64,000 bases of DNA from Aquirufa antheringensis (lineage in GTDB: Bacteria; Bacteroidota; Bacteroidia; Cytophagales; Spirosomataceae). The stretch is from positions 373,662 through 437,661 of the forward strand of contig NZ_SEWZ01000001.1 of the NCBI RefSeq assembly GCF_004307425.1. Direction: 5' to 3'. The translations under genes were made by a program, and so were the position numbers. This document shows, one piece after another, positions 1 to 64,000 of this stretch; the first letter of the stretch is position 1, and each line of letters opens with the position of its first letter. The notes below the pieces were generated by a model that did no database searches, was not told where the DNA came from, and worked only from the letters and a program-made list of their open reading frames with translations.

Positions 1-107
1 AAGACCAAATTAATCGTCTGAAATATGGCCCACCGCATTATGTTAAAATGGGTGCCGAACACAAATCTGGAAAATTTCCCTTGTTAACCGCAGCTGACTT
101 CGAATAA
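1..107 (+). CDS. 3' end of an unidentified gene (partial)
   Basis: The frame beginning at base 3 stays open to a TAA at 105-107 and encodes the last 34 residues of a protein; the final residues read LTAADFE. The stop overlaps the start of the next gene by one base (TAATG), which indicates translational coupling with the SixA-like phosphatase behind it. The fragment is too short for me to assign a family. SixA genes often neighbour polyphosphate or phosphotransfer genes, but nothing in these residues proves that here. Confidence 0.6.
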   Translation, partial: DQINRLKYGPPHYVKMGAEHKSGKFPLLTAADFE

Positions 108-556
108 TGGAACTCATACTCATTCGCCACGCACATGCAGGGCCACACACGGTAGAGGATAAAGGACGCCATCTCTCAGAAAGAGGCATTGAAGAAGCGC
201 TTCTTTTAGGGGAGTGGATGCATTTAAAACAATTCCCAGCTGGGTTCTGGTTAATCTCTGATGCCATCCGTACGCGAGAAACGGCTGAATTACTAGGCAA
301 ACCCTTCTCAGAATTCGAGTTATCTGAATTTTGGTATATTTCGAGTGGTCCAGATTACTTGACCGAAATCGCGAAGCGCACGGAGCCCATCCTTTATCTG
401 GTAGCTCACAATCCTTCTATTTCTTATCTCGCCTCTTATTTAACCGGCGATATGATTCAAATGGAAACAGTCGGTTGCGTATCTTTGCATTTCCCGGGTC
501 TAAGTTCTTGGTCAGAAATCACCAAAGGCTTCGCCAACATCACACATCAACTATGA
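107..556 (+). CDS. SixA-like histidine phosphatase
   Basis: This 149-residue protein belongs to the histidine phosphatase (phosphoglycerate mutase-like) superfamily. The RH catalytic pair lies at residues 7-8 in the N-terminal beta strand (LILIRHAHA), an AIRTRETAE segment follows near residue 53, and the second catalytic histidine is probably H101 in VAHNPS. The length matches SixA phosphohistidine phosphatases, which remove phosphate from histidine of phosphotransfer proteins in the cytoplasm. The start is the ATG that overlaps the previous stop by one base, and the end overlaps the next small gene by four bases (ATGA), so the three appear co-translated. The true substrate in this organism is unknown. 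Confidence 0.85.
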   Translation: MELILIRHAHAGPHTVEDKGRHLSERGIEEALLLGEWMHLKQFPAGFWLISDAIRTRETAELLGKPFSEFELSEFWYISSGPDYLTEIAKRTEPILYLVAHNPSISYLASYLTGDMIQMETVGCVSLHFPGLSSWSEITKGFANITHQL

Positions 557-699
557 ACAAGAATCAGAAAATATTTCGCTGGGTGTTAATTTTGTTTACG
601 CTGCTGATGATCGGTTTAGCGATTCAGATGGCTGTAAATACGACGGCGCCATGGCACAAGAAATCGTCTATGAAATCTCAAAATCGTGCTGCGCAATGA
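553..699 (+). CDS. 48-residue single-pass membrane peptide
   Basis: A short gene whose ATG overlaps the stop of the phosphatase gene by four bases. The product has a basic start (MNKNQKIFRW), one clear hydrophobic segment at about residues 10-27, and a charged C-terminal tail. I do not recognise a family. The four-base overlap, sensible membrane topology and a terminator just downstream make it a likely real gene. The last 13 codons form the left arm of a long hairpin, and the TGA stop lies where its loop meets the right arm, so the tail may have been created or extended by an inverted duplication. Confidence 0.6.
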   Translation: MNKNQKIFRWVLILFTLLMIGLAIQMAVNTTAPWHKKSSMKSQNRAAQ

Positions 700-722
700 T
701 TTTGAGATTTCATAGACGATTT
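661..722. repeat. 25-bp perfect inverted repeat around a stop codon
   Basis: Bases 661-685 and 698-722 are perfect reverse complements, separated by a 12-base loop. The TGA stop of the 48-residue gene (697-699) lies at the junction of loop and right arm. There is no T-run directly after it; a separate terminator follows at 759. It could slow RNA decay or help termination. Confidence 0.9.
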
Positions 723-758
723 CTGTCTAGAGAGCTAGCAGGTCTTTTCTGATAAACA

Positions 759-787
759 TAAAAAAGGGGCGTCAGCCCCTTTTTTAT
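759..787. terminator. bidirectional terminator between convergent genes
   Basis: A stem GGGGC/GCCCC with a GTCA loop is flanked by an A-run on the left and a T-run on the right, so it can end transcripts from both the phosphatase cluster and the minus-strand DinB cluster. Confidence 0.88.
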
Positions 788-789
788 TC

Positions 790-931
790 CAACTTTGAAC
801 TTTGCTCTTTGAACTTTGGTATTTATATCATTTCATGAATGCATCGCCGCAGGCGAATCCAACTCTATGCTTTATTCTTTGTGCTTTAAATAAGTGCTTT
901 ATGCTTTAAAAGAAAATCTCTACTCTATACT
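790..931. repeat. composite intergenic repeat, copy 1
   Basis: No gene is seen here. The stretch contains an array of ACTTTG-like units (790-818), a short hairpin with stem TCGCC/GGCGA and loop GCA (about 844-857), an array of GCTTTA/TCTTTG units (868-910) and CTCTA-type units (917-935). The same modules occur at 18970-19125 in a different order and orientation. Confidence 0.75.
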
Positions 932-1459
932 CTAAAGTACACTAGCAATGTGACGTAAATGATGCTCACAATGCCACGCATATATCCCCAACACCTTATC
1001 TAGTTGATACGTAATACCACGTTCTGGGTGTAAATAGGTTTTCTTCCAATCAGACTCGGTCATGGTTTCCATCAAATATACCCAACGCAAGTGGATGTAA
1101 CGCAAGCCCTCAATAGACCAAGCGATAGGTGCTTGATTGCCATCTGGCATAGATGCCCAATCATCTTCACTATAGGGTTTGATGGTAGGATTGTCTTCTG
1201 TTAGGGCCATTTTGAAACGGATGTAGCTGTTCATGTGGCTATCCATTAAATGGTGGATCACTTTGCGAGCTGACCAGCTACCTTCGCGGTAAGGTTTCTC
1301 TAATAACGATTCATCAACACCCTTTAATAAGGCGGTTAAATCGTCGGCAGTCGTTGCGATGGTTTTGATCCAAGCGGCTCTGATCTCTGGCGTAATGACC
1401 TCAGGGTGTTTGTATTTCCCGATAGGGTATTGCAATGGGTTCAGTTCTGTACTAGACAT
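932..1459 (-). CDS. YfiT-like DinB-superfamily putative metal-dependent hydrolase
   Basis: This 175-residue protein matches the YfiT type of the DinB four-helix superfamily: it begins LQYPIGKYKHP, has the helix with HHLMDSHMNSYIRFK, and ends with the WHCEHHLRH helix. The histidines of the HxxxH-like segment and of HCEHHLRH are the expected metal ligands. Relatives are annotated as metal-dependent hydrolases or thiol transferases; the substrate here is unknown. The start chosen is MSSTELN at 1459, overlapping the upstream ligase gene by eight bases; a longer frame to 1507 exists but lies inside the ligase gene. Confidence 0.85.
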   Translation of the reverse strand: MSSTELNPLQYPIGKYKHPEVITPEIRAAWIKTIATTADDLTALLKGVDESLLEKPYREGSWSARKVIHHLMDSHMNSYIRFKMALTEDNPTIKPYSEDDWASMPDGNQAPIAWSIEGLRYIHLRWVYLMETMTESDWKKTYLHPERGITYQLDKVLGIYAWHCEHHLRHIASVL

Positions 1460-3152
1460 TCGTGTAAAATTTAGTGATGTCGATAGCTGCTTCTCTCGTA
1501 TGTGCAATCAAGGGATGAACTCCTGTTTTGATGGCTTCTAGCATTTCTTTGGCGGTATCTTTACTTAAATGTGCGACGTGTAAGGGAAGCAAAGTTTCGC
1601 CCTCTTCGATTTCCAAAGTAGTACAAACGCGGAAGTTCTCTGTACCCCTTGCAGCTAATTCCGCTGCCTGAACCTTGATGGCTTGGAAACTTGTTTCTAA
1701 TGCCTCATCGTCTGCACCAGTAATCTCTAATGCTTGGACTACTTGAGCAGCTTTAGCTTGTAAGGAGGTTGCAATGGCTTCATCTAATCCTTTTAATTGC
1801 TGACATAAGACAAAGTAATTTTTGCCCGTTCTTAAGCGCTCGCGGATGGATTGGCGGATGAAGTAGGTCAAAGAATCTGTCACATTCAGCCCGATTTCGG
1901 CCATTTGCTTGAAGATTAATGAGCTAGGCGACATTCCTGGGATCGTATTGGGGTCGTGTAAAACAACAATGCCATTCGTATCTAAGAAACCATCTATTCG
2001 GGTACAAACCCCAAAGCCTAAGTCCTCAAAAGCTTGTTTAACCTGCGCTTGAATCACTTGTAAGTGAGCAAGGCTCGCGTGCATGGGGATGCGTTTGCGC
2101 GTTAATTTGGATTTGTATTTGGCATTAAAATCAAATACTTCTACTGATTCATCGATGACGATCTCGGTAGGAGGTAGGGCCACAGCTTGTCCGGCTGGGG
2201 TTTGGATGACACCACAGCTAAATTCGTTTCCATTCACAAATGACTCTAATAAGATGGCATCTTCTGAGTGAATGGATTGAATGCTTGCTTTTGTGACCGT
2301 ATGGGTGAAGTATTCTCGGAGGGCTTCTAATAAGTTAGCTGGATGATGGTACACCTGTTTTTGGAATACGACTGGGAAACCGATTCCCTCGTCTAGGTTG
2401 ACCATTTTTTGTAATAAAGCTACTTGCGCCTCATCGTCTAATGTAATCCACTCCTCGCGGTAAATTTCCTCGATGAAAAGACATTTTTTGATGGCTTTAT
2501 CGAAAACCTCGAGTGAATCTTCCTTCACGAAGGCAAGACCGATGGAGGATCCTTGGTGCGGCGCTTTGGCCACAAAAGGGATGCCGATTTCTTTCTTTAC
2601 TTGCTCGAAAAGCGTTTCACGGCCGTATTTGTTGTAATCGTCACGCTGTAAAACGAAAAATTTCTTTTCTAGACCAACGGACTTCTTCAGCCATTCATTT
2701 TGTTTGGCTTTATCAATACCAATAGCCGATCCTAGTACACTAGGTCCCGAATAAGGAATGTTATACCACTCTAATAGTCCCTGAATACTACCGTCCTCTG
2801 CACCTGGACCGTGCATCGCGATGAAGGCAAAGTCAAAGTGTTTCGCAAAATCAGCTGGCTGAATAATTGTGCCGACTTCTTTTAACAGAGCGGCAGCATC
2901 TGCATCTGGCAAAGATTCGATGTAGACGTTGAAAGGAGCTGTTTGTAAGCGTTTAGGTGGGTAAAATGAACGAATCGATTCCTCGAAAATGAGCTCTTCC
3001 TTGATCAAGATGAAATGGCCTAGGCTATCCACGAAAACGGGGATAGGCTGAAACAAAGCCTTGTTCAGGTGGGCCATCGCTGTTTTACCCCCTAAAAAAC
3101 TGATCTCCCGTTCACGTGCGGGGCCACCAAAAAATATTCCTATCCGCATCAT
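1452..3152 (-). CDS. ddl: D-alanine--D-alanine ligase-like ATP-grasp enzyme, long form
   Basis: The first 420 residues show the Ddl fold: N-terminal GIFFGGPAREREISF, the HGPGAEDGSIQG segment, the ATP-grasp loop KAPHQGSSIGLAF, and RIDGFLDT followed by PNTIPGMSPSS near residue 400. Ddl makes the D-Ala-D-Ala dipeptide for peptidoglycan in the cytoplasm. Two oddities: the usual ligand motif ExN before the PG reads D-P-N here, a conservative change, and the protein has 566 residues against about 300-370 for ordinary Ddl. The extra C-terminal ~140 residues are rich in alanine and glutamate and I do not recognise them. It may be a divergent paralogue rather than the cell's main Ddl. It is the first gene of a coupled pair with the YfiT-like protein. 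Confidence 0.75.
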   Translation of the reverse strand: MMRIGIFFGGPAREREISFLGGKTAMAHLNKALFQPIPVFVDSLGHFILIKEELIFEESIRSFYPPKRLQTAPFNVYIESLPDADAAALLKEVGTIIQPADFAKHFDFAFIAMHGPGAEDGSIQGLLEWYNIPYSGPSVLGSAIGIDKAKQNEWLKKSVGLEKKFFVLQRDDYNKYGRETLFEQVKKEIGIPFVAKAPHQGSSIGLAFVKEDSLEVFDKAIKKCLFIEEIYREEWITLDDEAQVALLQKMVNLDEGIGFPVVFQKQVYHHPANLLEALREYFTHTVTKASIQSIHSEDAILLESFVNGNEFSCGVIQTPAGQAVALPPTEIVIDESVEVFDFNAKYKSKLTRKRIPMHASLAHLQVIQAQVKQAFEDLGFGVCTRIDGFLDTNGIVVLHDPNTIPGMSPSSLIFKQMAEIGLNVTDSLTYFIRQSIRERLRTGKNYFVLCQQLKGLDEAIATSLQAKAAQVVQALEITGADDEALETSFQAIKVQAAELAARGTENFRVCTTLEIEEGETLLPLHVAHLSKDTAKEMLEAIKTGVHPLIAHTREAAIDITKFYTNV

Positions 3153-3159
3153 ATGCCTA

Positions 3160-3402
3160 TTAGGGTTTTACTTCTTCTACTGCTGTAATTTCTGGGACAT
3201 CTCTGCGGATGGCCTCTTCAACCCCTGCTCTAAAAGTCATAGCTGACATATTGCAAGATTGGCAATTGCCTGTTAGGGCTAATTTAAGTACATTTTCAGG
3301 CGTGATTTCGACAATTTCTACATTGCCTCCATCGGCCACTAAATAGGGTCTAATGCTATCTAACGCGGTTTGAATGCGATTATGTAGTGGGTGGTTTTCC
3401 AT
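3160..3402 (-). CDS. NifU C-terminal domain protein (Fe-S scaffold)
   Basis: An 80-residue protein made only of the NifU C-terminal (Nfu) domain: RPYLVADGGNVEIVEI followed by the CQSC motif with cysteines 47 and 50. Nfu proteins hold or deliver a 4Fe-4S cluster, usually as dimers through the CxxC pair. The gene starts two bases after the stop of the Mrp ATPase gene, and both families act in iron-sulfur cluster trafficking, so they probably form one functional unit. Confidence 0.9.
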   Translation of the reverse strand: MENHPLHNRIQTALDSIRPYLVADGGNVEIVEITPENVLKLALTGNCQSCNMSAMTFRAGVEEAIRRDVPEITAVEEVKP

Positions 3403-3403
3403 A

Positions 3404-4483
3404 TTATGAGGCTTGATTCGCGTTAGAAATGGCTACTTGCTGCGCTAAATTAGCGGCAATCGACGCAAATGCATCGGCGCTTTGGCCTTCACTCGAGGCG
3501 ATGGGTTTACCTTCGTCTCCTGCTTCGCGAATCGCTTGAATTAAAGGAACCTCACCTAAGAAAGGTACCGCGTATTTTTCGGCTAATTGCTTTCCGCCAT
3601 CCTTGCCAAACAAATAGTATTTGTTTTCAGGCAATTCTGCCGGAGTGAAATAGGCCATATTTTCAACTAAACCTAACAAAGGAACATTGATGCCTGCTTG
3701 CTTGAAGAAGGCTAATCCTTTCGTGGCATCTGACAAGGCGACTTTTTGAGGAGTCGTCACAATCACTGCACCGGTTAGTTTAATTAGCTGAACTAAAGTT
3801 AAGTGGATATCAGAGGTTCCGGGAGGGAGGTCGATTAGTAAATAGTCTAATTCATCCCAGTTGGTATCCCCAAAAAACTGACGCAAAGCCTGCGTCATCA
3901 TAGGTCCTCTCCACGGCACAGGACTTTCGCTCGGAGCTAAAAACCCCATGGAGATCATCTTGATGCCATATTGCATGATCGGTTGAATGCGATTCTTGCC
4001 GTCTACTTCTGTGACTAAAGGCTGTAAATCTTCTGCCCCGAACATCACCGGAATCGATGGTCCAGAAATATCTGCATCTAGGATACCTACTTTCGCTCCA
4101 GCATTTTTCAAGGCCATCGCTAAGTTCGCTGTTACCGTAGATTTGCCTACGCCACCCTTACCGGATGCCACCGCAATCACGTTTTTAACGCCTGGAATGA
4201 GGGGGTCTTTTGAGGTCAAAGTGGTTACTTCGGCCGTCATGTTAATCACGATTTTCAGGTCTGGATGCACTAAGTTGTGAATCGCATCCTCGCAATCTTT
4301 TCTGATCTTCTCTTTCAGTGGACAGGCAGGTGTCGTTAAAACGACCGTAAAGCGAACTTCGCCCACGCCTAATTCTACGTCTTTAATCATATTCAAGGTC
4401 ACTAAATCTTTCTTCAGATCTGGCTCTTGAACGGTGCTCAGGGCACCTAAAATAATCTCTTTGCTTACGCTTAATTCTCCCAT
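3404..4483 (-). CDS. Mrp/ApbC-family P-loop ATPase (Fe-S carrier)
   Basis: This 359-residue protein has an N-terminal MIP18/DUF59 domain (about residues 5-80, including TTPACPLKEKI) and a Mrp/NBP35 P-loop domain with the deviant Walker A motif SGKGGVGKST near residues 107-115, DADISGPSIP and LIDLPPGTSD. Family members bind and transfer Fe-S clusters in the cytoplasm. The CxxC pair that many Mrp proteins carry near the C-terminus is replaced by FTPAELPEN. The start MGELSV at 4483 is preferred over a frame start at 4510 that overlaps the upstream gene. The Nfu gene follows immediately. Confidence 0.9.
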   Translation of the reverse strand: MGELSVSKEIILGALSTVQEPDLKKDLVTLNMIKDVELGVGEVRFTVVLTTPACPLKEKIRKDCEDAIHNLVHPDLKIVINMTAEVTTLTSKDPLIPGVKNVIAVASGKGGVGKSTVTANLAMALKNAGAKVGILDADISGPSIPVMFGAEDLQPLVTEVDGKNRIQPIMQYGIKMISMGFLAPSESPVPWRGPMMTQALRQFFGDTNWDELDYLLIDLPPGTSDIHLTLVQLIKLTGAVIVTTPQKVALSDATKGLAFFKQAGINVPLLGLVENMAYFTPAELPENKYYLFGKDGGKQLAEKYAVPFLGEVPLIQAIREAGDEGKPIASSEGQSADAFASIAANLAQQVAISNANQAS

Positions 4484-4506
4484 GAATCTCTTTTCCTTTT
4501 CAAACC

Positions 4507-5469
4507 TCAAATATACGTGTTTTTTATTTCATGCGCGACGTATTCGGCGATTTTGCACGTATCAATTTCTTGGTATTTTTCGGTATTTAATTCTGCTAAT
4601 AATACTTCTAAAACACGTCGGTGATCGATTAATTTAGCCGGGTGTGGTTTGTGTGCCAAAGTCCGGTAAATCGAATCCCACCTCTTCCTAATTGACTGTA
4701 GTTCTGGGTCGAAATAAGTCGAAACAAATCGCTCCCAAATATAATCCTGCGCCTGTTGGTTCGGATGAATCATATCTGCCTCATAGAAGCGGTAATCACG
4801 CAATTCGTCCAGCATAATTTCGTAGGCTGGAAAGTAGTGGACATTCTCGAATTGTTTAGAAATAATGTCTGTTGCTACGCGCAAAGTAGATTTAGAAACC
4901 TGATTCTCCTGCATACCGTCTTTGGTATGGCGAACAGGTGAGACCGTTAAAACGACTTGCGTCGTAGATGGGAGAGTGGAGAGTAGAGAGCAAAAATGGG
5001 AAACTATCTCATCCACCGTTGATAATCGTTTTTCGAAACGATCTGAAGGCATCTTGTGGCAGTTAGCCACCGTTTTATTTAGATGTTTGTCAAAATAACT
5101 AAATGATGTTCCCCAGGTGAGGATTAAAAAGTCCGCTGAAGTCTTAAAATCCACGACCTCCGTTGCCACTGATCGAATATCTTTTACTAAGTCTGCTGAG
5201 GAATTCGAAGTAAACACTGAATGATAATCCGGGTGCAAAAAATAACCTCCATGCTCATACAGATCTTCCGAAACTTCCCCTGATAAAGCCCTAGTAATCG
5301 CAAAAGGATGAAATAGGGTGCCAAAAGGCTGCGTCATAACCTCCAGCGGCAATTTACTCAAACGCGATCCCATCGAGGCTGCAAAACAAGAACCCATCGC
5401 CAGCACCCGACTCTGATGATTCATCAGAACAGGTGCTGCAGGTATGGGAAATGTCGTGGTTAATTGCAT
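4507..5469 (-). CDS. GSCFA domain protein
   Basis: A 320-residue protein with the family-naming motif in LAMGSCFAASMGSRL near residue 30, followed by NPFGT-like QPFGTLFHP, a WGTSFSY segment and SPVRHTKDG, as in SGNH/GDSL-like hydrolases; DMIHPNQQAQDYIWERF is the typical late D-x-x-H block. GSCFA proteins are frequent in Bacteroidota and Alphaproteobacteria, with no settled substrate. The ATG at 5469 overlaps the stop of the DUF885 gene by one base (TAATG), so the two are coupled; a frame start at 5490 would lie inside that gene. Confidence 0.85.
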   Translation of the reverse strand: MQLTTTFPIPAAPVLMNHQSRVLAMGSCFAASMGSRLSKLPLEVMTQPFGTLFHPFAITRALSGEVSEDLYEHGGYFLHPDYHSVFTSNSSADLVKDIRSVATEVVDFKTSADFLILTWGTSFSYFDKHLNKTVANCHKMPSDRFEKRLSTVDEIVSHFCSLLSTLPSTTQVVLTVSPVRHTKDGMQENQVSKSTLRVATDIISKQFENVHYFPAYEIMLDELRDYRFYEADMIHPNQQAQDYIWERFVSTYFDPELQSIRKRWDSIYRTLAHKPHPAKLIDHRRVLEVLLAELNTEKYQEIDTCKIAEYVAHEIKNTYI

Positions 5470-7229
5470 TATTTTACAGAAGTCGCCCAAGTGTTCATTT
5501 TAGTTTCCAAAACGTCTAAAGGCATATTTCCATCCTTCAAAAGTTCGTCGTGGAAATCCGATAACTTGAATTTAGGGCCCATTTCTTTCGTCAAGCGCTC
5601 GCGAATCTCGCGGATTTTCAAGGCGCCGATTTTATAACTCAATGCTTGCGCTGGAATGGCCATATAACGTTCGATTTCAGCGATCGTGCCTTCCTCACTT
5701 AAAGGCTCATTATCCATCATGTAGTTGATGGCTTCTTCCCGTGTCATGTTTTTTGAGTGCATACCCGCATCGACCACTAGTCTGATCGCCCGGTGCATTT
5801 CATCTCCTAAGGCTCCCATATATTGGTATGGATCCGTGTATAGGCCTAATTCCTTGCCTAGACTTTCGGTATATAATGCCCAGCCCTCTGCATAGGCAGA
5901 GTTGCCTCCGAAGCGGCGGAACTTTGGCAAATCAGCATTTTCTTGTTGCAAGCTGATTTGGTAATGGTGTCCTGGAATCGCTTCATGTAAGAATAAACTT
6001 TCCATTCCAGAGGTAAAATTGAATTTTTTAGCGTCCAAAATAGGTACATAAAAGATCCCCGGACGTGTTCCGTCTTCTGATCCTTGGAAGTATTCAGCAG
6101 AGGCAGATGCAGCACGGAAAGCTTCGGTTTGGCGAATTTCAAAAGGCGTTTTAGGTACGCGACCAAACATCGTCTTTAACGACGGTTCCATCTTCTTATG
6201 AATGGCGTGGAAAGCGGCTAAAACCTCTGCAGGAGTCTTATAGGGGTAGAATTTCGGGTCAGTCTTCATGTGTGTGAAGAATTCCGCTAACGTTCCTTTG
6301 AAGCCTACCGCGTTTTTCGTTTTCTCCATTTCGGTACGAATACGCTTTACTTCGCTTAACCCAGTTTGGTAGATTTCGTCTGCTGGTTTGTCCGTAGTAG
6401 TTAATACACGAATTAAGTATTGGTAGTACGCTGCGCCATTTTTCAAGGCACTAATTCCCGTGCTAGAGCGTGCTTTCGGCAAATATTCGTCCTGTAAAAA
6501 AGTAGCTAAACGAGCATAAGCCGGAAGAATTTCGTTTTGAATCGCCGCCGTGTATTCGGCTGTAAAACGCTTTTTGTCAGCTGCTGAGAAAGAGGCAGGA
6601 AATTGCTTTAAAGGTCCGTAAAAAGTGGATTCCTTGATGTCCTTCACAGCGAAAGAGGTTAATTGAGGAATGATTTTGACGACCAAAGCCTTTGGCAATA
6701 CATAATCCTCCTTCATTCCTCTACGGAAATAAACAATCGAAGAATCTAAATAGGCCACGCCTTTTTTCATTCGCTTAGCCCAGTTTTCATAATCCTTAAC
6801 GGTCTTGAATGGCTGCATTACCTGGCCAGAGCCTAATTGCGCGAAAGTCAAGTGGAATCCATAGAATTGGTTCAATGGAGTCAAATTATCTGGATAGGTC
6901 AATCCCTCCAAGCCTAATTTGATGTCACGAGTCAATAAATCATAGGTGATTTGATCGTTCGCATTCAAATCATCCCGATGTAAGGCTGATAAAGAATTTT
7001 GGTATTTCTCTAAAACGGATTTCACTAGTGCGCGGTGGCTATCGGTGAAATCGATGTTTAACTGATCATTGTAGCGGTTATCACCGTTCGCAGTGGCTGC
7101 TCCGGGATTGAGTTTTAATTGCTCTTCATAGTAGTCTCCCACTATTTTAGCTAACTCGGTAGAGGGTTGATCTGACTTTTTACAAGAAAAAAAAGACAAA
7201 AGAAGGCATAAATAGAGGAGTTTTTTCAT
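5469..7229 (-). CDS. DUF885 lipoprotein, putative zinc peptidase
   Basis: This 586-residue protein starts with a lipoprotein signal (MKKLLYLCLLLSFFSCKK, lipobox FFSC at about residue 16), so it is probably anchored in the outer or inner membrane and faces the periplasm or surface. It belongs to DUF885: the motif HEAIPGHHYQ near residue 415 resembles the HExxH-type zinc site, with NSAYAEGWALYTE downstream supplying a probable third ligand. Family members are annotated as metallopeptidase-like; no substrate can be read. It is transcribed away from the glucosidase gene across an 88-bp gap that holds a 16-bp palindrome. Confidence 0.85.
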   Translation of the reverse strand: MKKLLYLCLLLSFFSCKKSDQPSTELAKIVGDYYEEQLKLNPGAATANGDNRYNDQLNIDFTDSHRALVKSVLEKYQNSLSALHRDDLNANDQITYDLLTRDIKLGLEGLTYPDNLTPLNQFYGFHLTFAQLGSGQVMQPFKTVKDYENWAKRMKKGVAYLDSSIVYFRRGMKEDYVLPKALVVKIIPQLTSFAVKDIKESTFYGPLKQFPASFSAADKKRFTAEYTAAIQNEILPAYARLATFLQDEYLPKARSSTGISALKNGAAYYQYLIRVLTTTDKPADEIYQTGLSEVKRIRTEMEKTKNAVGFKGTLAEFFTHMKTDPKFYPYKTPAEVLAAFHAIHKKMEPSLKTMFGRVPKTPFEIRQTEAFRAASASAEYFQGSEDGTRPGIFYVPILDAKKFNFTSGMESLFLHEAIPGHHYQISLQQENADLPKFRRFGGNSAYAEGWALYTESLGKELGLYTDPYQYMGALGDEMHRAIRLVVDAGMHSKNMTREEAINYMMDNEPLSEEGTIAEIERYMAIPAQALSYKIGALKIREIRERLTKEMGPKFKLSDFHDELLKDGNMPLDVLETKMNTWATSVK

Positions 7230-7252
7230 CGTTTATTTGCTGATTTTAGGGG

Positions 7253-7268
7253 CAATTTACGTAAATTG
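7253..7268. promoter_or_regulatory. 16-bp palindrome in a divergent promoter region
   Basis: CAATTTACGTAAATTG is a perfect palindrome between the divergent DUF885 and GH63-type genes. Position and symmetry suit a dimeric regulator's operator, but no second copy was seen in the window. Confidence 0.4.
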
Positions 7269-7317
7269 GTCTTTGCATTTATACCTAAGTTAAGAATTTA
7301 TACATTAAATAAGTACT

Positions 7318-9946
<2,629 letters not shown>

Positions 9947-9960
<14 letters not shown>

Positions 9961-10420
9961 TCCAGAAGAGAATTTTGCGGCCTTAGGCCTGACACTTCCA
10001 CCCGCTCCTAAACCTTTAGGCGTATACAAACCGGGTTTACAGGTAGATCATTTTTACTATGTTTCAGGCCATGGCACGGTGCAGACGGATGGCTCTTTGA
10101 TTATTGGTCGCATCGGAAAAGACTTGGATATAGAAGAGGGGAAACTAGCGGCGCGCCAGGTGGGTTTAGCGATTTTGGCGACCTTAAAAGCACAGTTAGG
10201 ATCCTTGAATCGCATTAAACGTGTTATCAAAGTCTTAGGAATGGTCAATGCCACAGACGATTTCTTGCGTCACCCTTACATCATCAACGGATGTAGCGAA
10301 TTATTCGCCCAGGTGTGGGGAGAAGAAAATGGCATAGGCGTTCGGTCCGCGGTGGGAATGGGGACTTTGCCCGATAATATTCCGGTGGAAATCGAAGCCG
10401 TTTTTGAACTGAACGACTAA
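9947..10420 (+). CDS. RidA/YjgF-family protein
   Basis: A 157-residue member of the YjgF/YER057c/UK114 superfamily, of the longer subtype (QVDHFYYVSGHGTVQTDG near the start, VLGMVNATDDFLRHP, GIGVRSAVGMGTLPDNIPVEIEAVFEL at the end). The closing arginine-and-glutamate block is where RidA deaminases bind the imine. Canonical RidA hydrolyses reactive enamine/imine intermediates; whether this subgroup does so is uncertain. It starts inside the end of the glucosidase gene (ATGGCAAAAACTAG) and its stop overlaps the convergent nadA stop by four bases. Confidence 0.88.
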
Positions 10421-11403
10421 GCCGAAACTTCTAGCATCGCTTTCAGAGCTTTGTAGGCAGGAACGCGCGTTGCTTCTGGTAAATTGATTTCCGGCAACTC
10501 GTAATACAAGGCATTATACAATTTCTCCAGCGTATTCATCTTCATATACGGACACTCGCTGCAAGCGCAGGTGTTTTGCTCGTTTGCAGGTGCCGGAATC
10601 AAGTGCTTCTGCGGCACCGATTGTTTCATCTTATGCAAGATTCCCGCTTCCGTTGCCACGATGAAGGTGGAATTAGGCGACGTTTCCACGAATTTCAACA
10701 GGGCCGTCGTCGAGCCCACATAATCCGCTTCTTTCAAGATCACTTCCTTGCATTCCGGGTGCGCGATCAATAACGCTTCTGGGTATTCTTGCTTTAAAAC
10801 GGCTAATTTCTCTAACGAAATGTCGATGTGCACCATGCAGGCGCCTTCCCAAAGGATTAATTCACGTCCTGTCTTGTGAGCGACATAGCGACCTAAGTTC
10901 GCGTCTGGAGCAAAGATGATCTCGCGATCTGCCGGAATCGATTCCACGATTTGAACCGCGTTTGACGAAGTACAAATGATATCGGTCATCGCCTTGATAT
11001 CGGCTGAACAGTTGATATAAGAAACCACCACAGCATTCGGGTGTTTGGCTTTTAATGCCGCAAATTCAGCTACTGGAACGGAGTCAGCTAGTGAACAACC
11101 TGCGTTAAAGTCAGGTACCACCACTTTTTTCGTGGGATTTAAGATTTTCGCCGTTTCACCCATGAAATGAACGCCACAGAAGACGATTAAATCCGCCTCC
11201 GTTTTCTCAGCTGCCTGGGATAAACCTAAGCTATCGCCTACGTAATCCGCCAGTTCTTGGATTTCACCATCCACATAGTAGTGTGCCAAAATCACCGCAT
11301 TTTTCTCCTTCTTTAGTCGTTGGATTTCGGTGATGAGTTCGACTCCTTTAGGGGTAGAACGGGCAATGTAGCCCACTGAGGTTGCTTCTTCCTGTAAATT
11401 CAT
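10417..11403 (-). CDS. nadA: quinolinate synthase NadA
   Basis: This 328-residue enzyme condenses iminoaspartate with dihydroxyacetone phosphate to quinolinate using a 4Fe-4S cluster. Three cysteine-bearing blocks fit the cluster ligands: VFCGVHFMGETAKIL, ADIICTSSNA and CSECPYMKMN near residue 283. NAVILAHYY near the start is the family signature. It overlaps nadC by four bases (ATGA), the two steps being consecutive in NAD synthesis. No nadB (aspartate oxidase) is present in the window. Confidence 0.95.
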   Translation of the reverse strand: MNLQEEATSVGYIARSTPKGVELITEIQRLKKEKNAVILAHYYVDGEIQELADYVGDSLGLSQAAEKTEADLIVFCGVHFMGETAKILNPTKKVVVPDFNAGCSLADSVPVAEFAALKAKHPNAVVVSYINCSADIKAMTDIICTSSNAVQIVESIPADREIIFAPDANLGRYVAHKTGRELILWEGACMVHIDISLEKLAVLKQEYPEALLIAHPECKEVILKEADYVGSTTALLKFVETSPNSTFIVATEAGILHKMKQSVPQKHLIPAPANEQNTCACSECPYMKMNTLEKLYNALYYELPEINLPEATRVPAYKALKAMLEVSA

Positions 11404-12254
11404 TTCGCTTTTAGGCTTAAATCTAAACTCTTTACTTGGTGGGTTAATGCCCCCACGGAAATATAATCGACACCCGTTTCGCCATAGGCGCGGAGTGTTT
11501 TTTCTGTAATTCCACCAGAAGCCTCGGTAATGAAGCGTCCGTTAATTTTGCGAATCGCATCGCGGAGGCGATCGGGTGTAAAATTGTCTAGCATGATGCG
11601 CTTTACCCCACCTATCGCAAGTACTTCGTCTAATTCTGTTTCATTTCTGACCTCAATCATGACTTCAATGGGCTTCGATAAGGTCTTAGCATAGCTGAAT
11701 GCTTTTTCTAAAGCCTGCTTAATCCCACCCGCAAAGTCCACGTGATTATCTTTTATTAAGATCATATCGAATAAGCCATACCGGTGATTAACCGCTCCAC
11801 CTATCTTACAGGCCCATTTTTCTGCCAAACGGAAGTTAGGAGTTGTCTTTCTCGTATCTAACAATTTCGCGCGTGTGCCATCTAGGATGTTAACTAAAGA
11901 GCGTGTGTAAGTCGCAATCCCGGACATTCGTTGCATGCAATTCAATACTAAACGCTCCGCTTTCAATATCGATTGGGAGGATCCACTTACTTCTAAGACC
12001 ACTTGTCCAGGCTCAATCCAGGTTCCATCGGGAATGAAAACCTGCACCAGTAAAGTCGGATCTACTTCCTTGAAAATAGCCAGTGAAAGTTCCACTCCGG
12101 CCAAAATTCCTCGGTCCTTTACCTTTAGTTCCGCCGTTCCTTTAGCATCCGCCGGGACCGTAGAAAGCGAGGTATGGTCGCCTTCACCCACATCTTCCCG
12201 AAGGGCTGATTGGATGAATGCTTGAACGTAAGAAGGGTCTTCGTAGTTGAACAT
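11400..12254 (-). CDS. nadC: nicotinate-nucleotide pyrophosphorylase NadC
   Basis: A 284-residue quinolinate phosphoribosyltransferase that makes nicotinate mononucleotide from quinolinate and PRPP. Seen are the N-terminal REDVGEGDHTS, LNCMQRMSGIAT, LDTRKTTPNFR with the substrate-binding arginine and lysine, KIGGAVNHRYGL, IKDNHVDF and the C-terminal EASGGITEKTLRAYGETGVDYISVGALTH. Length and motifs are ordinary. It is the promoter-proximal gene of the nadC-nadA pair and is divergent from the small gene at 12337. Confidence 0.96.
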   Translation of the reverse strand: MFNYEDPSYVQAFIQSALREDVGEGDHTSLSTVPADAKGTAELKVKDRGILAGVELSLAIFKEVDPTLLVQVFIPDGTWIEPGQVVLEVSGSSQSILKAERLVLNCMQRMSGIATYTRSLVNILDGTRAKLLDTRKTTPNFRLAEKWACKIGGAVNHRYGLFDMILIKDNHVDFAGGIKQALEKAFSYAKTLSKPIEVMIEVRNETELDEVLAIGGVKRIMLDNFTPDRLRDAIRKINGRFITEASGGITEKTLRAYGETGVDYISVGALTHQVKSLDLSLKAK

Positions 12255-12298
12255 GCGTCTATTTTACGCCCCAAAATTACGAAAATTACCCGGAGAAT

Positions 12299-12327
12299 TG
12301 ATTTCTAAGAAAAATATCCTATTTTTG
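12299..12327 (+). promoter_or_regulatory. Bacteroidota-type promoter
   Basis: TTG at 12299-12301, an 18-base spacer and TATTTTTG at 12320-12327 fit the Bacteroidota -33/-7 consensus (TTG, TAnnTTTG). The next ATG is only nine bases further, so the leader would be very short or absent. Confidence 0.65.
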
Positions 12328-12336
12328 CTACCTACA

Positions 12337-12666
12337 ATGCAAAAGAAGGTTAAAATATCCCATCTCATCCTGTTTATCCCCGTGCTTTTTTGGCTCGTGG
12401 CTAAGCCTATTTCCCTGTTCGCAGTGGAGACAGGTGCAGTAAAGACGGAGAAGACTTCTAAGCACACGATTGTAAAGGCTGAACAAAATGTTTATCAGTC
12501 TGCTACCACTCTACAACTCGATTTTCCTCAAGATTGGAACTTCAGCAGCCCTACCGAAATCTTCGTTGCGCGCTCGATGCAAGCCATTAAATTGCCTGCA
12601 TTCACTCATCGCACGCAATTCTTACGGATTTTATTTACCCAATTTATAGCCACTCTGGCGCCGTGA
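12337..12666 (+). CDS. small hypothetical protein with N-terminal membrane segment
   Basis: The product (109 residues from ATG 12337) begins with a basic stretch and a hydrophobic segment at about residues 8-28 (ISHLILFIPVLFWLVAKPISLF) read as two pieces, followed by a polar, presumably periplasmic region. I recognise no family. The longer frame from 12247 runs through the promoter and into nadC, so the internal ATG just behind a good -7 element is preferred. It lies ahead of secDF but is separated from it by a repeat array. Confidence 0.5.
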   Translation: MQKKVKISHLILFIPVLFWLVAKPISLFAVETGAVKTEKTSKHTIVKAEQNVYQSATTLQLDFPQDWNFSSPTEIFVARSMQAIKLPAFTHRTQFLRILFTQFIATLAP

Positions 12667-12669
12667 GGG

Positions 12670-12810
12670 AAAGTCACTAGTCGGGAGTCGATAGTCACTA
12701 GTCGGGAGTCGATAGTCGCTAGTCGATAGTCGGGAGTCACTAGTCGGGAGGATACATTCACCACTCACCATTTACCATTCACAATTTTTCATTTACCATT
12801 AACCATTTAA
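12670..12810. repeat. short tandem repeat array before secDF
   Basis: No gene is seen. Bases 12672-12751 are made of alternating units such as AGTCGGGAGTC, GATAGTC and ACTAGTC; bases 12757-12810 are made of CACCATT/TACCATT/TTCACAA-like seven-base units. The pattern resembles the short tandemly repeated repetitive (STRR) sequences described in cyanobacteria. A promoter for secDF is not obvious inside it. Confidence 0.85.
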
Positions 12811-12814
12811 AGTT

Positions 12815-15745
12815 ATGCGTTACAAAAGTGCCATTATTTGGCTGTCTACGATTATTTCAGCCTTATGTATTTTCTTCCTTTCGTTTACGTGGAAGTCTAA
12901 TCAATTAAAAGAACAAGCTATCAAGTATGCTACGACAGCAGATGGCAAAGTAGATGCAGCGAAGCGTTTACATTTCATTGATTCCCTTTGGAAACAACCC
13001 GTTTATATCGGATATACGTTACAAGAAGTAACTCAATATGCGTTACAAAAAGGTCTTGACTTAGAAGGTGGTTTGCACGCGGTTTTAGAAGTTTCTCCAG
13101 CAGAAATCTTGCGTGCCTTATCAGGTAAGTCAAACGATCCTGCATTTGAGAAAGCACTAGCAGCGGCAGGTGCGGCTCAAGCGACTTCGACGAAATCGTT
13201 TAACGAATTGTTCTATGAAGAATTCGCGAAGGCGGCTCCTAACCAAACTTTGGCATCCGTATTCGCTAATTCAGTGAACCGCGGTAAAATATCTTCTACT
13301 TCAACTGATTCACAAGTTCAGAAAGTAATCGATGCAGAAATCGACGGTGCAGTTGATCGTGTTTACAAGATCATCCAAGCGCGTATCGATAAATTCGGTG
13401 TAGCTAACCCGAACATCCAACGTCTTCCAGGTACTAACCGTATCCAGGTAGAATTACCAGGTGTGGAGAATCCTGAGCGTGCACGTAAATTATTATCAGG
13501 TGCAGCGAAATTAGAATTCGTTGAGTGTTATGAATTGAACGAATATGGCGGAGGCTTAAATGCGTTAGGTGCTTTATTAGATAGAGAAGCGAAAGCTCCA
13601 GTAGCAGCTGCACCAGCGGCGGCTCCGGCGACGAAGGATACGGCGGCTAATGCTTTGGCAAACAAATTAGCAGCAGCTCCTGCGACGAAGGATTCTGGAA
13701 AAGCAAAAGCAGATACGTCTGCAGGTTCTGCTTTAACGAAATTATTCTTGCCTTTAGGAAATAATATCGGTGTATATGTAAAGGATACGGCTCGTGTGAA
13801 CGCTTTGTTCGCTCGCGCTGAAGTGAAAGCGATGTTCCCTGCGAACTTAACGTTTGCTTGGGCAGCGAAAGGAATTCCAGCTAAGAATGGCGACGAGATC
13901 CTTTCTTTAGAGGCTTTGAAAAAAGCAGAAGGTCAATCCGCTCCATTAGAGGGTGATGTGATCACGGATGCAGCACAAGATTTTGATCAAGCAGGTCGTG
14001 CGGAAGTGACGATGGCGATGAACGGAACGGGTGCTCGTATTTGGAAAAACTTAACAGGTGCTAATATCGGACGTCGTATCGCGATCGTTTTAGATGGTTA
14101 TGTATATTCTGCTCCAGTCATTAACGGTGAGATTCCAGGTGGTCGTTCTTCGATCTCAGGAAGCTTTACAGTAGAAGAAGCAAAAGATTTAGCGAACGTA
14201 TTGAAAGCAGGTAAATTGCCAGCTCCTACCCGTATCGTGGAAGATGCGTTTATCGGTCCTTCTTTAGGGGCTGAGTCGATCAACCAAGGGTATATGTCAA
14301 TGGCATTAGGTTTATTATTAGTGATCGTGTTTATGATCGGTTACTATGGAACTCCGGGTTGGATGGCGAACTTAGCCCTGTTCTTTAACGTCTTCTTTAT
14401 CGCAGGTGTTTTAGTCCAAATCCAAGCAGCGTTAACCCTTCCAGGTATCGCAGGTATCGTGTTAACGTTAGGTATGGCGGTCGATGCGAACGTATTGATC
14501 AACGAGCGTATCCGCGAGGAATTACACAAAGGGAAGGGCTTGTTAGATGCGATTAACGTAGGTTACGAGAAAGCGTTAAGTGCGATTTTAGATGGTAACA
14601 TCACGACGGTATTGATCGGTGTGATCTTAATTATTTTCGGTTCCGGTTCTGTAAAAGGTTTCGGAGTAACGCTTTGTATCGGTCTAGTGACGTCTGTCTT
14701 TACAGCGGTGTATATCTCTCATATCTTAGTGGATTGGATGGCGAAACGTGCGATTAAAGCAGGTAAGGAGAAAGAAATGACATTCGAAACATTTATCTCG
14801 CGTGATCTTTTCAAAGGAATGAACTTCGACTTTATCGGAAAGCGTAAGTATTCGTATTGGTTCTCTTGGTCATTAATCGCTATCGGAGCTATCGTGTTAT
14901 TTATGCAAGGTGGTTTCAACCTAGGTGTGGATTTCAAAGGTGGTCGTTCATACGTAGTTGAGTTCAATCAAGCGGTACCGACTGACAAAGTGAAAGAAGC
15001 GTTAGCGGATGATTTCGGTGGAAAAGGTGTGGAGGTAAAAACCTTTAACGGTCCTACGAAATTAAAAGTGACGACGTCTTACTTAGTGGAAGATGAGTCA
15101 ATCACCGCTAATAATACGGTTCGTACGGCATTAGACAATGGATTGAAAGAATTTACAGCACAAGGTCCTAAGGTAGTTTCTACTTCCAAAGTAGGAGCAA
15201 CCGTAGCTGATGATATTTTGACACAATCATTCGTGTCAATCTTCTACGCCTTGATTGCAATCTTTATCTACATCTTGATTCGTTTCCGTAAATGGCAATA
15301 TTCATTAGGTGGAATTGTAGCCTTAGTTCACGATACTTTAGTGGTATTAGGAATGGTAGGTATCGTTCGTTTGTTTGGCTTCGAATTAGAAATCGACCAA
15401 GTATTTATCGCGGCGGTATTAACGGTGATTGGTTATTCGATTAACGATACCGTGGTTGTATTTGACCGTATCCGTGAGGAGATTGGTTTAGATGCTGACT
15501 TAGGTAACAAAGAATTGATGATCAAAACGATCAACGAATCGATTAACCACACGATGTCTCGTACAGTGATGACTGCGACTACGGTATTCCTAGTTGTGAC
15601 GGTATTGTTGATCTTCGGTGGCGACGTGTTAAGAGGTTTCTCTTTCGCGATGTTTATCGGGGTTGTGTTTGGTGCTTATTCGTCTATTTTCGTGGCAGCA
15701 CCGATTGTGATTGACTTCGGAACTTCGAAGAAAGTAAAGAAATAA
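12815..15745 (+). CDS. secDF: protein translocase subunit SecDF (fused)
   Basis: This 976-residue membrane protein joins SecD and SecF, which use the proton gradient to pull secreted proteins through SecYEG. The SecD part carries one N-terminal membrane helix, a large periplasmic region (GLDLEGGLHAVLEV) and five helices containing VDANVLINERIREE near residue 565; the SecF part starts near residue 660 with GVDFKGGRSYVVEF and has TVIGYSINDTVVVFDRIREE. Fusion is usual in Bacteroidota. A low-complexity Ala/Pro/Lys linker lies at about residues 262-310 in the periplasmic region of SecD. A hairpin terminator follows eight bases after the stop. Confidence 0.96.
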   Translation: MRYKSAIIWLSTIISALCIFFLSFTWKSNQLKEQAIKYATTADGKVDAAKRLHFIDSLWKQPVYIGYTLQEVTQYALQKGLDLEGGLHAVLEVSPAEILRALSGKSNDPAFEKALAAAGAAQATSTKSFNELFYEEFAKAAPNQTLASVFANSVNRGKISSTSTDSQVQKVIDAEIDGAVDRVYKIIQARIDKFGVANPNIQRLPGTNRIQVELPGVENPERARKLLSGAAKLEFVECYELNEYGGGLNALGALLDREAKAPVAAAPAAAPATKDTAANALANKLAAAPATKDSGKAKADTSAGSALTKLFLPLGNNIGVYVKDTARVNALFARAEVKAMFPANLTFAWAAKGIPAKNGDEILSLEALKKAEGQSAPLEGDVITDAAQDFDQAGRAEVTMAMNGTGARIWKNLTGANIGRRIAIVLDGYVYSAPVINGEIPGGRSSISGSFTVEEAKDLANVLKAGKLPAPTRIVEDAFIGPSLGAESINQGYMSMALGLLLVIVFMIGYYGTPGWMANLALFFNVFFIAGVLVQIQAALTLPGIAGIVLTLGMAVDANVLINERIREELHKGKGLLDAINVGYEKALSAILDGNITTVLIGVILIIFGSGSVKGFGVTLCIGLVTSVFTAVYISHILVDWMAKRAIKAGKEKEMTFETFISRDLFKGMNFDFIGKRKYSYWFSWSLIAIGAIVLFMQGGFNLGVDFKGGRSYVVEFNQAVPTDKVKEALADDFGGKGVEVKTFNGPTKLKVTTSYLVEDESITANNTVRTALDNGLKEFTAQGPKVVSTSKVGATVADDILTQSFVSIFYALIAIFIYILIRFRKWQYSLGGIVALVHDTLVVLGMVGIVRLFGFELEIDQVFIAAVLTVIGYSINDTVVVFDRIREEIGLDADLGNKELMIKTINESINHTMSRTVMTATTVFLVVTVLLIFGGDVLRGFSFAMFIGVVFGAYSSIFVAAPIVIDFGTSKKVKK

Positions 15746-15752
15746 TTTATTC

Positions 15753-15788
15753 TGCTGGTTGCTCGAAAGGGTGACCAGCATTTTTTTT
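15753..15788 (+). terminator. terminator of secDF
   Basis: TGCTGGT at 15753 pairs with ACCAGCA at 15774, the inner part closes on a GAAA loop, and eight T follow. Confidence 0.9.
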
Positions 15789-15813
15789 GTATTTCATCCT
15801 AAAAACTAGAATT

Positions 15814-17262
15814 ATGAATAACAGTATTTGGAGAAAAAAACCGATGCACATGTTTGAGCAAGACATGCAAAAAAGTGAGCTCAAGCGCGTATTAGGGAAA
15901 TGGAGTTTAACGGCTATCGGTATCGGTGCGATTATTGGTGGTGGTGTTTTCGTATTAACAGGAACGGCAGCGCATTATCATGCGGGTCCTGCTTTAGCTT
16001 TATCCTTCGTGATTGCGGGGATTGGCTGTATTTTCGCAGCGCTTTGCTACGCAGAGTTTGCGGCGATGTTACCGGTAGAAGGTAGCGCCTATGCGTACGC
16101 TTACGGAACGGTAGGTGAATTATTTGCTTGGATTATTGGTTGGGGATTGATCCTCGAATATGCGATGGGTGCGATGACGGTCGCCGTGAGTTGGTCTGGA
16201 TACTTTAATAAACTCCTCCATCTCTTTGGACTACATTTGCCTGAAAATTTAACAAATGACCCAGTTACTTTTGGTGGAGCTGCGGTGAATTTACCAGCTT
16301 TAATCATCGTTTGGTTTGTGACTTGGATTCTTGTTAAAGGGATTAAAGAAGCAGCTAGCGCGAACAACTTAATCGTTGTCTTGAAAGTGGCTGTGATCTT
16401 ATTTGTGATTATCATGGGAGCGTTCTACATCGATGTAGCGAACTGGACTCCATTTATCCCAGAAGAGACTTTAGTAGAGCACGAAAGTGGTGAAATGCTT
16501 CCTGCGTATGGCTGGGGTGGTATCATCTCAGGTGCTTCAGCGATCTTCTTTGCCTATATTGGTTTTGATGCCGTTTCTACGCAAGCTGGTGAGGCAATCA
16601 ACCCGAAGAAAGATATGCCTTTCGCTATTATCGCGTCTTTATTGATTTGTACGGTATTGTATATCGCGGTTTCATTAGTGTTAACCGGGATGATGAATTA
16701 CAAAGATATCACGGGCGATGCCTTGAAAGCTCCAGTAGCTTTTGCTTTTGATCAAGCGGGTCAACCTTGGGCTGTGTTTATCATTACAGCGGCAGCGACA
16801 GCGGGTTTATTATCCGTTATGTTAGTGATGATGTTAGGTCAAACACGTGTATTCTTAGGTATGGCGAAAGATGGTTTATTGCCAAAATTCTTCGCAGAAG
16901 TTCACCCGACTTTCAAAACACCTTATAAGTCAACAATCTTAGTAGGTGCGGTAGTTTCTTTAGTGGCAGGTTTTACACCGATTTCTTTATTAGGTGATAT
17001 GACTAGCTTCGGTACTTTATTCGCCTTCACGATGGTTTGTTTAGCGGTATGGATTCTTCGTTTCAGAGATCCAAACCGTGACCGTCCATTCAAAGTGTCT
17101 GGCTTAAATATCATTGCTCCACTAGGTATCTTAGTGAACACGTTTTTAATCTTGAACTTAGGCCGCACGGCGCAAATCTTTGCGATTGCGTGGTTATTGT
17201 TCGGATTAGTGGTTTACTTCTTATACGGTAGACCAAGATCATTACTGAATACGAGAGAGTAA
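15814..17262 (+). CDS. APC-superfamily amino acid permease
   Basis: A 482-residue cytoplasmic-membrane transporter with about 12 hydrophobic helices. The first helix has the broken-helix substrate motif GIGAIIGGGVFVLTG, and EFAAMLPVEGSAYAYAYGTVGE and FFAYIGFDAVSTQAGEAINPKKDMP are typical of the cationic amino acid transporter (CAT/YfnA-like) branch. It probably imports or exchanges amino acids; which ones cannot be read. The ATG at 15814 is preferred over a TTG start at 15787 that lies in the preceding terminator. A strong terminator ends the transcript. Confidence 0.9.
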   Translation: MNNSIWRKKPMHMFEQDMQKSELKRVLGKWSLTAIGIGAIIGGGVFVLTGTAAHYHAGPALALSFVIAGIGCIFAALCYAEFAAMLPVEGSAYAYAYGTVGELFAWIIGWGLILEYAMGAMTVAVSWSGYFNKLLHLFGLHLPENLTNDPVTFGGAAVNLPALIIVWFVTWILVKGIKEAASANNLIVVLKVAVILFVIIMGAFYIDVANWTPFIPEETLVEHESGEMLPAYGWGGIISGASAIFFAYIGFDAVSTQAGEAINPKKDMPFAIIASLLICTVLYIAVSLVLTGMMNYKDITGDALKAPVAFAFDQAGQPWAVFIITAAATAGLLSVMLVMMLGQTRVFLGMAKDGLLPKFFAEVHPTFKTPYKSTILVGAVVSLVAGFTPISLLGDMTSFGTLFAFTMVCLAVWILRFRDPNRDRPFKVSGLNIIAPLGILVNTFLILNLGRTAQIFAIAWLLFGLVVYFLYGRPRSLLNTRE

Positions 17263-17280
17263 TTCTTTCAAAGAGAAGGA

Positions 17281-17308
17281 GCCGGGGCGAAAGCCCCGGC
17301 TTTTTTTT
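17281..17308 (+). terminator. strong intrinsic terminator
   Basis: GCCGGGGC, loop GAAA, GCCCCGGC, then eight T. It separates the permease from the release factor gene. Confidence 0.97.
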
Positions 17309-17335
17309 GCCCTTTTAATTCCACCATTTTTGGCG

Positions 17336-17343
17336 TATTTTTG
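17336..17343 (+). promoter_or_regulatory. -7 element before prfC
   Basis: TATTTTTG matches TAnnTTTG and lies 26 bases before the ATG. No TTG at the usual distance was found, so only the -7 half is supported. Confidence 0.45.
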
Positions 17344-17369
17344 CACCTTGATTTTTTAATAAAGAACGA

Positions 17370-18962
17370 ATGAGTCAGATAGTAACTGAAATTGCGAAAC
17401 GTAGAACCTTTGGGATTATTTCTCACCCCGATGCTGGTAAAACCACATTGACGGAGAAATTGCTTCTCTTCGGGGGAGCGATCCAAACAGCCGGTGCCGT
17501 AAAATCGAATAAGATTAAGAAAGGCGCTACCTCTGACTTTATGGAGATCGAGCGCCAGCGTGGGATCTCGGTCGCGACATCCGTGATGACCTTCGAGTAC
17601 AATCAATTAAAAATCAATATCCTGGATACGCCGGGTCACAAGGACTTCGCTGAAGACACCTACCGTACCTTAACGGCGGTCGATTCCGTGATCTTAGTGA
17701 TTGACTGCGTGAAGGGTGTGGAGGAACAAACGGAGCGTTTAATGGAGGTTTGCCGCATGCGCAAGACTCCCGTGATCATCTTCATTAATAAGATGGACCG
17801 CGAAGGCCAAAACCCGTTCGACCTGTTGGATGAATTAGAACAAAAATTAGGCATCTCTGTGCGCCCGTTGACTTGGCCGATTAATATGGGCCAAAACTTC
17901 AAAGGCGTCTATAACCTCATGGAAAAATCGCTGAATTTATTCTCAGCGAATAAGACCAAAATAGAAAAAGAAGTCGTTGCTGTGGATATCGATTCTGCTG
18001 AATTAGATACCCGCGTGGGAGAACGTGACGCGAATCAATTGCGTGAAGATGTCGAGCTAATTGACGGCGTTTACGAACCCTTTGACCGTAACGATTACCT
18101 ATCTGGTGATATAGCCCCTGTGTTTTTTGGCTCTGCAGTAAATAACTTCGGCGTGCAAGAACTATTAGATACGTTTACCCGCATCGCACCCTCGACGCAA
18201 GCGCGTGGCACCGATGTGCGTACCGTGGAACCAGAGGAAAAGAAATTCACTGGATTTATCTTCAAAATCCACGCGAACCTAGACCCGAAACACCGCGACA
18301 GAATCGCCTTCTTACGCATCTGTTCTGGTACTTTTAAACGCAATACTTTCTACCAACACATTCGTTTAAAGAAGAACGTTCGTTTCGCGAACCCGTATAA
18401 CTTTATGGCCCAAGACAAAGAGGTCATTGAAGAAGGTTTTCCAGGCGACGTTGTGGGTCTTTACGATACCGGTAACTTCAAAATCGGTGATACCCTCACC
18501 GAAGGCGAAGTATTGAACTACCAAGGCATTCCTTCCTTCTCACCAGAGATTTTTAAGGAGTTAATTAACCTCGATCCGATGAAAGCCAAACAGCTCGAAA
18601 AAGGGATCGACCAGTTAACCGACGAGGGAGTTGCCCAATTATTCTTGCAACCCCAATTAGGTAACCGCAAAATCGTAGGAACGGTAGGTGAACTTCAATA
18701 CGAAGTAATCCAATACCGTCTCGAGCACGAATACGGCGCGAAGTGTCGCTTCGACGGCATGTCCGTAACAAAAGCCTGCTGGATCACTTCAGAAGATCCC
18801 AAAAAGCTGCAAGAATTCGTCCGCTTAAAGGGCCAAAACATCGCCCAAGACAAAGACGGCAATTATGTTTTCTTAGCCGAATCCGATTGGATTCTTCGGA
18901 TGAATCAGACGAACAATCCGGAGATTGAATTCCACTTTACGAGTGAGTTTAAGTTAGCATAA
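17370..18962 (+). CDS. prfC: peptide chain release factor 3
   Basis: A 530-residue translational GTPase. The G domain shows [15 protein letters not shown] (G1), [11 protein letters not shown] (G2), DTPGHKDF (G3) and NKMD (G4); the C-terminal region has [19 protein letters not shown]. The [19 protein letters not shown] stretch separates RF3 from EF-G. RF3 releases RF1/RF2 from the ribosome after termination. The start ATG fits the family N-terminus ([20 protein letters not shown]). The stop forms the first bases of a small hairpin, and a bidirectional terminator follows at 19053. Confidence 0.96.
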
Positions 18963-18969
18963 AACCGTT

Positions 18970-19050
18970 GGTTTTAAAGCATAGAGCATAAAGCACAAAG
19001 AATAAAGTTCGAATCTCCTGCGGAGATGGCTGTATGAAATATTTCTAAAT
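18970..19050. repeat. composite intergenic repeat, copy 2
   Basis: No gene is seen. It contains the reversed GCTTTA/TCTTTG array (18973-19007) and a hairpin with stem ATCTCC/GGAGAT (19013-19028). These match copy 1 at 790-931 in opposite orientation; the ACTTTG array of copy 2 lies beyond the terminator at 19087-19115. Confidence 0.75.
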
Positions 19051-19052
19051 GC

Positions 19053-19087
19053 ATAAAAAATGGGGCCTGAGCCCCTTTTTTTATGCC
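19053..19087. terminator. bidirectional terminator between prfC and the mutase gene
   Basis: GGGGC, loop CTGA, GCCCC with an A-run before and an eight-T run after, between convergent genes. Confidence 0.92.
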
Positions 19088-19116
19088 AACTTTGAACTTT
19101 GCTCTTTGAACTTTGC
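19087..19116. repeat. ACTTTG unit array next to terminator
   Basis: Repeated AACTTTG and CTCTTTG units sit directly behind the terminator, as they do behind the terminator at 759-787. Confidence 0.75.
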
Positions 19117-19120
19117 TCTT

Positions 19121-20857
19121 TTAATTAAGCCCTAAATCCCCCTGAATCACCCCCACCTTCTTCTGCAATTCTGCATATACGGTAAAGAAGTCTGCCGCAG
19201 AAGTTAAAGGAGCATTTACGGAAACATAGAACTTGATTTTAGGCTCCGTACCCGATGGACGAGCGGAAACTTTCGATCCGTCGGCTAGAATTAATTGAAT
19301 CACATTCGATGCTTCGATGCCTAAGCCTACTTTGATAGGTGTTGTTTTGCCTGTTAATAAGTCGGTTGAAACTAATCCCTCGTAGTCCAAAACGCGAACT
19401 GGCTTCGAACCTGCCACCGTGGCTGGGACGTTTGAGCGTAAGTTGATCATCATTTGTTTGATCTCCTCGGCGCCGGCTTTTCCTTTTTTGGTCAACGAAA
19501 TAAGACCTTCGTAGTAGAAATTGTTTTCTACGTACATCTCAGCTAGGAAGTCGAAGAGCGATTTGCCCTGATCTTTCGCGTAAGCCGTTAATTCCGCGAT
19601 CATTGCGCAAGAGGCCACTGCGTCTTTATCGCGCACTGCATCGCCGATTAAATAGCCATAGGACTCTTCTCCGCCGCCCAGGAACTTTTCTTTTCCTTCT
19701 AATTCGCGGATGACTTGGGCGATGTATTTGAAGCCGGTTAAGGTATTATAGCAAGGCACGCCTTTAGAGGCGCACATTTTGTCGATTAAATCGGTCGTTA
19801 CGATGGTTTTCGCGGCGAACTCGTTGCCCTTTAAATCCGATACTTTTAACAAGTAATACAGGATTAGGCTGGCCATTTGGTTCCCGTTTAACAGGGCCCA
19901 TTCGCCGTCTGGGCTTTTCACAGCGGCTCCTACGCGGTCTGCGTCGGGGTCGGTGGCGATGACGAGGTCGGCATCGATTTCTTTGGCCTTATTTAATGCC
20001 AAAGTCAAGGCTTCCTTCTCCTCCGGATTCGGATAAATCACCGTAGGGAAGTTTCCGTTCGGAATCGCTTGCTCTTCTACGACCGTCACCGCCTCAAATC
20101 CTAATAGGGCCAAAGCAGGCGGCACTAACGTAATCCCGGTTCCGTGAATAGGGGAGAAGACGATTTTAAGGTCTTTTTGGCGCTTGATCACTTCCGGTTG
20201 GCGGCAGTTCTCAAGGATTGTTTGTAAGTAGGCCTCGTCAATAGCGCCATCTAATAGGTGCAATAAGGCATCGTTTCCTTCGAATTTGATGTCCGCAATA
20301 CTCGTAATTGCGTTCACCTCTTTCACGATGTTCTTATCATGCGGAGCAACCACTTGAGATCCATCAGACCAATAGGCTTTATAGCCGTTGTATTCTTTTG
20401 GGTTATGCGACGCCGTGATTACTAAACCTGCTTGGCAACCTAGGTGGCGAACCGTGAAGGAAAGCTGTGGTGTGGGACGCAAAGCCGGGAATAGATAAAC
20501 TTCGATCCCATTCGCGGTGAAAATATCCGCAGCGATGCGCGTGAATTCGGGCGAATTATTGCGAGAATCGTGCGCGATGGCTACTTTGATTTTTTGGCCT
20601 GGTAAAGACGCATTTAAGTAGTTTGCAAAGCCTTGAGTGGCAGCGCCTACCGTGTATTTGTTCATTCGATTCGAGCCTACACCCATCTCGCCGCGCATTC
20701 CACCTGTCCCAAATTCCAGGGATTTGTAGAAGGAGTCCGTCAAAGTAGTCTGATCGCCTTTCGCGATCAATTCTTGGATAGTTGCCTTGGTTTCAGCGTC
20801 GTAAGGGCCTGAAAGCCATTGGTCAATCGTTTGTTGCGTGGTCGAATCTAAGGTCAT
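19121..20857 (-). CDS. phospho-sugar mutase (phosphoglucomutase/phosphomannomutase)
   Basis: A 578-residue alpha-D-phosphohexomutase of the long bacterial PgcA type. The phosphoserine loop is ITASHNPKEYNGYKAYW near residue 150, the metal loop DPDADR near residue 305 (ATDPDADRVGAA), the sugar loop GGEESYGYL near residue 410, and the phosphate loop SARPSGTEPKIKFY near residue 540. It interconverts sugar 1- and 6-phosphates in the cytoplasm; glucose or mannose preference cannot be decided by reading. The dapF gene lies one base upstream on the same strand. Confidence 0.93.
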   Translation of the reverse strand: MTLDSTTQQTIDQWLSGPYDAETKATIQELIAKGDQTTLTDSFYKSLEFGTGGMRGEMGVGSNRMNKYTVGAATQGFANYLNASLPGQKIKVAIAHDSRNNSPEFTRIAADIFTANGIEVYLFPALRPTPQLSFTVRHLGCQAGLVITASHNPKEYNGYKAYWSDGSQVVAPHDKNIVKEVNAITSIADIKFEGNDALLHLLDGAIDEAYLQTILENCRQPEVIKRQKDLKIVFSPIHGTGITLVPPALALLGFEAVTVVEEQAIPNGNFPTVIYPNPEEKEALTLALNKAKEIDADLVIATDPDADRVGAAVKSPDGEWALLNGNQMASLILYYLLKVSDLKGNEFAAKTIVTTDLIDKMCASKGVPCYNTLTGFKYIAQVIRELEGKEKFLGGGEESYGYLIGDAVRDKDAVASCAMIAELTAYAKDQGKSLFDFLAEMYVENNFYYEGLISLTKKGKAGAEEIKQMMINLRSNVPATVAGSKPVRVLDYEGLVSTDLLTGKTTPIKVGLGIEASNVIQLILADGSKVSARPSGTEPKIKFYVSVNAPLTSAADFFTVYAELQKKVGVIQGDLGLN

Positions 20858-20858
20858 A

Positions 20859-21632
20859 TTATGCAGAAATTGTGCCAGTGAACACTTGTTTCGCTGGGCC
20901 GATCAAGAAAATATTGGTAAAACCAGTGATAGCATCGCCGTCGAAATTGACTGCTAATTCCCCACCTAGGGTTTTGATTTTAATTGGAGTTTGTACGTTT
21001 TTGAAGGTCTTGGCCACTAAAGCCGCCGCCGTCACGCCCGTACCACACGAATACGTTTCGTCTTCCACACCGCGTTCATAGGTGCGGACGAAGAGCGTTT
21101 GGTCATCTAATTTTTCAACGAAGTTTGCATTCGTCCCATTAATAGGTTGGTATGCCTCAGAGTAGCGGATCGCTGCACCGGTATTTTTAACATCATAAAA
21201 CTGCACCTGATTCGTAAAACGCACGAAATGGGGCGAACCCGTATTCGTGAAATAGTCATCATTGTGCTGCTCGATGCCCGGAACATCCACCATTTGCAAG
21301 GAGATGGTCTCTGGTGTAATATAGGCCAAATGGGGTCCATCTACCGCGATAAAGTGTGCTTTCTCGGTCACGATGCCTAAATCTGCCGCAAAGCGAACTA
21401 AACAGCGACCACCATTACCACACATCGTGCCCTCGGTTCCATCGGAATTATAATAAACCATTCGGAAATCATAGCCCTCAGCCTCTTGCAAGAGCATAAA
21501 GCCATCAGCTCCGATCCCAAAACGGCGGTGGCAAAGCAATGCAATCGCCTCTTGATCTAGGCCAAAAGTCTTAGCGCGGTCATCGACCACCACAAAATCA
21601 TTTCCAGTTCCTTGGTATTTGTAAAAATGCAT
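20859..21632 (-). CDS. dapF: diaminopimelate epimerase
   Basis: This 257-residue enzyme converts LL- to meso-diaminopimelate for lysine and peptidoglycan. The two catalytic cysteines lie in GTMCGNGGRCLVRFA near residue 72 and ETYSCGTGVTAAALVA near residue 195, and KYQGTGNDFVVVDDR is the standard N-terminus. Length and motifs are ordinary. It is followed one base later by the mutase gene and preceded by a DinB gene on the same strand, so a three-gene transcript is likely. Confidence 0.96.
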   Translation of the reverse strand: MHFYKYQGTGNDFVVVDDRAKTFGLDQEAIALLCHRRFGIGADGFMLLQEAEGYDFRMVYYNSDGTEGTMCGNGGRCLVRFAADLGIVTEKAHFIAVDGPHLAYITPETISLQMVDVPGIEQHNDDYFTNTGSPHFVRFTNQVQFYDVKNTGAAIRYSEAYQPINGTNANFVEKLDDQTLFVRTYERGVEDETYSCGTGVTAAALVAKTFKNVQTPIKIKTLGGELAVNFDGDAITGFTNIFLIGPAKQVFTGTISA

Positions 21633-21640
21633 AAGGCAAT

Positions 21641-22168
21641 TTAAGAAATTTGGCTCAAATATCGCTCCTTAATTATCCTAAGGTGGTGTTTTTCATGACC
21701 AGCAATCATCCAAGCTAATGCACGTGCACTGATCGATTTGCCATTTGCCTGGCCCATTTGGTTCCATTGCTTGCTGGAAAATGAGTTCAATAAAACAAAG
21801 GTCGCGACACGGGTAGCCTTGTATTGTGCTAAAATATCCATCGCTTCCTGCGTTTCGTATTCTGATGCCGCCTGGTATTCATTTTCGTCAAATCCTGGTA
21901 AGGCTGTTTTTTCGCCTCTGGATAGTGCCAAAACTCGGTATGAAAAGATTCTTTCCGTATCAACCATATGTCCTAATAAACCTTTCAGGCTCCACTTTCC
22001 TGCTGCATAGGCGAACTCTGCTTGACCTTTAGGTAAATTATCATACAAGTCGATGATTTCTTTGGACTGATTTTTCAATACCTCGAATAAATTTTCTTCT
22101 TTCTCAAAACTCAGATATTCAGCGAAATACGTAGCATTCGGGTATTCGTAGCTAGCAGGTAAATGCAT
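21641..22168 (-). CDS. DinB-family protein
   Basis: A 175-residue four-helix DinB-superfamily protein: KWSLKGLLGHMVDTERIFSYRVLALSRGE near residue 52 and AGHEKHHLRIIKERYL near the C-terminus supply the three metal-binding histidines (one in GHM, two in HEKHH). Function of this branch is unknown; relatives include thiol-S-transferases and stress-induced proteins. It is a different subgroup from the YfiT-like protein at 932-1459. It is divergent from tRNA-Asp. Confidence 0.85.
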   Translation of the reverse strand: MHLPASYEYPNATYFAEYLSFEKEENLFEVLKNQSKEIIDLYDNLPKGQAEFAYAAGKWSLKGLLGHMVDTERIFSYRVLALSRGEKTALPGFDENEYQAASEYETQEAMDILAQYKATRVATFVLLNSFSSKQWNQMGQANGKSISARALAWMIAGHEKHHLRIIKERYLSQIS

Positions 22169-22195
22169 ATTTTCTTATTTTTTTACCCAAAGGTA

Positions 22196-22225
22196 TTGTT
22201 TCAAAGCAGAAAATCCCTAATTTTG
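22196..22225 (+). promoter_or_regulatory. promoter of tRNA-Asp
   Basis: TTG at 22196-22198, exactly 19 bases, then TAATTTTG at 22218-22225: a textbook Bacteroidota sigma-A promoter. The tRNA begins 19 bases further. Confidence 0.8.
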
Positions 22226-22243
22226 TGCCACCAATTACAAGAC

Positions 22244-22320
22244 GGTCCGGTAGTTCAGTTGGTTAGAATACATGCCTGTCACGCATGGGGTCGCGGGTTC
22301 GAGTCCCGTCCGGACCGCCA
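22244..22320 (+). tRNA. tRNA-Asp (GTC)
   Basis: A 77-nt tRNA with encoded CCA. The acceptor stem GGTCCGG/CCGGACC, the T arm GCGGGTTCGAGTCCCGT and the anticodon loop CTGTCAC with GTC at 22278-22280 are all intact. Its 3' end was the insertion point of the adjacent island. Confidence 0.97.
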
Positions 22321-22358
22321 ACTAAGAGAAAAGCTTCAAAGAAATTTGAGGCTTTTTT
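22306..22358. repeat. island attachment site, tRNA-side copy (att)
   Basis: A 53-bp stretch identical to 27910-27962. It holds the last 15 bases of tRNA-Asp (CCGTCCGGACCGCCA) and the whole tRNA terminator. Duplication of a tRNA 3' end at both borders is the classical footprint of site-specific integration. Confidence 0.92.
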
Positions 22359-22359
22359 T
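22333..22359 (+). terminator. tRNA-Asp terminator
   Basis: GCTTCAAA, loop GAAA, TTTGAGGC (one T-G pair), then seven T. The same hairpin recurs in the right att copy at 27937-27962. Confidence 0.9.
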
Positions 22360-22389
22360 GTGCCCGATTTTAATGGTTTGCAGGGATGT

Positions 22390-25275
22390 TCAATTGTTTT
22401 TATGGTATCCCTCTACAATAAATGTTTCATTAGGTTTAACATTTCCTTTCAACGCACCTCGTCGAAGTTTTATAACTATAGCACAAGTTGCTCTTGCATA
22501 GGTATAGGGTATTGCCTCTTCGAAAATTAGAATTTTTTCCACAATGGATGGGTTGATCTCAAGTTCAATATTGTCAATTTCGTCTTGACGTAGTTCTTGG
22601 TTCTCAATATAGACTTTTAATCCAGGGCCAAATCTATTTTTACGTGGTTGGATAAGTGTATTCAACACGGTGGACATGGAAGGCTGATTTTTAATTCTAT
22701 TTTCACCTACCATAACACTAGGAGAAATACCATTGATTTCATTTGGATCAGATTTTTTAGTCCGAATTACGACTTCTTCCAAAACGGTATTTTCTTTCTC
22801 TTTTCTGATTCTTTCTAAAATAATACGGTTTTTACGATTTTCTAATTCAGCTAAAGATTCCGTTTTATCTAGTAGGCTCCAATTAACCGTTGATTTCGAA
22901 GTTGAAATGGGAGGAGTAGCTGTTAGTGTGTCTAAAATAACTTTATTCTCAGGGGCAATAAAAGTGGCTCTCATTTTACCGTAAAAATCAATGTTTTGAA
23001 AAACAAATTGCTTCTTGGCGACTGTAAAAAATGGCGTTATTTTTTGTTCCGTTGTATCATTTTGAATATTCGATAAAACCATTGAAAGCTTATACTCTTT
23101 TTTATTTTCCTTTCCATCTAATCCAACTATTTGTCCCTTTAAATTAAGCCCCTTTTCTGCTGAATATTTGAGTATAGGGTCAACATTGAAAAAGTGTGAA
23201 AGAGGTTTAGTTAATACTATTTTGTCCTTATTTAAATCATCTTTGGTGATTTCATTTGGATTGATATCAACTATACGTTCACTTAGTTGGTTTCCATTTT
23301 TATCGATCAAAAAACAGTTAATTTCTCCGAACAAAATGTTTTTAGGGATATTGATGAGTAATGTTGGGTTATTGTTTTGAAACCTTTTCCAATAAACTAC
23401 GTGATTTTCTCTAGTTAATAATAGCGTAATTGTATCATTCGATATTTCATTTGTCTGGATAAATACACTTAGTTGTTTTTTACTACTTAAATGATCAATT
23501 GTTAAAATAGTGCCCTTAGGCCGAGATGAGGGGAGAGTAAAGTACTTTTTTCCTACTTTAATTCGATAAACCTCATCACCTTTGGGTAATAAGTCAAATA
23601 CAGTTACACCTTCATTATCTGTATGAGCATTAGTCAAAGTGTCATTATTACTATTCAATAATGAAAAAGGAACACTAATCTTTTCTCCCAAAGTATTCAG
23701 CGTTTCTATGGCCACTTTAGACTTCAAGCTATCCACTAAAAATCCCCCTTCAATATGAACAATTAGCGTATCGAAAACTGATATTGAGGGAACTGATGGT
23801 ATCTCTCTTTTGAAATTTTGAGAAAAAACAGTGAAATCTTGCTTGAAGAATCCTTTATCCGAAAAATTGCGCATCCAATTGGTGTATGCTCGAATCTGAT
23901 ACTTACCAGATGGTAATTCAAGGGAAGTTGGAATGGATAAATCCGCTTTCCCGTCTTCTAACTTTAACGTAAATCGGTTCAATATCTTTTTCCACTTTAA
24001 GTCGATAAACTCAACATACAACGGGATACTTAATTGAGATGGTACACTTTCCTTTGTAATTTGACTTAGCCTACTTTCAGTAACAAATGTCTTCAGTCGA
24101 ATTGTTTCCCCTGCTAAATAATAGGGCTGAATACCTTTAATGTCAATTTTCTCTCTGGGGATTTCAATTAAAGCCTGTATTTGTTGAGGTAATCGGGGTA
24201 AATTTTGAGGAAAGGTAATTTTATTATCTTCAAACAATTCAAAATCTAAAGGCAGTAAATTGGCCAAACGTTTTTCACCCATTTTCCCATTAATTTCAAT
24301 GGAGTAGGGGTCTAACAAATTCCCTTCGGAACTAATTACTATTTCTGATAAAGGCTTTATTTCTGAAAATTGTGCGGATAATTGTTCATTTTCATATACA
24401 ATCACCATGGGTTTATGAATGGTCAAACTATATAAATTAGGTATCGAAGTGGGCTGAATTATTTCTTGTGGGTTACAATCGAAATACAAAGGGGAATTTG
24501 GAGATTTAGTGGATTCAGTATTTAAAAAATACGCCTTAAAACCTTCTTCTTTTAATCGATTATTTAATAATGATTTTAAAAAGTGCCTAATTGAGCCTTG
24601 GTAAGCTATAATTCTATTTTTCTCCCATTGTGCTTTTTGTTTGCTGTTTTGTGGTTCAATTAATTCATATCTACTCAGACCTTTGTATGATATTCTATTT
24701 GATTTTTTTTCAAACCCATCCAGAACGTACGTTTGTTTATAACCTAATTTTAAATTTTCAATAATAATTGGCTGGTTCGCTTGAGCTGAAAACTCCCTCG
24801 TTTCTCGATTGTAGTCAATGTCGATAACCTCTTTATTCAAGATCTTAACTTCTTTTTTATTAAAGTCATTACCTAAAAACTCACTTTCAAATTGTTTGAT
24901 TTGTTTTTCCCAAACCTTATCACGACTTCCTGTAACTTTTACTTCATTTAAGACTTTACTATCTTCTTCTAAGGAAATTTGTATTTCGAGGCTTTTATCT
25001 AAAATTTCAATATTTTGGATAGCTGATTTATACCCAATCATTGAAGCAACCAAACGATAACTACCCAGTGGTATATTTTTTATAATGAAAGTGCCATCTT
25101 GGTTGGTTTGAGTTCCAATAGTTGTGCCTTCAATGAATACATTAACGAAAGGAAATGCGCTATGATTTTTATTATCTAAAACTTGACCCTTTAGGGAGAA
25201 TTTTTGTTGTCCAAAACTGACAAAAGACAGTATTACAAAAACGAATAAGTGTAAATATTTAGCCATGGTTTTCAT
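22390..25275 (-). CDS. large surface protein: CarboxypepD_reg-like, macroglobulin-like and plug-like regions
   Basis: The 961-residue product has a signal peptide (MKTMAKYLHLFVFVILSFVSFGQQ), then a carboxypeptidase-regulatory-like beta-sandwich at about residues 25-110 (GQVLDNKNHSAFPFVNVFI, TIGTQTNQDGTFIIKNIPLG). A middle part near residues 400-480 looks like an MG2 macroglobulin domain (LPSGKYQIRAYTNWMRNF). The last 120 residues (EEVVIRTKK, later ARATCAIVIKLRRGA) resemble the plug of TonB receptors but no beta-barrel follows. Such proteins are common in Bacteroidota and probably sit at the outer membrane; function unknown. The start at 25275 is favoured over 25290 because the signal peptide then begins cleanly. 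It is island cargo. Confidence 0.7.
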   Translation of the reverse strand: MKTMAKYLHLFVFVILSFVSFGQQKFSLKGQVLDNKNHSAFPFVNVFIEGTTIGTQTNQDGTFIIKNIPLGSYRLVASMIGYKSAIQNIEILDKSLEIQISLEEDSKVLNEVKVTGSRDKVWEKQIKQFESEFLGNDFNKKEVKILNKEVIDIDYNRETREFSAQANQPIIIENLKLGYKQTYVLDGFEKKSNRISYKGLSRYELIEPQNSKQKAQWEKNRIIAYQGSIRHFLKSLLNNRLKEEGFKAYFLNTESTKSPNSPLYFDCNPQEIIQPTSIPNLYSLTIHKPMVIVYENEQLSAQFSEIKPLSEIVISSEGNLLDPYSIEINGKMGEKRLANLLPLDFELFEDNKITFPQNLPRLPQQIQALIEIPREKIDIKGIQPYYLAGETIRLKTFVTESRLSQITKESVPSQLSIPLYVEFIDLKWKKILNRFTLKLEDGKADLSIPTSLELPSGKYQIRAYTNWMRNFSDKGFFKQDFTVFSQNFKREIPSVPSISVFDTLIVHIEGGFLVDSLKSKVAIETLNTLGEKISVPFSLLNSNNDTLTNAHTDNEGVTVFDLLPKGDEVYRIKVGKKYFTLPSSRPKGTILTIDHLSSKKQLSVFIQTNEISNDTITLLLTRENHVVYWKRFQNNNPTLLINIPKNILFGEINCFLIDKNGNQLSERIVDINPNEITKDDLNKDKIVLTKPLSHFFNVDPILKYSAEKGLNLKGQIVGLDGKENKKEYKLSMVLSNIQNDTTEQKITPFFTVAKKQFVFQNIDFYGKMRATFIAPENKVILDTLTATPPISTSKSTVNWSLLDKTESLAELENRKNRIILERIRKEKENTVLEEVVIRTKKSDPNEINGISPSVMVGENRIKNQPSMSTVLNTLIQPRKNRFGPGLKVYIENQELRQDEIDNIELEINPSIVEKILIFEEAIPYTYARATCAIVIKLRRGALKGNVKPNETFIVEGYHKNN

Positions 25276-25427
25276 AACTTTATTTACCAAGGTTAAACTT
25301 TTTGAAAATTAAATCCAAATAATAGCACTTGAAGAAATTGATTATAATGTTGACTGTCTGAAAAAGTGGTACTTAGATGCGGTAGTTCTGAATTGGTTGA
25401 ACCTGATAAATTTATTAAATTGGTCGA

Positions 25428-26417
25428 ATGAGAGGTATCGTATTTTTATATATTTTTTTCATACCAATACTTTTGGTAGGTCAAAGTAAATCGGCCAAAG
25501 AGTTTGGATTTCGACATATTGTTTTCGGTTACAAAGGAGATACGGTTGATATACTTATAAAATCGAAAAAAGGTGAGGAAGGTCTTCCGAAACCACTATT
25601 CTTCTTTATTCAAGGGTCACTGCCACATCCTTTAATAATCACTGAAAATGGCGGTAATTACGGAGTGTTCCCATTTGATACTGATAGTCTCGAACAAAGG
25701 TATCATCTCGTTATCGTGGGAAAACCTTTTACGCCAATGATTGTAGATAAAATGAAGTTGAAAAACTTTCAATTCGTAGATAGTACTACTAATAGGTTTT
25801 CAAAGGAATACATTAAACGAAACTATTTGGGTTATTATGTTGATAGGGATATAAAGGTTCTTGAATTCCTCTTGAAACAGAAGTGGGTTAAGAAAAACAA
25901 GTTGGTTGTATCAACACATTCAGAAGGATCTACGATAGGTGCCAAACTTTCTGTACTATATCCCAAGGTTACACATTTGATTTATTCTGGCGGAAATCCA
26001 TTTGGAAGATATATAAATATAATCCTTCAAAATCGATTTGAGGAACTTTCTGATACTACTATAAATACAGAAGACGCCTACAATCAATGGAAAAACATAG
26101 TTAGAGAACCGCAACAAATTGATAATTCTGGCGGTGACACCCATAAAGGAACATTTGGATTTTCCATTCCACCGATAAATTATTTGAGAAAACTGAAAAT
26201 CCCCGTCTTGGTAAGTTATGGTACCATGGATTATTGTAGTCCATTCAATGATTATATGAGATTAGAATTTATCCAAAAAGGAAAGAGAAATTTCACATTC
26301 AAACCTTACATCGGATTAGAACATAATTATTTCCCCAAGGATAAAATGGGTGTAGTAAATCATAATGAATTTTACTGGAACAAGGTGTCAAGTGATTGGT
26401 TAAAATGGTTGGATTAG
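25428..26417 (+). CDS. secreted alpha/beta hydrolase
   Basis: A 329-residue protein with a signal peptide ending near GQS (residue 20). The nucleophile elbow is VVSTHSEGSTIGAKLS near residue 165, where the first glycine of GxSxG is threonine; the probable catalytic acid lies in YGTMDYCSPFNDY near residue 268 and the histidine in GLEHNYFP near residue 301. Substrate unknown. It is divergent from the large surface protein over a 150-bp AT-rich gap and belongs to the island cargo. Confidence 0.72.
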   Translation: MRGIVFLYIFFIPILLVGQSKSAKEFGFRHIVFGYKGDTVDILIKSKKGEEGLPKPLFFFIQGSLPHPLIITENGGNYGVFPFDTDSLEQRYHLVIVGKPFTPMIVDKMKLKNFQFVDSTTNRFSKEYIKRNYLGYYVDRDIKVLEFLLKQKWVKKNKLVVSTHSEGSTIGAKLSVLYPKVTHLIYSGGNPFGRYINIILQNRFEELSDTTINTEDAYNQWKNIVREPQQIDNSGGDTHKGTFGFSIPPINYLRKLKIPVLVSYGTMDYCSPFNDYMRLEFIQKGKRNFTFKPYIGLEHNYFPKDKMGVVNHNEFYWNKVSSDWLKWLD

Positions 26418-26615
26418 TAATTTGTCTTTGATTTAGGAAGGTGCAAATATCTAACTCAAAATGTCGGGATTATATAAATTATATTCTGTTTAGGATTAAT
26501 TAAGAAGGTTTTGTGCTAAATCTGGATCAGAACCTATTAAATTCAAACAATTAGCGTGTCTATCTAATTTTTATACTTTTATATTTTTACCATTTTGTTC
26601 TGCATTATTTCATTC

Positions 26616-26652
26616 AGATTTGTTTCATTCCACCCACTAAGCGAAAGGAATC
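26616..26652. repeat. internal copy of island right-end sequence plus degenerate att
   Basis: AGATTTGTTTCATTCC at 26616-26631 is identical to 27892-27907, immediately before the right att site. The following ACTAAGCGAAAGGAATC resembles ACTAAGAGAAAAGCTTC of the att core. Confidence 0.55.
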
Positions 26653-26732
26653 AAAAATGGGGGTATTCATCACAATCAAAAGACTATTTTTTAATTAATA
26701 TAAAACTCTCAACATTAAATTCTGCAAATAAA

Positions 26733-26813
26733 TTAAGGGTGTAGCCTTAAAAATATTTTTATATTTCAGGTAATAACCTTAAATTTGTATCAAATGTTTC
26801 AGGTAATAGCCTT
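26733..26813 (+). promoter_or_regulatory. three phased operator-like repeats and -7 element before the HTH/Fic pair
   Basis: Copies read AAGGGTGTAGCCTTA (26735-26749), AGGTAATAACCTTA (26768-26781) and AGGTAATAGCCTTA (26801-26814). The CCTTA halves start at 745, 777 and 810 of this kilobase, i.e. 32-33 bp or three helical turns apart. A TAAATTTG -7 element (26780-26787) lies between copies two and three, and the last copy touches the ATG. This suits autorepression by the HTH protein. Confidence 0.6.
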
Positions 26814-27278
26814 ATGAAAAACAATAAACAGTATTTGCTTTTACAGCAAACGGATAAGAAATTACTAGCTTTTAAGGATTTGAAAGCAATAGTAGTGCCG
26901 ACAAAAGGGTGGATCAATACCTTTCGTACAGCATTAAAAATGTCATTGCGCCAATTGGGTAATCGTTTGAATATTGCACCACAAAGTACAAAGGAAATTG
27001 AGGAACGTGAAGCCAATGGAACAATAACGCTCAATAACTTGCGTGATGTAGCTAATGCTTTGGATATGCAATTAGTGTATGGTTTTGTTTCCAAACACGA
27101 GTCATTAGAACAAATGATAGAAAAGCATGCTAAAGTAGTAGCAACTGAGATAGTGATGCGTACTAACAATACGATGACGTTAGAAGACCAACAAAATTCA
27201 AAAGAACGTATTGAGAAAGCAATTGAACAAAAAACTATTGAGATTAAAAGTGAAATGCCAAAATACCTATGGGATTAA
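26814..27278 (+). CDS. HTH protein, mobile mystery protein A family
   Basis: A 154-residue protein with a helix-turn-helix of the XRE type at about residues 33-90 (GWINTFRTALKMSLRQLGNRL, then TITLNNLRDVANALDMQLVYGFV), matching the family called mobile mystery protein A. That family is defined by constant pairing with a Fic-domain partner in mobile DNA, and this gene is followed by exactly such a partner with overlapping stop/start. It probably binds the three repeats in front of it and may neutralise the Fic protein, by analogy with toxin-antitoxin pairs; neither role is shown here. Confidence 0.8.
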   Translation: MKNNKQYLLLQQTDKKLLAFKDLKAIVVPTKGWINTFRTALKMSLRQLGNRLNIAPQSTKEIEEREANGTITLNNLRDVANALDMQLVYGFVSKHESLEQMIEKHAKVVATEIVMRTNNTMTLEDQQNSKERIEKAIEQKTIEIKSEMPKYLWD

Positions 27279-27865
27279 TGATTGAATATATTGACGGTCA
27301 AACACCTTTAAATGAAGAGGAAAAAGAAGGATTGCGTATTCCTTCTATAACCACTCGGGAGGAACTAGACGAATTTGAGCAACTTAATATTGAGAAAGCG
27401 ATTCAATGGACTTTTGGCAAAAAACTAAAGGCAGAACAAGTGTATTCGGAAAAATTCATTAAAGAACTTCATAAGCGTATGTATGGCGAAGTATGGAAAT
27501 GGGCGGGGAATTATAGAACCTCTGAAAAGAATATAGGCATTAAGAGTTATCTTATAGCCATTGAACTCAAACAGTTATTAGATGATGCTATATTTTGGCA
27601 TGAAAATAATACATATGATCCAGAAGAAATGGCTATTAAATTTAAGCACCGTTTAGTGAGTATTCATTGTTTTGCAAATGGAAACGGAAGACATTCACGT
27701 TTAATGGCGGATTTAATCATAGAAAAAATATACGATAACAAATTCTTTTCTTGGGGCAGTGCTAATTTAGTTAAAGCCACAGAGGCGAGAAATAATTACA
27801 TACAAGCAGTTAGAAAGGCGGATAACAACGATATTCAACCTTTAATTGCTTTTGCAAAATCTTAG
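27278..27865 (+). CDS. Fic/Doc-domain protein, mobile mystery protein B family
   Basis: A 195-residue protein with the Fic core motif HCFANGNGRHSR at residues 130-141 (consensus HPFxxGNGRxxR; the proline is cysteine), preceded by YGEVWKWAGNYRTSEKNIGI. Fic enzymes transfer AMP or other nucleotide parts onto target proteins. The catalytic histidine and the GNGR phosphate loop are complete, so activity is plausible. I chose the ATG at 27278 in the TAATG junction; an ATG at 27269 would overlap the partner by ten bases. No clear inhibitory (S/T)xxxE(G/N) helix was found in either protein. It ends 44 bp before the right att site. Confidence 0.85.
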   Translation: MIEYIDGQTPLNEEEKEGLRIPSITTREELDEFEQLNIEKAIQWTFGKKLKAEQVYSEKFIKELHKRMYGEVWKWAGNYRTSEKNIGIKSYLIAIELKQLLDDAIFWHENNTYDPEEMAIKFKHRLVSIHCFANGNGRHSRLMADLIIEKIYDNKFFSWGSANLVKATEARNNYIQAVRKADNNDIQPLIAFAKS

Positions 27866-27891
27866 CCATTTCGCCTAAGTGTTTGATTATT

Positions 27892-27907
27892 AGATTTGTT
27901 TCATTCC
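27892..27907. repeat. right-end 16-bp repeat of the island
   Basis: AGATTTGTTTCATTCC, identical to 26616-26631, ends two bases before the right att copy. Confidence 0.65.
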
Positions 27908-27909
27908 CA

Positions 27910-27962
27910 CCGTCCGGACCGCCAACTAAGAGAAAAGCTTCAAAGAAATTTGAGGCTTTTTT
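27910..27962. repeat. island attachment site, distal copy (att)
   Basis: A 53-bp perfect copy of 22306-22358. It contains only the last 15 bases of tRNA-Asp and its terminator, so it is not a second tRNA gene. It now sits at the 3' end of the radical SAM gene and could act as its neighbour's terminator only on the plus strand. Confidence 0.92.
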
Positions 27963-27977
27963 GTTTTCAGCCCGGTG

Positions 27978-30149
27978 CTATATTACTAATAGCCCCATCT
28001 CCCTTAACTCTTCTGCGATTTCTCCCTGCCAGAAGTTTTCGAAATCACCTAAGCCTGCCTTTGAAAATGCCGCTTGGAATTCAGCAAAGATTCCTGTTTT
28101 TTCAGCGCCCAAGGATAAGTTGGGCAATTCATCCATAAGCCAGGCACCCAGTTTTCCAGAAACCTCTAATTCAACTTCTTCTTTCCCTAAACTGAATAAT
28201 AGGTATTTTTTAGTCTTCGTAGGAACTGGTCCGAGCCAACAAATTTTTGAGGTGGGTTTAGGCATCGATTCTGCCGAAGGTGCTAGAATGCGCTTAATAT
28301 AGTTTTTAGGAATTTGCGTGCGGGGAATTTTGAATTCAAACCATTCCTGCAACGGCATATCTAATCCAATTCCATGCATATAATTGAACAAGGATTTCTT
28401 TAGGCCTTCACTAAACAAGGCATGGTCAGTTCCCGTTGGATCCGCATGCTCTAAATCGTTATTCGCGAAGGTACCTGGTTCAGGATTCAGAATTTGAATT
28501 TGGTAAGCAGCTGGATTTAGACCTACTGGACTGTGAGCCGTAAGTGCAAATTGATGCCAAAATCCCGAATGCATCACCCCATTCTCCACTAGCTGTCTTA
28601 CTACTTCCAGTGAATCTACGGTCTCTTGTGCGGTTTGGGTAGGAAATCCATACATCAAATAGGCGTGTACTAAAATGCCGGCTTGTGTAAAATGATCCGC
28701 TACTTGCGCCACTTGGGCTACCGTTACGCCTTTATCAATTAGTTCCAGCAATCGATCCGAGGCCACTTCCAAACCACCAGAAACAGCGATACAGCCCGAT
28801 CGAACGAGTAATTGGCATAAATCTTTGGTAAAACTCTTCTCAAAACGGATATTCGTCCACCAAACAACGGTCAAATCTCTACGAATAATTTCGAGCGCCA
28901 CATCGCGCATCAAGGCAGGCGGCGCGGCTTCATCCACAAAATGAAAACCATTATTTCCCGTTTGCTGAATCATTGCCTCAATGCGATCGACCAGCATAGG
29001 GGCAGTCGTAGCCTCGTAATCTTTAATATAAGATAAAGAAATGTCGCAAAACGTACATTTGCCCCAATAACAACCGTGCGCAAGAGTCATTTTATTCCAT
29101 CTTCCATCGCTCCACAAACGATGCATCGGATTCGCAATCTCAATGACGGATAAATAGGAATCCAAGGCTAAATCCGAATAATCCGGAACACCCACATCCT
29201 TTTGCTTCACATCGGAATCCTTCGACCCATTCAGGTAGGTAACGGTTCCATCGATGCAACAAAACGTGCGTTTCAGATCTTTCAATTCGCGTGTACCTTT
29301 TAAATGCTTCAAAAGATTCATCAAAGGCGTTTCCCCGTCATCCAGCGTGATAAAGTCCACAAATTCAAACACGCGCGGCTCTTGTAAAGAGCGTAATTCC
29401 GTATTCGCATAACCTCCACCAAAGGCTACTTTGATGGCAGGATGGTGTTTTTTAATCCACTGTCCACAACGCAAAGCACTATATAAATTACCTGGGAATG
29501 GCGCGGTAATGGCGACTAGATCGGGATTTTCGGCCTCGATTTTGGCCTTTAATATATCTATTAGTAATTCATCGATGTAGGTCAGTGGGGCATTCAATGC
29601 TTGGTTTAACTCTTGAAAACTCGAGGCAGACCTGCCCAGGCGTTCTGCGTAGCGACTAAACCCAAAATGCGGATCGACCGCATCAATAATTAAATCAGAA
29701 ATATCTTCTAAGTAGAGCGTCGCTAAATGCCGCGCTTTATCCCGCACCCCCATACTCCCAAAGGCCCATTCTAGATCTGATACTTGCTGAAAACGAGACG
29801 CTTCCGGCAAGTAGTTTTGCTCCGCAATGACATGCGCAAGGGTGGGGTTTTTATCGTGTAAAAAGGAAATAACTGGGTCAATCGTGCGAATGTAGGACTG
29901 TTTCAGTCGAAGCATACGCTGCCCATTTTCATTCCCTTTTTTGCCTGAATTTTCAATGTGCGCAAATAAGTTCTGTAGTCCGTTAGCGGAAAAAAGCTGG
30001 AGAATGACTTCCAGCCCTAAGTCAGCCTGATAAGAGGCCAAACCTTTGGTATTCAAAAAACCTTTCAAATAAGCCGTCGCAGGGTAGGGCGTATTCAACT
30101 GGGTAAAAGGAGGGGTAATGAAAAATACCTTGGGGTCTTTTGTGCTCAT
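27978..30149 (-). CDS. B12-binding-type radical SAM protein
   Basis: A 723-residue cytoplasmic protein. The N-terminal half starts VFFITPPFTQLNTPYPATAYLKGFL and contains DLVAITAPFPGNL and VAFGGGYANTELR, as in cobalamin-binding-like domains of this superfamily. The radical SAM cluster motif is GCYWGKCTFCDI near residue 360 (CxxxxCxxC spacing), followed by GFHFVDEAAPP and GLEVASDRLLELIDKG. Members of this family are often annotated only by domain; the substrate is unknown. The first Met of the longest frame is at 30158, but MSTKDPK at 30149 fits better. Its 3' end abuts the island border. Confidence 0.85.
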   Translation of the reverse strand: MSTKDPKVFFITPPFTQLNTPYPATAYLKGFLNTKGLASYQADLGLEVILQLFSANGLQNLFAHIENSGKKGNENGQRMLRLKQSYIRTIDPVISFLHDKNPTLAHVIAEQNYLPEASRFQQVSDLEWAFGSMGVRDKARHLATLYLEDISDLIIDAVDPHFGFSRYAERLGRSASSFQELNQALNAPLTYIDELLIDILKAKIEAENPDLVAITAPFPGNLYSALRCGQWIKKHHPAIKVAFGGGYANTELRSLQEPRVFEFVDFITLDDGETPLMNLLKHLKGTRELKDLKRTFCCIDGTVTYLNGSKDSDVKQKDVGVPDYSDLALDSYLSVIEIANPMHRLWSDGRWNKMTLAHGCYWGKCTFCDISLSYIKDYEATTAPMLVDRIEAMIQQTGNNGFHFVDEAAPPALMRDVALEIIRRDLTVVWWTNIRFEKSFTKDLCQLLVRSGCIAVSGGLEVASDRLLELIDKGVTVAQVAQVADHFTQAGILVHAYLMYGFPTQTAQETVDSLEVVRQLVENGVMHSGFWHQFALTAHSPVGLNPAAYQIQILNPEPGTFANNDLEHADPTGTDHALFSEGLKKSLFNYMHGIGLDMPLQEWFEFKIPRTQIPKNYIKRILAPSAESMPKPTSKICWLGPVPTKTKKYLLFSLGKEEVELEVSGKLGAWLMDELPNLSLGAEKTGIFAEFQAAFSKAGLGDFENFWQGEIAEELREMGLLVI

Positions 30150-30174
30150 CTGCCTCAAAAGTACTTCAAATGCA

Positions 30175-30204
30175 CTAAAAAGAAAAGGCTATCTATTGAT
30201 AGCC
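30175..30204 (-). terminator. terminator of the 35-residue gene
   Basis: Read on the minus strand: GGCTATC, loop AATA, GATAGCC, then a T-rich tail. The TAG stop of the small gene spans the last loop base region and first stem bases. Confidence 0.7.
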
Positions 30205-30300
30205 TGCTTTCTTCTTTTCTCTTTTTTCTTCTTTTTTCTCCTTCGGAGTTTTCACGGCTTCTTTCTTTGCCGCCTTTTGGGAATTCATGCCTTTGGCCAT
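30193..30300 (-). CDS. 35-residue lysine-rich peptide
   Basis: A short frame starting MAKGMNSQKA and ending KKKAGYQ; about 40 percent of residues are lysine and about 17 percent glutamate, with no hydrophobic segment. It resembles small conserved Lys-rich proteins seen in many proteobacteria and Bacteroidota that begin MA(K/R)G, though I cannot name a family. Support: sensible composition, an isolated position between two genes on the same strand, and a hairpin terminator overlapping its stop. It could bind nucleic acid or be ribosome-associated; that is inference. Confidence 0.55.
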   Translation of the reverse strand: MAKGMNSQKAAKKEAVKTPKEKKEEKREKKKAGYQ

Positions 30301-30333
30301 CTTTTTGGGGTTTAGGCTGGCAAGGTCGGGAAT

Positions 30334-31041
30334 TTATTTGAAATGTGGAATACCTAACCACTCTTTTATCACCTGAGCCGTTAACTCAAAGTCCTTATCC
30401 AGCATCAAATCATGCGAGCCTCCCTCGATGATTTCTAGCTTTGCGTTGTAGTGTTTTGAGGTTTGTTCAAATTCCTTTACTGTAATCAATCCATCAGCTG
30501 AACCTCCCACCACTAGTATGGGAACGGAGCTTTGATGAAAGACCGGAATAAATAAGCCCAAATAAGCAAGGAACGATTCCGCGCACATAAAAGAGGCGAA
30601 ATGAGAAGTTCCATTGAACATTAATTGCGGATACTTTTTGAATCCGCCAAGCAAATTCAATTGAAGTAAATAGGGAATCAATCCTGGGTAGCGAAAGAGC
30701 GCTCGCAAGCTCGCGCGCAAAACGCCAGAAGGAGGAACCGAAGACATCAAAATAGCCTTTTTACACCTCCCCGTTTTAAGAAAGCGTTGTAGAATCATAC
30801 CGCCCATGGAATGACCGATGATGATGGGAGGCTGCTCTAGTTTTGCAACGACTTGGTATAGGGACTGAACATAATCGCCTAAAGTATATGAAATACGCCG
30901 AGAGCTGCCTGGCGTTTCGTGCCCAGGTAGATTCAGTGCGATGCATTCGTAACCTAGTTCTTGGAAATAGGGGACGAAATTCTCTTCCCAGCACCAGGCG
31001 CCGTGACTCATACCGTGAACAAAAACGATCGTTTCTTTCAT
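30334..31041 (-). CDS. alpha/beta hydrolase
   Basis: A 235-residue cytoplasmic hydrolase: oxyanion segment FVHGMSHGAWCW at residues 7-18, nucleophile elbow IIGHSMGG near residue 95, probable acid in GGSADGLI near residue 183 and histidine in EGGSHDLML near residue 211. The pattern fits the MhpC/salicylate-esterase-like group. The start overlaps the end of the flavin monooxygenase gene by four bases (ATGA), so the two are co-translated and probably act in sequence. Confidence 0.85.
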   Translation of the reverse strand: MKETIVFVHGMSHGAWCWEENFVPYFQELGYECIALNLPGHETPGSSRRISYTLGDYVQSLYQVVAKLEQPPIIIGHSMGGMILQRFLKTGRCKKAILMSSVPPSGVLRASLRALFRYPGLIPYLLQLNLLGGFKKYPQLMFNGTSHFASFMCAESFLAYLGLFIPVFHQSSVPILVVGGSADGLITVKEFEQTSKHYNAKLEIIEGGSHDLMLDKDFELTAQVIKEWLGIPHFK

Positions 31042-32348
31042 GAAACCGGGGTTTTGCTCACATAGTTTTTAGGAAGATGCTTCTTGAGTTGTTTTATGAA
31101 CAAATGGAAATCCACCGTGATTGTGTGTCGCGGGGTTTTGATTTGATTGAGGTGGGGATGTGTGACCTCTCTTTGGCATAATTCAGCGATGTTTTCTGGT
31201 CTTTTCCAAAGTCCCTTAATCGCTCTCGCCGCAATTTTACTCTGCAATTCAGAACCTGGCCAAATACAACCAAGTGGCTGGAACATGCCCACGAAATACA
31301 GATTTTCGTATTTCTCGTGCAGCATTTTTAAATACAAAGGCACATCGCCTTCACTGTAATTCAGGAAGTCTTTTCTAAAGAAGGGATGTTCTAAAATATA
31401 GCCCGTACAGGCAATGATCGTATCAAATTCCTCCACAGATCCATCTTTGAAATGGACAATTTTGCCCTCAAAATGATCGATATCGGGTTTAGGAAACACT
31501 TTGCCATGCCTCACTTTATACAATAATTCCTCATTGATCGTGGGATGGGTAGCCGTGATACTGTGCTCTGGCTCAGGTAGTCCATAATTTTTATTGGATC
31601 CGGAGAATATTTTGACGGATAATTCAGACAAGAAAAATTTCAAATTGGTAGGTAACCAGGCTAAGCGCGAAGCGACTACATCGCTCGGTTTCCCAAACAA
31701 AAATTTGGGCACAATCCGGTACCCTCTTCTCCAGCTGATACTTGTCTTTTTGCTGACGCGACTCGTTTCTACGGCCACGTCGCAAGCTGAATTTCCCCCA
31801 CCAATCACTAAAATACGTTGATCGCGAAAAGGTTCTGCTTTTTTGAATTCGTGTGAATGCATGAATTTGCCACTGAATTCCCCAGGATATTGAGGCATTC
31901 TTGGTAGCCAATGGTGACCGTTGCAAACAACAAGGTGGGTAAATGTTTCTGTTTTTTCGGCGCCATTATGCTCCGTTTTTACCACCCAATTCTTCGCTTC
32001 GTCTAGTTCACAAGATTTCACTAACGTATTGAATTCAATGTGTGGATACAGATTGAAATGGGCGGCATAGCCTTGAAAATAACGTCTCAGTTGATCGTGA
32101 GAAGGATAGTCAGGCATTCCTTTTTCAAAGTCATCGAACGTAAAGTCCTCGTACTGCGATAAGGTTTTCGAACTAATGATGTGCGTCGTCTCGAAAACAC
32201 TGGAGTGTCCCGTTTTCTCATTGTAGACCCAATTACCGCCTACTTCCGTATTGAAATCATAACAGACAACCTCCAGGCCTTGATCTAACAGGTTTTTTAA
32301 GGCGGTGATTCCGGAAGGTCCGGCACCGATTACGCACACTTTTTGCAT
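31038..32348 (-). CDS. flavin-containing monooxygenase
   Basis: A 436-residue class B flavoprotein monooxygenase. FAD site VIGAGPSGITALKNL at residues 6-20, then EVGGNWVY; the family fingerprint FxGxxxHxxxF appears as FSGKFMHSHEF near residue 162; the NADPH site is VIGGGNSACDVAVE near residue 183; ACTGYILEHPFF near residue 320 is the ATG-like segment. Such enzymes oxygenate nitrogen, sulfur or carbonyl compounds. With an esterase-like hydrolase directly behind, a Baeyer-Villiger type ketone-to-ester-to-acid route is possible but not proven. Confidence 0.88.
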   Translation of the reverse strand: MQKVCVIGAGPSGITALKNLLDQGLEVVCYDFNTEVGGNWVYNEKTGHSSVFETTHIISSKTLSQYEDFTFDDFEKGMPDYPSHDQLRRYFQGYAAHFNLYPHIEFNTLVKSCELDEAKNWVVKTEHNGAEKTETFTHLVVCNGHHWLPRMPQYPGEFSGKFMHSHEFKKAEPFRDQRILVIGGGNSACDVAVETSRVSKKTSISWRRGYRIVPKFLFGKPSDVVASRLAWLPTNLKFFLSELSVKIFSGSNKNYGLPEPEHSITATHPTINEELLYKVRHGKVFPKPDIDHFEGKIVHFKDGSVEEFDTIIACTGYILEHPFFRKDFLNYSEGDVPLYLKMLHEKYENLYFVGMFQPLGCIWPGSELQSKIAARAIKGLWKRPENIAELCQREVTHPHLNQIKTPRHTITVDFHLFIKQLKKHLPKNYVSKTPVS

Positions 32349-32384
32349 GGTTTAGAGAGTCTTTTTTCAAATATAGTAAAAAGA

Positions 32385-33242
32385 CTATTTAATCTTCCTT
32401 TCGTATAAGTATCTAATACTTTTGCTGATCATGGCAGGTATCACAGAGGCATGACCTTCATCATCAAAAAGAACAAGTTTAATTTCCATATCAGGATAAT
32501 GACTCTTGAATAAAGTCGCTATATTTTTCATGTTTTGTATTCCTTCCTCGTCCTCCAGTTGACCATAGGATAAAAATACTTTGACAGGTAGACTCTTGTG
32601 TTTAGATGCAAATTCCTTTTCTGCTAATAGGATATCATTTTTATTCCAATCGACAAAAGAAGGGCTATTGATAGCATAATGGTCAAAAAGTTCGGGCGAA
32701 TGGAAAAGGACATTCGCGGTGAAGAGGCCCCCAAGTGAATGGCCAGAAAGTCCTCGATGTCCGTTTGTAGCGTACTTTTTTTCAATAAAAGGGATTATTT
32801 CATTTTTGATCACATTCAAAAATCGCTTCCCATCGCCTGATTTTAATCCAGGTGCAGGTATGCCCTCCATGATCGAAGTTGTGCTGTCATAGGTGGGGAA
32901 TTTTGTGAATGTTAATTCTGACCATCGCTTCGTAAACCAATCCTTATTCGTTACGGCTGTGCCTTCTATGGTTACCAAAATAAGATCGTCAATCTCTTCG
33001 AAAAATTTCAATGTTTTGTGCGTTCCATGTGCAATTTCAGAGGCATAGTAACCGTCTAGCATGTAAAGCACTGGGTATTTTTTCTTTACATTGTACTCTT
33101 TTGGTAAAGAAACTCCCAATCGATAGGTTGTTTTATTAATCGTCGAATAGAGTTTGTAGGAAACGGCGTGGTAATTAATGAGTGGTTTTTGAGCGAAGGC
33201 TATTGAACTGATGATGCAACATACTAGGGTGAAAAAACGCAT
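32385..33242 (-). CDS. secreted esterase of the esterase-D/Fes-like family
   Basis: The 285-residue product has a signal peptide (MRFFTLVCCIISSIAFAQ) and an alpha/beta hydrolase domain of the 'putative esterase' family: YPVLYMLDGYYASEIA, the nucleophile elbow RGLSGHSLGGLFTANVL near residue 157, and a late EGHASVIP with the catalytic histidine. Relatives cleave siderophore esters or acyl esters in the periplasm. The start at 33242 is chosen over 33284 because it gives a clean signal peptide. It seems to be a single-gene unit. Confidence 0.82.
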   Translation of the reverse strand: MRFFTLVCCIISSIAFAQKPLINYHAVSYKLYSTINKTTYRLGVSLPKEYNVKKKYPVLYMLDGYYASEIAHGTHKTLKFFEEIDDLILVTIEGTAVTNKDWFTKRWSELTFTKFPTYDSTTSIMEGIPAPGLKSGDGKRFLNVIKNEIIPFIEKKYATNGHRGLSGHSLGGLFTANVLFHSPELFDHYAINSPSFVDWNKNDILLAEKEFASKHKSLPVKVFLSYGQLEDEEGIQNMKNIATLFKSHYPDMEIKLVLFDDEGHASVIPAMISKSIRYLYERKIK

Positions 33243-33368
33243 GATTTTTTGTTTAAAATTCGGATTATAAATCGAATAACACAAGTTCGTCTGAGACTCC
33301 TACTGGTTTTCTACTTACTGTAGTGGCCGCAAGTTTAAAGTCTTATACTTACATATGAAACAAAAGCA

Positions 33369-34256
33369 TCAAAGACTACTCGAAACTAGAGTTGATTTTT
33401 TACTTTCCACAAGCACTCCCGTTATTATTTTTTCAACCGTAGGAATACCTGAGCTATTTTCTGATACCACAATTAATTCATACGTTCCTGCAGCTAAAAA
33501 GGAGAATTGGAAGTTTCCTGTTAAATCTACCTTAGTACTTGTGGTGGCCCCAGGGAATCGTACATTTTCTCCTGAGGGTTCGTTACTCTCGCTAGTTGTG
33601 TATTTATCTTTTTCATACACATAGACTACATACTTGCTTGTATTAAGTAAATTTGAAATAGTCCCTTTTATCTCTCCGGCTTGATTATTTACAATAATTT
33701 TAATGGTAGGATTCAAGATGTAGGTACTTCCTGAGCCAGTCAAAATAATTGATTTTCTAAGATCAAAATCTGAGGTAACAGAGACTGTTCCATTAATAGG
33801 TACGGTAAAATTGCCTATCGCTTTATAGCCTGATTGGGAGCCACTTGGAACATATAATGGTTTCTTTTCACCAGTGGTTAATTCGACATAACATCCTGGA
33901 TTTGTTGGGGTATTTGCTCCTCTAGTGGGAGCATCTAATTTAAAGCGAAGTCCTGTGTAGATTCCAGAGCTTAAACTATATTCGCCTAATAAAGAAGACT
34001 TTCCATTTTGCAAATCAAGTAAATTAACAATTTGTGGAGTAGTAAATTCGGAAGCAGTTGTCCAGTTGCCGGCGCTGTTTTGGTATTCTAATCCTGTAAA
34101 GGTGACATAAACTGCTTTCACATTACTAGCATCAATGGGGGAGTCGGTAACACTTAAAGCTAATTTTCCTGTGCCAGAGGATGTATCCTCTTTTTGGCAA
34201 GAAAAAACCAGAGCAGCAATAAAAAGGTACAAGGTGATAGTTGTTATACGTTTCAT
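33369..34256 (-). CDS. DUF4382 lipoprotein
   Basis: A 295-residue lipoprotein (signal MKRITTITLYLFIAALVFSCQKE, lipobox cysteine near residue 20) with the DUF4382 domain: GKLALSVTDSPIDASNVKAVYVTFTGLE, then TPQIVNLLDLQNGKSSLLGEYSLSSGIYTGLRF. The last ~90 residues form a second, carboxypeptidase-regulatory-like beta domain (IKGTISNLLNTSKYVVYVYE, later FQFSFLAAGTYELIVV). Function unknown; such proteins sit at the outer surface in Bacteroidota. Its upstream region carries the paired inverted-repeat and CCAAAT elements described separately. Confidence 0.8.
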   Translation of the reverse strand: MKRITTITLYLFIAALVFSCQKEDTSSGTGKLALSVTDSPIDASNVKAVYVTFTGLEYQNSAGNWTTASEFTTPQIVNLLDLQNGKSSLLGEYSLSSGIYTGLRFKLDAPTRGANTPTNPGCYVELTTGEKKPLYVPSGSQSGYKAIGNFTVPINGTVSVTSDFDLRKSIILTGSGSTYILNPTIKIIVNNQAGEIKGTISNLLNTSKYVVYVYEKDKYTTSESNEPSGENVRFPGATTSTKVDLTGNFQFSFLAAGTYELIVVSENSSGIPTVEKIITGVLVESKKSTLVSSSL

Positions 34257-34370
34257 GGCGTTGATTATTTGGTTTTTTACAAAACGAAAATGATTTTAAA
34301 AAAGTGCCATGCTAAGGTAAAATTTTTGAAATCGCTCCAAGTTAGGTCTTCCACTCTCTTAAAAAATAAA

Positions 34371-34396
34371 TGTTCCCAAATCCGCAAAAGGGAACA
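34371..34396. promoter_or_regulatory. 26-bp inverted-repeat element, copy 1
   Basis: TGTTCCC, twelve bases, GGGAACA. Twenty-five of 26 bases equal the copy at 42316-42341. It lies 115 bp from the DUF4382 start and 122 bp from the start at 34518. Confidence 0.6.
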
Positions 34397-34416
34397 AATG
34401 CATCCGCTGCAAAATT

Positions 34417-34446
34417 GTCCAAATGAGTCCAAATAGACTCAACAGG
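34417..34446. promoter_or_regulatory. three 10-bp CCAAAT-type units
   Basis: GTCCAAATGA, GTCCAAATAG and the weaker ACTCAACAGG follow one another in a 10-bp phase. A similar array occurs at 36924-36953. Confidence 0.5.
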
Positions 34447-34517
34447 TCTTCTGTTGGAATGGCAGATTTGGCCTGAATGAATTAAATCGTATATTGAGTG
34501 GTAATTGTTCTAAATCT

Positions 34518-35720
34518 ATGCCAGCATCGGTACCCATCAGTTTTCATGAAAAGAAGTGGTTAGTTAAAATCATCCAAGATGTGTATGGTATTCAGGTGAT
34601 CGATGCCTATTCCTGCCAAAAACTAAGCGAAGAACTAGAGCGAAAAGCTAAAATCTCTATTTCGTATAATACGTTGAGGAGGCTTTTTGGCATTATTAAG
34701 GGACCCACGAATGCCTCGCGATTTACGCTAGATAGCCTTTGTAAAGGAATGGGCTATGCTGATTTCACCTCTTTTCAGCAAGCAGTAAGTCAATTCGAAA
34801 AAGATTTTTTCAACGAAATGCTCATTTTGAATCGCTTGGGAAATCGAAAAGATGATCAAATTATCTTAGGGATAGTTCAGCAATTTCAAATGAAGACTTG
34901 GGATGAGGTATACCAGTTTAAATCGATTATTGACCTTTGTTTAGAAGTCAAAAATTTCGATTTATTGACCCAAATCTTCGAAATCCCATTTGACACGAAG
35001 AGTGAGGATGTGACTTGGCGACTCTACGTGTCCTTCCAATCGATATATGTGCAAAGTTGTCAAAATAACGAGGCAGTCATCAACTATGTTGCTGAATTAT
35101 TGAAGACGAATGAACTGGCTCAGCGAATTCTATTGCAGTTATTTGTGGAAGAGGATGGCTTACAAGGCTACTATGGTAAATGGCTTCTAGCGACTTCAGA
35201 GGATTTAGTGGAAGATATGCCGGTCTTTAAAAATCTGATGTTATGCCAGCTAGCCTTCGAGTTAAGGGATATCCCGGGTGCCCAGCATCACTTAGCGTTG
35301 AGTAAACAATTTTTTCAGGAAGGTATGCACCCTAATTTAAAAGGTCGAATTGCTGCCTGGGATTATATCTTGGAATCAAAATCGGAAACCGTTTTTCATT
35401 TCTATAAAGGATTGCAGGACTTCTCTTCTAAGCTTTCCCTTTTGGTCTTTTTCTATCGATTATTAGAAGTGTATCAGCAGGATATAAGCCAGTTTGATTT
35501 AATAGAGGACTTTGTCGTGGATGATTTGTTGATTAATTTTTCGTTTCCCGAGAAACACAATCTGAATAAATTGTATTTGTTAAAAGCCAGATACTTTATC
35601 CTGAAAGGCAATAAAGTGCAGGCTCGCGCAGCGATGAATCAAATCAACCTGCTCTATATTTACAGTTGTGATAAAGGCTGGGTAAATCAGCAGGTGGCCA
35701 TTATAGAAGCGGCATGTTAG
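34518..35720 (+). CDS. 400-residue protein with N-terminal HTH-like region, unknown
   Basis: I do not recognise a named family. Residues 1-90 look like a DNA-binding domain: KKWLVKIIQDVYGIQVIDAYSC and SISYNTLRRLFGIIKGP, with pattern similar to HTH segments in other Bacteroidota proteins. The remaining 300 residues are predicted to be almost all helical (many FxxxL and LxxLL patterns), like a TPR-type repeat region, without signal or membrane segment. The ATG at 34518 is preferred to a TTG at 34494. It overlaps the transporter gene behind it by seven bases and may regulate it. Confidence 0.55.
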   Translation: MPASVPISFHEKKWLVKIIQDVYGIQVIDAYSCQKLSEELERKAKISISYNTLRRLFGIIKGPTNASRFTLDSLCKGMGYADFTSFQQAVSQFEKDFFNEMLILNRLGNRKDDQIILGIVQQFQMKTWDEVYQFKSIIDLCLEVKNFDLLTQIFEIPFDTKSEDVTWRLYVSFQSIYVQSCQNNEAVINYVAELLKTNELAQRILLQLFVEEDGLQGYYGKWLLATSEDLVEDMPVFKNLMLCQLAFELRDIPGAQHHLALSKQFFQEGMHPNLKGRIAAWDYILESKSETVFHFYKGLQDFSSKLSLLVFFYRLLEVYQQDISQFDLIEDFVVDDLLINFSFPEKHNLNKLYLLKARYFILKGNKVQARAAMNQINLLYIYSCDKGWVNQQVAIIEAAC

Positions 35721-36577
35721 GTTTTTTGTATATACTATTAAGTTCTGCTTTTTATGGCTTTAGTAATGCCTATTGGAAAAAAGCGATTCAGGATGCCCCC
35801 TTTTTGCAAGTCATTTTTAGTAGAGGCTTGTATACCACTTCGTTTTTTGGTCTTTGTTATTTGGTGGATTATCAGTGGGGGATTTTCACCCCTTGGGTAG
35901 GTGAGCGACCGGTATTTACGACCTCGCAACTGGTGATGAGTATTGGTTTGTGCATTTTTAGTTCGTTTGGCCTGTATTTTTTTGTTCGCTCCATGAAATC
36001 TGAGGCTGTCTCACTGGTAGCGCCTGTTTCTTCGATTAATCTCTTTGGCTTGCTGACCGCGGTCTTATTTTTAGGGGAGTCTTGGGGATTTAGCTATTCG
36101 ATGGCAAGCCTCTTTGTCTTGGCAGGTCTATTTTTACTCTTCCAAAGTGATTGGCATTTTAGCTCGATAAGCTCTTTTATGAAGGCTTTAGGAGGCAGTA
36201 TTTTAGCTTCGTTTTTCTGGGGCGTATCCTATGCTTTATTTAAGTATCCTGTGGCTTGGCTCGGCGTAATCCCGTTTTCCTTTTTATTAGAATTGTGCGT
36301 GACCCTCTGTGTAGGAGTTTTTCTTCTTTTCCAAAAGCAAAAATGGCAGCAAATCCCTCAAACACCCATCCGAATGCTCGCCCTCTTCATTATTTTAGGA
36401 TCGATTTTTCTGAACATTGCCTACAAGACCGCAACGATTACACAAATCATCTTTGTCAGTAAATCACAACTCGTTTTAACCTTGATTTTTGGCCAAATCC
36501 TCTACCGCGAAAAAGTGAAGGCTTTACAATTACTGGGAATTGCTTTACTTATTTTGTCGATTTACTTGGTCATCTAA
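35714..36577 (+). CDS. EamA/DMT-superfamily transporter
   Basis: A 287-residue inner-membrane protein with about ten hydrophobic helices in two EamA halves; the first half ends near FLGESWGFSYSMASLFVLAGLFLLF and the second near QILYREKVKALQLLGIALLILSIYL, both showing the typical late E-x(4-6) helix pair. DMT carriers move small metabolites such as amino acids or nucleotides; the substrate is not readable. Coupled by a seven-base overlap to the preceding unknown gene; its stop overlaps the convergent 98-residue gene by four bases. Confidence 0.85.
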   Translation: MLGFLYILLSSAFYGFSNAYWKKAIQDAPFLQVIFSRGLYTTSFFGLCYLVDYQWGIFTPWVGERPVFTTSQLVMSIGLCIFSSFGLYFFVRSMKSEAVSLVAPVSSINLFGLLTAVLFLGESWGFSYSMASLFVLAGLFLLFQSDWHFSSISSFMKALGGSILASFFWGVSYALFKYPVAWLGVIPFSFLLELCVTLCVGVFLLFQKQKWQQIPQTPIRMLALFIILGSIFLNIAYKTATITQIIFVSKSQLVLTLIFGQILYREKVKALQLLGIALLILSIYLVI

Positions 36578-36870
36578 AGCATCATCGCTACATAACTCTT
36601 CAATCCGAAAGCTTCTTTAGGCCGTAAATGCCGCAGCGAACAAAAACGATTCTTCGTGAGGGCGATGAAGGTGTCTGCTAGTACCAGATTTTCGATTGTC
36701 CGTACCTGAACCACGTCATTTACTGGGAAGGTATTCACTAATTTTTTCCAGCGAAATAATCGAAGTGAGTAGACTTCAATCATCCCATTACGGACGCTTA
36801 CTTCACGCCCCTCTTTTCCCATTAATAAAACGTAAAAAGGACTTTTGCAGAGATAGTATTTTGTTTCCAT
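36574..36870 (-). CDS. 98-residue hypothetical protein
   Basis: I recognise no family. The protein alternates short beta-like stretches (YYLCKSPFYVLLMG, REVSVRNGMIEVYSLRLF, DVVQVRTIENLVLADTFIALT) and has no signal peptide or membrane helix; it could be a small beta-barrel or PH-like domain. Its end overlaps the convergent transporter gene by four bases. A 10-bp-phased CCAAAT array lies 54 bp upstream of the start. Confidence 0.5.
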   Translation of the reverse strand: METKYYLCKSPFYVLLMGKEGREVSVRNGMIEVYSLRLFRWKKLVNTFPVNDVVQVRTIENLVLADTFIALTKNRFCSLRHLRPKEAFGLKSYVAMML

Positions 36871-36923
36871 AGCGTTTTAATTTCTATGGAATAAAGCTAC
36901 GCTAACCGCAGGATACATCCTTT

Positions 36924-36953
36924 GGCCAAATAGGGCCAAATGTGTTCAAACGA
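36924..36953. promoter_or_regulatory. three 10-bp CCAAAT-type units
   Basis: GGCCAAATAG, GGCCAAATGT and the weaker GTTCAAACGA are in 10-bp phase in the gap upstream of the 98-residue gene; compare 34417-34446. Confidence 0.5.
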
Positions 36954-36960
36954 GTACAGC

Positions 36961-39339
36961 CTATTCGAAACAATCCATGCCAATAGGCGCACCATCCGGA
37001 ATCATCGGCGTCTGCATCGGTTTCCAATCCGCTGGATTCGCTTTGAATTGATCGATTGTTTGAACAAGATAACTTGCGAAAGCGCCAGGCTTTTTGCTGT
37101 ACATAAATCGAATTCCTTTAACAGACTCATTCACTTCTGCCGCCGCTAAAGGAGAAATGGATGGCGCATTTAACACATTCAATAAAGACGAAACTACTTT
37201 GAAATTGATGGTCTCTTGCGTGGCTTGCAAATAGGGATCCGTGTGCGCTGTGTACAGGGTCGCGTTTAACAAGGTGCTTAATGTCTCAGAAACCCCTAAT
37301 TGCTGCGCATTCACCGCTTTATTACCTGCTAGACGAGATAAGCGATCTGGATGTAATAAGAAGTCCAAGGTGAAATCGGCTGCCGATTCTACGGCGCCCA
37401 TCGGATCAAATGTGATGCCGGTCTTGCCTTTAAACGATTCGCGAGTTCGGTCGTTATTAAAAGCGCGTGGAGGGAAGAGGGCTAATTTATCCTTAGGAAT
37501 CGCTAGTGTTCGCGCGTCCAAAGTCTGGGTCACTGCTTTTAAAGCTTGCGTTTGCAACGCAACAGAGGCTGGTTCCAGGACTAATTCCTTACCACCTCTC
37601 ACCGCGTAAGTGTATTCAGAACCGCCTATGATTTTCGTGGTCGCTTCGGTTTGGTAACGATGTAAGAAATACAAGGGAACGAAGACGTCTTCCAGGTGAG
37701 AATAGGTTTCGTTCAGGCGAATGTTGTGAACGGAGAAGTTTGCGATCGCTTTTTTGCGTACGGCTAAAAGGTGTTCAAGTTCGTCTACAATCGTTTTTCC
37801 ATTGTCCCAAAGGTGTGCATAGATATGCGCTCCACCCGGGTTGCGCGCGTCGGAGTCGGTGATGAAGCGAAGACCTTTGGCATAGGCTTTATCAATGACT
37901 TGATTTAATTCAGCTGTTGTTTTGTGATCGCCGTAAGCGTAATCAACTGATACTTTATCCCAATCCCCGATTTTTGTGTCGTAGGCGTGGCTGAAATCCA
38001 TTTGATCTCCTTTGAAGTCAATCTGTGGATGGGGATAATCCATCACGCTCGAATTCTCCCGAGCACTTGCTGCATAATTGTGGGCAAAACCTAGTGTATG
38101 GCCTATTTCGTGTGCCGCCAGTTGTCTAATACGAGCCAAAGACATCGCCATCATTGGCCCATTCGCCGAACCATCAACTGCAAAAGGGGCGTTCATCAGC
38201 GCCTGTGCGATCAAGAAATCTTGGCGGATTCTAAGGCTCCCTAGACTCACATGGCCCTTCATAATTTCGCCCGTACGCGGATCTGTAATCGAAGCGCCGT
38301 AACTCCAGCCCCGCGTAGAACGGTGCACCCATTGGATGACGTGGTAGCGTACATCCATTGGATCTGCGTCCTCCGGCAATAATTTGACTTGGAAAGCATC
38401 TTTGTATCCGATCGACTCGAATGCCTGATTCCACCAGCGGCCACCCTCCATCAAGGCTGAGCGAACCGGTTCTGGGGTGCCATTGTCTAAATAATAGATG
38501 ATCGGCTTAACTGCCTCGCTAACGGCAGCTTTAGGGTCTTTTTTCTCCAACCGGTGGCGCGTAATCCACTGCTTCAATACCACCTCATTGACTGGGGAAG
38601 AATAATCTTGGAAAGAAATCGCGTTTGCTCCTGAACGTGGATCAAACAAGCGTGGCTCGTATTTATTGTCCGGTAATTCGATGAATGAATGGTGTTCTAC
38701 CACCGTCACGTAATCTGCATTAGGCACTACGGAGCGAACTTCAGCCCCTGTTCCATTGCCTGCAAAAGTCAGGCGCGCCTCGAATTCCGTGTTTTTAGGG
38801 AATGATTTCGTGCGGTCTAAGGCCAAAGAGCTTTTGGACTTATCTAAACTATAGCTTCCTTGTTTAGCCTGCGTTAAGCGCTTTAATACGCCATGCGCGT
38901 CTTGCATCAGAAAATCGGTGATGTCGATAATGTAAACACCATCAGAAGAGCTCTCAATTTTGAATCCAAATAGGACCGATTTCGCGAAAGCTTGTTGAAC
39001 TGATAATTTCTCCAAAGCATTGCTCGTATTCGCCCGGTATTGGGTATTCGGTTGAACTAAGAAGATTTTGTTTCCTTGTTTTTCAAAGAAGACCACTTGC
39101 TCGTTTCCTAGTTGTCCGCGGTCTAATCCGAGGTCATTGTTTCCCACGCCTTGCGCTAGGGAATAGGTATATAAAAACTCCTCATTCAGCTTTTTGACTT
39201 CTAAAAAGATCTTGTCATTCGACTCATCGTAGTAGAAGTTGAAATAACCCGTGTGGGCTTTCATGGATTTTACTTTCTCAGCGATTTGCGCGGTGGTGCT
39301 AAAGCTGATTAAGGCGAAAAGAAGGAGCAGTTTTTTCAT
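36961..39339 (-). CDS. secreted zinc metalloprotease (DUF5117/DUF4953 type)
   Basis: A 792-residue exported protein (signal MKKLLLLFALISFSTTAQ). The catalytic metzincin motif HEIGHTLGFAH lies near residue 408, with the extra aspartate-free HExxHxxGxxH spacing intact; NSSVMDYPHPQ about 15 residues later supplies the Met-turn. The N-terminal third (FLYTYSLAQGVGNNDLGLDRGQ) matches DUF5117 and the C-terminal part DUF4953. Such proteases are widespread in Bacteroidota and act in the periplasm or outside the cell. The natural substrate is unknown. Confidence 0.9.
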   Translation of the reverse strand: MKKLLLLFALISFSTTAQIAEKVKSMKAHTGYFNFYYDESNDKIFLEVKKLNEEFLYTYSLAQGVGNNDLGLDRGQLGNEQVVFFEKQGNKIFLVQPNTQYRANTSNALEKLSVQQAFAKSVLFGFKIESSSDGVYIIDITDFLMQDAHGVLKRLTQAKQGSYSLDKSKSSLALDRTKSFPKNTEFEARLTFAGNGTGAEVRSVVPNADYVTVVEHHSFIELPDNKYEPRLFDPRSGANAISFQDYSSPVNEVVLKQWITRHRLEKKDPKAAVSEAVKPIIYYLDNGTPEPVRSALMEGGRWWNQAFESIGYKDAFQVKLLPEDADPMDVRYHVIQWVHRSTRGWSYGASITDPRTGEIMKGHVSLGSLRIRQDFLIAQALMNAPFAVDGSANGPMMAMSLARIRQLAAHEIGHTLGFAHNYAASARENSSVMDYPHPQIDFKGDQMDFSHAYDTKIGDWDKVSVDYAYGDHKTTAELNQVIDKAYAKGLRFITDSDARNPGGAHIYAHLWDNGKTIVDELEHLLAVRKKAIANFSVHNIRLNETYSHLEDVFVPLYFLHRYQTEATTKIIGGSEYTYAVRGGKELVLEPASVALQTQALKAVTQTLDARTLAIPKDKLALFPPRAFNNDRTRESFKGKTGITFDPMGAVESAADFTLDFLLHPDRLSRLAGNKAVNAQQLGVSETLSTLLNATLYTAHTDPYLQATQETINFKVVSSLLNVLNAPSISPLAAAEVNESVKGIRFMYSKKPGAFASYLVQTIDQFKANPADWKPMQTPMIPDGAPIGMDCFE

Positions 39340-39368
39340 GCCCTAATGTAAGAATTATTTTGCTGTTT

Positions 39369-40319
39369 TTACCAGCGATCTAATCCGAGAATCTTTTTAC
39401 CTAATGCATTCAGGCTAGCCGTTTCGTATTTCGTTTGTTCCCATTTGCGCGGATCGCCTGGGAAAGCATAGCCTTCAGGAGCGATGCGGTCTCGCCACGA
39501 GTTTACGCGCCATTCGCGCAAGGAATCGTTATCTTCCTCCGCTGGCATCATCGAGATGTATTGGGCACAACGTACTTTGTCGCTATTATTCGCTCGGATT
39601 CCGTGAGGTTGCAAGCTATTGAAAATCAACAGGTCTCCTGCTTCTAATTTGACTTTAGTAGGGGTAAAGCCGGTCGTATCTGGAAGGAAGCGATTGCGAT
39701 CCTCCGGTTGTGTTAATTTCCAGGTATCATAATTGCGAAAAAGTTCAGGGATGCACTGAAAACCTCCCATATTCTCATCTAATTGATCCGCTAAGGCCAA
39801 AACTCCTTGCACATTCACAGGTCTCGTTTCTGGATCGTAATCCCAGTGAATAAAGGCTTTGTATTCGTGACCTGGACGAATAGGGAAATTCAAATTCGCG
39901 CGATCGATAGTCACCCACAATTTCTCCGTCCCCCAAATATCAGCAAAAGCATCATAAACCCGCTGTTCTGATCGATTATCCCACTGCAATTGGCTATTAT
40001 AACATTCCACCATTCCCGTGTTCGCCAGCTCTTTCATCTTCATTTCAGCCCGTGGCGCCGTATACCAGGTGGAGGAATCATTCGGATCTTTCTCTTCAAA
40101 CTCATACAAGAATGCCGCAGTCTTCAATGCTTGTTCTCTCGGAACCGCCTGCTTAATCACGACATAGCCATTATGTTTCCAAAACGCCCAATCCTCTTCG
40201 CTTAATACACGAAGTGGCTCGCCGTTCGAACGGTCGTTTAATTTTACCGCACTGCTCTTTGCGGTGGAGGGATTGCCGGGAATATCGTAGTGGCCGTTGT
40301 TAGGGATGTCAGTTTTCAT
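39369..40319 (-). CDS. phytanoyl-CoA dioxygenase family protein
   Basis: A 316-residue Fe(II)/2-oxoglutarate oxygenase of the PhyH fold. Iron ligands are probably the HWD pair in FIHWDYDPETRPVNVQ near residue 157 and the histidine in NSLQPHGIRANNSDKVR near residue 235, whose arginine would bind 2-oxoglutarate. GYVVIKQAVPREQALK near residue 50 is the family N-terminus. The minus-strand upstream region contains TACCTTTG (complement of 40339-40346), a fitting -7 element. It is divergent from an AraC regulator that may control it. The substrate is unknown. Confidence 0.87.
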   Translation of the reverse strand: MKTDIPNNGHYDIPGNPSTAKSSAVKLNDRSNGEPLRVLSEEDWAFWKHNGYVVIKQAVPREQALKTAAFLYEFEEKDPNDSSTWYTAPRAEMKMKELANTGMVECYNSQLQWDNRSEQRVYDAFADIWGTEKLWVTIDRANLNFPIRPGHEYKAFIHWDYDPETRPVNVQGVLALADQLDENMGGFQCIPELFRNYDTWKLTQPEDRNRFLPDTTGFTPTKVKLEAGDLLIFNSLQPHGIRANNSDKVRCAQYISMMPAEEDNDSLREWRVNSWRDRIAPEGYAFPGDPRKWEQTKYETASLNALGKKILGLDRW

Positions 40320-40435
40320 AGGTGTTTATTTTGTATGCCAAAGGTATAGCGACCTGAGCCTCTTTTTTTCTGCTCTATTGATAATTATTTGCACTGTATT
40401 GATATTTTATTTCATCATTTAACTATTTTAGGCAA

Positions 40436-41281
40436 ATGAAATTGAATTTAGAGCAAATTCTGCCGGATAGTGATAGTTCGTTTAGGTTCCTGTTGACCCC
40501 TAAATTGAATGAAGTTTTCTATTGGCATTTTCACCCCGAAATCGAATTAGTGTATGTAGAGGCAGATAAAGGAATTCGCCACATTGGGGAACATATCTCG
40601 ACCTATGAGGGATGCGATTTGGCCTTAATCGGATCTTATATTCCCCACTTGAATTTCGATTATGGCGTAAAAGCAACGGTGGAGACGGTTGTGATTCAGT
40701 TTCCAGAGACTTATTTCGAGAGTGGCTTGGTCCGAATTCCCGAATTAAAAAAGGTCGTAGATCTGATGGAACGGGCGAAAACGGGATTGGCTTTTACAGG
40801 TGAAACGAAGCGGATTGCCGGTGTACGGTTGAAAAAATTAGCACATTTGGATCGATTTCATCAGTTTGTGGAGCTGATGAGCATCTTCCAGTTTTTGGCA
40901 GAATCAGACGAATATGAGGATCTCGATGTGCACCCTATTTCTAACCAAACTATCCTCAAACAACAAGAACGGATGCACCGCATCCATCAATTCGTCGAAG
41001 CAAATTTCCAAAAACCCATCGACACCCAGCAAATCGCGAACGAAGTTAACCTTTCACTTCCGGCCTTTTGCCGTTATTTTAAGAAAACGACGAAACTAAC
41101 TTACACCGATTTCGTGAATCAATACCGTGTTCAATACGCGAAGAAACTCTTGATTCAAGACAAGAATGTAACGGAGACCTGCTTCGAGTCTGGCTTCGAA
41201 AGTCTTTCCTATTTCAACCGGATCTTCAAGAAATGGACAGGGGAGGCACCGTCGAGTTTTAGGAAACAGCGGTTAAAATAA
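40436..41281 (+). CDS. AraC-family transcription regulator with cupin sensor
   Basis: A 281-residue regulator: an N-terminal cupin-like domain (FYWHFHPEIELVYVEADKG near residue 30, with the HPE segment) and a C-terminal AraC double helix-turn-helix from about residue 185 (EVNLSLPAFCRYFKKTTKLTYTDFVNQYRVQYAKKLL, then CFESGFESLSYFNRIFKKWTGEAPSSFR, each read as a family block). The layout fits a sugar- or metabolite-responsive activator. Divergence from the dioxygenase gene, 116 bp apart, suggests that gene as its target. Confidence 0.9.
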   Translation: MKLNLEQILPDSDSSFRFLLTPKLNEVFYWHFHPEIELVYVEADKGIRHIGEHISTYEGCDLALIGSYIPHLNFDYGVKATVETVVIQFPETYFESGLVRIPELKKVVDLMERAKTGLAFTGETKRIAGVRLKKLAHLDRFHQFVELMSIFQFLAESDEYEDLDVHPISNQTILKQQERMHRIHQFVEANFQKPIDTQQIANEVNLSLPAFCRYFKKTTKLTYTDFVNQYRVQYAKKLLIQDKNVTETCFESGFESLSYFNRIFKKWTGEAPSSFRKQRLK

Positions 41282-41331
41282 GACGCCGAAGAACAATGTC
41301 CTCCGGCCTCTTTAAAAATGCTTAGCAAGGA

Positions 41332-42240
41332 TTATTTTCTCCCTTGAGAATATTGATCAATACCGGAGATTTTTCCGTTTAAATCAAATTGGAAAATTTC
41401 AACTAACGATTTGTTCCAAACAGAACCATCCTTAGAAACACGCTTCTCAGTAGAAGTGACAAATACACCTGAAACAGGATCCGTATAGGCGATCTTAATA
41501 GGAAGAATGCTTGTAAATTTCCAGTCTAGTGAAGTATAACCATCCATCATTTGGCTAAGGTCTTTTTTTGTCAACTCTGATTTGTTGCCATCAAAGTCAG
41601 TGATTTTCACCTTTTCAGCGAAGAAAGTTAACACTGTAGCAACATCCATCGCATTATAGGCTTTGTTGAATTTCTCCATAGCTTCAATCTCACCGCGATT
41701 TGAGAATTGGAATGCTCTGCCGTTTACTTCATTCTTAGGATCCTCCGTAATATATTTTCCGCCTGTTGTTTTGCCGAATTCGTTAGTCGATGGAATTTTC
41801 GAGTATTGATTGAAGTTACTGATTTTGCCATCCTTGTTTATTTCGAATATCTCAAAAAGATTCATTTTCTCTTTTGAACCATCTTTTGCTTCACGCGTTT
41901 CCTCTGATTGCAATAATACAATTTCATTCTTTGAACCGGCTACTTTAATAGGCAAGATCGCCATAGGTACATCATTTACATTCTTGATATAGTTGTGCCA
42001 TTTCTTGTTGAATTCAATCATATCCTTTTGCATTTCTGAAGAGTAATACGTTAGTTCCTTTTCAGAATCATTTGCATTGTATGCTTTAACCGCATCTAAT
42101 ACTACCTGGCTGCTTTTTTCAGAACCTAATTGAAATGCTTTTCCAGCATCTGGGCCAGAGAAATACTTACCTGCTGTCGTTTGTGCCGAGACACTGAATG
42201 TCGATGCGATGATCGCACCTGCTAGAACAAATTTTTTCAT
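41332..42240 (-). CDS. exported protein with two NTF2/SnoaL-like repeats
   Basis: A 302-residue protein with a signal peptide (MKKFVLAGAIIASTFSVSAQ). Two related units of about 130 residues follow: each begins with an AFQL/AFQF segment, has VxxxVKAYNAND or MEKFNKAYNAMD, and closes with LxEIFxxxxxGKISxxxQYS. This duplication of an NTF2-like fold suggests a binding protein or barrel dimer in one chain. Catalytic residues are not obvious. It is divergent from a SnoaL-like lipoprotein, across an intergenic region carrying the 26-bp inverted repeat. Confidence 0.7.
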   Translation of the reverse strand: MKKFVLAGAIIASTFSVSAQTTAGKYFSGPDAGKAFQLGSEKSSQVVLDAVKAYNANDSEKELTYYSSEMQKDMIEFNKKWHNYIKNVNDVPMAILPIKVAGSKNEIVLLQSEETREAKDGSKEKMNLFEIFEINKDGKISNFNQYSKIPSTNEFGKTTGGKYITEDPKNEVNGRAFQFSNRGEIEAMEKFNKAYNAMDVATVLTFFAEKVKITDFDGNKSELTKKDLSQMMDGYTSLDWKFTSILPIKIAYTDPVSGVFVTSTEKRVSKDGSVWNKSLVEIFQFDLNGKISGIDQYSQGRK

Positions 42241-42315
42241 TGAGATTAATTTTTTTGATTAGGTCAGCAAGTACACTTGAAAAAAGGGTCTGTGGAAAGA
42301 AAAGGAGAATGCATT

Positions 42316-42341
42316 TGTTCCCAAATGCGCAAAAGGGAACA
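42316..42341. promoter_or_regulatory. 26-bp inverted-repeat element, copy 2
   Basis: TGTTCCC, twelve bases, GGGAACA, nearly identical to 34371-34396. It is almost centred between the two divergent starts (76 and 73 bp away). In inverted orientation the flank AAATGCAT is also shared with copy 1. Confidence 0.6.
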
Positions 42342-42413
42342 TATTCGCTCGTTCTAAATGAGCAATAGCGAGGGAGATGTACTAGGTTTGGCAAACATCA
42401 AAAAACAATAACA

Positions 42414-42905
42414 ATGAAAAAACTTATTTTATCACTTTGTGTGGCGGCGGGATTATTCTCTTGCACGTCAGAGTCGGATCAAAATGCCATTGTAGGTAAA
42501 GCTAACGTAGCTTATTACGGGCGTGTTTGGGAAGTAGCTATCAATGAAGGTCGTACTAATATCTTGGATTCAGCTTACGTGGAGGATGCCGTATTGCATA
42601 CTGTGCCTGAAGTAAAAGGCAAAGCAAATTGCAAAGCCTATTATGAAAACTTTGTCACAGGTTTCACGGAGCGTCAATTTACGGTGAAGGAAATTTTTGC
42701 GGATGGCGACAAATTAGTCAAGTACTGGCAGTTCAAAGGAAAGCACACGGGTAATTTCTTTGGCATTCCTGCAACGGGAAAATCGGTAGACGTTATCGGT
42801 TGTACAATCGTGAAAATGAAGGATGGAAAAATTGCTGAAGAGCAAGATTTCATGGACAATATGGTATTGATGACTCAGTTAGGTCTACTGCCAGCAAGTA
42901 AATAA
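42414..42905 (+). CDS. SnoaL-like ester cyclase-family lipoprotein
   Basis: A 163-residue lipoprotein (MKKLILSLCVAAGLFSCTSE, lipobox cysteine at residue 17) with a single SnoaL/NTF2-like domain: YYENFVTGFTERQFTVKEIFADGDKLVKYWQFKGKHTGNFFGIPATGK is spread over residues 80-125 and IAEEQDFMDNMVLMTQLG ends the fold. The family contains polyketide cyclases but many members have no known activity. TAGGTTTG at 42383-42390 could be its -7 element. Confidence 0.82.
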   Translation: MKKLILSLCVAAGLFSCTSESDQNAIVGKANVAYYGRVWEVAINEGRTNILDSAYVEDAVLHTVPEVKGKANCKAYYENFVTGFTERQFTVKEIFADGDKLVKYWQFKGKHTGNFFGIPATGKSVDVIGCTIVKMKDGKIAEEQDFMDNMVLMTQLGLLPASK

Positions 42906-42911
42906 GTGGAT

Positions 42912-42940
42912 AAAGGCGGGGGCTTAGGCTCCTGCCTTTT
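42912..42940. terminator. bidirectional hairpin terminator with a stop codon in its loop
   Basis: AAAGGCGGGGGC pairs with GCTCCTGCCTTT through 12 pairs (two G-U) around the loop TTAG. The loop contains the TAA stop of the minus-strand AraC gene (42924-42926). Confidence 0.8.
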
Positions 42941-44105
42941 CTTTGATATACACAGAAGGGGTTACTCCTTTGCGCGCCTTGAAGGCATCGATGAATTTTG
43001 AACGCGAGACGAAACCAGCATCTGTTGAAATGGCTTCGATGGTGATCTTCTTCGCATTTCCCTCCTCTATTAATTGACACGCATACTCAATGCGCAAATC
43101 ATTTTTCCATTCTCCAAAGGTCTTTTCCATCTCCTTATTGAAGTAATTCGACAGGAATCGCTCGGGCATTTTTAGGTCAAAGGACATTTGCGACAAGGAG
43201 AAGTCCTTTTTTACAAAGGGATGGGAGGCTAAATAACCCTCTAACTCCCTTTCAAAGGCATAAAAGCTACTCGATTTCTTGGCTAAACTAGATTTGATTT
43301 CTTGCAAGATCGTGCCTGCATTTAGCTCCACTTCGTAGGAAACGTTACCGTAGAGGATTTTGGGAAATAAAAACAAAATGAAGTTTTGGACAAAAAAACC
43401 TCCTCCACAGATCGCAAAGAAGCGAGCCTCGCTGAAAATGACATTCGATGGAATGCCAAAAATCGCATAATTATGCGCATAAATGGTAATCATGTGCCCC
43501 AAACTATTCGAGGCAATCACTAATTGCAAAAAGATCAAGGAGAAAATCCATTTCTGAATCAAGCGATGATTCGAGGGTAAAGCACCGTATTTCAGCAGGA
43601 GATGACGCTTATTCACAAGAAAATAGATCACAGAAGCCACACAATAGAGAATTAAATGGATAGAACGGCCATATAAAATCTGTTCAAAAGTGACCCATTG
43701 GAAATTCAAATTATAATCTTCGGTGATATTCACAATCTCGTGCGCCATCGCCGTCTTTGTCGCTAAGGACAAAGTCGTGAAAGGTAAGGTGGCTAATCCC
43801 GTAAAAATCGCCGGAATCAAATGCAATAAATCAGACAGGTGAAGTTGCTTGTCTTCTGAAACGGTGTGTTTGACATAAAAAAACAAAGCAGGGCCGAGCA
43901 AGAAGGAGAGTGGTAGAAAATGGACGAAACAGATGCCCTCCCAAAACTCGATTTTACTATAATGCAAGCCAAAATACACCATCAATACGGAATTGCAGCA
44001 CAAGAAAAACAAGGCCAAAAACGTATTGGATCTATTCAATGAACTAAGGTAGTACAAGAGAATAAAGGAAGTGAAAATGCCGAACAGCGGAGCTAGTATT
44101 GCCAA
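42924..44105 (-). CDS. membrane-bound AraC-family regulator
   Basis: A 393-residue protein with about seven hydrophobic helices in residues 1-260 (for example LAPLFGIFTSFILLYYL and IHLILYCVASVIYFLV) and an AraC-type HTH domain in the last 100 residues (FSLSQMSFDLKMPERFLSNYF, then ISTDAGFVSRSKFIDAFKARKG). Such membrane-anchored AraC regulators are frequent in Bacteroidota and may sense envelope or lipid signals. It is convergent with the SnoaL-like gene and divergent from the CoA-transferase gene, 52 bp away, which it could control. Confidence 0.88.
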   Translation of the reverse strand: MAILAPLFGIFTSFILLYYLSSLNRSNTFLALFFLCCNSVLMVYFGLHYSKIEFWEGICFVHFLPLSFLLGPALFFYVKHTVSEDKQLHLSDLLHLIPAIFTGLATLPFTTLSLATKTAMAHEIVNITEDYNLNFQWVTFEQILYGRSIHLILYCVASVIYFLVNKRHLLLKYGALPSNHRLIQKWIFSLIFLQLVIASNSLGHMITIYAHNYAIFGIPSNVIFSEARFFAICGGGFFVQNFILFLFPKILYGNVSYEVELNAGTILQEIKSSLAKKSSSFYAFERELEGYLASHPFVKKDFSLSQMSFDLKMPERFLSNYFNKEMEKTFGEWKNDLRIEYACQLIEEGNAKKITIEAISTDAGFVSRSKFIDAFKARKGVTPSVYIKEKAGA

Positions 44106-44157
44106 AACTTGATATTAATCAGCTACAAGATAAGAATATTCTGTTTAATTTAACCCA

Positions 44158-45507
44158 ATGAACAAGGTTTACGATTCGGCTTTTGAGGCCATTTTTGATG
44201 TTACATCGGGCTCATCGATGTTGTTTGGCGGTTTTGGATTAACTGGAATCCCAGAAAATGCGATCGATGCCTTGCTGGCAGCAGGTACTGCCGAAATACT
44301 TTGTATCTCGAATGAAGCGGGAATCGAAGGCTTTGGCTTAGGTAAATTAGTCGCCTCCCGAGCCATCAATAAGCTCATCTGTTCCTATGTGGGCGAAAAT
44401 CACTTATTAGAAGCGTTGATTCTAGAAGGGCACTTATCTGTGGAACTTGTTCCTCAGGGAACCTTAGCGGAACGCATCCGTTGCGGTGGTGCAGGGATTC
44501 CCGCCTTTTTCACGCCGGCAGGAGTAGGGACAGAAGTAGCTGAGGGGAAAGAAGTGCGGGAGTTTGGGGGAAAGAAATACCTCTTAGAAACCGCGCTTAC
44601 AGCAGATTTTGCATTTGTGAAAGCTTGGAAAGGGGACACGGATGGCAATTTGATTTACAAAGGAACCTCCCGCAATTTCAATCCAGTCATAGCTCCAGCA
44701 GGTAAAATCACCATCGCCGAAGTAGAAGAACTAGTGCCCGCAGGTTCGCTAGACCCGAACGAAATCCACACGCCAGGTATCTATGTGCAGCGTATTTTTC
44801 AGGGATCAAACTATGTCAAACCCATTGAAAAATTCGGTGCCTTAGCTCATTCAGAAGATGAAAAGAAGGAAATCATTGCCCGCCGTTTAGCGAAAGAAAT
44901 CAAAGACGGTGATTATGTCAACCTTGGCATCGGCATTCCTACGCGGGTCTCAAACCATATTCCACCAGGAATGAAAGTGATATTACAATCAGAAAATGGA
45001 TTATTAGGCATTGGCCCTTTAGCCGAACCTGGTCAAGAAGATCCCGATTTAATCAATGCGAGCAAGCGTCCGATTACGATTTTAAAGGGTGGTTCTCTAT
45101 TTAGTTCCGCCGAAAGTTTTGCAATGATCCGTGGCGACCATATTGACGTGACGATTTTAGGGGGAATGCAGGTTTCTGAGCGCGGGGATTTAGCGAATTG
45201 GAAAGTACCTGGCAAAATGGTCAAAGGGATGGGAGGGGCGATGGACCTAGTCGCTTCCGCAGACAGAGTCATTGTGGCGATGTTGCATTTGACCTCCGAT
45301 GGAAAATCGAAATTAGTCTCTTCTTGTGATTTGCCTTTAACGGGGGAACGCTGCGTCACACGAATTATAACCGATTTAGCCGTGATTGACATAAACCCCG
45401 AAGGCGGCTTTCTATTAAAAGAGCGTGCCCACGGGGTTTCTATTGAACAAATCAAAGCGGCCACAGCCGGTAGATTACTCATCCCAGACGAAGTGCCGGA
45501 ATTTTAG
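44158..45507 (+). CDS. fused 3-oxoacid CoA-transferase (SCOT), A and B parts
   Basis: A 449-residue single chain joining the subunits that most bacteria encode separately. The A part (residues 1-230) has MLFGGFGLTGIPENAIDALL; the B part begins near residue 238 (IIARRLAKEIKDGDYVNLGIGIPT) and contains the catalytic glutamate in LQSENGLLGIGP near residue 279. The enzyme moves CoA from succinyl-CoA to acetoacetate in ketone-body or branched-chain catabolism. The linker is very short, as in animal mitochondrial SCOT. Its end overlaps the convergent oxidoreductase gene by four bases. Confidence 0.92.
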   Translation: MNKVYDSAFEAIFDVTSGSSMLFGGFGLTGIPENAIDALLAAGTAEILCISNEAGIEGFGLGKLVASRAINKLICSYVGENHLLEALILEGHLSVELVPQGTLAERIRCGGAGIPAFFTPAGVGTEVAEGKEVREFGGKKYLLETALTADFAFVKAWKGDTDGNLIYKGTSRNFNPVIAPAGKITIAEVEELVPAGSLDPNEIHTPGIYVQRIFQGSNYVKPIEKFGALAHSEDEKKEIIARRLAKEIKDGDYVNLGIGIPTRVSNHIPPGMKVILQSENGLLGIGPLAEPGQEDPDLINASKRPITILKGGSLFSSAESFAMIRGDHIDVTILGGMQVSERGDLANWKVPGKMVKGMGGAMDLVASADRVIVAMLHLTSDGKSKLVSSCDLPLTGERCVTRIITDLAVIDINPEGGFLLKERAHGVSIEQIKAATAGRLLIPDEVPEF

Positions 45508-46898
45508 ATTTTATAGTATTGCTCCCAACCTTTTCTTGGCGGCGCTCCCACTAAAAGAGAATTCGCTAAGGAGTTGTTCGTAATTTGTTTCGTCTTGCGA
45601 TCGAATTGTAATTTCGTATTCAGTTTTTGTGCCATGACACCGAGTGAGAACACTTGGCTTAATGGACCCGCGATTTCGAAAGGAGAACGCGTCTTTTCTT
45701 GACCCATACACGCTTTCAAGAAGTTCGCATAGTGATTCGAAGGACTTGCCTGCACTTCAGGTAATTTTAAATCCTTGCCCGCATCGCCTAAAATCGAAAG
45801 CGTACTTCCGTGCGATCCACCTTTGAAGGTTAAATCCTTGCTGTAGATAATTTTGCCTGGATTTAATTTAGCGGGTTGGATTTTGCCATTGGCCGCTGGT
45901 GGAATATTCGGATCTAGTTCGTTGGTTCCATAATTCGATGGTACCGGTGGAATGTTGTTTACGCCATCATACCACGTGATATCCATCGCAGGCATATTCT
46001 TGCGCTCAGGGAATTTAAACTGAATCGTGGATGACATCGGGTAGAAGAAATTATTGTGACCATCTGCCCGTAGCATATTGATTTCTGTAGGTAAGCCTAA
46101 GTCCAAAAACTCGTGTGCCGTATCCATGATATGAGCACCCCAGTCACCCAGTGCACCTAAACCATAGTCAAACCAGCAACGCCATTGACCGTTCACAAAA
46201 TCTTTTTGGTACTCATGTGGCTGAACAACTCCTTGCCAAATATCCCAGTCTAAAGAAGAAGGAATCGATTCTGCTGCCGGAAATTTAGTGATCTTCGGAT
46301 CCCAGCTATGCCATCTACGAGGCGAATTCATGTGAGCCGTCATCGACGTCACATCCTTAATAATTCCTGCTTCTTTCCAAGCCTTGAATTGGAAGTAATT
46401 TCCTTCGGAGTGGCCTTGGTTACCCATTTGAGTGACTACTTTCGGGTGCTTGCGCGCCGCTGCCATCATCAATTCGATTTCATTAAAGGTACGCGCCATG
46501 GGTTTCTCCACAAACACGTGTTTGCCTAGACCCAGCGCCATCATCGTGATAGGGAAGTGGGAATGATCAGGAACACCAATGGAAACGGCCTCGATCTTCG
46601 ATCCCATTTTGTCAAACATCTGACGGAAATCTTGGAAGCGAGGAACATCTGGGAATTTCTCTAATACTTTTAAAGTCTGCGGAGCACCCATGTCCACATC
46701 ACAAAGGGCGACGATATTCGCTAAACCCGTGTTATATAAAGACATGACGTCTAAGCCGCCTTGGTTACCAATGCCGATACAGGCAAGATTGACTTTTTCT
46801 CCAGGTAATTTCGAAAGTATATTGGGGAAAGCTGCAGCAGCTCCTAATAGGCCGGCGTTCTTTAGGAATTCCCGGCGTGAATTTTGTAGGTTGTTCAT
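45504..46898 (-). CDS. exported Gfo/Idh/MocA-family oxidoreductase
   Basis: A 464-residue protein with a twin-arginine signal (NSRREFLKNAGLLGAAAAFP), so it is exported folded. The NAD-binding part starts VNLACIGIGNQGG near residue 36, EKPMART near residue 138 carries the lysine typical of the family, and ALGDWGAHIMDTAHEFLDLGLP near residue 247 supplies the usual active-site histidine. Members of this Bacteroidota subgroup oxidise sugars or inositols in the periplasm; substrate unknown. The start at 46898 is chosen because it places the RR signal at the N-terminus. Confidence 0.87.
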   Translation of the reverse strand: MNNLQNSRREFLKNAGLLGAAAAFPNILSKLPGEKVNLACIGIGNQGGLDVMSLYNTGLANIVALCDVDMGAPQTLKVLEKFPDVPRFQDFRQMFDKMGSKIEAVSIGVPDHSHFPITMMALGLGKHVFVEKPMARTFNEIELMMAAARKHPKVVTQMGNQGHSEGNYFQFKAWKEAGIIKDVTSMTAHMNSPRRWHSWDPKITKFPAAESIPSSLDWDIWQGVVQPHEYQKDFVNGQWRCWFDYGLGALGDWGAHIMDTAHEFLDLGLPTEINMLRADGHNNFFYPMSSTIQFKFPERKNMPAMDITWYDGVNNIPPVPSNYGTNELDPNIPPAANGKIQPAKLNPGKIIYSKDLTFKGGSHGSTLSILGDAGKDLKLPEVQASPSNHYANFLKACMGQEKTRSPFEIAGPLSQVFSLGVMAQKLNTKLQFDRKTKQITNNSLANSLLVGAPPRKGWEQYYKI

Positions 46899-46961
46899 GT
46901 GTAGGAAATAGGTTTGCAATTAAAAGCCAAAGACTTAGCTAAACTACTTGCCTCCTAAATC

Positions 46962-46994
46962 AAAAAAAAGATGAAAGAAAAATTCTTTCATCTT
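46962..46994 (-). terminator. terminator downstream of the WYL regulator
   Basis: AAGATGAAAGAA and TTCTTTCATCTT form a perfect 12-bp stem with a three-base loop; on the minus strand it is followed by eight T. It lies 90 bp past the WYL stop. Confidence 0.85.
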
Positions 46995-47083
46995 GATGCA
47001 CACCAAACCACTAATTGATTTTGTAATAAGCGAAGGTAGGTCTATTTCTCGGTTATCAAACACCGGTCTATCAGATTATCAGT

Positions 47084-48130
47084 TTATTGATAAAGTGATA
47101 GGGCTATCGCTAAAGTTGCGTGCATCTTTTCTCGTAAATATGCAGGTTCAATTACCTGTAATTCAGTGGAATAGCGCAGTAGAAAGTTTTCTAATTCCTG
47201 ATTAATTTCTAAGGACAAGGTAAAATGATGGGCGTCTAGTATTTTTTGGGAGGAGTGGATGGGGTATTTAGTCACATACTCTTTTATCCACGAGTTTTCT
47301 TGCACTTGTATCAGGATACGCTCGGCGGCGCTAACACCCCTGAATAGCCCTAAGCTATTTTTAAAGAAATCAGAGGGGCGGAAATCAGGATGAATTCGGG
47401 TTTTATGGAGTGTCTGACTGAGGCGAAGGGATTCGATTCGATCTAACGCAAAGAGCCGAAGTTTATCTAGCGAAATGTTTGTTTGTAAGTCAGATATCTC
47501 TTGAAAAACTACATACCAGCCGGTATACCAGCCATTATTGTATTCCTTTATCAGCAAGGGGAGCCCAGTGATGGTTTTTGCTTTAGAGGTGGCCGCTAAG
47601 CCTTTGTGTGAAATTTCAATTAATCTCTTTCCTGCGATAGCGTCTACCAGAAATTTGAGGTGTTCTGATCCGGAGCGATCCCCCTCGTTAATTAATTCGA
47701 TGGCTGGCCAGTTCGCCAGTTCTTCGTGTTTTAGGAGGTTGTTTTCCAAAGAGATCGCCCGCAACTTATTCACTATCCCATTCCCATTTCCACCCGTAAA
47801 TAAATGTTTGTTGAAATCGATGATGGAGGCGATTTGGTCTAGTTCTTTATCTGAGAAAGAAGGAAAGGCGCTGATGTCATCGCGGATATAGTAAAAGCGG
47901 TTTTCTGATTTAGAATAGCGAATTAAGTCGCCCTCCGACTCTTCTAGGCTGGGATAACGTTCCGCTAGTTTTTCTTTCAACGCTTTTAGGTCGCGGCTGA
48001 AACTGCGTTCGCTATAGCTGAGTTGGTCAAAATGTTCCGTGAAATAATCACTCACCGTTGCCGCGCGCAAAGGAAAAGTCTTTCGCAGAAATAGGTTATT
48101 CAGTTCTTTGAGACGATCTGTTGTATTCAT
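47084..48130 (-). CDS. WYL-domain transcription regulator
   Basis: A 348-residue regulator. The N-terminal 70 residues form a winged HTH of the DeoR/YafY kind (RLKELNNLFLRKTFPLRAATVSDYF, SERSFSRDLKALKEKLAERY). The WYL domain covers about residues 150-250, with ITGLPLLIKEYNNGWYTGWYVVF as the core and LFALDRIESLRLS behind; a WCX-like C-terminal region follows. WYL regulators bind nucleic acid or small ligands. An inverted repeat 26 bp upstream of its start, shared with the divergent small gene at 48218, is a candidate operator. Confidence 0.88.
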   Translation of the reverse strand: MNTTDRLKELNNLFLRKTFPLRAATVSDYFTEHFDQLSYSERSFSRDLKALKEKLAERYPSLEESEGDLIRYSKSENRFYYIRDDISAFPSFSDKELDQIASIIDFNKHLFTGGNGNGIVNKLRAISLENNLLKHEELANWPAIELINEGDRSGSEHLKFLVDAIAGKRLIEISHKGLAATSKAKTITGLPLLIKEYNNGWYTGWYVVFQEISDLQTNISLDKLRLFALDRIESLRLSQTLHKTRIHPDFRPSDFFKNSLGLFRGVSAAERILIQVQENSWIKEYVTKYPIHSSQKILDAHHFTLSLEINQELENFLLRYSTELQVIEPAYLREKMHATLAIALSLYQ

Positions 48131-48155
48131 CAGAGGCGAATCTAGTAAATTCTTT

Positions 48156-48182
48156 GTAGTACGCCAACTTTTGGCGAACTAC
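48156..48182. promoter_or_regulatory. candidate operator between WYL regulator and divergent gene
   Basis: GTAGTACGCCAA (48156-48167), three bases, TTGGCGAACTAC (48171-48182): an inverted repeat of 12-base arms with one mismatch in the only promoter region of two divergent genes. Confidence 0.6.
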
Positions 48183-48217
48183 TGACGCAATTTTGGGTAT
48201 TCAAAAACGAAAACAAC

Positions 48218-48499
48218 ATGAAAAATATCAAAACATTACTCGTATTACCTTTCTTCTTTTATGCCACAGAAGGTTATTTGAAAGCATTCAAAGTCTCTCC
48301 TGCAAAACTTCCTGCAGCCCTTTTTGTCATCTGTAATTTCCTGCTTTGCTTGGGTTTAATCATGGCAGACTTTCAATTATTCGGAAATTCAGATGCGGAT
48401 GGATGGTATACGCAAGCGGTTTTAGTGGAAGTGCTTTACTTAGCCGGGGGTGAGGGCTTGAACTTGTTCTCGGAGTTAGAGGTAGTAGAGACGCGTTAG
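48218..48499 (+). CDS. 93-residue membrane protein, unknown
   Basis: A small protein with two hydrophobic stretches (TLLVLPFFFYATEGYL and ALFVICNFLLCLGLIM) and an acidic C-terminus. I do not recognise a family. It is divergent from the WYL regulator with the inverted-repeat operator between them, so it is the most likely target of that regulator. Its stop and that of the convergent porP gene overlap inside the loop of an ACGCGT hairpin. Confidence 0.55.
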   Translation: MKNIKTLLVLPFFFYATEGYLKAFKVSPAKLPAALFVICNFLLCLGLIMADFQLFGNSDADGWYTQAVLVEVLYLAGGEGLNLFSELEVVETR

Positions 48500-48508
48500 T
48501 TGACGCGT
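48491..48508. terminator. short hairpin at overlapping convergent stops
   Basis: ACGCGT, loop TAGTTG, ACGCGT. Both stop codons (TAG on plus, TAA on minus) use loop bases. There is no T-run, so termination is uncertain. Confidence 0.4.
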
Positions 48509-49380
48509 TCGAATTGGAACTTTAACACGAATTCGTGGGTCTGATTCGTAATTTTAGAAATCGTGTTTGTAGGCATCTCGTATTGGTAGCCTAAGTAAAC
48601 GGTGGGACTAAATTGAACACCTAGGTTAATGCCGATAGCGTTTTCATTTCGATAGCCAAAACCCACATCGAGTAATTCATAAAACGATCCGGTCAAGTTA
48701 ATGTCATAACTCAAGGGTAGGTCAGCTGCCGCGCGCACAATGGCATTTGTATGAATACTAACGGCTTGACTTAAAACTTGTTTTTTGCCTATCATACCAT
48801 AATAGAAGGAGGCGTCTTTGTATTTCCCGTTTTGGAGGCCAAAATCATTCCAAAGCATCCTTGGTTGAGAAATACTCACATAGAACTTATCTTCTTTCGC
48901 CAGGCGAATCCCCCAGCCTGAATTGATCTGTAAACCGGTAGAATAATTTTGCGTAAATAACTCATCTGTTTGATCTAATAAACTCAGTCCCGCAAAGTCC
49001 AAAGCTAAATTAGTCACCCCCACGCGAATCCCACCTGAGAGCGCCCATTTTTCATTAATCAAGGAGTGATAGGCAAAATCGCTGTTCACTGAAGTCGCTT
49101 TCACAGGGCCTAATTGATCCAGAAATGCCGTGAATCCCACGCCCATTTTCTCTCCCCAATTAAAGTTTCCCATCAGGGCAGTGGTGACGGGTGTCCCCGG
49201 CATCGAAGTCCATTGGTTGCGGTTTACGAGAATGATTTCGTTCTTATCGCTAGCTCCTACGAACGTAGGGTTTATGATTTGTGGGTACAATCGAAATAAG
49301 GAGAATACAGGGTCAGTCTGGGCCTTTATTTGGCCAGCTAAAACTAACAAACACCCTAAAATCACAATCCGTAATTTCAT
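48496..49380 (-). CDS. PorP/SprF-family type IX secretion membrane protein
   Basis: A 294-residue outer-membrane beta-barrel protein with signal peptide MKLRIVILGCLLVLAGQIKAQ. The early block QTDPVFSLFRLYPQIINPTFVGASDKNEIILVNRNQW and the GNFNWGEKMGVGFTAFLDQ block are typical of PorP/SprF, which help deliver or anchor particular type IX secretion cargo. It starts directly after the stop of the giant adhesin gene (TAAATG), so it is very likely the dedicated partner of that adhesin. Confidence 0.92.
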   Translation of the reverse strand: MKLRIVILGCLLVLAGQIKAQTDPVFSLFRLYPQIINPTFVGASDKNEIILVNRNQWTSMPGTPVTTALMGNFNWGEKMGVGFTAFLDQLGPVKATSVNSDFAYHSLINEKWALSGGIRVGVTNLALDFAGLSLLDQTDELFTQNYSTGLQINSGWGIRLAKEDKFYVSISQPRMLWNDFGLQNGKYKDASFYYGMIGKKQVLSQAVSIHTNAIVRAAADLPLSYDINLTGSFYELLDVGFGYRNENAIGINLGVQFSPTVYLGYQYEMPTNTISKITNQTHEFVLKFQFERVN

Positions 49381-52300
49381 TTATTTCTTCAAACGATTGA
49401 TGTAAATATAAGTAGAAACGCGAGGTCTCACGTCATTATAGTCTAAAATATAGAAATATACGCCGTCAGGTAATAGACCATCTCCCGCTAAAATCGGATT
49501 CCCTCGGTTCGTTTCACCGCCCCAATTATTGCCATAATCTTTTGCTTCGAATACGATATTTCCACCTCGATCTAGGACCGTTAAGGTATTAGGCGTCGTA
49601 CGCATGACGCCTGGAATGACTAAATAATCATTTTTACCATCTCCATTCGGCGAAATCCCTTGGAAGGCCACCGGGTCACAGGCATCTGGGTCAATGCGGT
49701 TATCCACCCCGTCATGATCGCAATCAGGTAGGCCGCCATAATTCAAATCATTTTCCCATTCGTCTTTGATTTCATCCCCATCGGAATCTAAATCATTGTA
49801 ATCTGGAAGCCCGTCTTTATCTGTATCCACCGGATTATTTCGATCACCACCTATCTCCACGATATCCGTGTAACCATCTTTGTCCGTGTCATAATTCACA
49901 TCTTCTAACACCGTAATCGTCGTGCTGTCCAGGCCAGGCCCAGTGGAATTCGTTGCCGTAATAATATAGGTTCTAGGTTTCGCTGGCCAAGTAGGCGTGC
50001 CAGAAATGAGACCCGTTTTTGCGTCAAAACTTAGCCCTGCCGGCAATAAAGAATCGATCGCGAAAACATCGACAATTCCTACAACGACCGGCTTGAAGCT
50101 CACAGCTACACCTTGTTTGAATACCCCAGTTGCAGGGTAATCGATCTCAGGGAAGGCGATTAAGACTTTAATTGAAATCGTAAAGGTGTCGTATCCCGTT
50201 GAATTAGTGGCCGTAATCACATAATCCGTAAAGTCTTGTGCTTTCGTAGGCGTTCCCGTAATGGATCCTGTCAAAGGATTCAATGTTAAACCAGCCGGCA
50301 GCGGTTTGTCTACCGTATAGACCGTTGGATTTCCCTGAACACTCGGGTTCAACGCACTGATTTTAATCTTCTCAATATAGGTCTGAGGAGTGGTATAATT
50401 CAAACTGCTCGGACGCGGAATAACCGTGGCAATCCGAATAGTGTCCGTAGTAGCGGCGGTGCTATTCGTAATGGTGACCACATAGGTAGTAGGCGGACTT
50501 AAAACGGTAGGTGTACCTGAAATGATTCCGGTGGCAGGATCGAATACTAATCCAGTAGGCAATGGCCGGTTTATCACAATACTTCCCACGACACCTTTGA
50601 TAACAGGGATTAAATCCGCGTTCGTTTTCCCTGGGAAAAATAAGTCAACGCCAGTATATACCGGATTAATTTGCGATCCTAGCATAGGCTCTGGATACGT
50701 AATATGGGGTCTTGCGATTAATACCGTGATCACAAGTCGTGCCCTGGCAGATCCCGTCGTATTAGTAGCCGTTACCCAGTATTCCGTTAATGGAATCGCC
50801 TTCGTAGGAGTCCCAGATATAACCCCTGTGATCGGATTAAGCGTCAAACCATCCGGCAACGCTTTGTCAATCGTATACGTATCTACTTTTCCGGTCACGC
50901 TTGGATTTAACGGAGTGATGGGCACTTCCTCCTCATAAATGACAGGAGTGGCGTAGGAAAGATTTTTAGGCTGAGCAATTAATACTTCTAAGTCCAAAGG
51001 AGCAGAGGTAGACCCCGTCGAATTGGAGGCCGTTACGATATAGCGTATAAGTCCCGTGAAGACGCTCGGTTTACCCGTAATTTCTCCCGTCGCATTGTTG
51101 AATGTGAGCCCTAAAGGCAAAGGTTTGTCTATCGTGAAGGCAGTCGCTAAACCGGAATAGGTCGGTCTAACCGGTGCTAACGTACTATCTTGTATTAATC
51201 GAGTGGGACTGAAGTAGGCCAAATTAGACGGCGGCGCAATCACCACCGAAATGTCAATACTCGCCGTCGCCGATCCCGTGCTATTTCTAGCCGTGATCAC
51301 ATAGGTCTGCATCGAACTTAAAGCCGTGGGAATTCCACTGATGATTCCCGTAGTCGAACTAAAGGAAAGCCCTGCAGGAAGCGTGCGGTCGATGGAATAA
51401 GTCGCTACGGTTCCGGAAACGGATGGAGCGATATCGGGGATGAGAAAGTCTTGATACAAGACTTTTGGGGTTGCATAGACCAGATTTCTTGGTCTCGCAA
51501 TCAACACCGTCATCACCACATTCGTCGAGGTAGATCCCGTCGAATTCGTCGCGGTAACCACATAGGTTGTGGTCGGTTTTGCCAAAGTAGGTATGCCAAA
51601 AATCCGTCCCGTCGTCACATCTAAAAGTAAACCATCTGGTAGTGCCGGAGCGACGGAATAAGAGGCAACATAACCAGTTACCGTAGGATTCAGAGGGCTG
51701 ATGTCAACCCCTTCTTCATATACATTAGGGGTATTATAAGACAAGCCAGTAGGCGCTGGAATTAATACCGTGATAGGAAGTGCATACGAACTTGACCCCG
51801 CCACATTTGTGGCAGTAATCGTAAATATAGTTCTAGGAATTGCTTGCGTAGGCGTCCCCGAAATCCTTCCCGTATTCGTATCGAAACTGAGTCCATCTGG
51901 AAGTTGTTTGTCGATCGAATATGACGCCACAAAACCCGTCACCGTAGGACTTAAGGTACTGATCGCTGTGCCTGTAAAATAGGTAGGAGGGTTCACGTAG
52001 GTCAAATTCGTAGGCGGCGGAATGGTGACCGTAATATCCACTACTGCGGTTCCTGTTCCCGTCGTGTTCGTCGCCGTAATCGTATAGGGGGTTCTAGTTG
52101 ATTGAACCGTCGCCGCCCCTGAAATGATTCCCGTACTCGTGTCAAAATTCAAGCCAGCCGGTAATCCAGGACTGATCGCAAAAGAGTTAACAACCGTTCC
52201 ATTTTTGTTTGGAACTAACGGATTAATAGCCACCGTCTCATAAAACACATTAGGTGTCGTGTAGGAGATTTGTGGGCGGGCGATGAGGACGGTGATGGAA

Positions 52301-54864
52301 GTGGTGGCGGTGGTGAAGCCGGTAGTGTTTCTAGCCGTAATCGTGTAAGTCGCACTAGGACTAGCAATGGTAGGAGTTCCATTTATTTGTCCATTCCCTG
52401 GATTGAAATTGATTCCTAGAGGTAGTGTTGGATATATTTCGTAGGTATCCGGACTTCCCGCAATTCCTGGGTTTATACCAGAAATAGGAACACGCTCTTC
52501 AAATATGAGAGGGTTGGGGTAAGTTAAGCTTGATGGAGCCGCGATTTTTACACTAATGGTTATGGGAGCTGTGACGAAATCCGTTGAATTAGTGGCACGG
52601 ATGATATAAACGGTACTAGGCGTAACTGCCGTAGGTGTTCCCGTAATTTCTCCTGTCGCGGGGTTAATATTTAGTCCTGCAGGTAAACTTGCAGCCGTAA
52701 AGGTGATCCCGGTTCCAGAAATACTAGGTGTTATGCCTGCAATAGGTGTTCCTTGGGTGAATTCGTGCGGGGAAGAATAGCTAAATCCACTTGGAGGTGG
52801 AATGACTACACGAATGCTGGTAGTGAAAATGATGGATGAAGTGCTGTTTTCAGCAGTGATTGTGTAGGTAATCGGCCCACTTAAAACAGAAGGGAATCCT
52901 CCGATTTCGCCAGTTGTTTGATCAAAAGTAAGTAGCCCGGGTAAAGTGGGGCTGATGGTATACCTCGAAACGGTTCCGGTTATGGTGGTGGGAGGAATGG
53001 GGGTAAATGCTGTGTTTAAATAAAGTGTTATAGGGTTAGGGTAACTCAAATTACTTGGAGCCGGTATTACTACATCAAAAGAGATGGTTTGGGTGAAATC
53101 TCCATTGGCATTCGATCCTTTTATTACATAAGAATTAAAGCCAGTAGTTTGAGTAGGTGTGCCTGAAATTATACCGGTCGCCGGGTCTAAAGTTAAACCA
53201 CCAGGCAAGGGAGTTGTTGTAGTGTAGGTGCCTACTATTCCTCCTGTTGCAGCTTTTACTGGAGAAATCGGGGTAATAGGGGAACCTATAAAAAGTCTAT
53301 TAGGGGCTGTGTATGTGAAATTTGGAGGGGCAATTATAACTGCAATACTAATAGGCGAGTCTGTAAAGCTGGTAGAGTTAGTTGCTCTAATCGTATATTG
53401 AGTAGTGGGACTAGGCACTTGGGGTGTGCCTGAAATTTCCCCAGTTGCAGAATCGATAATTAAACCAGCAGGTAGAGTAGAACCTGGTGCCATACTAAAG
53501 GTGACTCCTGCACCCGAGACCGTTGGTCTAAAAGGTGTAATAGGTGTGTATTGTTGAAATGTATAAGAATTTGTAGGAAAGGATAAGCCAGTAGGAGGAG
53601 GGATGTTAACCGTAAAAACTACTGTCGCTTTTGTGAATCCTTGACTATTGCTACCAGTAACCTCAACAGTCACTGGGTTGGAATTTAAGGTCGTAGGTGT
53701 TCCATAAATATCACCTGTATACTGGTCGATAAACATTCCAGGAGGAAGAGTCCCGCTACTGATACTAAACGTTTCAAAATAACCGATAGCGCTGGCAATT
53801 GGGACTAGATTCTGTTGATTAACGATGAGTTTTACAGGAGTATTATAGCTTAAAAATTCAGGAGCAGCTAGATTGATTTGGACAGTGGCGGTATAGTTGT
53901 TTGAAACACAGCCTGTCGTTGTATTTTTTACATTGACACTGAAATCATAGCTTCCTATTTGGCCAAATGGGATATTTACTGTCAAGGAAGAACCTCCCAT
54001 CTCTCCGTTTGAAATGGGCTGAAATCCATTCATGTTGATGGCAGTAACAGAAAACCGAGATGGGCTATTAGTAGGAGAGCCATATGGTATAGTAAATGAT
54101 CTATTATTCGACGTGATAGCGGGTACTGCCCCTGGATTAATGGAAGGAAGAGGGTTGACAATAACTGTTATTGGATTACTTTCAGAACTTATTATTCCAC
54201 CAATAGTGGATTTAGCGGTATATACTCCTGCTTCAGTAACTGTTAAGGTTTGTCCTGTAGTAGGTAGTAGTGTAGTACCTTTATACCAAGTAATGTTTCC
54301 ACTTAAATTAGAAGTTAATGTGGTGGAGCTTCCGGCGCAAATGGCTTCAGTTCCTTTATTTTCCCATAACTCAAATGTTAGGGTGCCATTGTTGTTTGTA
54401 TCTCCATCTGTAAAACTATATTTCGAACCTCCGGCCCACAATCCAATATAGTATTCATAAATATTGTCAGTTGCATATCCAACAGGAAAATTGGGTGTGG
54501 GTGGGCACACTCCCATTAATTTCCAAGTTGCTTCTGTACAAGATGAATTTAAAACTGGGGAATCAGTTCCGATCGGATTGGCAATATTGGAATTATAATA
54601 GGCCGCATCCATGTAGAGTGCTGTAGATGCAGCATTCGTACCAAAAGTCCCCCTTACTCTAAGTTTGTAATAATATCCGGCAACAGTAGAAGAAGAAATT
54701 TGGCTTGAAGTACCAAAATTTGATCTCATATTTTTGAGGTCTGAACCTATCTGAAACCATTTTGAATTATCTGTATTCCCCGAAATCATAGGTGCTGGAC
54801 TCACCGATTGGGCGCGCGCTATGAATTGGATAAACAGAAACAAGTAGAGAAATAATTTTCTCAT
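49381..54864 (-). CDS. giant Ig-repeat adhesin with CHU_C type IX secretion signal
   Basis: A 1827-residue exported protein (signal MRKLFLYLFLFIQFIARAQ). After a ~330-residue N-terminal region come about 15 tandem units of roughly 86-89 residues of the putative-Ig (He_PIG) type; each has LPxGLxFxxxTGxISGTPT and TYxITATNSTG. Units differ in DNA but share protein pattern. Near residues 1660-1730 a calcium-binding thrombospondin-3-like run follows (DTDKDGYTD, DTDKDGLPDYNDLDSDGDE), and the last ~90 residues are the gliding-motility C-terminal domain (GISPNGDGKNDYLVIPG), a type B sorting signal. It should be a surface or secreted adhesin. The start at 54864 gives the signal peptide; the frame continues to 54936 without a better start. 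Confidence 0.92.
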   Translation of the reverse strand: MRKLFLYLFLFIQFIARAQSVSPAPMISGNTDNSKWFQIGSDLKNMRSNFGTSSQISSSTVAGYYYKLRVRGTFGTNAASTALYMDAAYYNSNIANPIGTDSPVLNSSCTEATWKLMGVCPPTPNFPVGYATDNIYEYYIGLWAGGSKYSFTDGDTNNNGTLTFELWENKGTEAICAGSSTTLTSNLSGNITWYKGTTLLPTTGQTLTVTEAGVYTAKSTIGGIISSESNPITVIVNPLPSINPGAVPAITSNNRSFTIPYGSPTNSPSRFSVTAINMNGFQPISNGEMGGSSLTVNIPFGQIGSYDFSVNVKNTTTGCVSNNYTATVQINLAAPEFLSYNTPVKLIVNQQNLVPIASAIGYFETFSISSGTLPPGMFIDQYTGDIYGTPTTLNSNPVTVEVTGSNSQGFTKATVVFTVNIPPPTGLSFPTNSYTFQQYTPITPFRPTVSGAGVTFSMAPGSTLPAGLIIDSATGEISGTPQVPSPTTQYTIRATNSTSFTDSPISIAVIIAPPNFTYTAPNRLFIGSPITPISPVKAATGGIVGTYTTTTPLPGGLTLDPATGIISGTPTQTTGFNSYVIKGSNANGDFTQTISFDVVIPAPSNLSYPNPITLYLNTAFTPIPPTTITGTVSRYTISPTLPGLLTFDQTTGEIGGFPSVLSGPITYTITAENSTSSIIFTTSIRVVIPPPSGFSYSSPHEFTQGTPIAGITPSISGTGITFTAASLPAGLNINPATGEITGTPTAVTPSTVYIIRATNSTDFVTAPITISVKIAAPSSLTYPNPLIFEERVPISGINPGIAGSPDTYEIYPTLPLGINFNPGNGQINGTPTIASPSATYTITARNTTGFTTATTSITVLIARPQISYTTPNVFYETVAINPLVPNKNGTVVNSFAISPGLPAGLNFDTSTGIISGAATVQSTRTPYTITATNTTGTGTAVVDITVTIPPPTNLTYVNPPTYFTGTAISTLSPTVTGFVASYSIDKQLPDGLSFDTNTGRISGTPTQAIPRTIFTITATNVAGSSSYALPITVLIPAPTGLSYNTPNVYEEGVDISPLNPTVTGYVASYSVAPALPDGLLLDVTTGRIFGIPTLAKPTTTYVVTATNSTGSTSTNVVMTVLIARPRNLVYATPKVLYQDFLIPDIAPSVSGTVATYSIDRTLPAGLSFSSTTGIISGIPTALSSMQTYVITARNSTGSATASIDISVVIAPPSNLAYFSPTRLIQDSTLAPVRPTYSGLATAFTIDKPLPLGLTFNNATGEITGKPSVFTGLIRYIVTASNSTGSTSAPLDLEVLIAQPKNLSYATPVIYEEEVPITPLNPSVTGKVDTYTIDKALPDGLTLNPITGVISGTPTKAIPLTEYWVTATNTTGSARARLVITVLIARPHITYPEPMLGSQINPVYTGVDLFFPGKTNADLIPVIKGVVGSIVINRPLPTGLVFDPATGIISGTPTVLSPPTTYVVTITNSTAATTDTIRIATVIPRPSSLNYTTPQTYIEKIKISALNPSVQGNPTVYTVDKPLPAGLTLNPLTGSITGTPTKAQDFTDYVITATNSTGYDTFTISIKVLIAFPEIDYPATGVFKQGVAVSFKPVVVGIVDVFAIDSLLPAGLSFDAKTGLISGTPTWPAKPRTYIITATNSTGPGLDSTTITVLEDVNYDTDKDGYTDIVEIGGDRNNPVDTDKDGLPDYNDLDSDGDEIKDEWENDLNYGGLPDCDHDGVDNRIDPDACDPVAFQGISPNGDGKNDYLVIPGVMRTTPNTLTVLDRGGNIVFEAKDYGNNWGGETNRGNPILAGDGLLPDGVYFYILDYNDVRPRVSTYIYINRLKK

Positions 54865-54920
54865 GTATGATTTTAAGAACAGATAATTACTAAAATTAAG
54901 GAAAATAAATGGTTTGCGTT

Positions 54921-55832
54921 TTATTTCCCCTTCCAATAATTCGCCAGTGCAGAGCCATTAATGTTCATGACTGGGCCAAAAATCGCCGCTGGCAAGCCTA
55001 GTGTCCCCACTTTACCCATCGCCATGGCGAGGCCTGATGCGAGTCCCGCGTTTTGGAGCCCTACTTCAATCGCTATGGTTCTGCAATCTCTTTCTGGCAA
55101 TCGACTTAAGCGACCACCCCAATAGCCCAGCATAAATCCAAACACATTGTGCAATAGACAAACTAAAACTAACACCGGACCTACAGCCACAAGTGCGTCT
55201 CTTCCGTTTGCTGTAATGATGACAACGATGGCACCTACACTCCACATGGAAATGGTGGGTAATGCTTTTTCAAACCAGGGAAAGCGAGAACCCAATAATC
55301 GATTATAAAGGACTCCCGCCGTAATAGGAAGTATGATTAATTTGCTGATTTCCCACACCATCGCCCATAAATCGATCTCAATTAATTGCCCTGCCAAGTT
55401 TTTCATGAGTAAAGGGGTAAGCAAAGGGGCTAAAAGAGTTGCTATTGACGTCAGGGTGAGTGATAAAGCTACATTGGCTTTGGCAAGATAAGACATCACA
55501 TTAGACGCCAAACCGCAAGGCATGCAACCCACTAAAATAATACCCGCTGCGATTTCTGCCGGAAATTGAAAAACCTTAGTGAGGCCCCAACCCACGAAGG
55601 GCATAATGGTAAATTGGAAGAAGACTCCTAAAACAACGGCTTTAGGTGAGCGCAATACCTCCGCAAAATCACCCATTTTCATCGTGGACCCCATGCCAAA
55701 CATGATGAGTTGTAACAGGGGAATAATGAAAATTTTGAATTTCAATGTACCCAAACCTATAAAGGGCTCAGGAAAAATAAGCGTTAAAATGACAGCAGCA
55801 ATGATGCTGAAAGTGAATAAAAGGCCTTTCAT
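54921..55832 (-). CDS. bile acid:sodium symporter family (BASS) transporter
   Basis: A 303-residue inner-membrane protein with about ten helices. VGCMPCGLASNVMSYLAKANVALSLTLTS near residue 101 and EVGLQNAGLASGLAMAMGK near residue 250 are the two crossover motifs of the SBF/BASS fold (each quoted as family blocks), and QFTIMPFVGWGL precedes them. Family members carry organic acids such as pyruvate, pantothenate or keto-acids with sodium. It lies 30 bp after the cytochrome gene on the same strand and may be the last gene of that operon. Confidence 0.87.
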   Translation of the reverse strand: MKGLLFTFSIIAAVILTLIFPEPFIGLGTLKFKIFIIPLLQLIMFGMGSTMKMGDFAEVLRSPKAVVLGVFFQFTIMPFVGWGLTKVFQFPAEIAAGIILVGCMPCGLASNVMSYLAKANVALSLTLTSIATLLAPLLTPLLMKNLAGQLIEIDLWAMVWEISKLIILPITAGVLYNRLLGSRFPWFEKALPTISMWSVGAIVVIITANGRDALVAVGPVLVLVCLLHNVFGFMLGYWGGRLSRLPERDCRTIAIEVGLQNAGLASGLAMAMGKVGTLGLPAAIFGPVMNINGSALANYWKGK

Positions 55833-55862
55833 AGCAGGTTTTTGCTACCAATTTACGAATAA

Positions 55863-56597
55863 TTAATTATTCAATGTCCCTTCTGCGATCCAGGCTTTGA
55901 TTTGGCTAATCTCGCAAGTTCCTAGTTTAGATGTGCTTGATGGCATTGGAATATATCCAACCGCGTGATTTATGGAACCCATCAATTTGCCATTAGCCGC
56001 ATACACTTTTACAGCTGCGTGGGAGTTTAAATCAATGCCTGCTGATGGCGTTGTGCCACTATGGCAACCGGTGCAATAGGTTTTCAAGGTAGGAAACACG
56101 GTGGCTGAAAAGGAAACGGCGGTAGTGTCACAGGTGGCAGAGGAGGCAGAACAGGAATTGTTTTTTGCCCCTTGTTGTATCCATTTTAAGACAAGTCCTT
56201 TGTTTGCCAAACTAAATTCGGCTGCGGGTGCTGGCGGCATTCGATCTTCACCAGTCTCTATCAGGCACTTGTATAAATCACTTGATGACGGCGAGCTTAC
56301 TTTTACCTCGCGCATGATGTTCGTATAATCCGTTAGAATAACGCCGTCTTTCTTCGAAATGGCATCATGGCAGCCACTCATGGCACAATTAGACGTGATC
56401 AGGGGAAGAATAGTTTGATGGAAATAGACCGTGTCTGGGCTGCAATTTGTAGCGGGCGTTGTAGGAGTGCTAGGATTAATGGGGGTAACAACAGTCGTAG
56501 TATCCACCACAATCGGTTGATAAGCCAAAGGACTGTTCTTGTCATTTAGGCAAGAAACAAATACGAAAATGCTTAAAATAAGTCCTAGAATTCTCAT
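55863..56597 (-). CDS. c-type cytochrome lipoprotein with two haem sites
   Basis: A 244-residue lipoprotein (MRILGLILSIFVFVSC, lipobox cysteine 16) with a Pro/Thr linker and two cytochrome-like halves. The second half has a standard CTGCH (residues 175-179); the first has CAMSGCH (71-77), with four instead of two residues between the cysteines. Possible methionine ligands lie in EDRMPPAP (120) and YIPMPSS. The pattern resembles planctomycete-type cytochrome domains common in Bacteroidota. It should carry electrons at the periplasmic side. It overlaps the YceI gene by four bases. Confidence 0.8.
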   Translation of the reverse strand: MRILGLILSIFVFVSCLNDKNSPLAYQPIVVDTTTVVTPINPSTPTTPATNCSPDTVYFHQTILPLITSNCAMSGCHDAISKKDGVILTDYTNIMREVKVSSPSSSDLYKCLIETGEDRMPPAPAAEFSLANKGLVLKWIQQGAKNNSCSASSATCDTTAVSFSATVFPTLKTYCTGCHSGTTPSAGIDLNSHAAVKVYAANGKLMGSINHAVGYIPMPSSTSKLGTCEISQIKAWIAEGTLNN

Positions 56598-57130
56598 TTT
56601 TTGGTATAGTTCATTTTTGAAGAAATCTTAATGACCTCGGCGATTTTGGCAAAAACAATCTTAGGGATATCTACTTTGTAATCCACTAACTTCACCTCGA
56701 ACTGGCACGTTAAAGCTAATGTCGAACCCGTGGAAACAATCGTCCCTTTCAATTCAATGGGACGAGTCACTCCGTGAATGGTGGCAGATCCGGAAGCGGT
56801 GATAGGGTAAGTTCCAGCCACTGTTAGATTGACGGATTCTTTGATTTTCCCTTTGAAAGTCGCAGAAGGGAATTTTTCACTTTCCAAATAATTCTCATTG
56901 AAATGCTCCTGCATTAACTTGTTAGGGAAGACAAAATTTGTGATGCGCATTTGAACGGCTACTTCGTTCGTAGCCGTATTGATGATGCTGGAAACGGATT
57001 TATTGACGGCATCGATGTCCTCCATTGGAGTTTTGGAGAAAAAGGAAACTTCCCCGTTCGTCGTCATAAATAACTGTGCCTTGGATTGAAATCCAACAAA
57101 TAACAGGGCTAAAAGGAAGAGTTGTTTCAT
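56594..57130 (-). CDS. YceI-family protein
   Basis: A 178-residue exported protein (MKQLFLLALLFVGFQSKAQ) of the YceI lipocalin-like fold: TNGEVSFFSKTPMEDIDAVNKS, FPSATFKGKI near residue 90, and GSATIHGVTRPIELKGTI near residue 112. YceI proteins bind isoprenoid chains such as quinone-like lipids. Coupled by four-base overlaps to both neighbours, it sits between a beta-barrel and a cytochrome gene, which suggests a role in quinone or lipid handling linked to electron flow. Confidence 0.9.
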   Translation of the reverse strand: MKQLFLLALLFVGFQSKAQLFMTTNGEVSFFSKTPMEDIDAVNKSVSSIINTATNEVAVQMRITNFVFPNKLMQEHFNENYLESEKFPSATFKGKIKESVNLTVAGTYPITASGSATIHGVTRPIELKGTIVSTGSTLALTCQFEVKLVDYKVDIPKIVFAKIAEVIKISSKMNYTKK

Positions 57131-58038
57131 TTTTTCTTTGGTTCTAAACTAAAAGTACGGGCCATGTTAAAGCCATAAAAGATGTCGCCTGCGCCCCAGG
57201 TGCCTAGGGTTTGGCCTATAAAATGTTTCTCGGTCATTCCGCGAGAGTTTGTCAAATGCAATTGAAAAACGTGTCCGCCTGTCTCGATATCAAAACCGAC
57301 AGAAAAGGAATCTTGGTAAGGGTAAGCTACGCCAGCGCCTTCCTCATAATCCTCTTTGTCCACGATATTTTTATAATATTCTGCCGAAACGCTCAGGCGA
57401 TTTGTGAGTTTATATCGACCCCCAAAACCCATCGATAACAAATTATTATCTAAGTAGATGGATTCTGATTTGTTGTTGTGCAAAACTGTGGGCATCAATT
57501 GCAGCGAAAGTTTGTCGCTAAATTTGCGGGCAATGAGTAGTTGGCCAAAATAGGACTGGCGTTGCAAATTATTTTGATAGCTCATCACATTTCCACTCGA
57601 AGTCGTGTAGCCTGTGGGCATCGTATTAGTTGTCATGCCACCATACAAAGTCGCGGTGATGGGCATTTTATTCGATTGCGCTAACACTTTATATTTCGAG
57701 TAAAAATCATAGGTTTTCTCGATAGTCGAACGACCAGCTCCTAAAAGCCATTTGTCGGTTAAGGAGTATTCTAGGCCTAAACGGATTTTGGCCTCATCTA
57801 AACCCAGGAAATTATCAATGAATCCAGAATTGATAGATCCAAAACGGTGCGAGATCCAAAAATTCAAGTGCTGTTTCGCCAATGTCTCCACCGTTTGCCC
57901 ATTGATCAGACGCGTTCCTTTGAACGTGGCCTGGGTGAAGGTGGTTTTTTTTGCATCCTCTTTCTCTAACATATCAAGAAGGTCATCCTGGGCAAAAAGG
58001 GAAGTGCTACAAAATAGGAGTAGGAGTATTTTTTTCAT
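57127..58038 (-). CDS. DUF5777-family beta-barrel protein
   Basis: A 303-residue exported protein (MKKILLLLFCSTSLFAQ) with strongly alternating beta strands ending in an aromatic-rich tail, as in outer-membrane barrels. LNFWISHRFGSINSGFIDNFLGLDEAKIRLGLEYSL is the recognisable DUF5777 block (residues 62-97). Function unknown. It is translationally coupled to YceI (four-base overlap) and to the Rieske gene (one-base overlap), so its job is probably tied to them. Confidence 0.8.
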   Translation of the reverse strand: MKKILLLLFCSTSLFAQDDLLDMLEKEDAKKTTFTQATFKGTRLINGQTVETLAKQHLNFWISHRFGSINSGFIDNFLGLDEAKIRLGLEYSLTDKWLLGAGRSTIEKTYDFYSKYKVLAQSNKMPITATLYGGMTTNTMPTGYTTSSGNVMSYQNNLQRQSYFGQLLIARKFSDKLSLQLMPTVLHNNKSESIYLDNNLLSMGFGGRYKLTNRLSVSAEYYKNIVDKEDYEEGAGVAYPYQDSFSVGFDIETGGHVFQLHLTNSRGMTEKHFIGQTLGTWGAGDIFYGFNMARTFSLEPKKK

Positions 58039-58469
58039 TAGGCGAATATGCGAAGGCTGGTTCCAGATAAACTTGTTTGATAGGCTTTAATGCCCTTACT
58101 ACCGTTTGCATTAGTGCCAGCGCCAGTGGTAGAGAAAGTGGCCCCATGTTGGGTGCAATAAAAACCGCCACCGCTGTAGATGACGTTGGCTTTATTTTCG
58201 TGAGAACAAACTTGAGTAACAGCGGCAAAACCAGTGCTAGACACGCGAGCGATAACGATTCCATTCGCAATGACATAATTACCTACCGTATTTAATTTGC
58301 TGTAGGTCGCGTTCGTTAAATCGAGAGAGAAATCAACACTGCTTGCTGGGGCAACTGATTCGTTTTTACACGAAGAGAGAGTAGAAACTCCGCAATAGAC
58401 AGCTAAGAGAGAGGCTCCTTTCAGGCCTAATGACTTTAAAAAGGCATGTCGTTTGATTTTGTTTTCCAT
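58038..58469 (-). CDS. Rieske 2Fe-2S lipoprotein
   Basis: A 143-residue protein with the Rieske ligands C88-x-H90 (VCSHENKAN) and C105-x-x-H108 (YCTQHGATFS). The N-terminus (KRHAFLKSLGLKG) resembles a twin-arginine signal with the second arginine replaced by histidine, and LSSC at 31-34 is a lipobox, so it is probably a lipid-anchored electron carrier outside the inner membrane. It lacks the other subunits of a bc complex. It is the first gene of the coupled cluster Rieske, DUF5777, YceI, cytochrome. The start at 58469 gives the proper signal; a frame start at 58493 adds eight unlikely residues. Confidence 0.88.
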   Translation of the reverse strand: MENKIKRHAFLKSLGLKGASLLAVYCGVSTLSSCKNESVAPASSVDFSLDLTNATYSKLNTVGNYVIANGIVIARVSSTGFAAVTQVCSHENKANVIYSGGGFYCTQHGATFSTTGAGTNANGSKGIKAYQTSLSGTSLRIFA

Positions 58470-58488
58470 ATTCAGAGGGGTTTGTATA

Positions 58489-58500
58489 TGCAATATTGCA
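58489..58500. promoter_or_regulatory. 12-bp palindrome upstream of the Rieske operon
   Basis: TGCAATATTGCA is a perfect palindrome 20 bp before the Rieske start, flanked by TTTG and AA; a possible dimeric regulator site. Confidence 0.35.
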
Positions 58501-58597
58501 AATTTTAACGCGCTAAATAAATGATTATTATCACGAGTCGATGAATGCCTCTAGCAAAATGATGAATAGGTGAATAGGGCAGATAATAGGAAATGGT

Positions 58598-58605
58598 TAT
58601 ATTTG
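58598..58605 (+). promoter_or_regulatory. -7 element before the DUF4956 gene
   Basis: TATATTTG matches TAnnTTTG, 18 bases before the ATG; no TTG at the right distance. Confidence 0.45.
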
Positions 58606-58622
58606 AAGATAAATAAGAACAA

Positions 58623-59219
58623 ATGCTAGAAACCTTTTTGATTCGGTATGCACTGAATTTACTTTTTACGTTCATCGTCGTGCGGTTTATCTATTACCCT
58701 AAGTACCGGAATAACGACTTCGTTTTCACTTTCTTCTTATTTAATACCATCCTCTTTGTGCTTTGTTATTTGTTAGCGGAGGCTGATTTGAAGTTTGGTT
58801 TTGCCTTTGGATTGTTTGCCTTATTTTCGATGTTCCGCTACCGGACGGTGACGGTACCCATCGGAGAAATGGGTTATTTTTTCTTAGTGGTGACGCTGGG
58901 AATTATCAACTCTTTGGCCTCTTTAGTGAACATTGAAATGCTTTTAGTGGCTAATGCTGTGTTAGTGGCGATGACTTTTTTATTAGGTCGTACGTTGCAA
59001 TTAACACATGAGAATTTTCAGACGCTTAATTATGAAAATTTGGGCTTGATTAAGCCAGCTGAACGCGCTGAATTATTAAAAGATTTAACAGATCGCACAG
59101 GATATCCGATCCACAAAGTGCAGGTCGTTAAGGTTGATTATCAACGTGGAATCGCACAATTACGGGTGTATTATTTTTCCAAAGAAAATGAGTCCGGCCC
59201 TCTTGACTTAGATGCATAA
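58623..59219 (+). CDS. DUF4956 membrane protein
   Basis: A 198-residue protein with about five membrane helices in residues 5-125 and a cytoplasmic C-terminal domain (GYPIHKVQVVKVDYQRGIAQLRVYY). FALFSMFRYRTVTVPIGEMGYFF is the DUF4956 signature block near residue 70, quoted as family identification. In many bacteria such proteins neighbour polyphosphate (VTC-like) or spore-coat-kinase-like genes; here the next gene is an outer-membrane protein that begins inside its last codons. Function unknown. Confidence 0.85.
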   Translation: MLETFLIRYALNLLFTFIVVRFIYYPKYRNNDFVFTFFLFNTILFVLCYLLAEADLKFGFAFGLFALFSMFRYRTVTVPIGEMGYFFLVVTLGIINSLASLVNIEMLLVANAVLVAMTFLLGRTLQLTHENFQTLNYENLGLIKPAERAELLKDLTDRTGYPIHKVQVVKVDYQRGIAQLRVYYFSKENESGPLDLDA

Positions 59220-61317
59220 GTTTCTATTTCTTCTATTTCCATTTTACGCTTTTGCGCAGAAAGATACTTTACAGGAAGTGCGGGTAAATGCTATTCGTTC
59301 TGAAATGACGAGTGATCCCTCGAAAAAGGTATTTCAGGTGGGGGCGAATTTGACGAATTTGGGCGGTAATCTGTATGATGTTTTAAGCAACATACCCTCC
59401 ATCTATGTGACCAGCGATGGGAATGTGAATTACCGTGGTAATCAAAATTTGACCATCTATTTTGATGGAAAACCAGCCGGAATTTTAAGCTCGTCTCGGG
59501 CAAATGCCTTAAGTCTTTATCCCGCAGATCAGATCGACCGCATTGAAATCATCTCGAATCCGGGCGCTAAATATTCCGCGGAAGGTAGTTCGGGTATCTT
59601 AAATATCATTTTAAAGAAAGGATCGAAAACGGAGTCTTTACGCCTAAATTCAAACCTAGGAACGAATGATAAATATGCCCTTTCGGCTACTTATGCAAAA
59701 GGTTACAAACGTTGGACGCATTTGGTAGATCTGAATCTACGCCAAAATACGCGCAACAACTACCAATACCTCTACCGAGAAAACCCAAGTCCCTTCGGCT
59801 TTTCCCAAATCGCCCAAACAACGGATGAAATCAACCGCGATTACAACCAGTCTATTCGATTAAATTCGATCTATACTTTCAGTAAGGACCGGACTTTCGG
59901 GATTTCATTTATCGGCCGTTTATCGTCTGACCACAATTCCGAAGTGCGCTATAACAAAAGCGAATTCAGCTATGCGGCGGATCGATTTTATGCCCGAGAT
60001 GCGGACAAGAAAGGAAGTGATTCTGGTTTTGATTTGAACCTGTCGTATAGTCCAAGCGCAAACGGAAAGATCGATTTTTTATGGATCCAAAACCAAGGTT
60101 CCGACGCGAATCAATTCTACCAGCATTATTTTTACGGGGATTTTGATACCCCTAATCCAAACATTCCTGTTCGCAATGAGCGTTCGTCTGCCTATAGCAC
60201 AAACTCGACCCTGCTCTTGCAAGGGGATTGGACTAAGTCGTTTTCGAAAAAGCTTTCGCTCGACTATGGGTTCAAATTGAACTCGCGCTTCTTCGAAAAT
60301 TCCTTCTTATATGAGAAACAGAAGGAGGGGATTTATGTCAAAGATGGCGTTCGTTCGAATGGATTTACGTATGAGGAACACATTCAAGCGGGCTATATTT
60401 CATTTGCTAATAAAGCGCGTTATCTTCAGATAGATGGGGGGCTCCGCGTCGAGGCCACTGAAATTGCGGGTGATGTGCAACAAAACTATGTGAATCTATT
60501 TCCATCACTTTCCATTTTGCACCCCATTTCTCCTTCACAGTCGATTTCGTTTGCCCTTTCTTCCCGGATCACAAGGCCCAGTTACAAGTCCTTGAATCCT
60601 TTTATTTCTTTTGCGGACCCTTTGAATTTGAATGCGGGTAATCCATCGTTGAAGCCCGAAAAGGCGCTTCTTTTAGAGCTTTCGCACGTGAAAGACTTTA
60701 CTTCTTTATCGGTTTCAAATTCCCTATTTTACCGCGAAATTACCGGATTAGTGGGGCGTGTTCGTACTTTTTTGAATGGCGATACGACCTTAACCCGCTA
60801 TGAGAATATCTCCAAATCCCGTGCCTGGGGTCTCGAGAATCTCAGCACTTGGACCGTTTCAAAGGCCTTCAAAATAACCCTTAGTTCGTCAATCTACCAG
60901 ACCGATTTACAAGGTTTGATTAATGGAACCCAAGTGGCTGAAAACCGTTGGAGCTGGAACTCTCGCCTAAATCAGCAAGTCAAATGGAAAAGCAATTGGT
61001 CTGCACAGCTTTCAGGAATTTACCAGTCTTCTCAGATTAATCCTTTAGGAATCATCAGTCCGTATTATACCGTGGATCTGGGCGTGAAAAAAGACCTAGG
61101 TCGATTGACGATCAATGTCCGGATTAACGATTTATTTAACACCCAAAAAACGATCTACGATTCCCGTCCTTTCGGCTTTGTCAGCGACCTCGAACGCAAG
61201 AAAGAAACCCGCATTTACTATATCGGCTTTAGCTATAAGTTTGAAAGTAAGAAGATGAAAGAAGGAAGGGAGAGAAAGAAGGTGAACGAAGAAGTAATAA
61301 ATATAGAGGATGACTAG
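59212..61317 (+). CDS. outer-membrane beta-barrel protein, TonB-receptor-like
   Basis: A 701-residue outer-membrane protein (signal MHKFLFLLFPFYAFAQ). A plug domain covers about residues 20-140 (LYDVLSNIPSIYVTSDGNVNYRGNQ, ILNIILKKG) and the rest is a beta barrel ending near IYYIGFSYKFES. It lacks the N-terminal carboxypeptidase-regulatory domain of its neighbour at 61498. After the barrel's final strand the chain continues with a charged tail (KKMKEGRERKKVNEEVINIEDD read in pieces), whose last nine codons are the left half of a 56-bp palindrome. An eight-base overlap couples it to the DUF4956 gene. Confidence 0.87.
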   Translation: MHKFLFLLFPFYAFAQKDTLQEVRVNAIRSEMTSDPSKKVFQVGANLTNLGGNLYDVLSNIPSIYVTSDGNVNYRGNQNLTIYFDGKPAGILSSSRANALSLYPADQIDRIEIISNPGAKYSAEGSSGILNIILKKGSKTESLRLNSNLGTNDKYALSATYAKGYKRWTHLVDLNLRQNTRNNYQYLYRENPSPFGFSQIAQTTDEINRDYNQSIRLNSIYTFSKDRTFGISFIGRLSSDHNSEVRYNKSEFSYAADRFYARDADKKGSDSGFDLNLSYSPSANGKIDFLWIQNQGSDANQFYQHYFYGDFDTPNPNIPVRNERSSAYSTNSTLLLQGDWTKSFSKKLSLDYGFKLNSRFFENSFLYEKQKEGIYVKDGVRSNGFTYEEHIQAGYISFANKARYLQIDGGLRVEATEIAGDVQQNYVNLFPSLSILHPISPSQSISFALSSRITRPSYKSLNPFISFADPLNLNAGNPSLKPEKALLLELSHVKDFTSLSVSNSLFYREITGLVGRVRTFLNGDTTLTRYENISKSRAWGLENLSTWTVSKAFKITLSSSIYQTDLQGLINGTQVAENRWSWNSRLNQQVKWKSNWSAQLSGIYQSSQINPLGIISPYYTVDLGVKKDLGRLTINVRINDLFNTQKTIYDSRPFGFVSDLERKKETRIYYIGFSYKFESKKMKEGRERKKVNEEVINIEDD

Positions 61318-61343
61318 TCATCCTCTATATTTATTACTTCTTC
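61288..61343. repeat. 56-bp perfect palindrome centred on a stop codon
   Basis: Bases 61288-61315 and 61316-61343 are exact reverse complements with no loop. The TAG stop of the receptor-like gene (61315-61317) is at the centre. As RNA it would form a very long hairpin. Confidence 0.95.
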
Positions 61344-61405
61344 TAGATTAAAGATTATAGAGTAGAGATAGGAGATATCCGGAATAATCTCAGAGAGTTT
61401 GTTTT

Positions 61406-61452
61406 AATGTAAATCACAAAATTATCGCGCAGCGCAATTTTAGATTTACATT
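61406..61452. terminator. long imperfect hairpin between convergent receptor genes
   Basis: AATGTAAATC-type left arm (61406-61423) pairs with 61436-61452 except for one bulge and one mismatch, around a GC-rich 12-base loop. It probably ends or protects transcripts from either side. Confidence 0.6.
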
Positions 61453-61497
61453 TAAATAAACGAGGCAATTTTCGTATCACTAGGCCAAAATCGGACT

Positions 61498-63927
61498 TTA
61501 CTTACTCTTCACTCTCGACTTCTCCGCCTCTAACCCCGTCGCTCTCTCCCGCGCTCCCTTAATGGCCATATTCCCAAAACGGTACGTGAAGTTCAATCGA
61601 ACCACACGTGAATCTTGACGCGGACGAACGATGATATCTAGGTCGCCGTATTTGATAAATACATTTGGGTTAGAGGTTAAAAGTACGTCTTGCGCATTGA
61701 GGCGGATGACACCGCGTTTGTTTAAGATGGTTTTTTGGACCCCTAAGTTTAGTGCACCTCCAGCTCCAAAAATAAACGCACTCTCTAAACCTCCCGAAAA
61801 GTAGTTGCCGCCGATTTCAAGACGATAGGCCTTTGGCAAGGTGAAGATGTGGTTCGAGCTGATGTAAAATTGATTATTGACCGGACTTAAATTCGCATTT
61901 TCTACTTTCCCGACTAATTCCGCTCGGTTAAAGTAGATGTCGCTATTTGTAGACCACCATTTCGCAATGGGGATAGGCAAGGAGAATCCAAGGCTGTAAT
62001 TAGTCCTCTCCGCCATATTAGCTGATGTTTGGTAGGATTTTCTAGCCTGCGTGTCTTGCTTTAGGATCTCCGTGATCACATTTGTGGTGTGGCTATAGCC
62101 CAAAATCGTACTGAAAGCCCCCATGTAGGTATGGCTTAATTCCACCGAGTTCGTTAACTGTGGGGTTAACATCGGATTACCCACTTTGAAAGTGTAGTTG
62201 TCCAAAAAGAACACAAATGGGTTCAGATCCCCATAGCTTGGGCGGTCAATGCGGCGCGAATAGTTTAAGCCAAGGCTGTGGTTTTTGGATAGATCATATT
62301 GCAAAAATGCACTCGGGAATAGTTGAGCGTAGTCGCGGTGGAATGTGGAATCTTTCGAGTTCGCCGTGTAGGCCTGAGACAATCCATCTGCTACCGTCCA
62401 TTCGCCACGTAAGCCAATCTGATAACTAAATTTGCCGATGGCACGTTCCGTGTTCAAGTAGGCGGCGTGAATTTGTTCGGTGTAGACGAAGTGGTTACTT
62501 TGGCCTGTTAAAAAAGTAAAATTAGCGTCTCCATCGTTCTTACCCTGGAAGCGCAAATCGTTATCCGTTTTCACATAGGACGATTTTAAACCTGTGCCCC
62601 ATTTTGATTTTAAAAAGGAGGGAAGAACGTAGTCTAATTTAAAGGAATATTGATCTACAAGGGAGTTTGCATTATTTAACAAAAGGGAGTCTGCACGCAA
62701 GGTGCTGAAATCCCCTCGCTGGAACTGTGAACGCAAATTAGATCCGCTATTGTCCACAAAACGGGCATAGTCCACATCGATCGTTAATTCCCGACCCGTG
62801 CTATCATAGCTATGTTTGAAGTTGAAATTCGCAGCATAATTATGACTCGGATTTCCGACATTATTAAACGTATTTAAGCGGGTCAAAGCCGTTCCAGCAC
62901 TCGTATATTGTACCGTCTGATTCAATCCATCGCGTAAAGTAAATTGGTTAATGTTGCCAGAAACCAAAATTCCTACAGTCGTCTTCTTCGAATAGTACCA
63001 ATCCACCCCACCTTTCAATTGTGTCGTCTGATTCTCATTTTTAAAGGCAAATCCATTTTCCCAAACTTCATTTTGGGCTCTAAAATAGCGGGTTAAATTG
63101 TTGCGCTCTAGCATTTTGCGGTTCACTACGGAACCATTCCCAAACCAGTTCCAGCCATTCTTTCGGTAGTTTAAATTCACCCCCGTACTTTGGCGAGAAT
63201 AGACTCCTTGTGCCAAAGTCGCATTCGCAGAACCATTCAACCCAATATTTGAATTCTTTTTCAACTTAATATTGATGATTCCACCTGTTCCAGCCGCGTC
63301 ATATCTTGACGACGGATTGGCCATAATCTCTAGCTGAGAAACCTGGTCTGCGGGTAAATTCTTCAGATAATTAGCTAAGTCAGCCCCACTTAAGTACGAA
63401 ATTTTTCCATCAATCATAATGGCAGCACCCGATTTTCCTCTTAGGGAAATGTTGCCATCTTTGTCCACGATCACACCTGGAGAACGCTCCAATAATTCCA
63501 TGGTCGTATTTCCGGCCGCCATGGCAGAATTCTCCACATTAACGATCGTTTTGTCTAGCTTTTTTTCGATGAACGGTTTCGTTGCCGTCACTTTCACTTC
63601 CGCTAATTCGGTGCTTAATGGCTGCAATGTGATGACCCCTAATTCGATTTGAGTATTCGCTGATATCTCATCTAAGGCGATTTTCGTTGGTTTGAAACCC
63701 GTCGATTGAAGGGTTAAGGTAAATTTGCCTAGGGGTAATTTAGTAACCCGTAATTCCCCATTTTCGTCTGTATTCATCCCTTTTACAAGGCTTGAATCAG
63801 TCGTTTTTTTCAAAAGAACCGTCGCAAAAGGCAGCGCTTCTTTATTAGCATCTTGAAGGCGGAGGTGTAAGGAATTTTGGCCAAAAGCCGTAATCGAAAA
63901 AATGAGTAGTAAGGCAATTAATTTCAT
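61498..63927 (-). CDS. TonB-dependent receptor-like outer-membrane protein
   Basis: An 809-residue outer-membrane protein (signal MKLIALLLIFSITAFGQ). A carboxypeptidase-regulatory-like domain lies at residues 20-100 (PFATVLLKKTTDSSLVKGMNTDENGELRV, quoted in part), then a plug with ERSPGVIVDKDGNISLRGKSG and GTGGIINIKLKK near residue 215, then a 22-strand-type barrel ending VVRLNFTYRFGNMAIKG. It belongs to the outer-membrane beta-barrel family related to SusC-like receptors but lacks a SusD partner. Ligand unknown. The 73 bp upstream of the start to the window end show no clear promoter. Confidence 0.9.
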   Translation of the reverse strand: MKLIALLLIFSITAFGQNSLHLRLQDANKEALPFATVLLKKTTDSSLVKGMNTDENGELRVTKLPLGKFTLTLQSTGFKPTKIALDEISANTQIELGVITLQPLSTELAEVKVTATKPFIEKKLDKTIVNVENSAMAAGNTTMELLERSPGVIVDKDGNISLRGKSGAAIMIDGKISYLSGADLANYLKNLPADQVSQLEIMANPSSRYDAAGTGGIINIKLKKNSNIGLNGSANATLAQGVYSRQSTGVNLNYRKNGWNWFGNGSVVNRKMLERNNLTRYFRAQNEVWENGFAFKNENQTTQLKGGVDWYYSKKTTVGILVSGNINQFTLRDGLNQTVQYTSAGTALTRLNTFNNVGNPSHNYAANFNFKHSYDSTGRELTIDVDYARFVDNSGSNLRSQFQRGDFSTLRADSLLLNNANSLVDQYSFKLDYVLPSFLKSKWGTGLKSSYVKTDNDLRFQGKNDGDANFTFLTGQSNHFVYTEQIHAAYLNTERAIGKFSYQIGLRGEWTVADGLSQAYTANSKDSTFHRDYAQLFPSAFLQYDLSKNHSLGLNYSRRIDRPSYGDLNPFVFFLDNYTFKVGNPMLTPQLTNSVELSHTYMGAFSTILGYSHTTNVITEILKQDTQARKSYQTSANMAERTNYSLGFSLPIPIAKWWSTNSDIYFNRAELVGKVENANLSPVNNQFYISSNHIFTLPKAYRLEIGGNYFSGGLESAFIFGAGGALNLGVQKTILNKRGVIRLNAQDVLLTSNPNVFIKYGDLDIIVRPRQDSRVVRLNFTYRFGNMAIKGARERATGLEAEKSRVKSK

Positions 63928-64000
63928 GGGGACAAAGTTCCCACAAAAAAATTGCTAGAGAAAGCATAAAATGATGAGCGGTGCTTTTAACGGAGATAAT

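What the first reader, a model, noticed from the sequence alone, without database searches (positions are those of the whole stretch)
22306..27962. tRNA-Asp island with perfect 53-bp borders and no recombinase
Bases 22306-22358 and 27910-27962 are identical over 53 bp and comprise the tRNA 3' end plus its terminator, the footprint of tyrosine-recombinase integration. Yet all four internal genes are accounted for and none is an integrase. The perfect identity of the repeats argues for recent insertion or ongoing exchange. An integrase-free element this small would have to be moved in trans or be a deletion product.
Basis: partly seen in the sequence, partly recalled or inferred. Interest (0 to 1): 0.72.

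Follow-up and report, generated by a model that had tools for sequence, protein, structure and literature searches.

The report
Decayed integrase-less island at tRNA-Asp
A freshwater bacterium carries a patchwork of foreign genes that slotted in behind its tRNA-Asp gene and no longer has its own insertion enzyme, at a spot where related species carry other foreign genes, two of them with the enzyme still present; the kind of element is already known, but the spot is a busy gene-exchange site.

Summary
In detail: 22306-22358 and 27910-27962 are identical over 53 bp (tRNA-Asp 3' end plus terminator) and no recombinase lies between them. Four sister species (genus Aquirufa) have the predicted empty site. 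The site is a hotspot: other species carry different cargo there, bounded by the same tRNA end and by conserved non-coding arms. Two (G034, G018) still have an integrase and excisionase in the island; three small islands keep fossils of that integrase. The family's right arm is found at the window's distal border (20 bp only) and, decayed, inside the island (26545-26632), fused over a 4-bp overlap to an abiEii gene fragment. The island is best read as a composite deletion product that resembles a cis-mobilizable element (CIME). The host genome has only XerC/XerD-type tyrosine recombinases. The 53-bp identity does not date the insertion: the same 53 bp is 100% identical in two other species. 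Movement in trans is plausible for better-preserved relatives: G007's integrase-free 6.0-kb element matches a copy in G028 at 99.3% over 576 bp although the flanks are 68% identical. New member of a known kind; strict CIME membership is not shown.

The parts
22244..22320 (+). tRNA-Asp(GTC), the attachment gene, intact
22306..22358 (+). left border: tRNA 3' end plus terminator, first copy of the 53-bp repeat
22326..22359 (+). terminator hairpin of tRNA-Asp (15-bp stem, then T run)
   Evidence: fold
22390..25290 (-). cargo: 966-aa protein with N-terminal CarboxypepD_reg domain (ORF from TTG)
25428..26417 (+). cargo: 329-aa alpha/beta hydrolase; found only in G000 among 38 genus genomes searched
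26545..26632 (+). decayed right arm of the tRNA-Asp element family, its att core lost
   Evidence: nhmmer E 6.5e-6; best of 200 shuffles 12.4 bits against 21.2
26628..26694 (-). fragment of an abiEii toxin gene, 63 of 67 bp identical to G002; 4-bp overlap with the arm
26814..27278 (+). mobile mystery protein A (TIGR02612, helix-turn-helix)
27269..27865 (+). mobile mystery protein B (TIGR02613, Fic family)
27890..27911 (+). last ~20 bp of the family's right arm next to the distal core
27910..27962 (+). right border: second copy of the 53-bp repeat
27978..30158 (-). native downstream gene (radical SAM protein), adjacent to the single repeat in empty sites
21641..22168 (-). native upstream gene (DinB family), beside tRNA-Asp across the genus loci fetched

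Best explanation
The 5.6-kb island is a decayed, composite, integrase-less member of a family of integrative islands that use the 3' end of tRNA-Asp in Aquirufa. A full element recombines its own att site with the tRNA core through its tyrosine integrase and excisionase, rebuilds the tRNA and supplies a terminator (genes and ends shown in sequence; catalysis inferred). An element of this family lost its integrase (inferred). Its right end was fused to an abiEii gene fragment by a deletion with a 4-bp overlap that removed that att core (shown by comparison with G002), and the mobile mystery A/B pair lies between this scar and an intact outer border. Because the right flank is uninterrupted as in the empty site of G030, the composite probably arrived as one unit through its outer core sites (inferred). 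With no family integrase found in the genome and with degenerate arms it is most likely immobile now, unless an incoming element of the family joins it in tandem (inferred).
For: Empty sites next to the radical SAM gene in G030, G023, G036 and G012; joined window flanks align to G023 over 588 bp at 84% and to G030 over 376 bp at 92%. A right arm of about 120 bp and a left arm of about 70 bp are shared by islands with different cargo. Integrase (421 aa) and excisionase (96 aa) in the G034 and G018 islands, the integrases 84% identical. Fossils of that integrase in small islands of G022 (121 aa, 82%), G033 (28 aa, 96%) and G016 (38 aa, 63%), and a second fragment in G018. Right-arm model from 13 other ends hits the window at 27890-27924 (E 1.9e-8, core included) and 26545-26632 (E 6.5e-6). 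Deletion scar into abiEii. Tandem junctions elsewhere: G022 C69, G002 C142, G010 C3. G000 has two PF00589 proteins, XerD- and XerC-like, and no match to the G034 integrase.
Against: No integrase fossil in the window island. The left end does not match the left-arm model. The distal arm without the core scores only 6.7 bits, E 0.27, and the internal arm hit has a large composition bias (23.6 against a score of 21.2), though 200 shuffles reach at most 12.4. Descent from an integrase-bearing element therefore rests on arm remnants and on relatives. How the A/B pair and the outer border arrived is not resolved. Comparisons are between species and mostly draft metagenome assemblies.
Confidence: 0.72

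Rival explanations
1. The island is not a remnant but a working non-autonomous element, mobilised in trans by the integrase of a visiting relative.
For: G007's complete 6.0-kb element has both arms and no integrase, yet a copy in G028 is 99.3% identical over 576 bp while the flanks are 67.7% identical; G028 has no match to the G034 integrase. The window's outer cores are identical.
Against: The window island lacks the left arm and most of the distal right arm. The interior of the G028 copy is not assembled, so it could hold an integrase. G007 has a distant relative (34%) of the integrase elsewhere in its genome.
Confidence: 0.17
2. The host's XerC/XerD recombinases inserted the element (IMEX-like).
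For: They are the only PF00589 proteins in G000.
Against: Related islands at the same site carry their own integrase or its fossils. A dif-like site was not looked for.
Confidence: 0.05
3. The second tRNA end arose without a recombinase, by homologous recombination or a duplication that captured cargo.
For: Scars of illegitimate recombination exist inside; gene exchange by homologous recombination was not excluded.
Against: Core and arm are shared by islands with unrelated cargo, and empty sites are clean.
Confidence: 0.04

Closest known systems
CIME, cis-mobilizable element (PMC5704250 and PMC7563491, passages read)
   Same: Remnant without integration and transfer genes, bounded by att sites at the 3' end of a gene, in tandem with other remnants; S. 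salivarius CIMEs with cargo are 1.2-13 kb.
   Different: The integrase-bearing relatives here show no relaxase or T4SS in the proteins scanned, so descent from an ICE or IME is not shown; arms are partly lost; host is a freshwater Bacteroidota.
Additive flexible genomic island fGI-2 of Ca. Methylopumilus (PMC10872708, passages read)
   Same: Variable islands in freshwater bacteria marked by recurring repeats of a tRNA 3' end.
   Different: tRNA-Lys and 20 nt there; here tRNA-Asp, defined arms and an identified integrase family.
Tycheposons (PMC10872708 and PMC11389934, passages read)
   Same: tRNA-anchored cargo carriers; full versions have a tyrosine recombinase.
   Different: No further tycheposon hallmark was tested; the 553/603-aa protein beside the integrase matched no family searched.
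CALIN cassette arrays (PMC11389934, figure-legend passage)
   Same: Units without an integrase that depend on one supplied from elsewhere.
   Different: Units are kilobases long and use a tRNA end; attC sites were not looked for.

Membership tests
Site-specific genomic island in a tRNA gene | tRNA left intact with a direct repeat of its 3' end at the far border | tested here: met
Site-specific genomic island in a tRNA gene | Empty site with one copy in relatives | tested here: met
   G030, G023, G036, G012
CIME | Integration and transfer genes lost | tested here: met
   none among the four island proteins nor by tblastn of related integrases
CIME | attL and attR retained | tested here: inconclusive
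   cores perfect; 20 bp of right arm, no left-arm hit
CIME | Derived by deletion from an ICE or IME | tested here: inconclusive
   integrase relatives and fossils exist; no relaxase or T4SS in 16 of 20 G034 and 12 of 17 G018 island ORFs scanned with Pfam
CIME | Transfer in cis after accretion with a helper | not testable with these tools
   needs excision and transfer assays
Autonomous integrative element | Own integrase inside | tested here: not met
Prophage or phage satellite | Phage genes inside, or the same end in viral contigs | tested here: not met
   no phage gene named among four proteins; 0 exact matches to the degenerate right-end pattern in viral contigs
IMEX (host Xer) | dif-like site at the junction | not tested
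   no dif search was made

The most novel reading that the evidence does not exclude
The tRNA-Asp locus of Aquirufa is a genus-wide cassette dock: modules of about 2-6 kb without an integrase, defined only by a tRNA core and two non-coding arms, pick up chromosomal operons, stack in tandem and spread between species when a rare integrase-bearing member supplies Int and Xis in trans, much as integron cassettes do. The window island is an old, scarred member of that pool.
Probability: 0.3. Interest if true: 0.65.

Novelty: new member of a known kind. Interest (0 to 1): 0.42.

Why it matters
It gives a concrete parts list (core, two arms, Int, Xis) for a hotspot in common freshwater bacteria and makes a testable claim: that elements with no integrase can spread between species on a helper's enzyme. 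It also shows that perfect border repeats at a tRNA are a poor clock when the terminator itself is conserved between species.

Tried and rejected
Recent insertion from repeat identity: rejected, because G027 and G013 carry the same 53 bp at 100%.

Integrase hidden in the island: rejected for the families searched.

Left arm in the window: the sequence after the terminator looks a little like the family's left end by eye, but the model gives no hit there, so it is not claimed.

Plasmid relatives: a distant search with tRNA plus island found 156 records, none covering 80%; 18 of the 20 best rows shown match only the first ~90 bp, the tRNA, one (H1) matches 4% inside the island, and one row is a tRNA match too short to tell more (136 rows not listed).

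Phage origin: the right-end pattern has no exact match in viral contigs.

The unknown 553-aa neighbour of the integrase: no hit in Pfam, NCBIfam, PHROGs or PDB sequences; no fold was attempted.

Papers: 'mobile mystery protein' with 'Fic' gave 0 papers and alone 4 (listing only). 'Aquirufa' with 'genomic island' gave 4; in the two opened by word search the term stands only in reference lists, the other two were not opened.

Full report
tRNA-Asp(GTC) lies at 22244-22320, and 22306-22358 and 27910-27962 are identical over 53 bp: 15 nt of tRNA end, then a terminator hairpin (fold). A search of the window's own assembly (2.50 Mb, 11 contigs, 99.55% complete) with the tRNA region finds one full match, the distal 53 bp, and two weaker partial matches elsewhere.

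The island holds a 966-aa protein with a CarboxypepD_reg domain, a 329-aa alpha/beta hydrolase, and the mobile mystery pair A (TIGR02612, 142.2 bits, cut-off 122.6) and B (TIGR02613, a Fic protein, 251.3 bits, cut-off 124.4). B also matches the PADLOC candidate family PDC-S04 at 2e-22. That such pairs resemble addiction modules is recalled, not tested. The hydrolase is found in 1 of 38 genus genomes, G000 itself. TIGR02613 passes its cut-off in 8 of 38 genomes; in the other seven it lies on a different contig from the tRNA-Asp locus.

The genus is Aquirufa: contig lengths tie G018 to Aquirufa aurantiipilula 15D-MOB, and the 13 contigs with the right-end pattern in genome contigs bear titles of Cytophagaceae, Aquirufa or, once, Spirosoma fluviale (G010). 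Of 37 genus genomes searched with the tRNA region (G000-G036), 30 gave the tRNA-Asp locus next to its usual neighbours; 27 have at least 60 bp beyond the core. My sorting of these 27: four have the radical SAM gene directly behind one copy (G030, G023, G036, G012); two have another gene there that is native in that clade (G010, G029; G010 also has an element right end on another contig); one has abiE genes behind the terminator (G019); eleven have the family's left arm (G001, G002, G006, G007, G009, G018, G027, G028, G032, G033, G034); nine have other sequence (G000, G005, G011, G013, G016, G020, G022, G024, G031), G022 being too short to tell. Joining the window's flanks around one copy gives a sequence that aligns through the junction to G023 (588 bp, 84%) and G030 (376 bp, 92%).

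Islands with different genes share their ends. The right end is about 120 bp of non-coding DNA ending in the tRNA core; the left end is about 70 bp behind a terminator. G013 uses the same core with unrelated ends. In G034 the island is 26.8 kb and starts with an integrase of 421 aa and a 96-aa excisionase-like protein; in G018 it is 20 kb with an integrase 84% identical. C-terminal fossils of this integrase lie in the islands of G022 (121 aa, 82%), G033 (28 aa, 96%) and G016 (38 aa, 63%, with stops in the wider match), and a second fragment lies beside the tRNA in G018. Small islands are thus deletion products at least in those cases. Right end, core and left-end-like sequence stand in a row in G022 C69 (an inner element of 2.0 kb), G002 C142 and G010 C3.

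In the window a right-arm model built from 13 ends of other genomes hits twice: 27890-27924 (E 1.9e-8 with the core, E 0.27 without) and 26545-26632 (E 6.5e-6; arm alone 21.2 bits with a bias term of 23.6). In 200 Markov shuffles of the island the best score was 12.4, and a pattern search expected none by chance. Directly behind the inner arm, 67 bp are 94% identical to part of the abiEii gene that in G002 lies behind the outer terminator; arm and gene overlap by TTCC, so about 0.6 kb with the core and terminator was lost. G027, G015 and G019 carry the same gene there. In the window the outer right border passes straight into the native flank as in G030, so the abiEii piece probably came in with the island. 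The left-arm model gives no hit at the window's left border, and no integrase fossil was found.

Could such elements move without an integrase? G007's 6014-bp element sits in a single-contig genome with none of its four PF00589 matches inside. Its right 576 bp are 99.3% identical in G028, joined there to a different clade's flank (90.6% to G034), while the tRNA-side flanks of G007 and G028 are 67.7% identical. In G027 it is 99.0% over 484 bp and 95.4% over 2178 bp; in G006 97.4% over 233 bp; in G010 95.0% over 500 bp. G028 has no match to the G034 integrase; G007 has one distant relative (34%) elsewhere. The interiors of the G028, G027, G006 and G010 copies are not assembled. G007's cargo is an operon also found at 90% in G000 and 86% in G028 at other places, so the element seems to have captured a chromosomal operon; G028's own copy is 95.3% identical to the G028 element over the 337 bp they share.

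G000 itself has two PF00589 proteins: one passes the XerD cut-off (340.9 against 329.6) and one is best matched by XerC below its cut-off (300 against 335). All 38 genus genomes have PF00589 matches.

Conclusion: a composite, decayed, integrase-less island in a known category. CIMEs are defined as remnants that lost integration and transfer genes but kept attL and attR (PMC5704250, PMC7563491, passages). Here arms are partly lost and no relaxase or T4SS was seen in the G034 and G018 islands, with 16 of 20 and 12 of 17 ORFs scanned by Pfam, so it works like a CIME but strict membership is not shown.

Noticed in passing
L115:10025-11686 (G034) and L039:8449-10260 (G018): A 553/603-aa protein beside integrase and excisionase, also near related integrases (L130, L141, L142), with no Pfam, NCBIfam, PHROG or PDB-sequence match for the G034 protein; two motifs look polymerase-palm-like by eye, untested.
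   Followed up: partly
L037:1769-7782 (G007); G000:C2:439474-444218: The G007 island carries a molybdopterin oxidoreductase operon that G000 has elsewhere at 90% identity: capture of a chromosomal operon.
   Followed up: partly
window 26761-26814: Two 21-bp direct repeats 33 bp apart (90% alike) just before mobile mystery gene A; perhaps its operator.
   Followed up: no
L117:480-700 (G010): Right end, core and about 185 bp before the native flank resumes, like the microCIMEs of S. salivarius (PMC7563491 passages).
   Followed up: no
L061, L048 (G013): A different element family with other ends uses the same tRNA-Asp core.
   Followed up: no
window 27269-27865: Mobile mystery B matches PADLOC candidate defence family PDC-S04 at 2.1e-22.
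   Followed up: no
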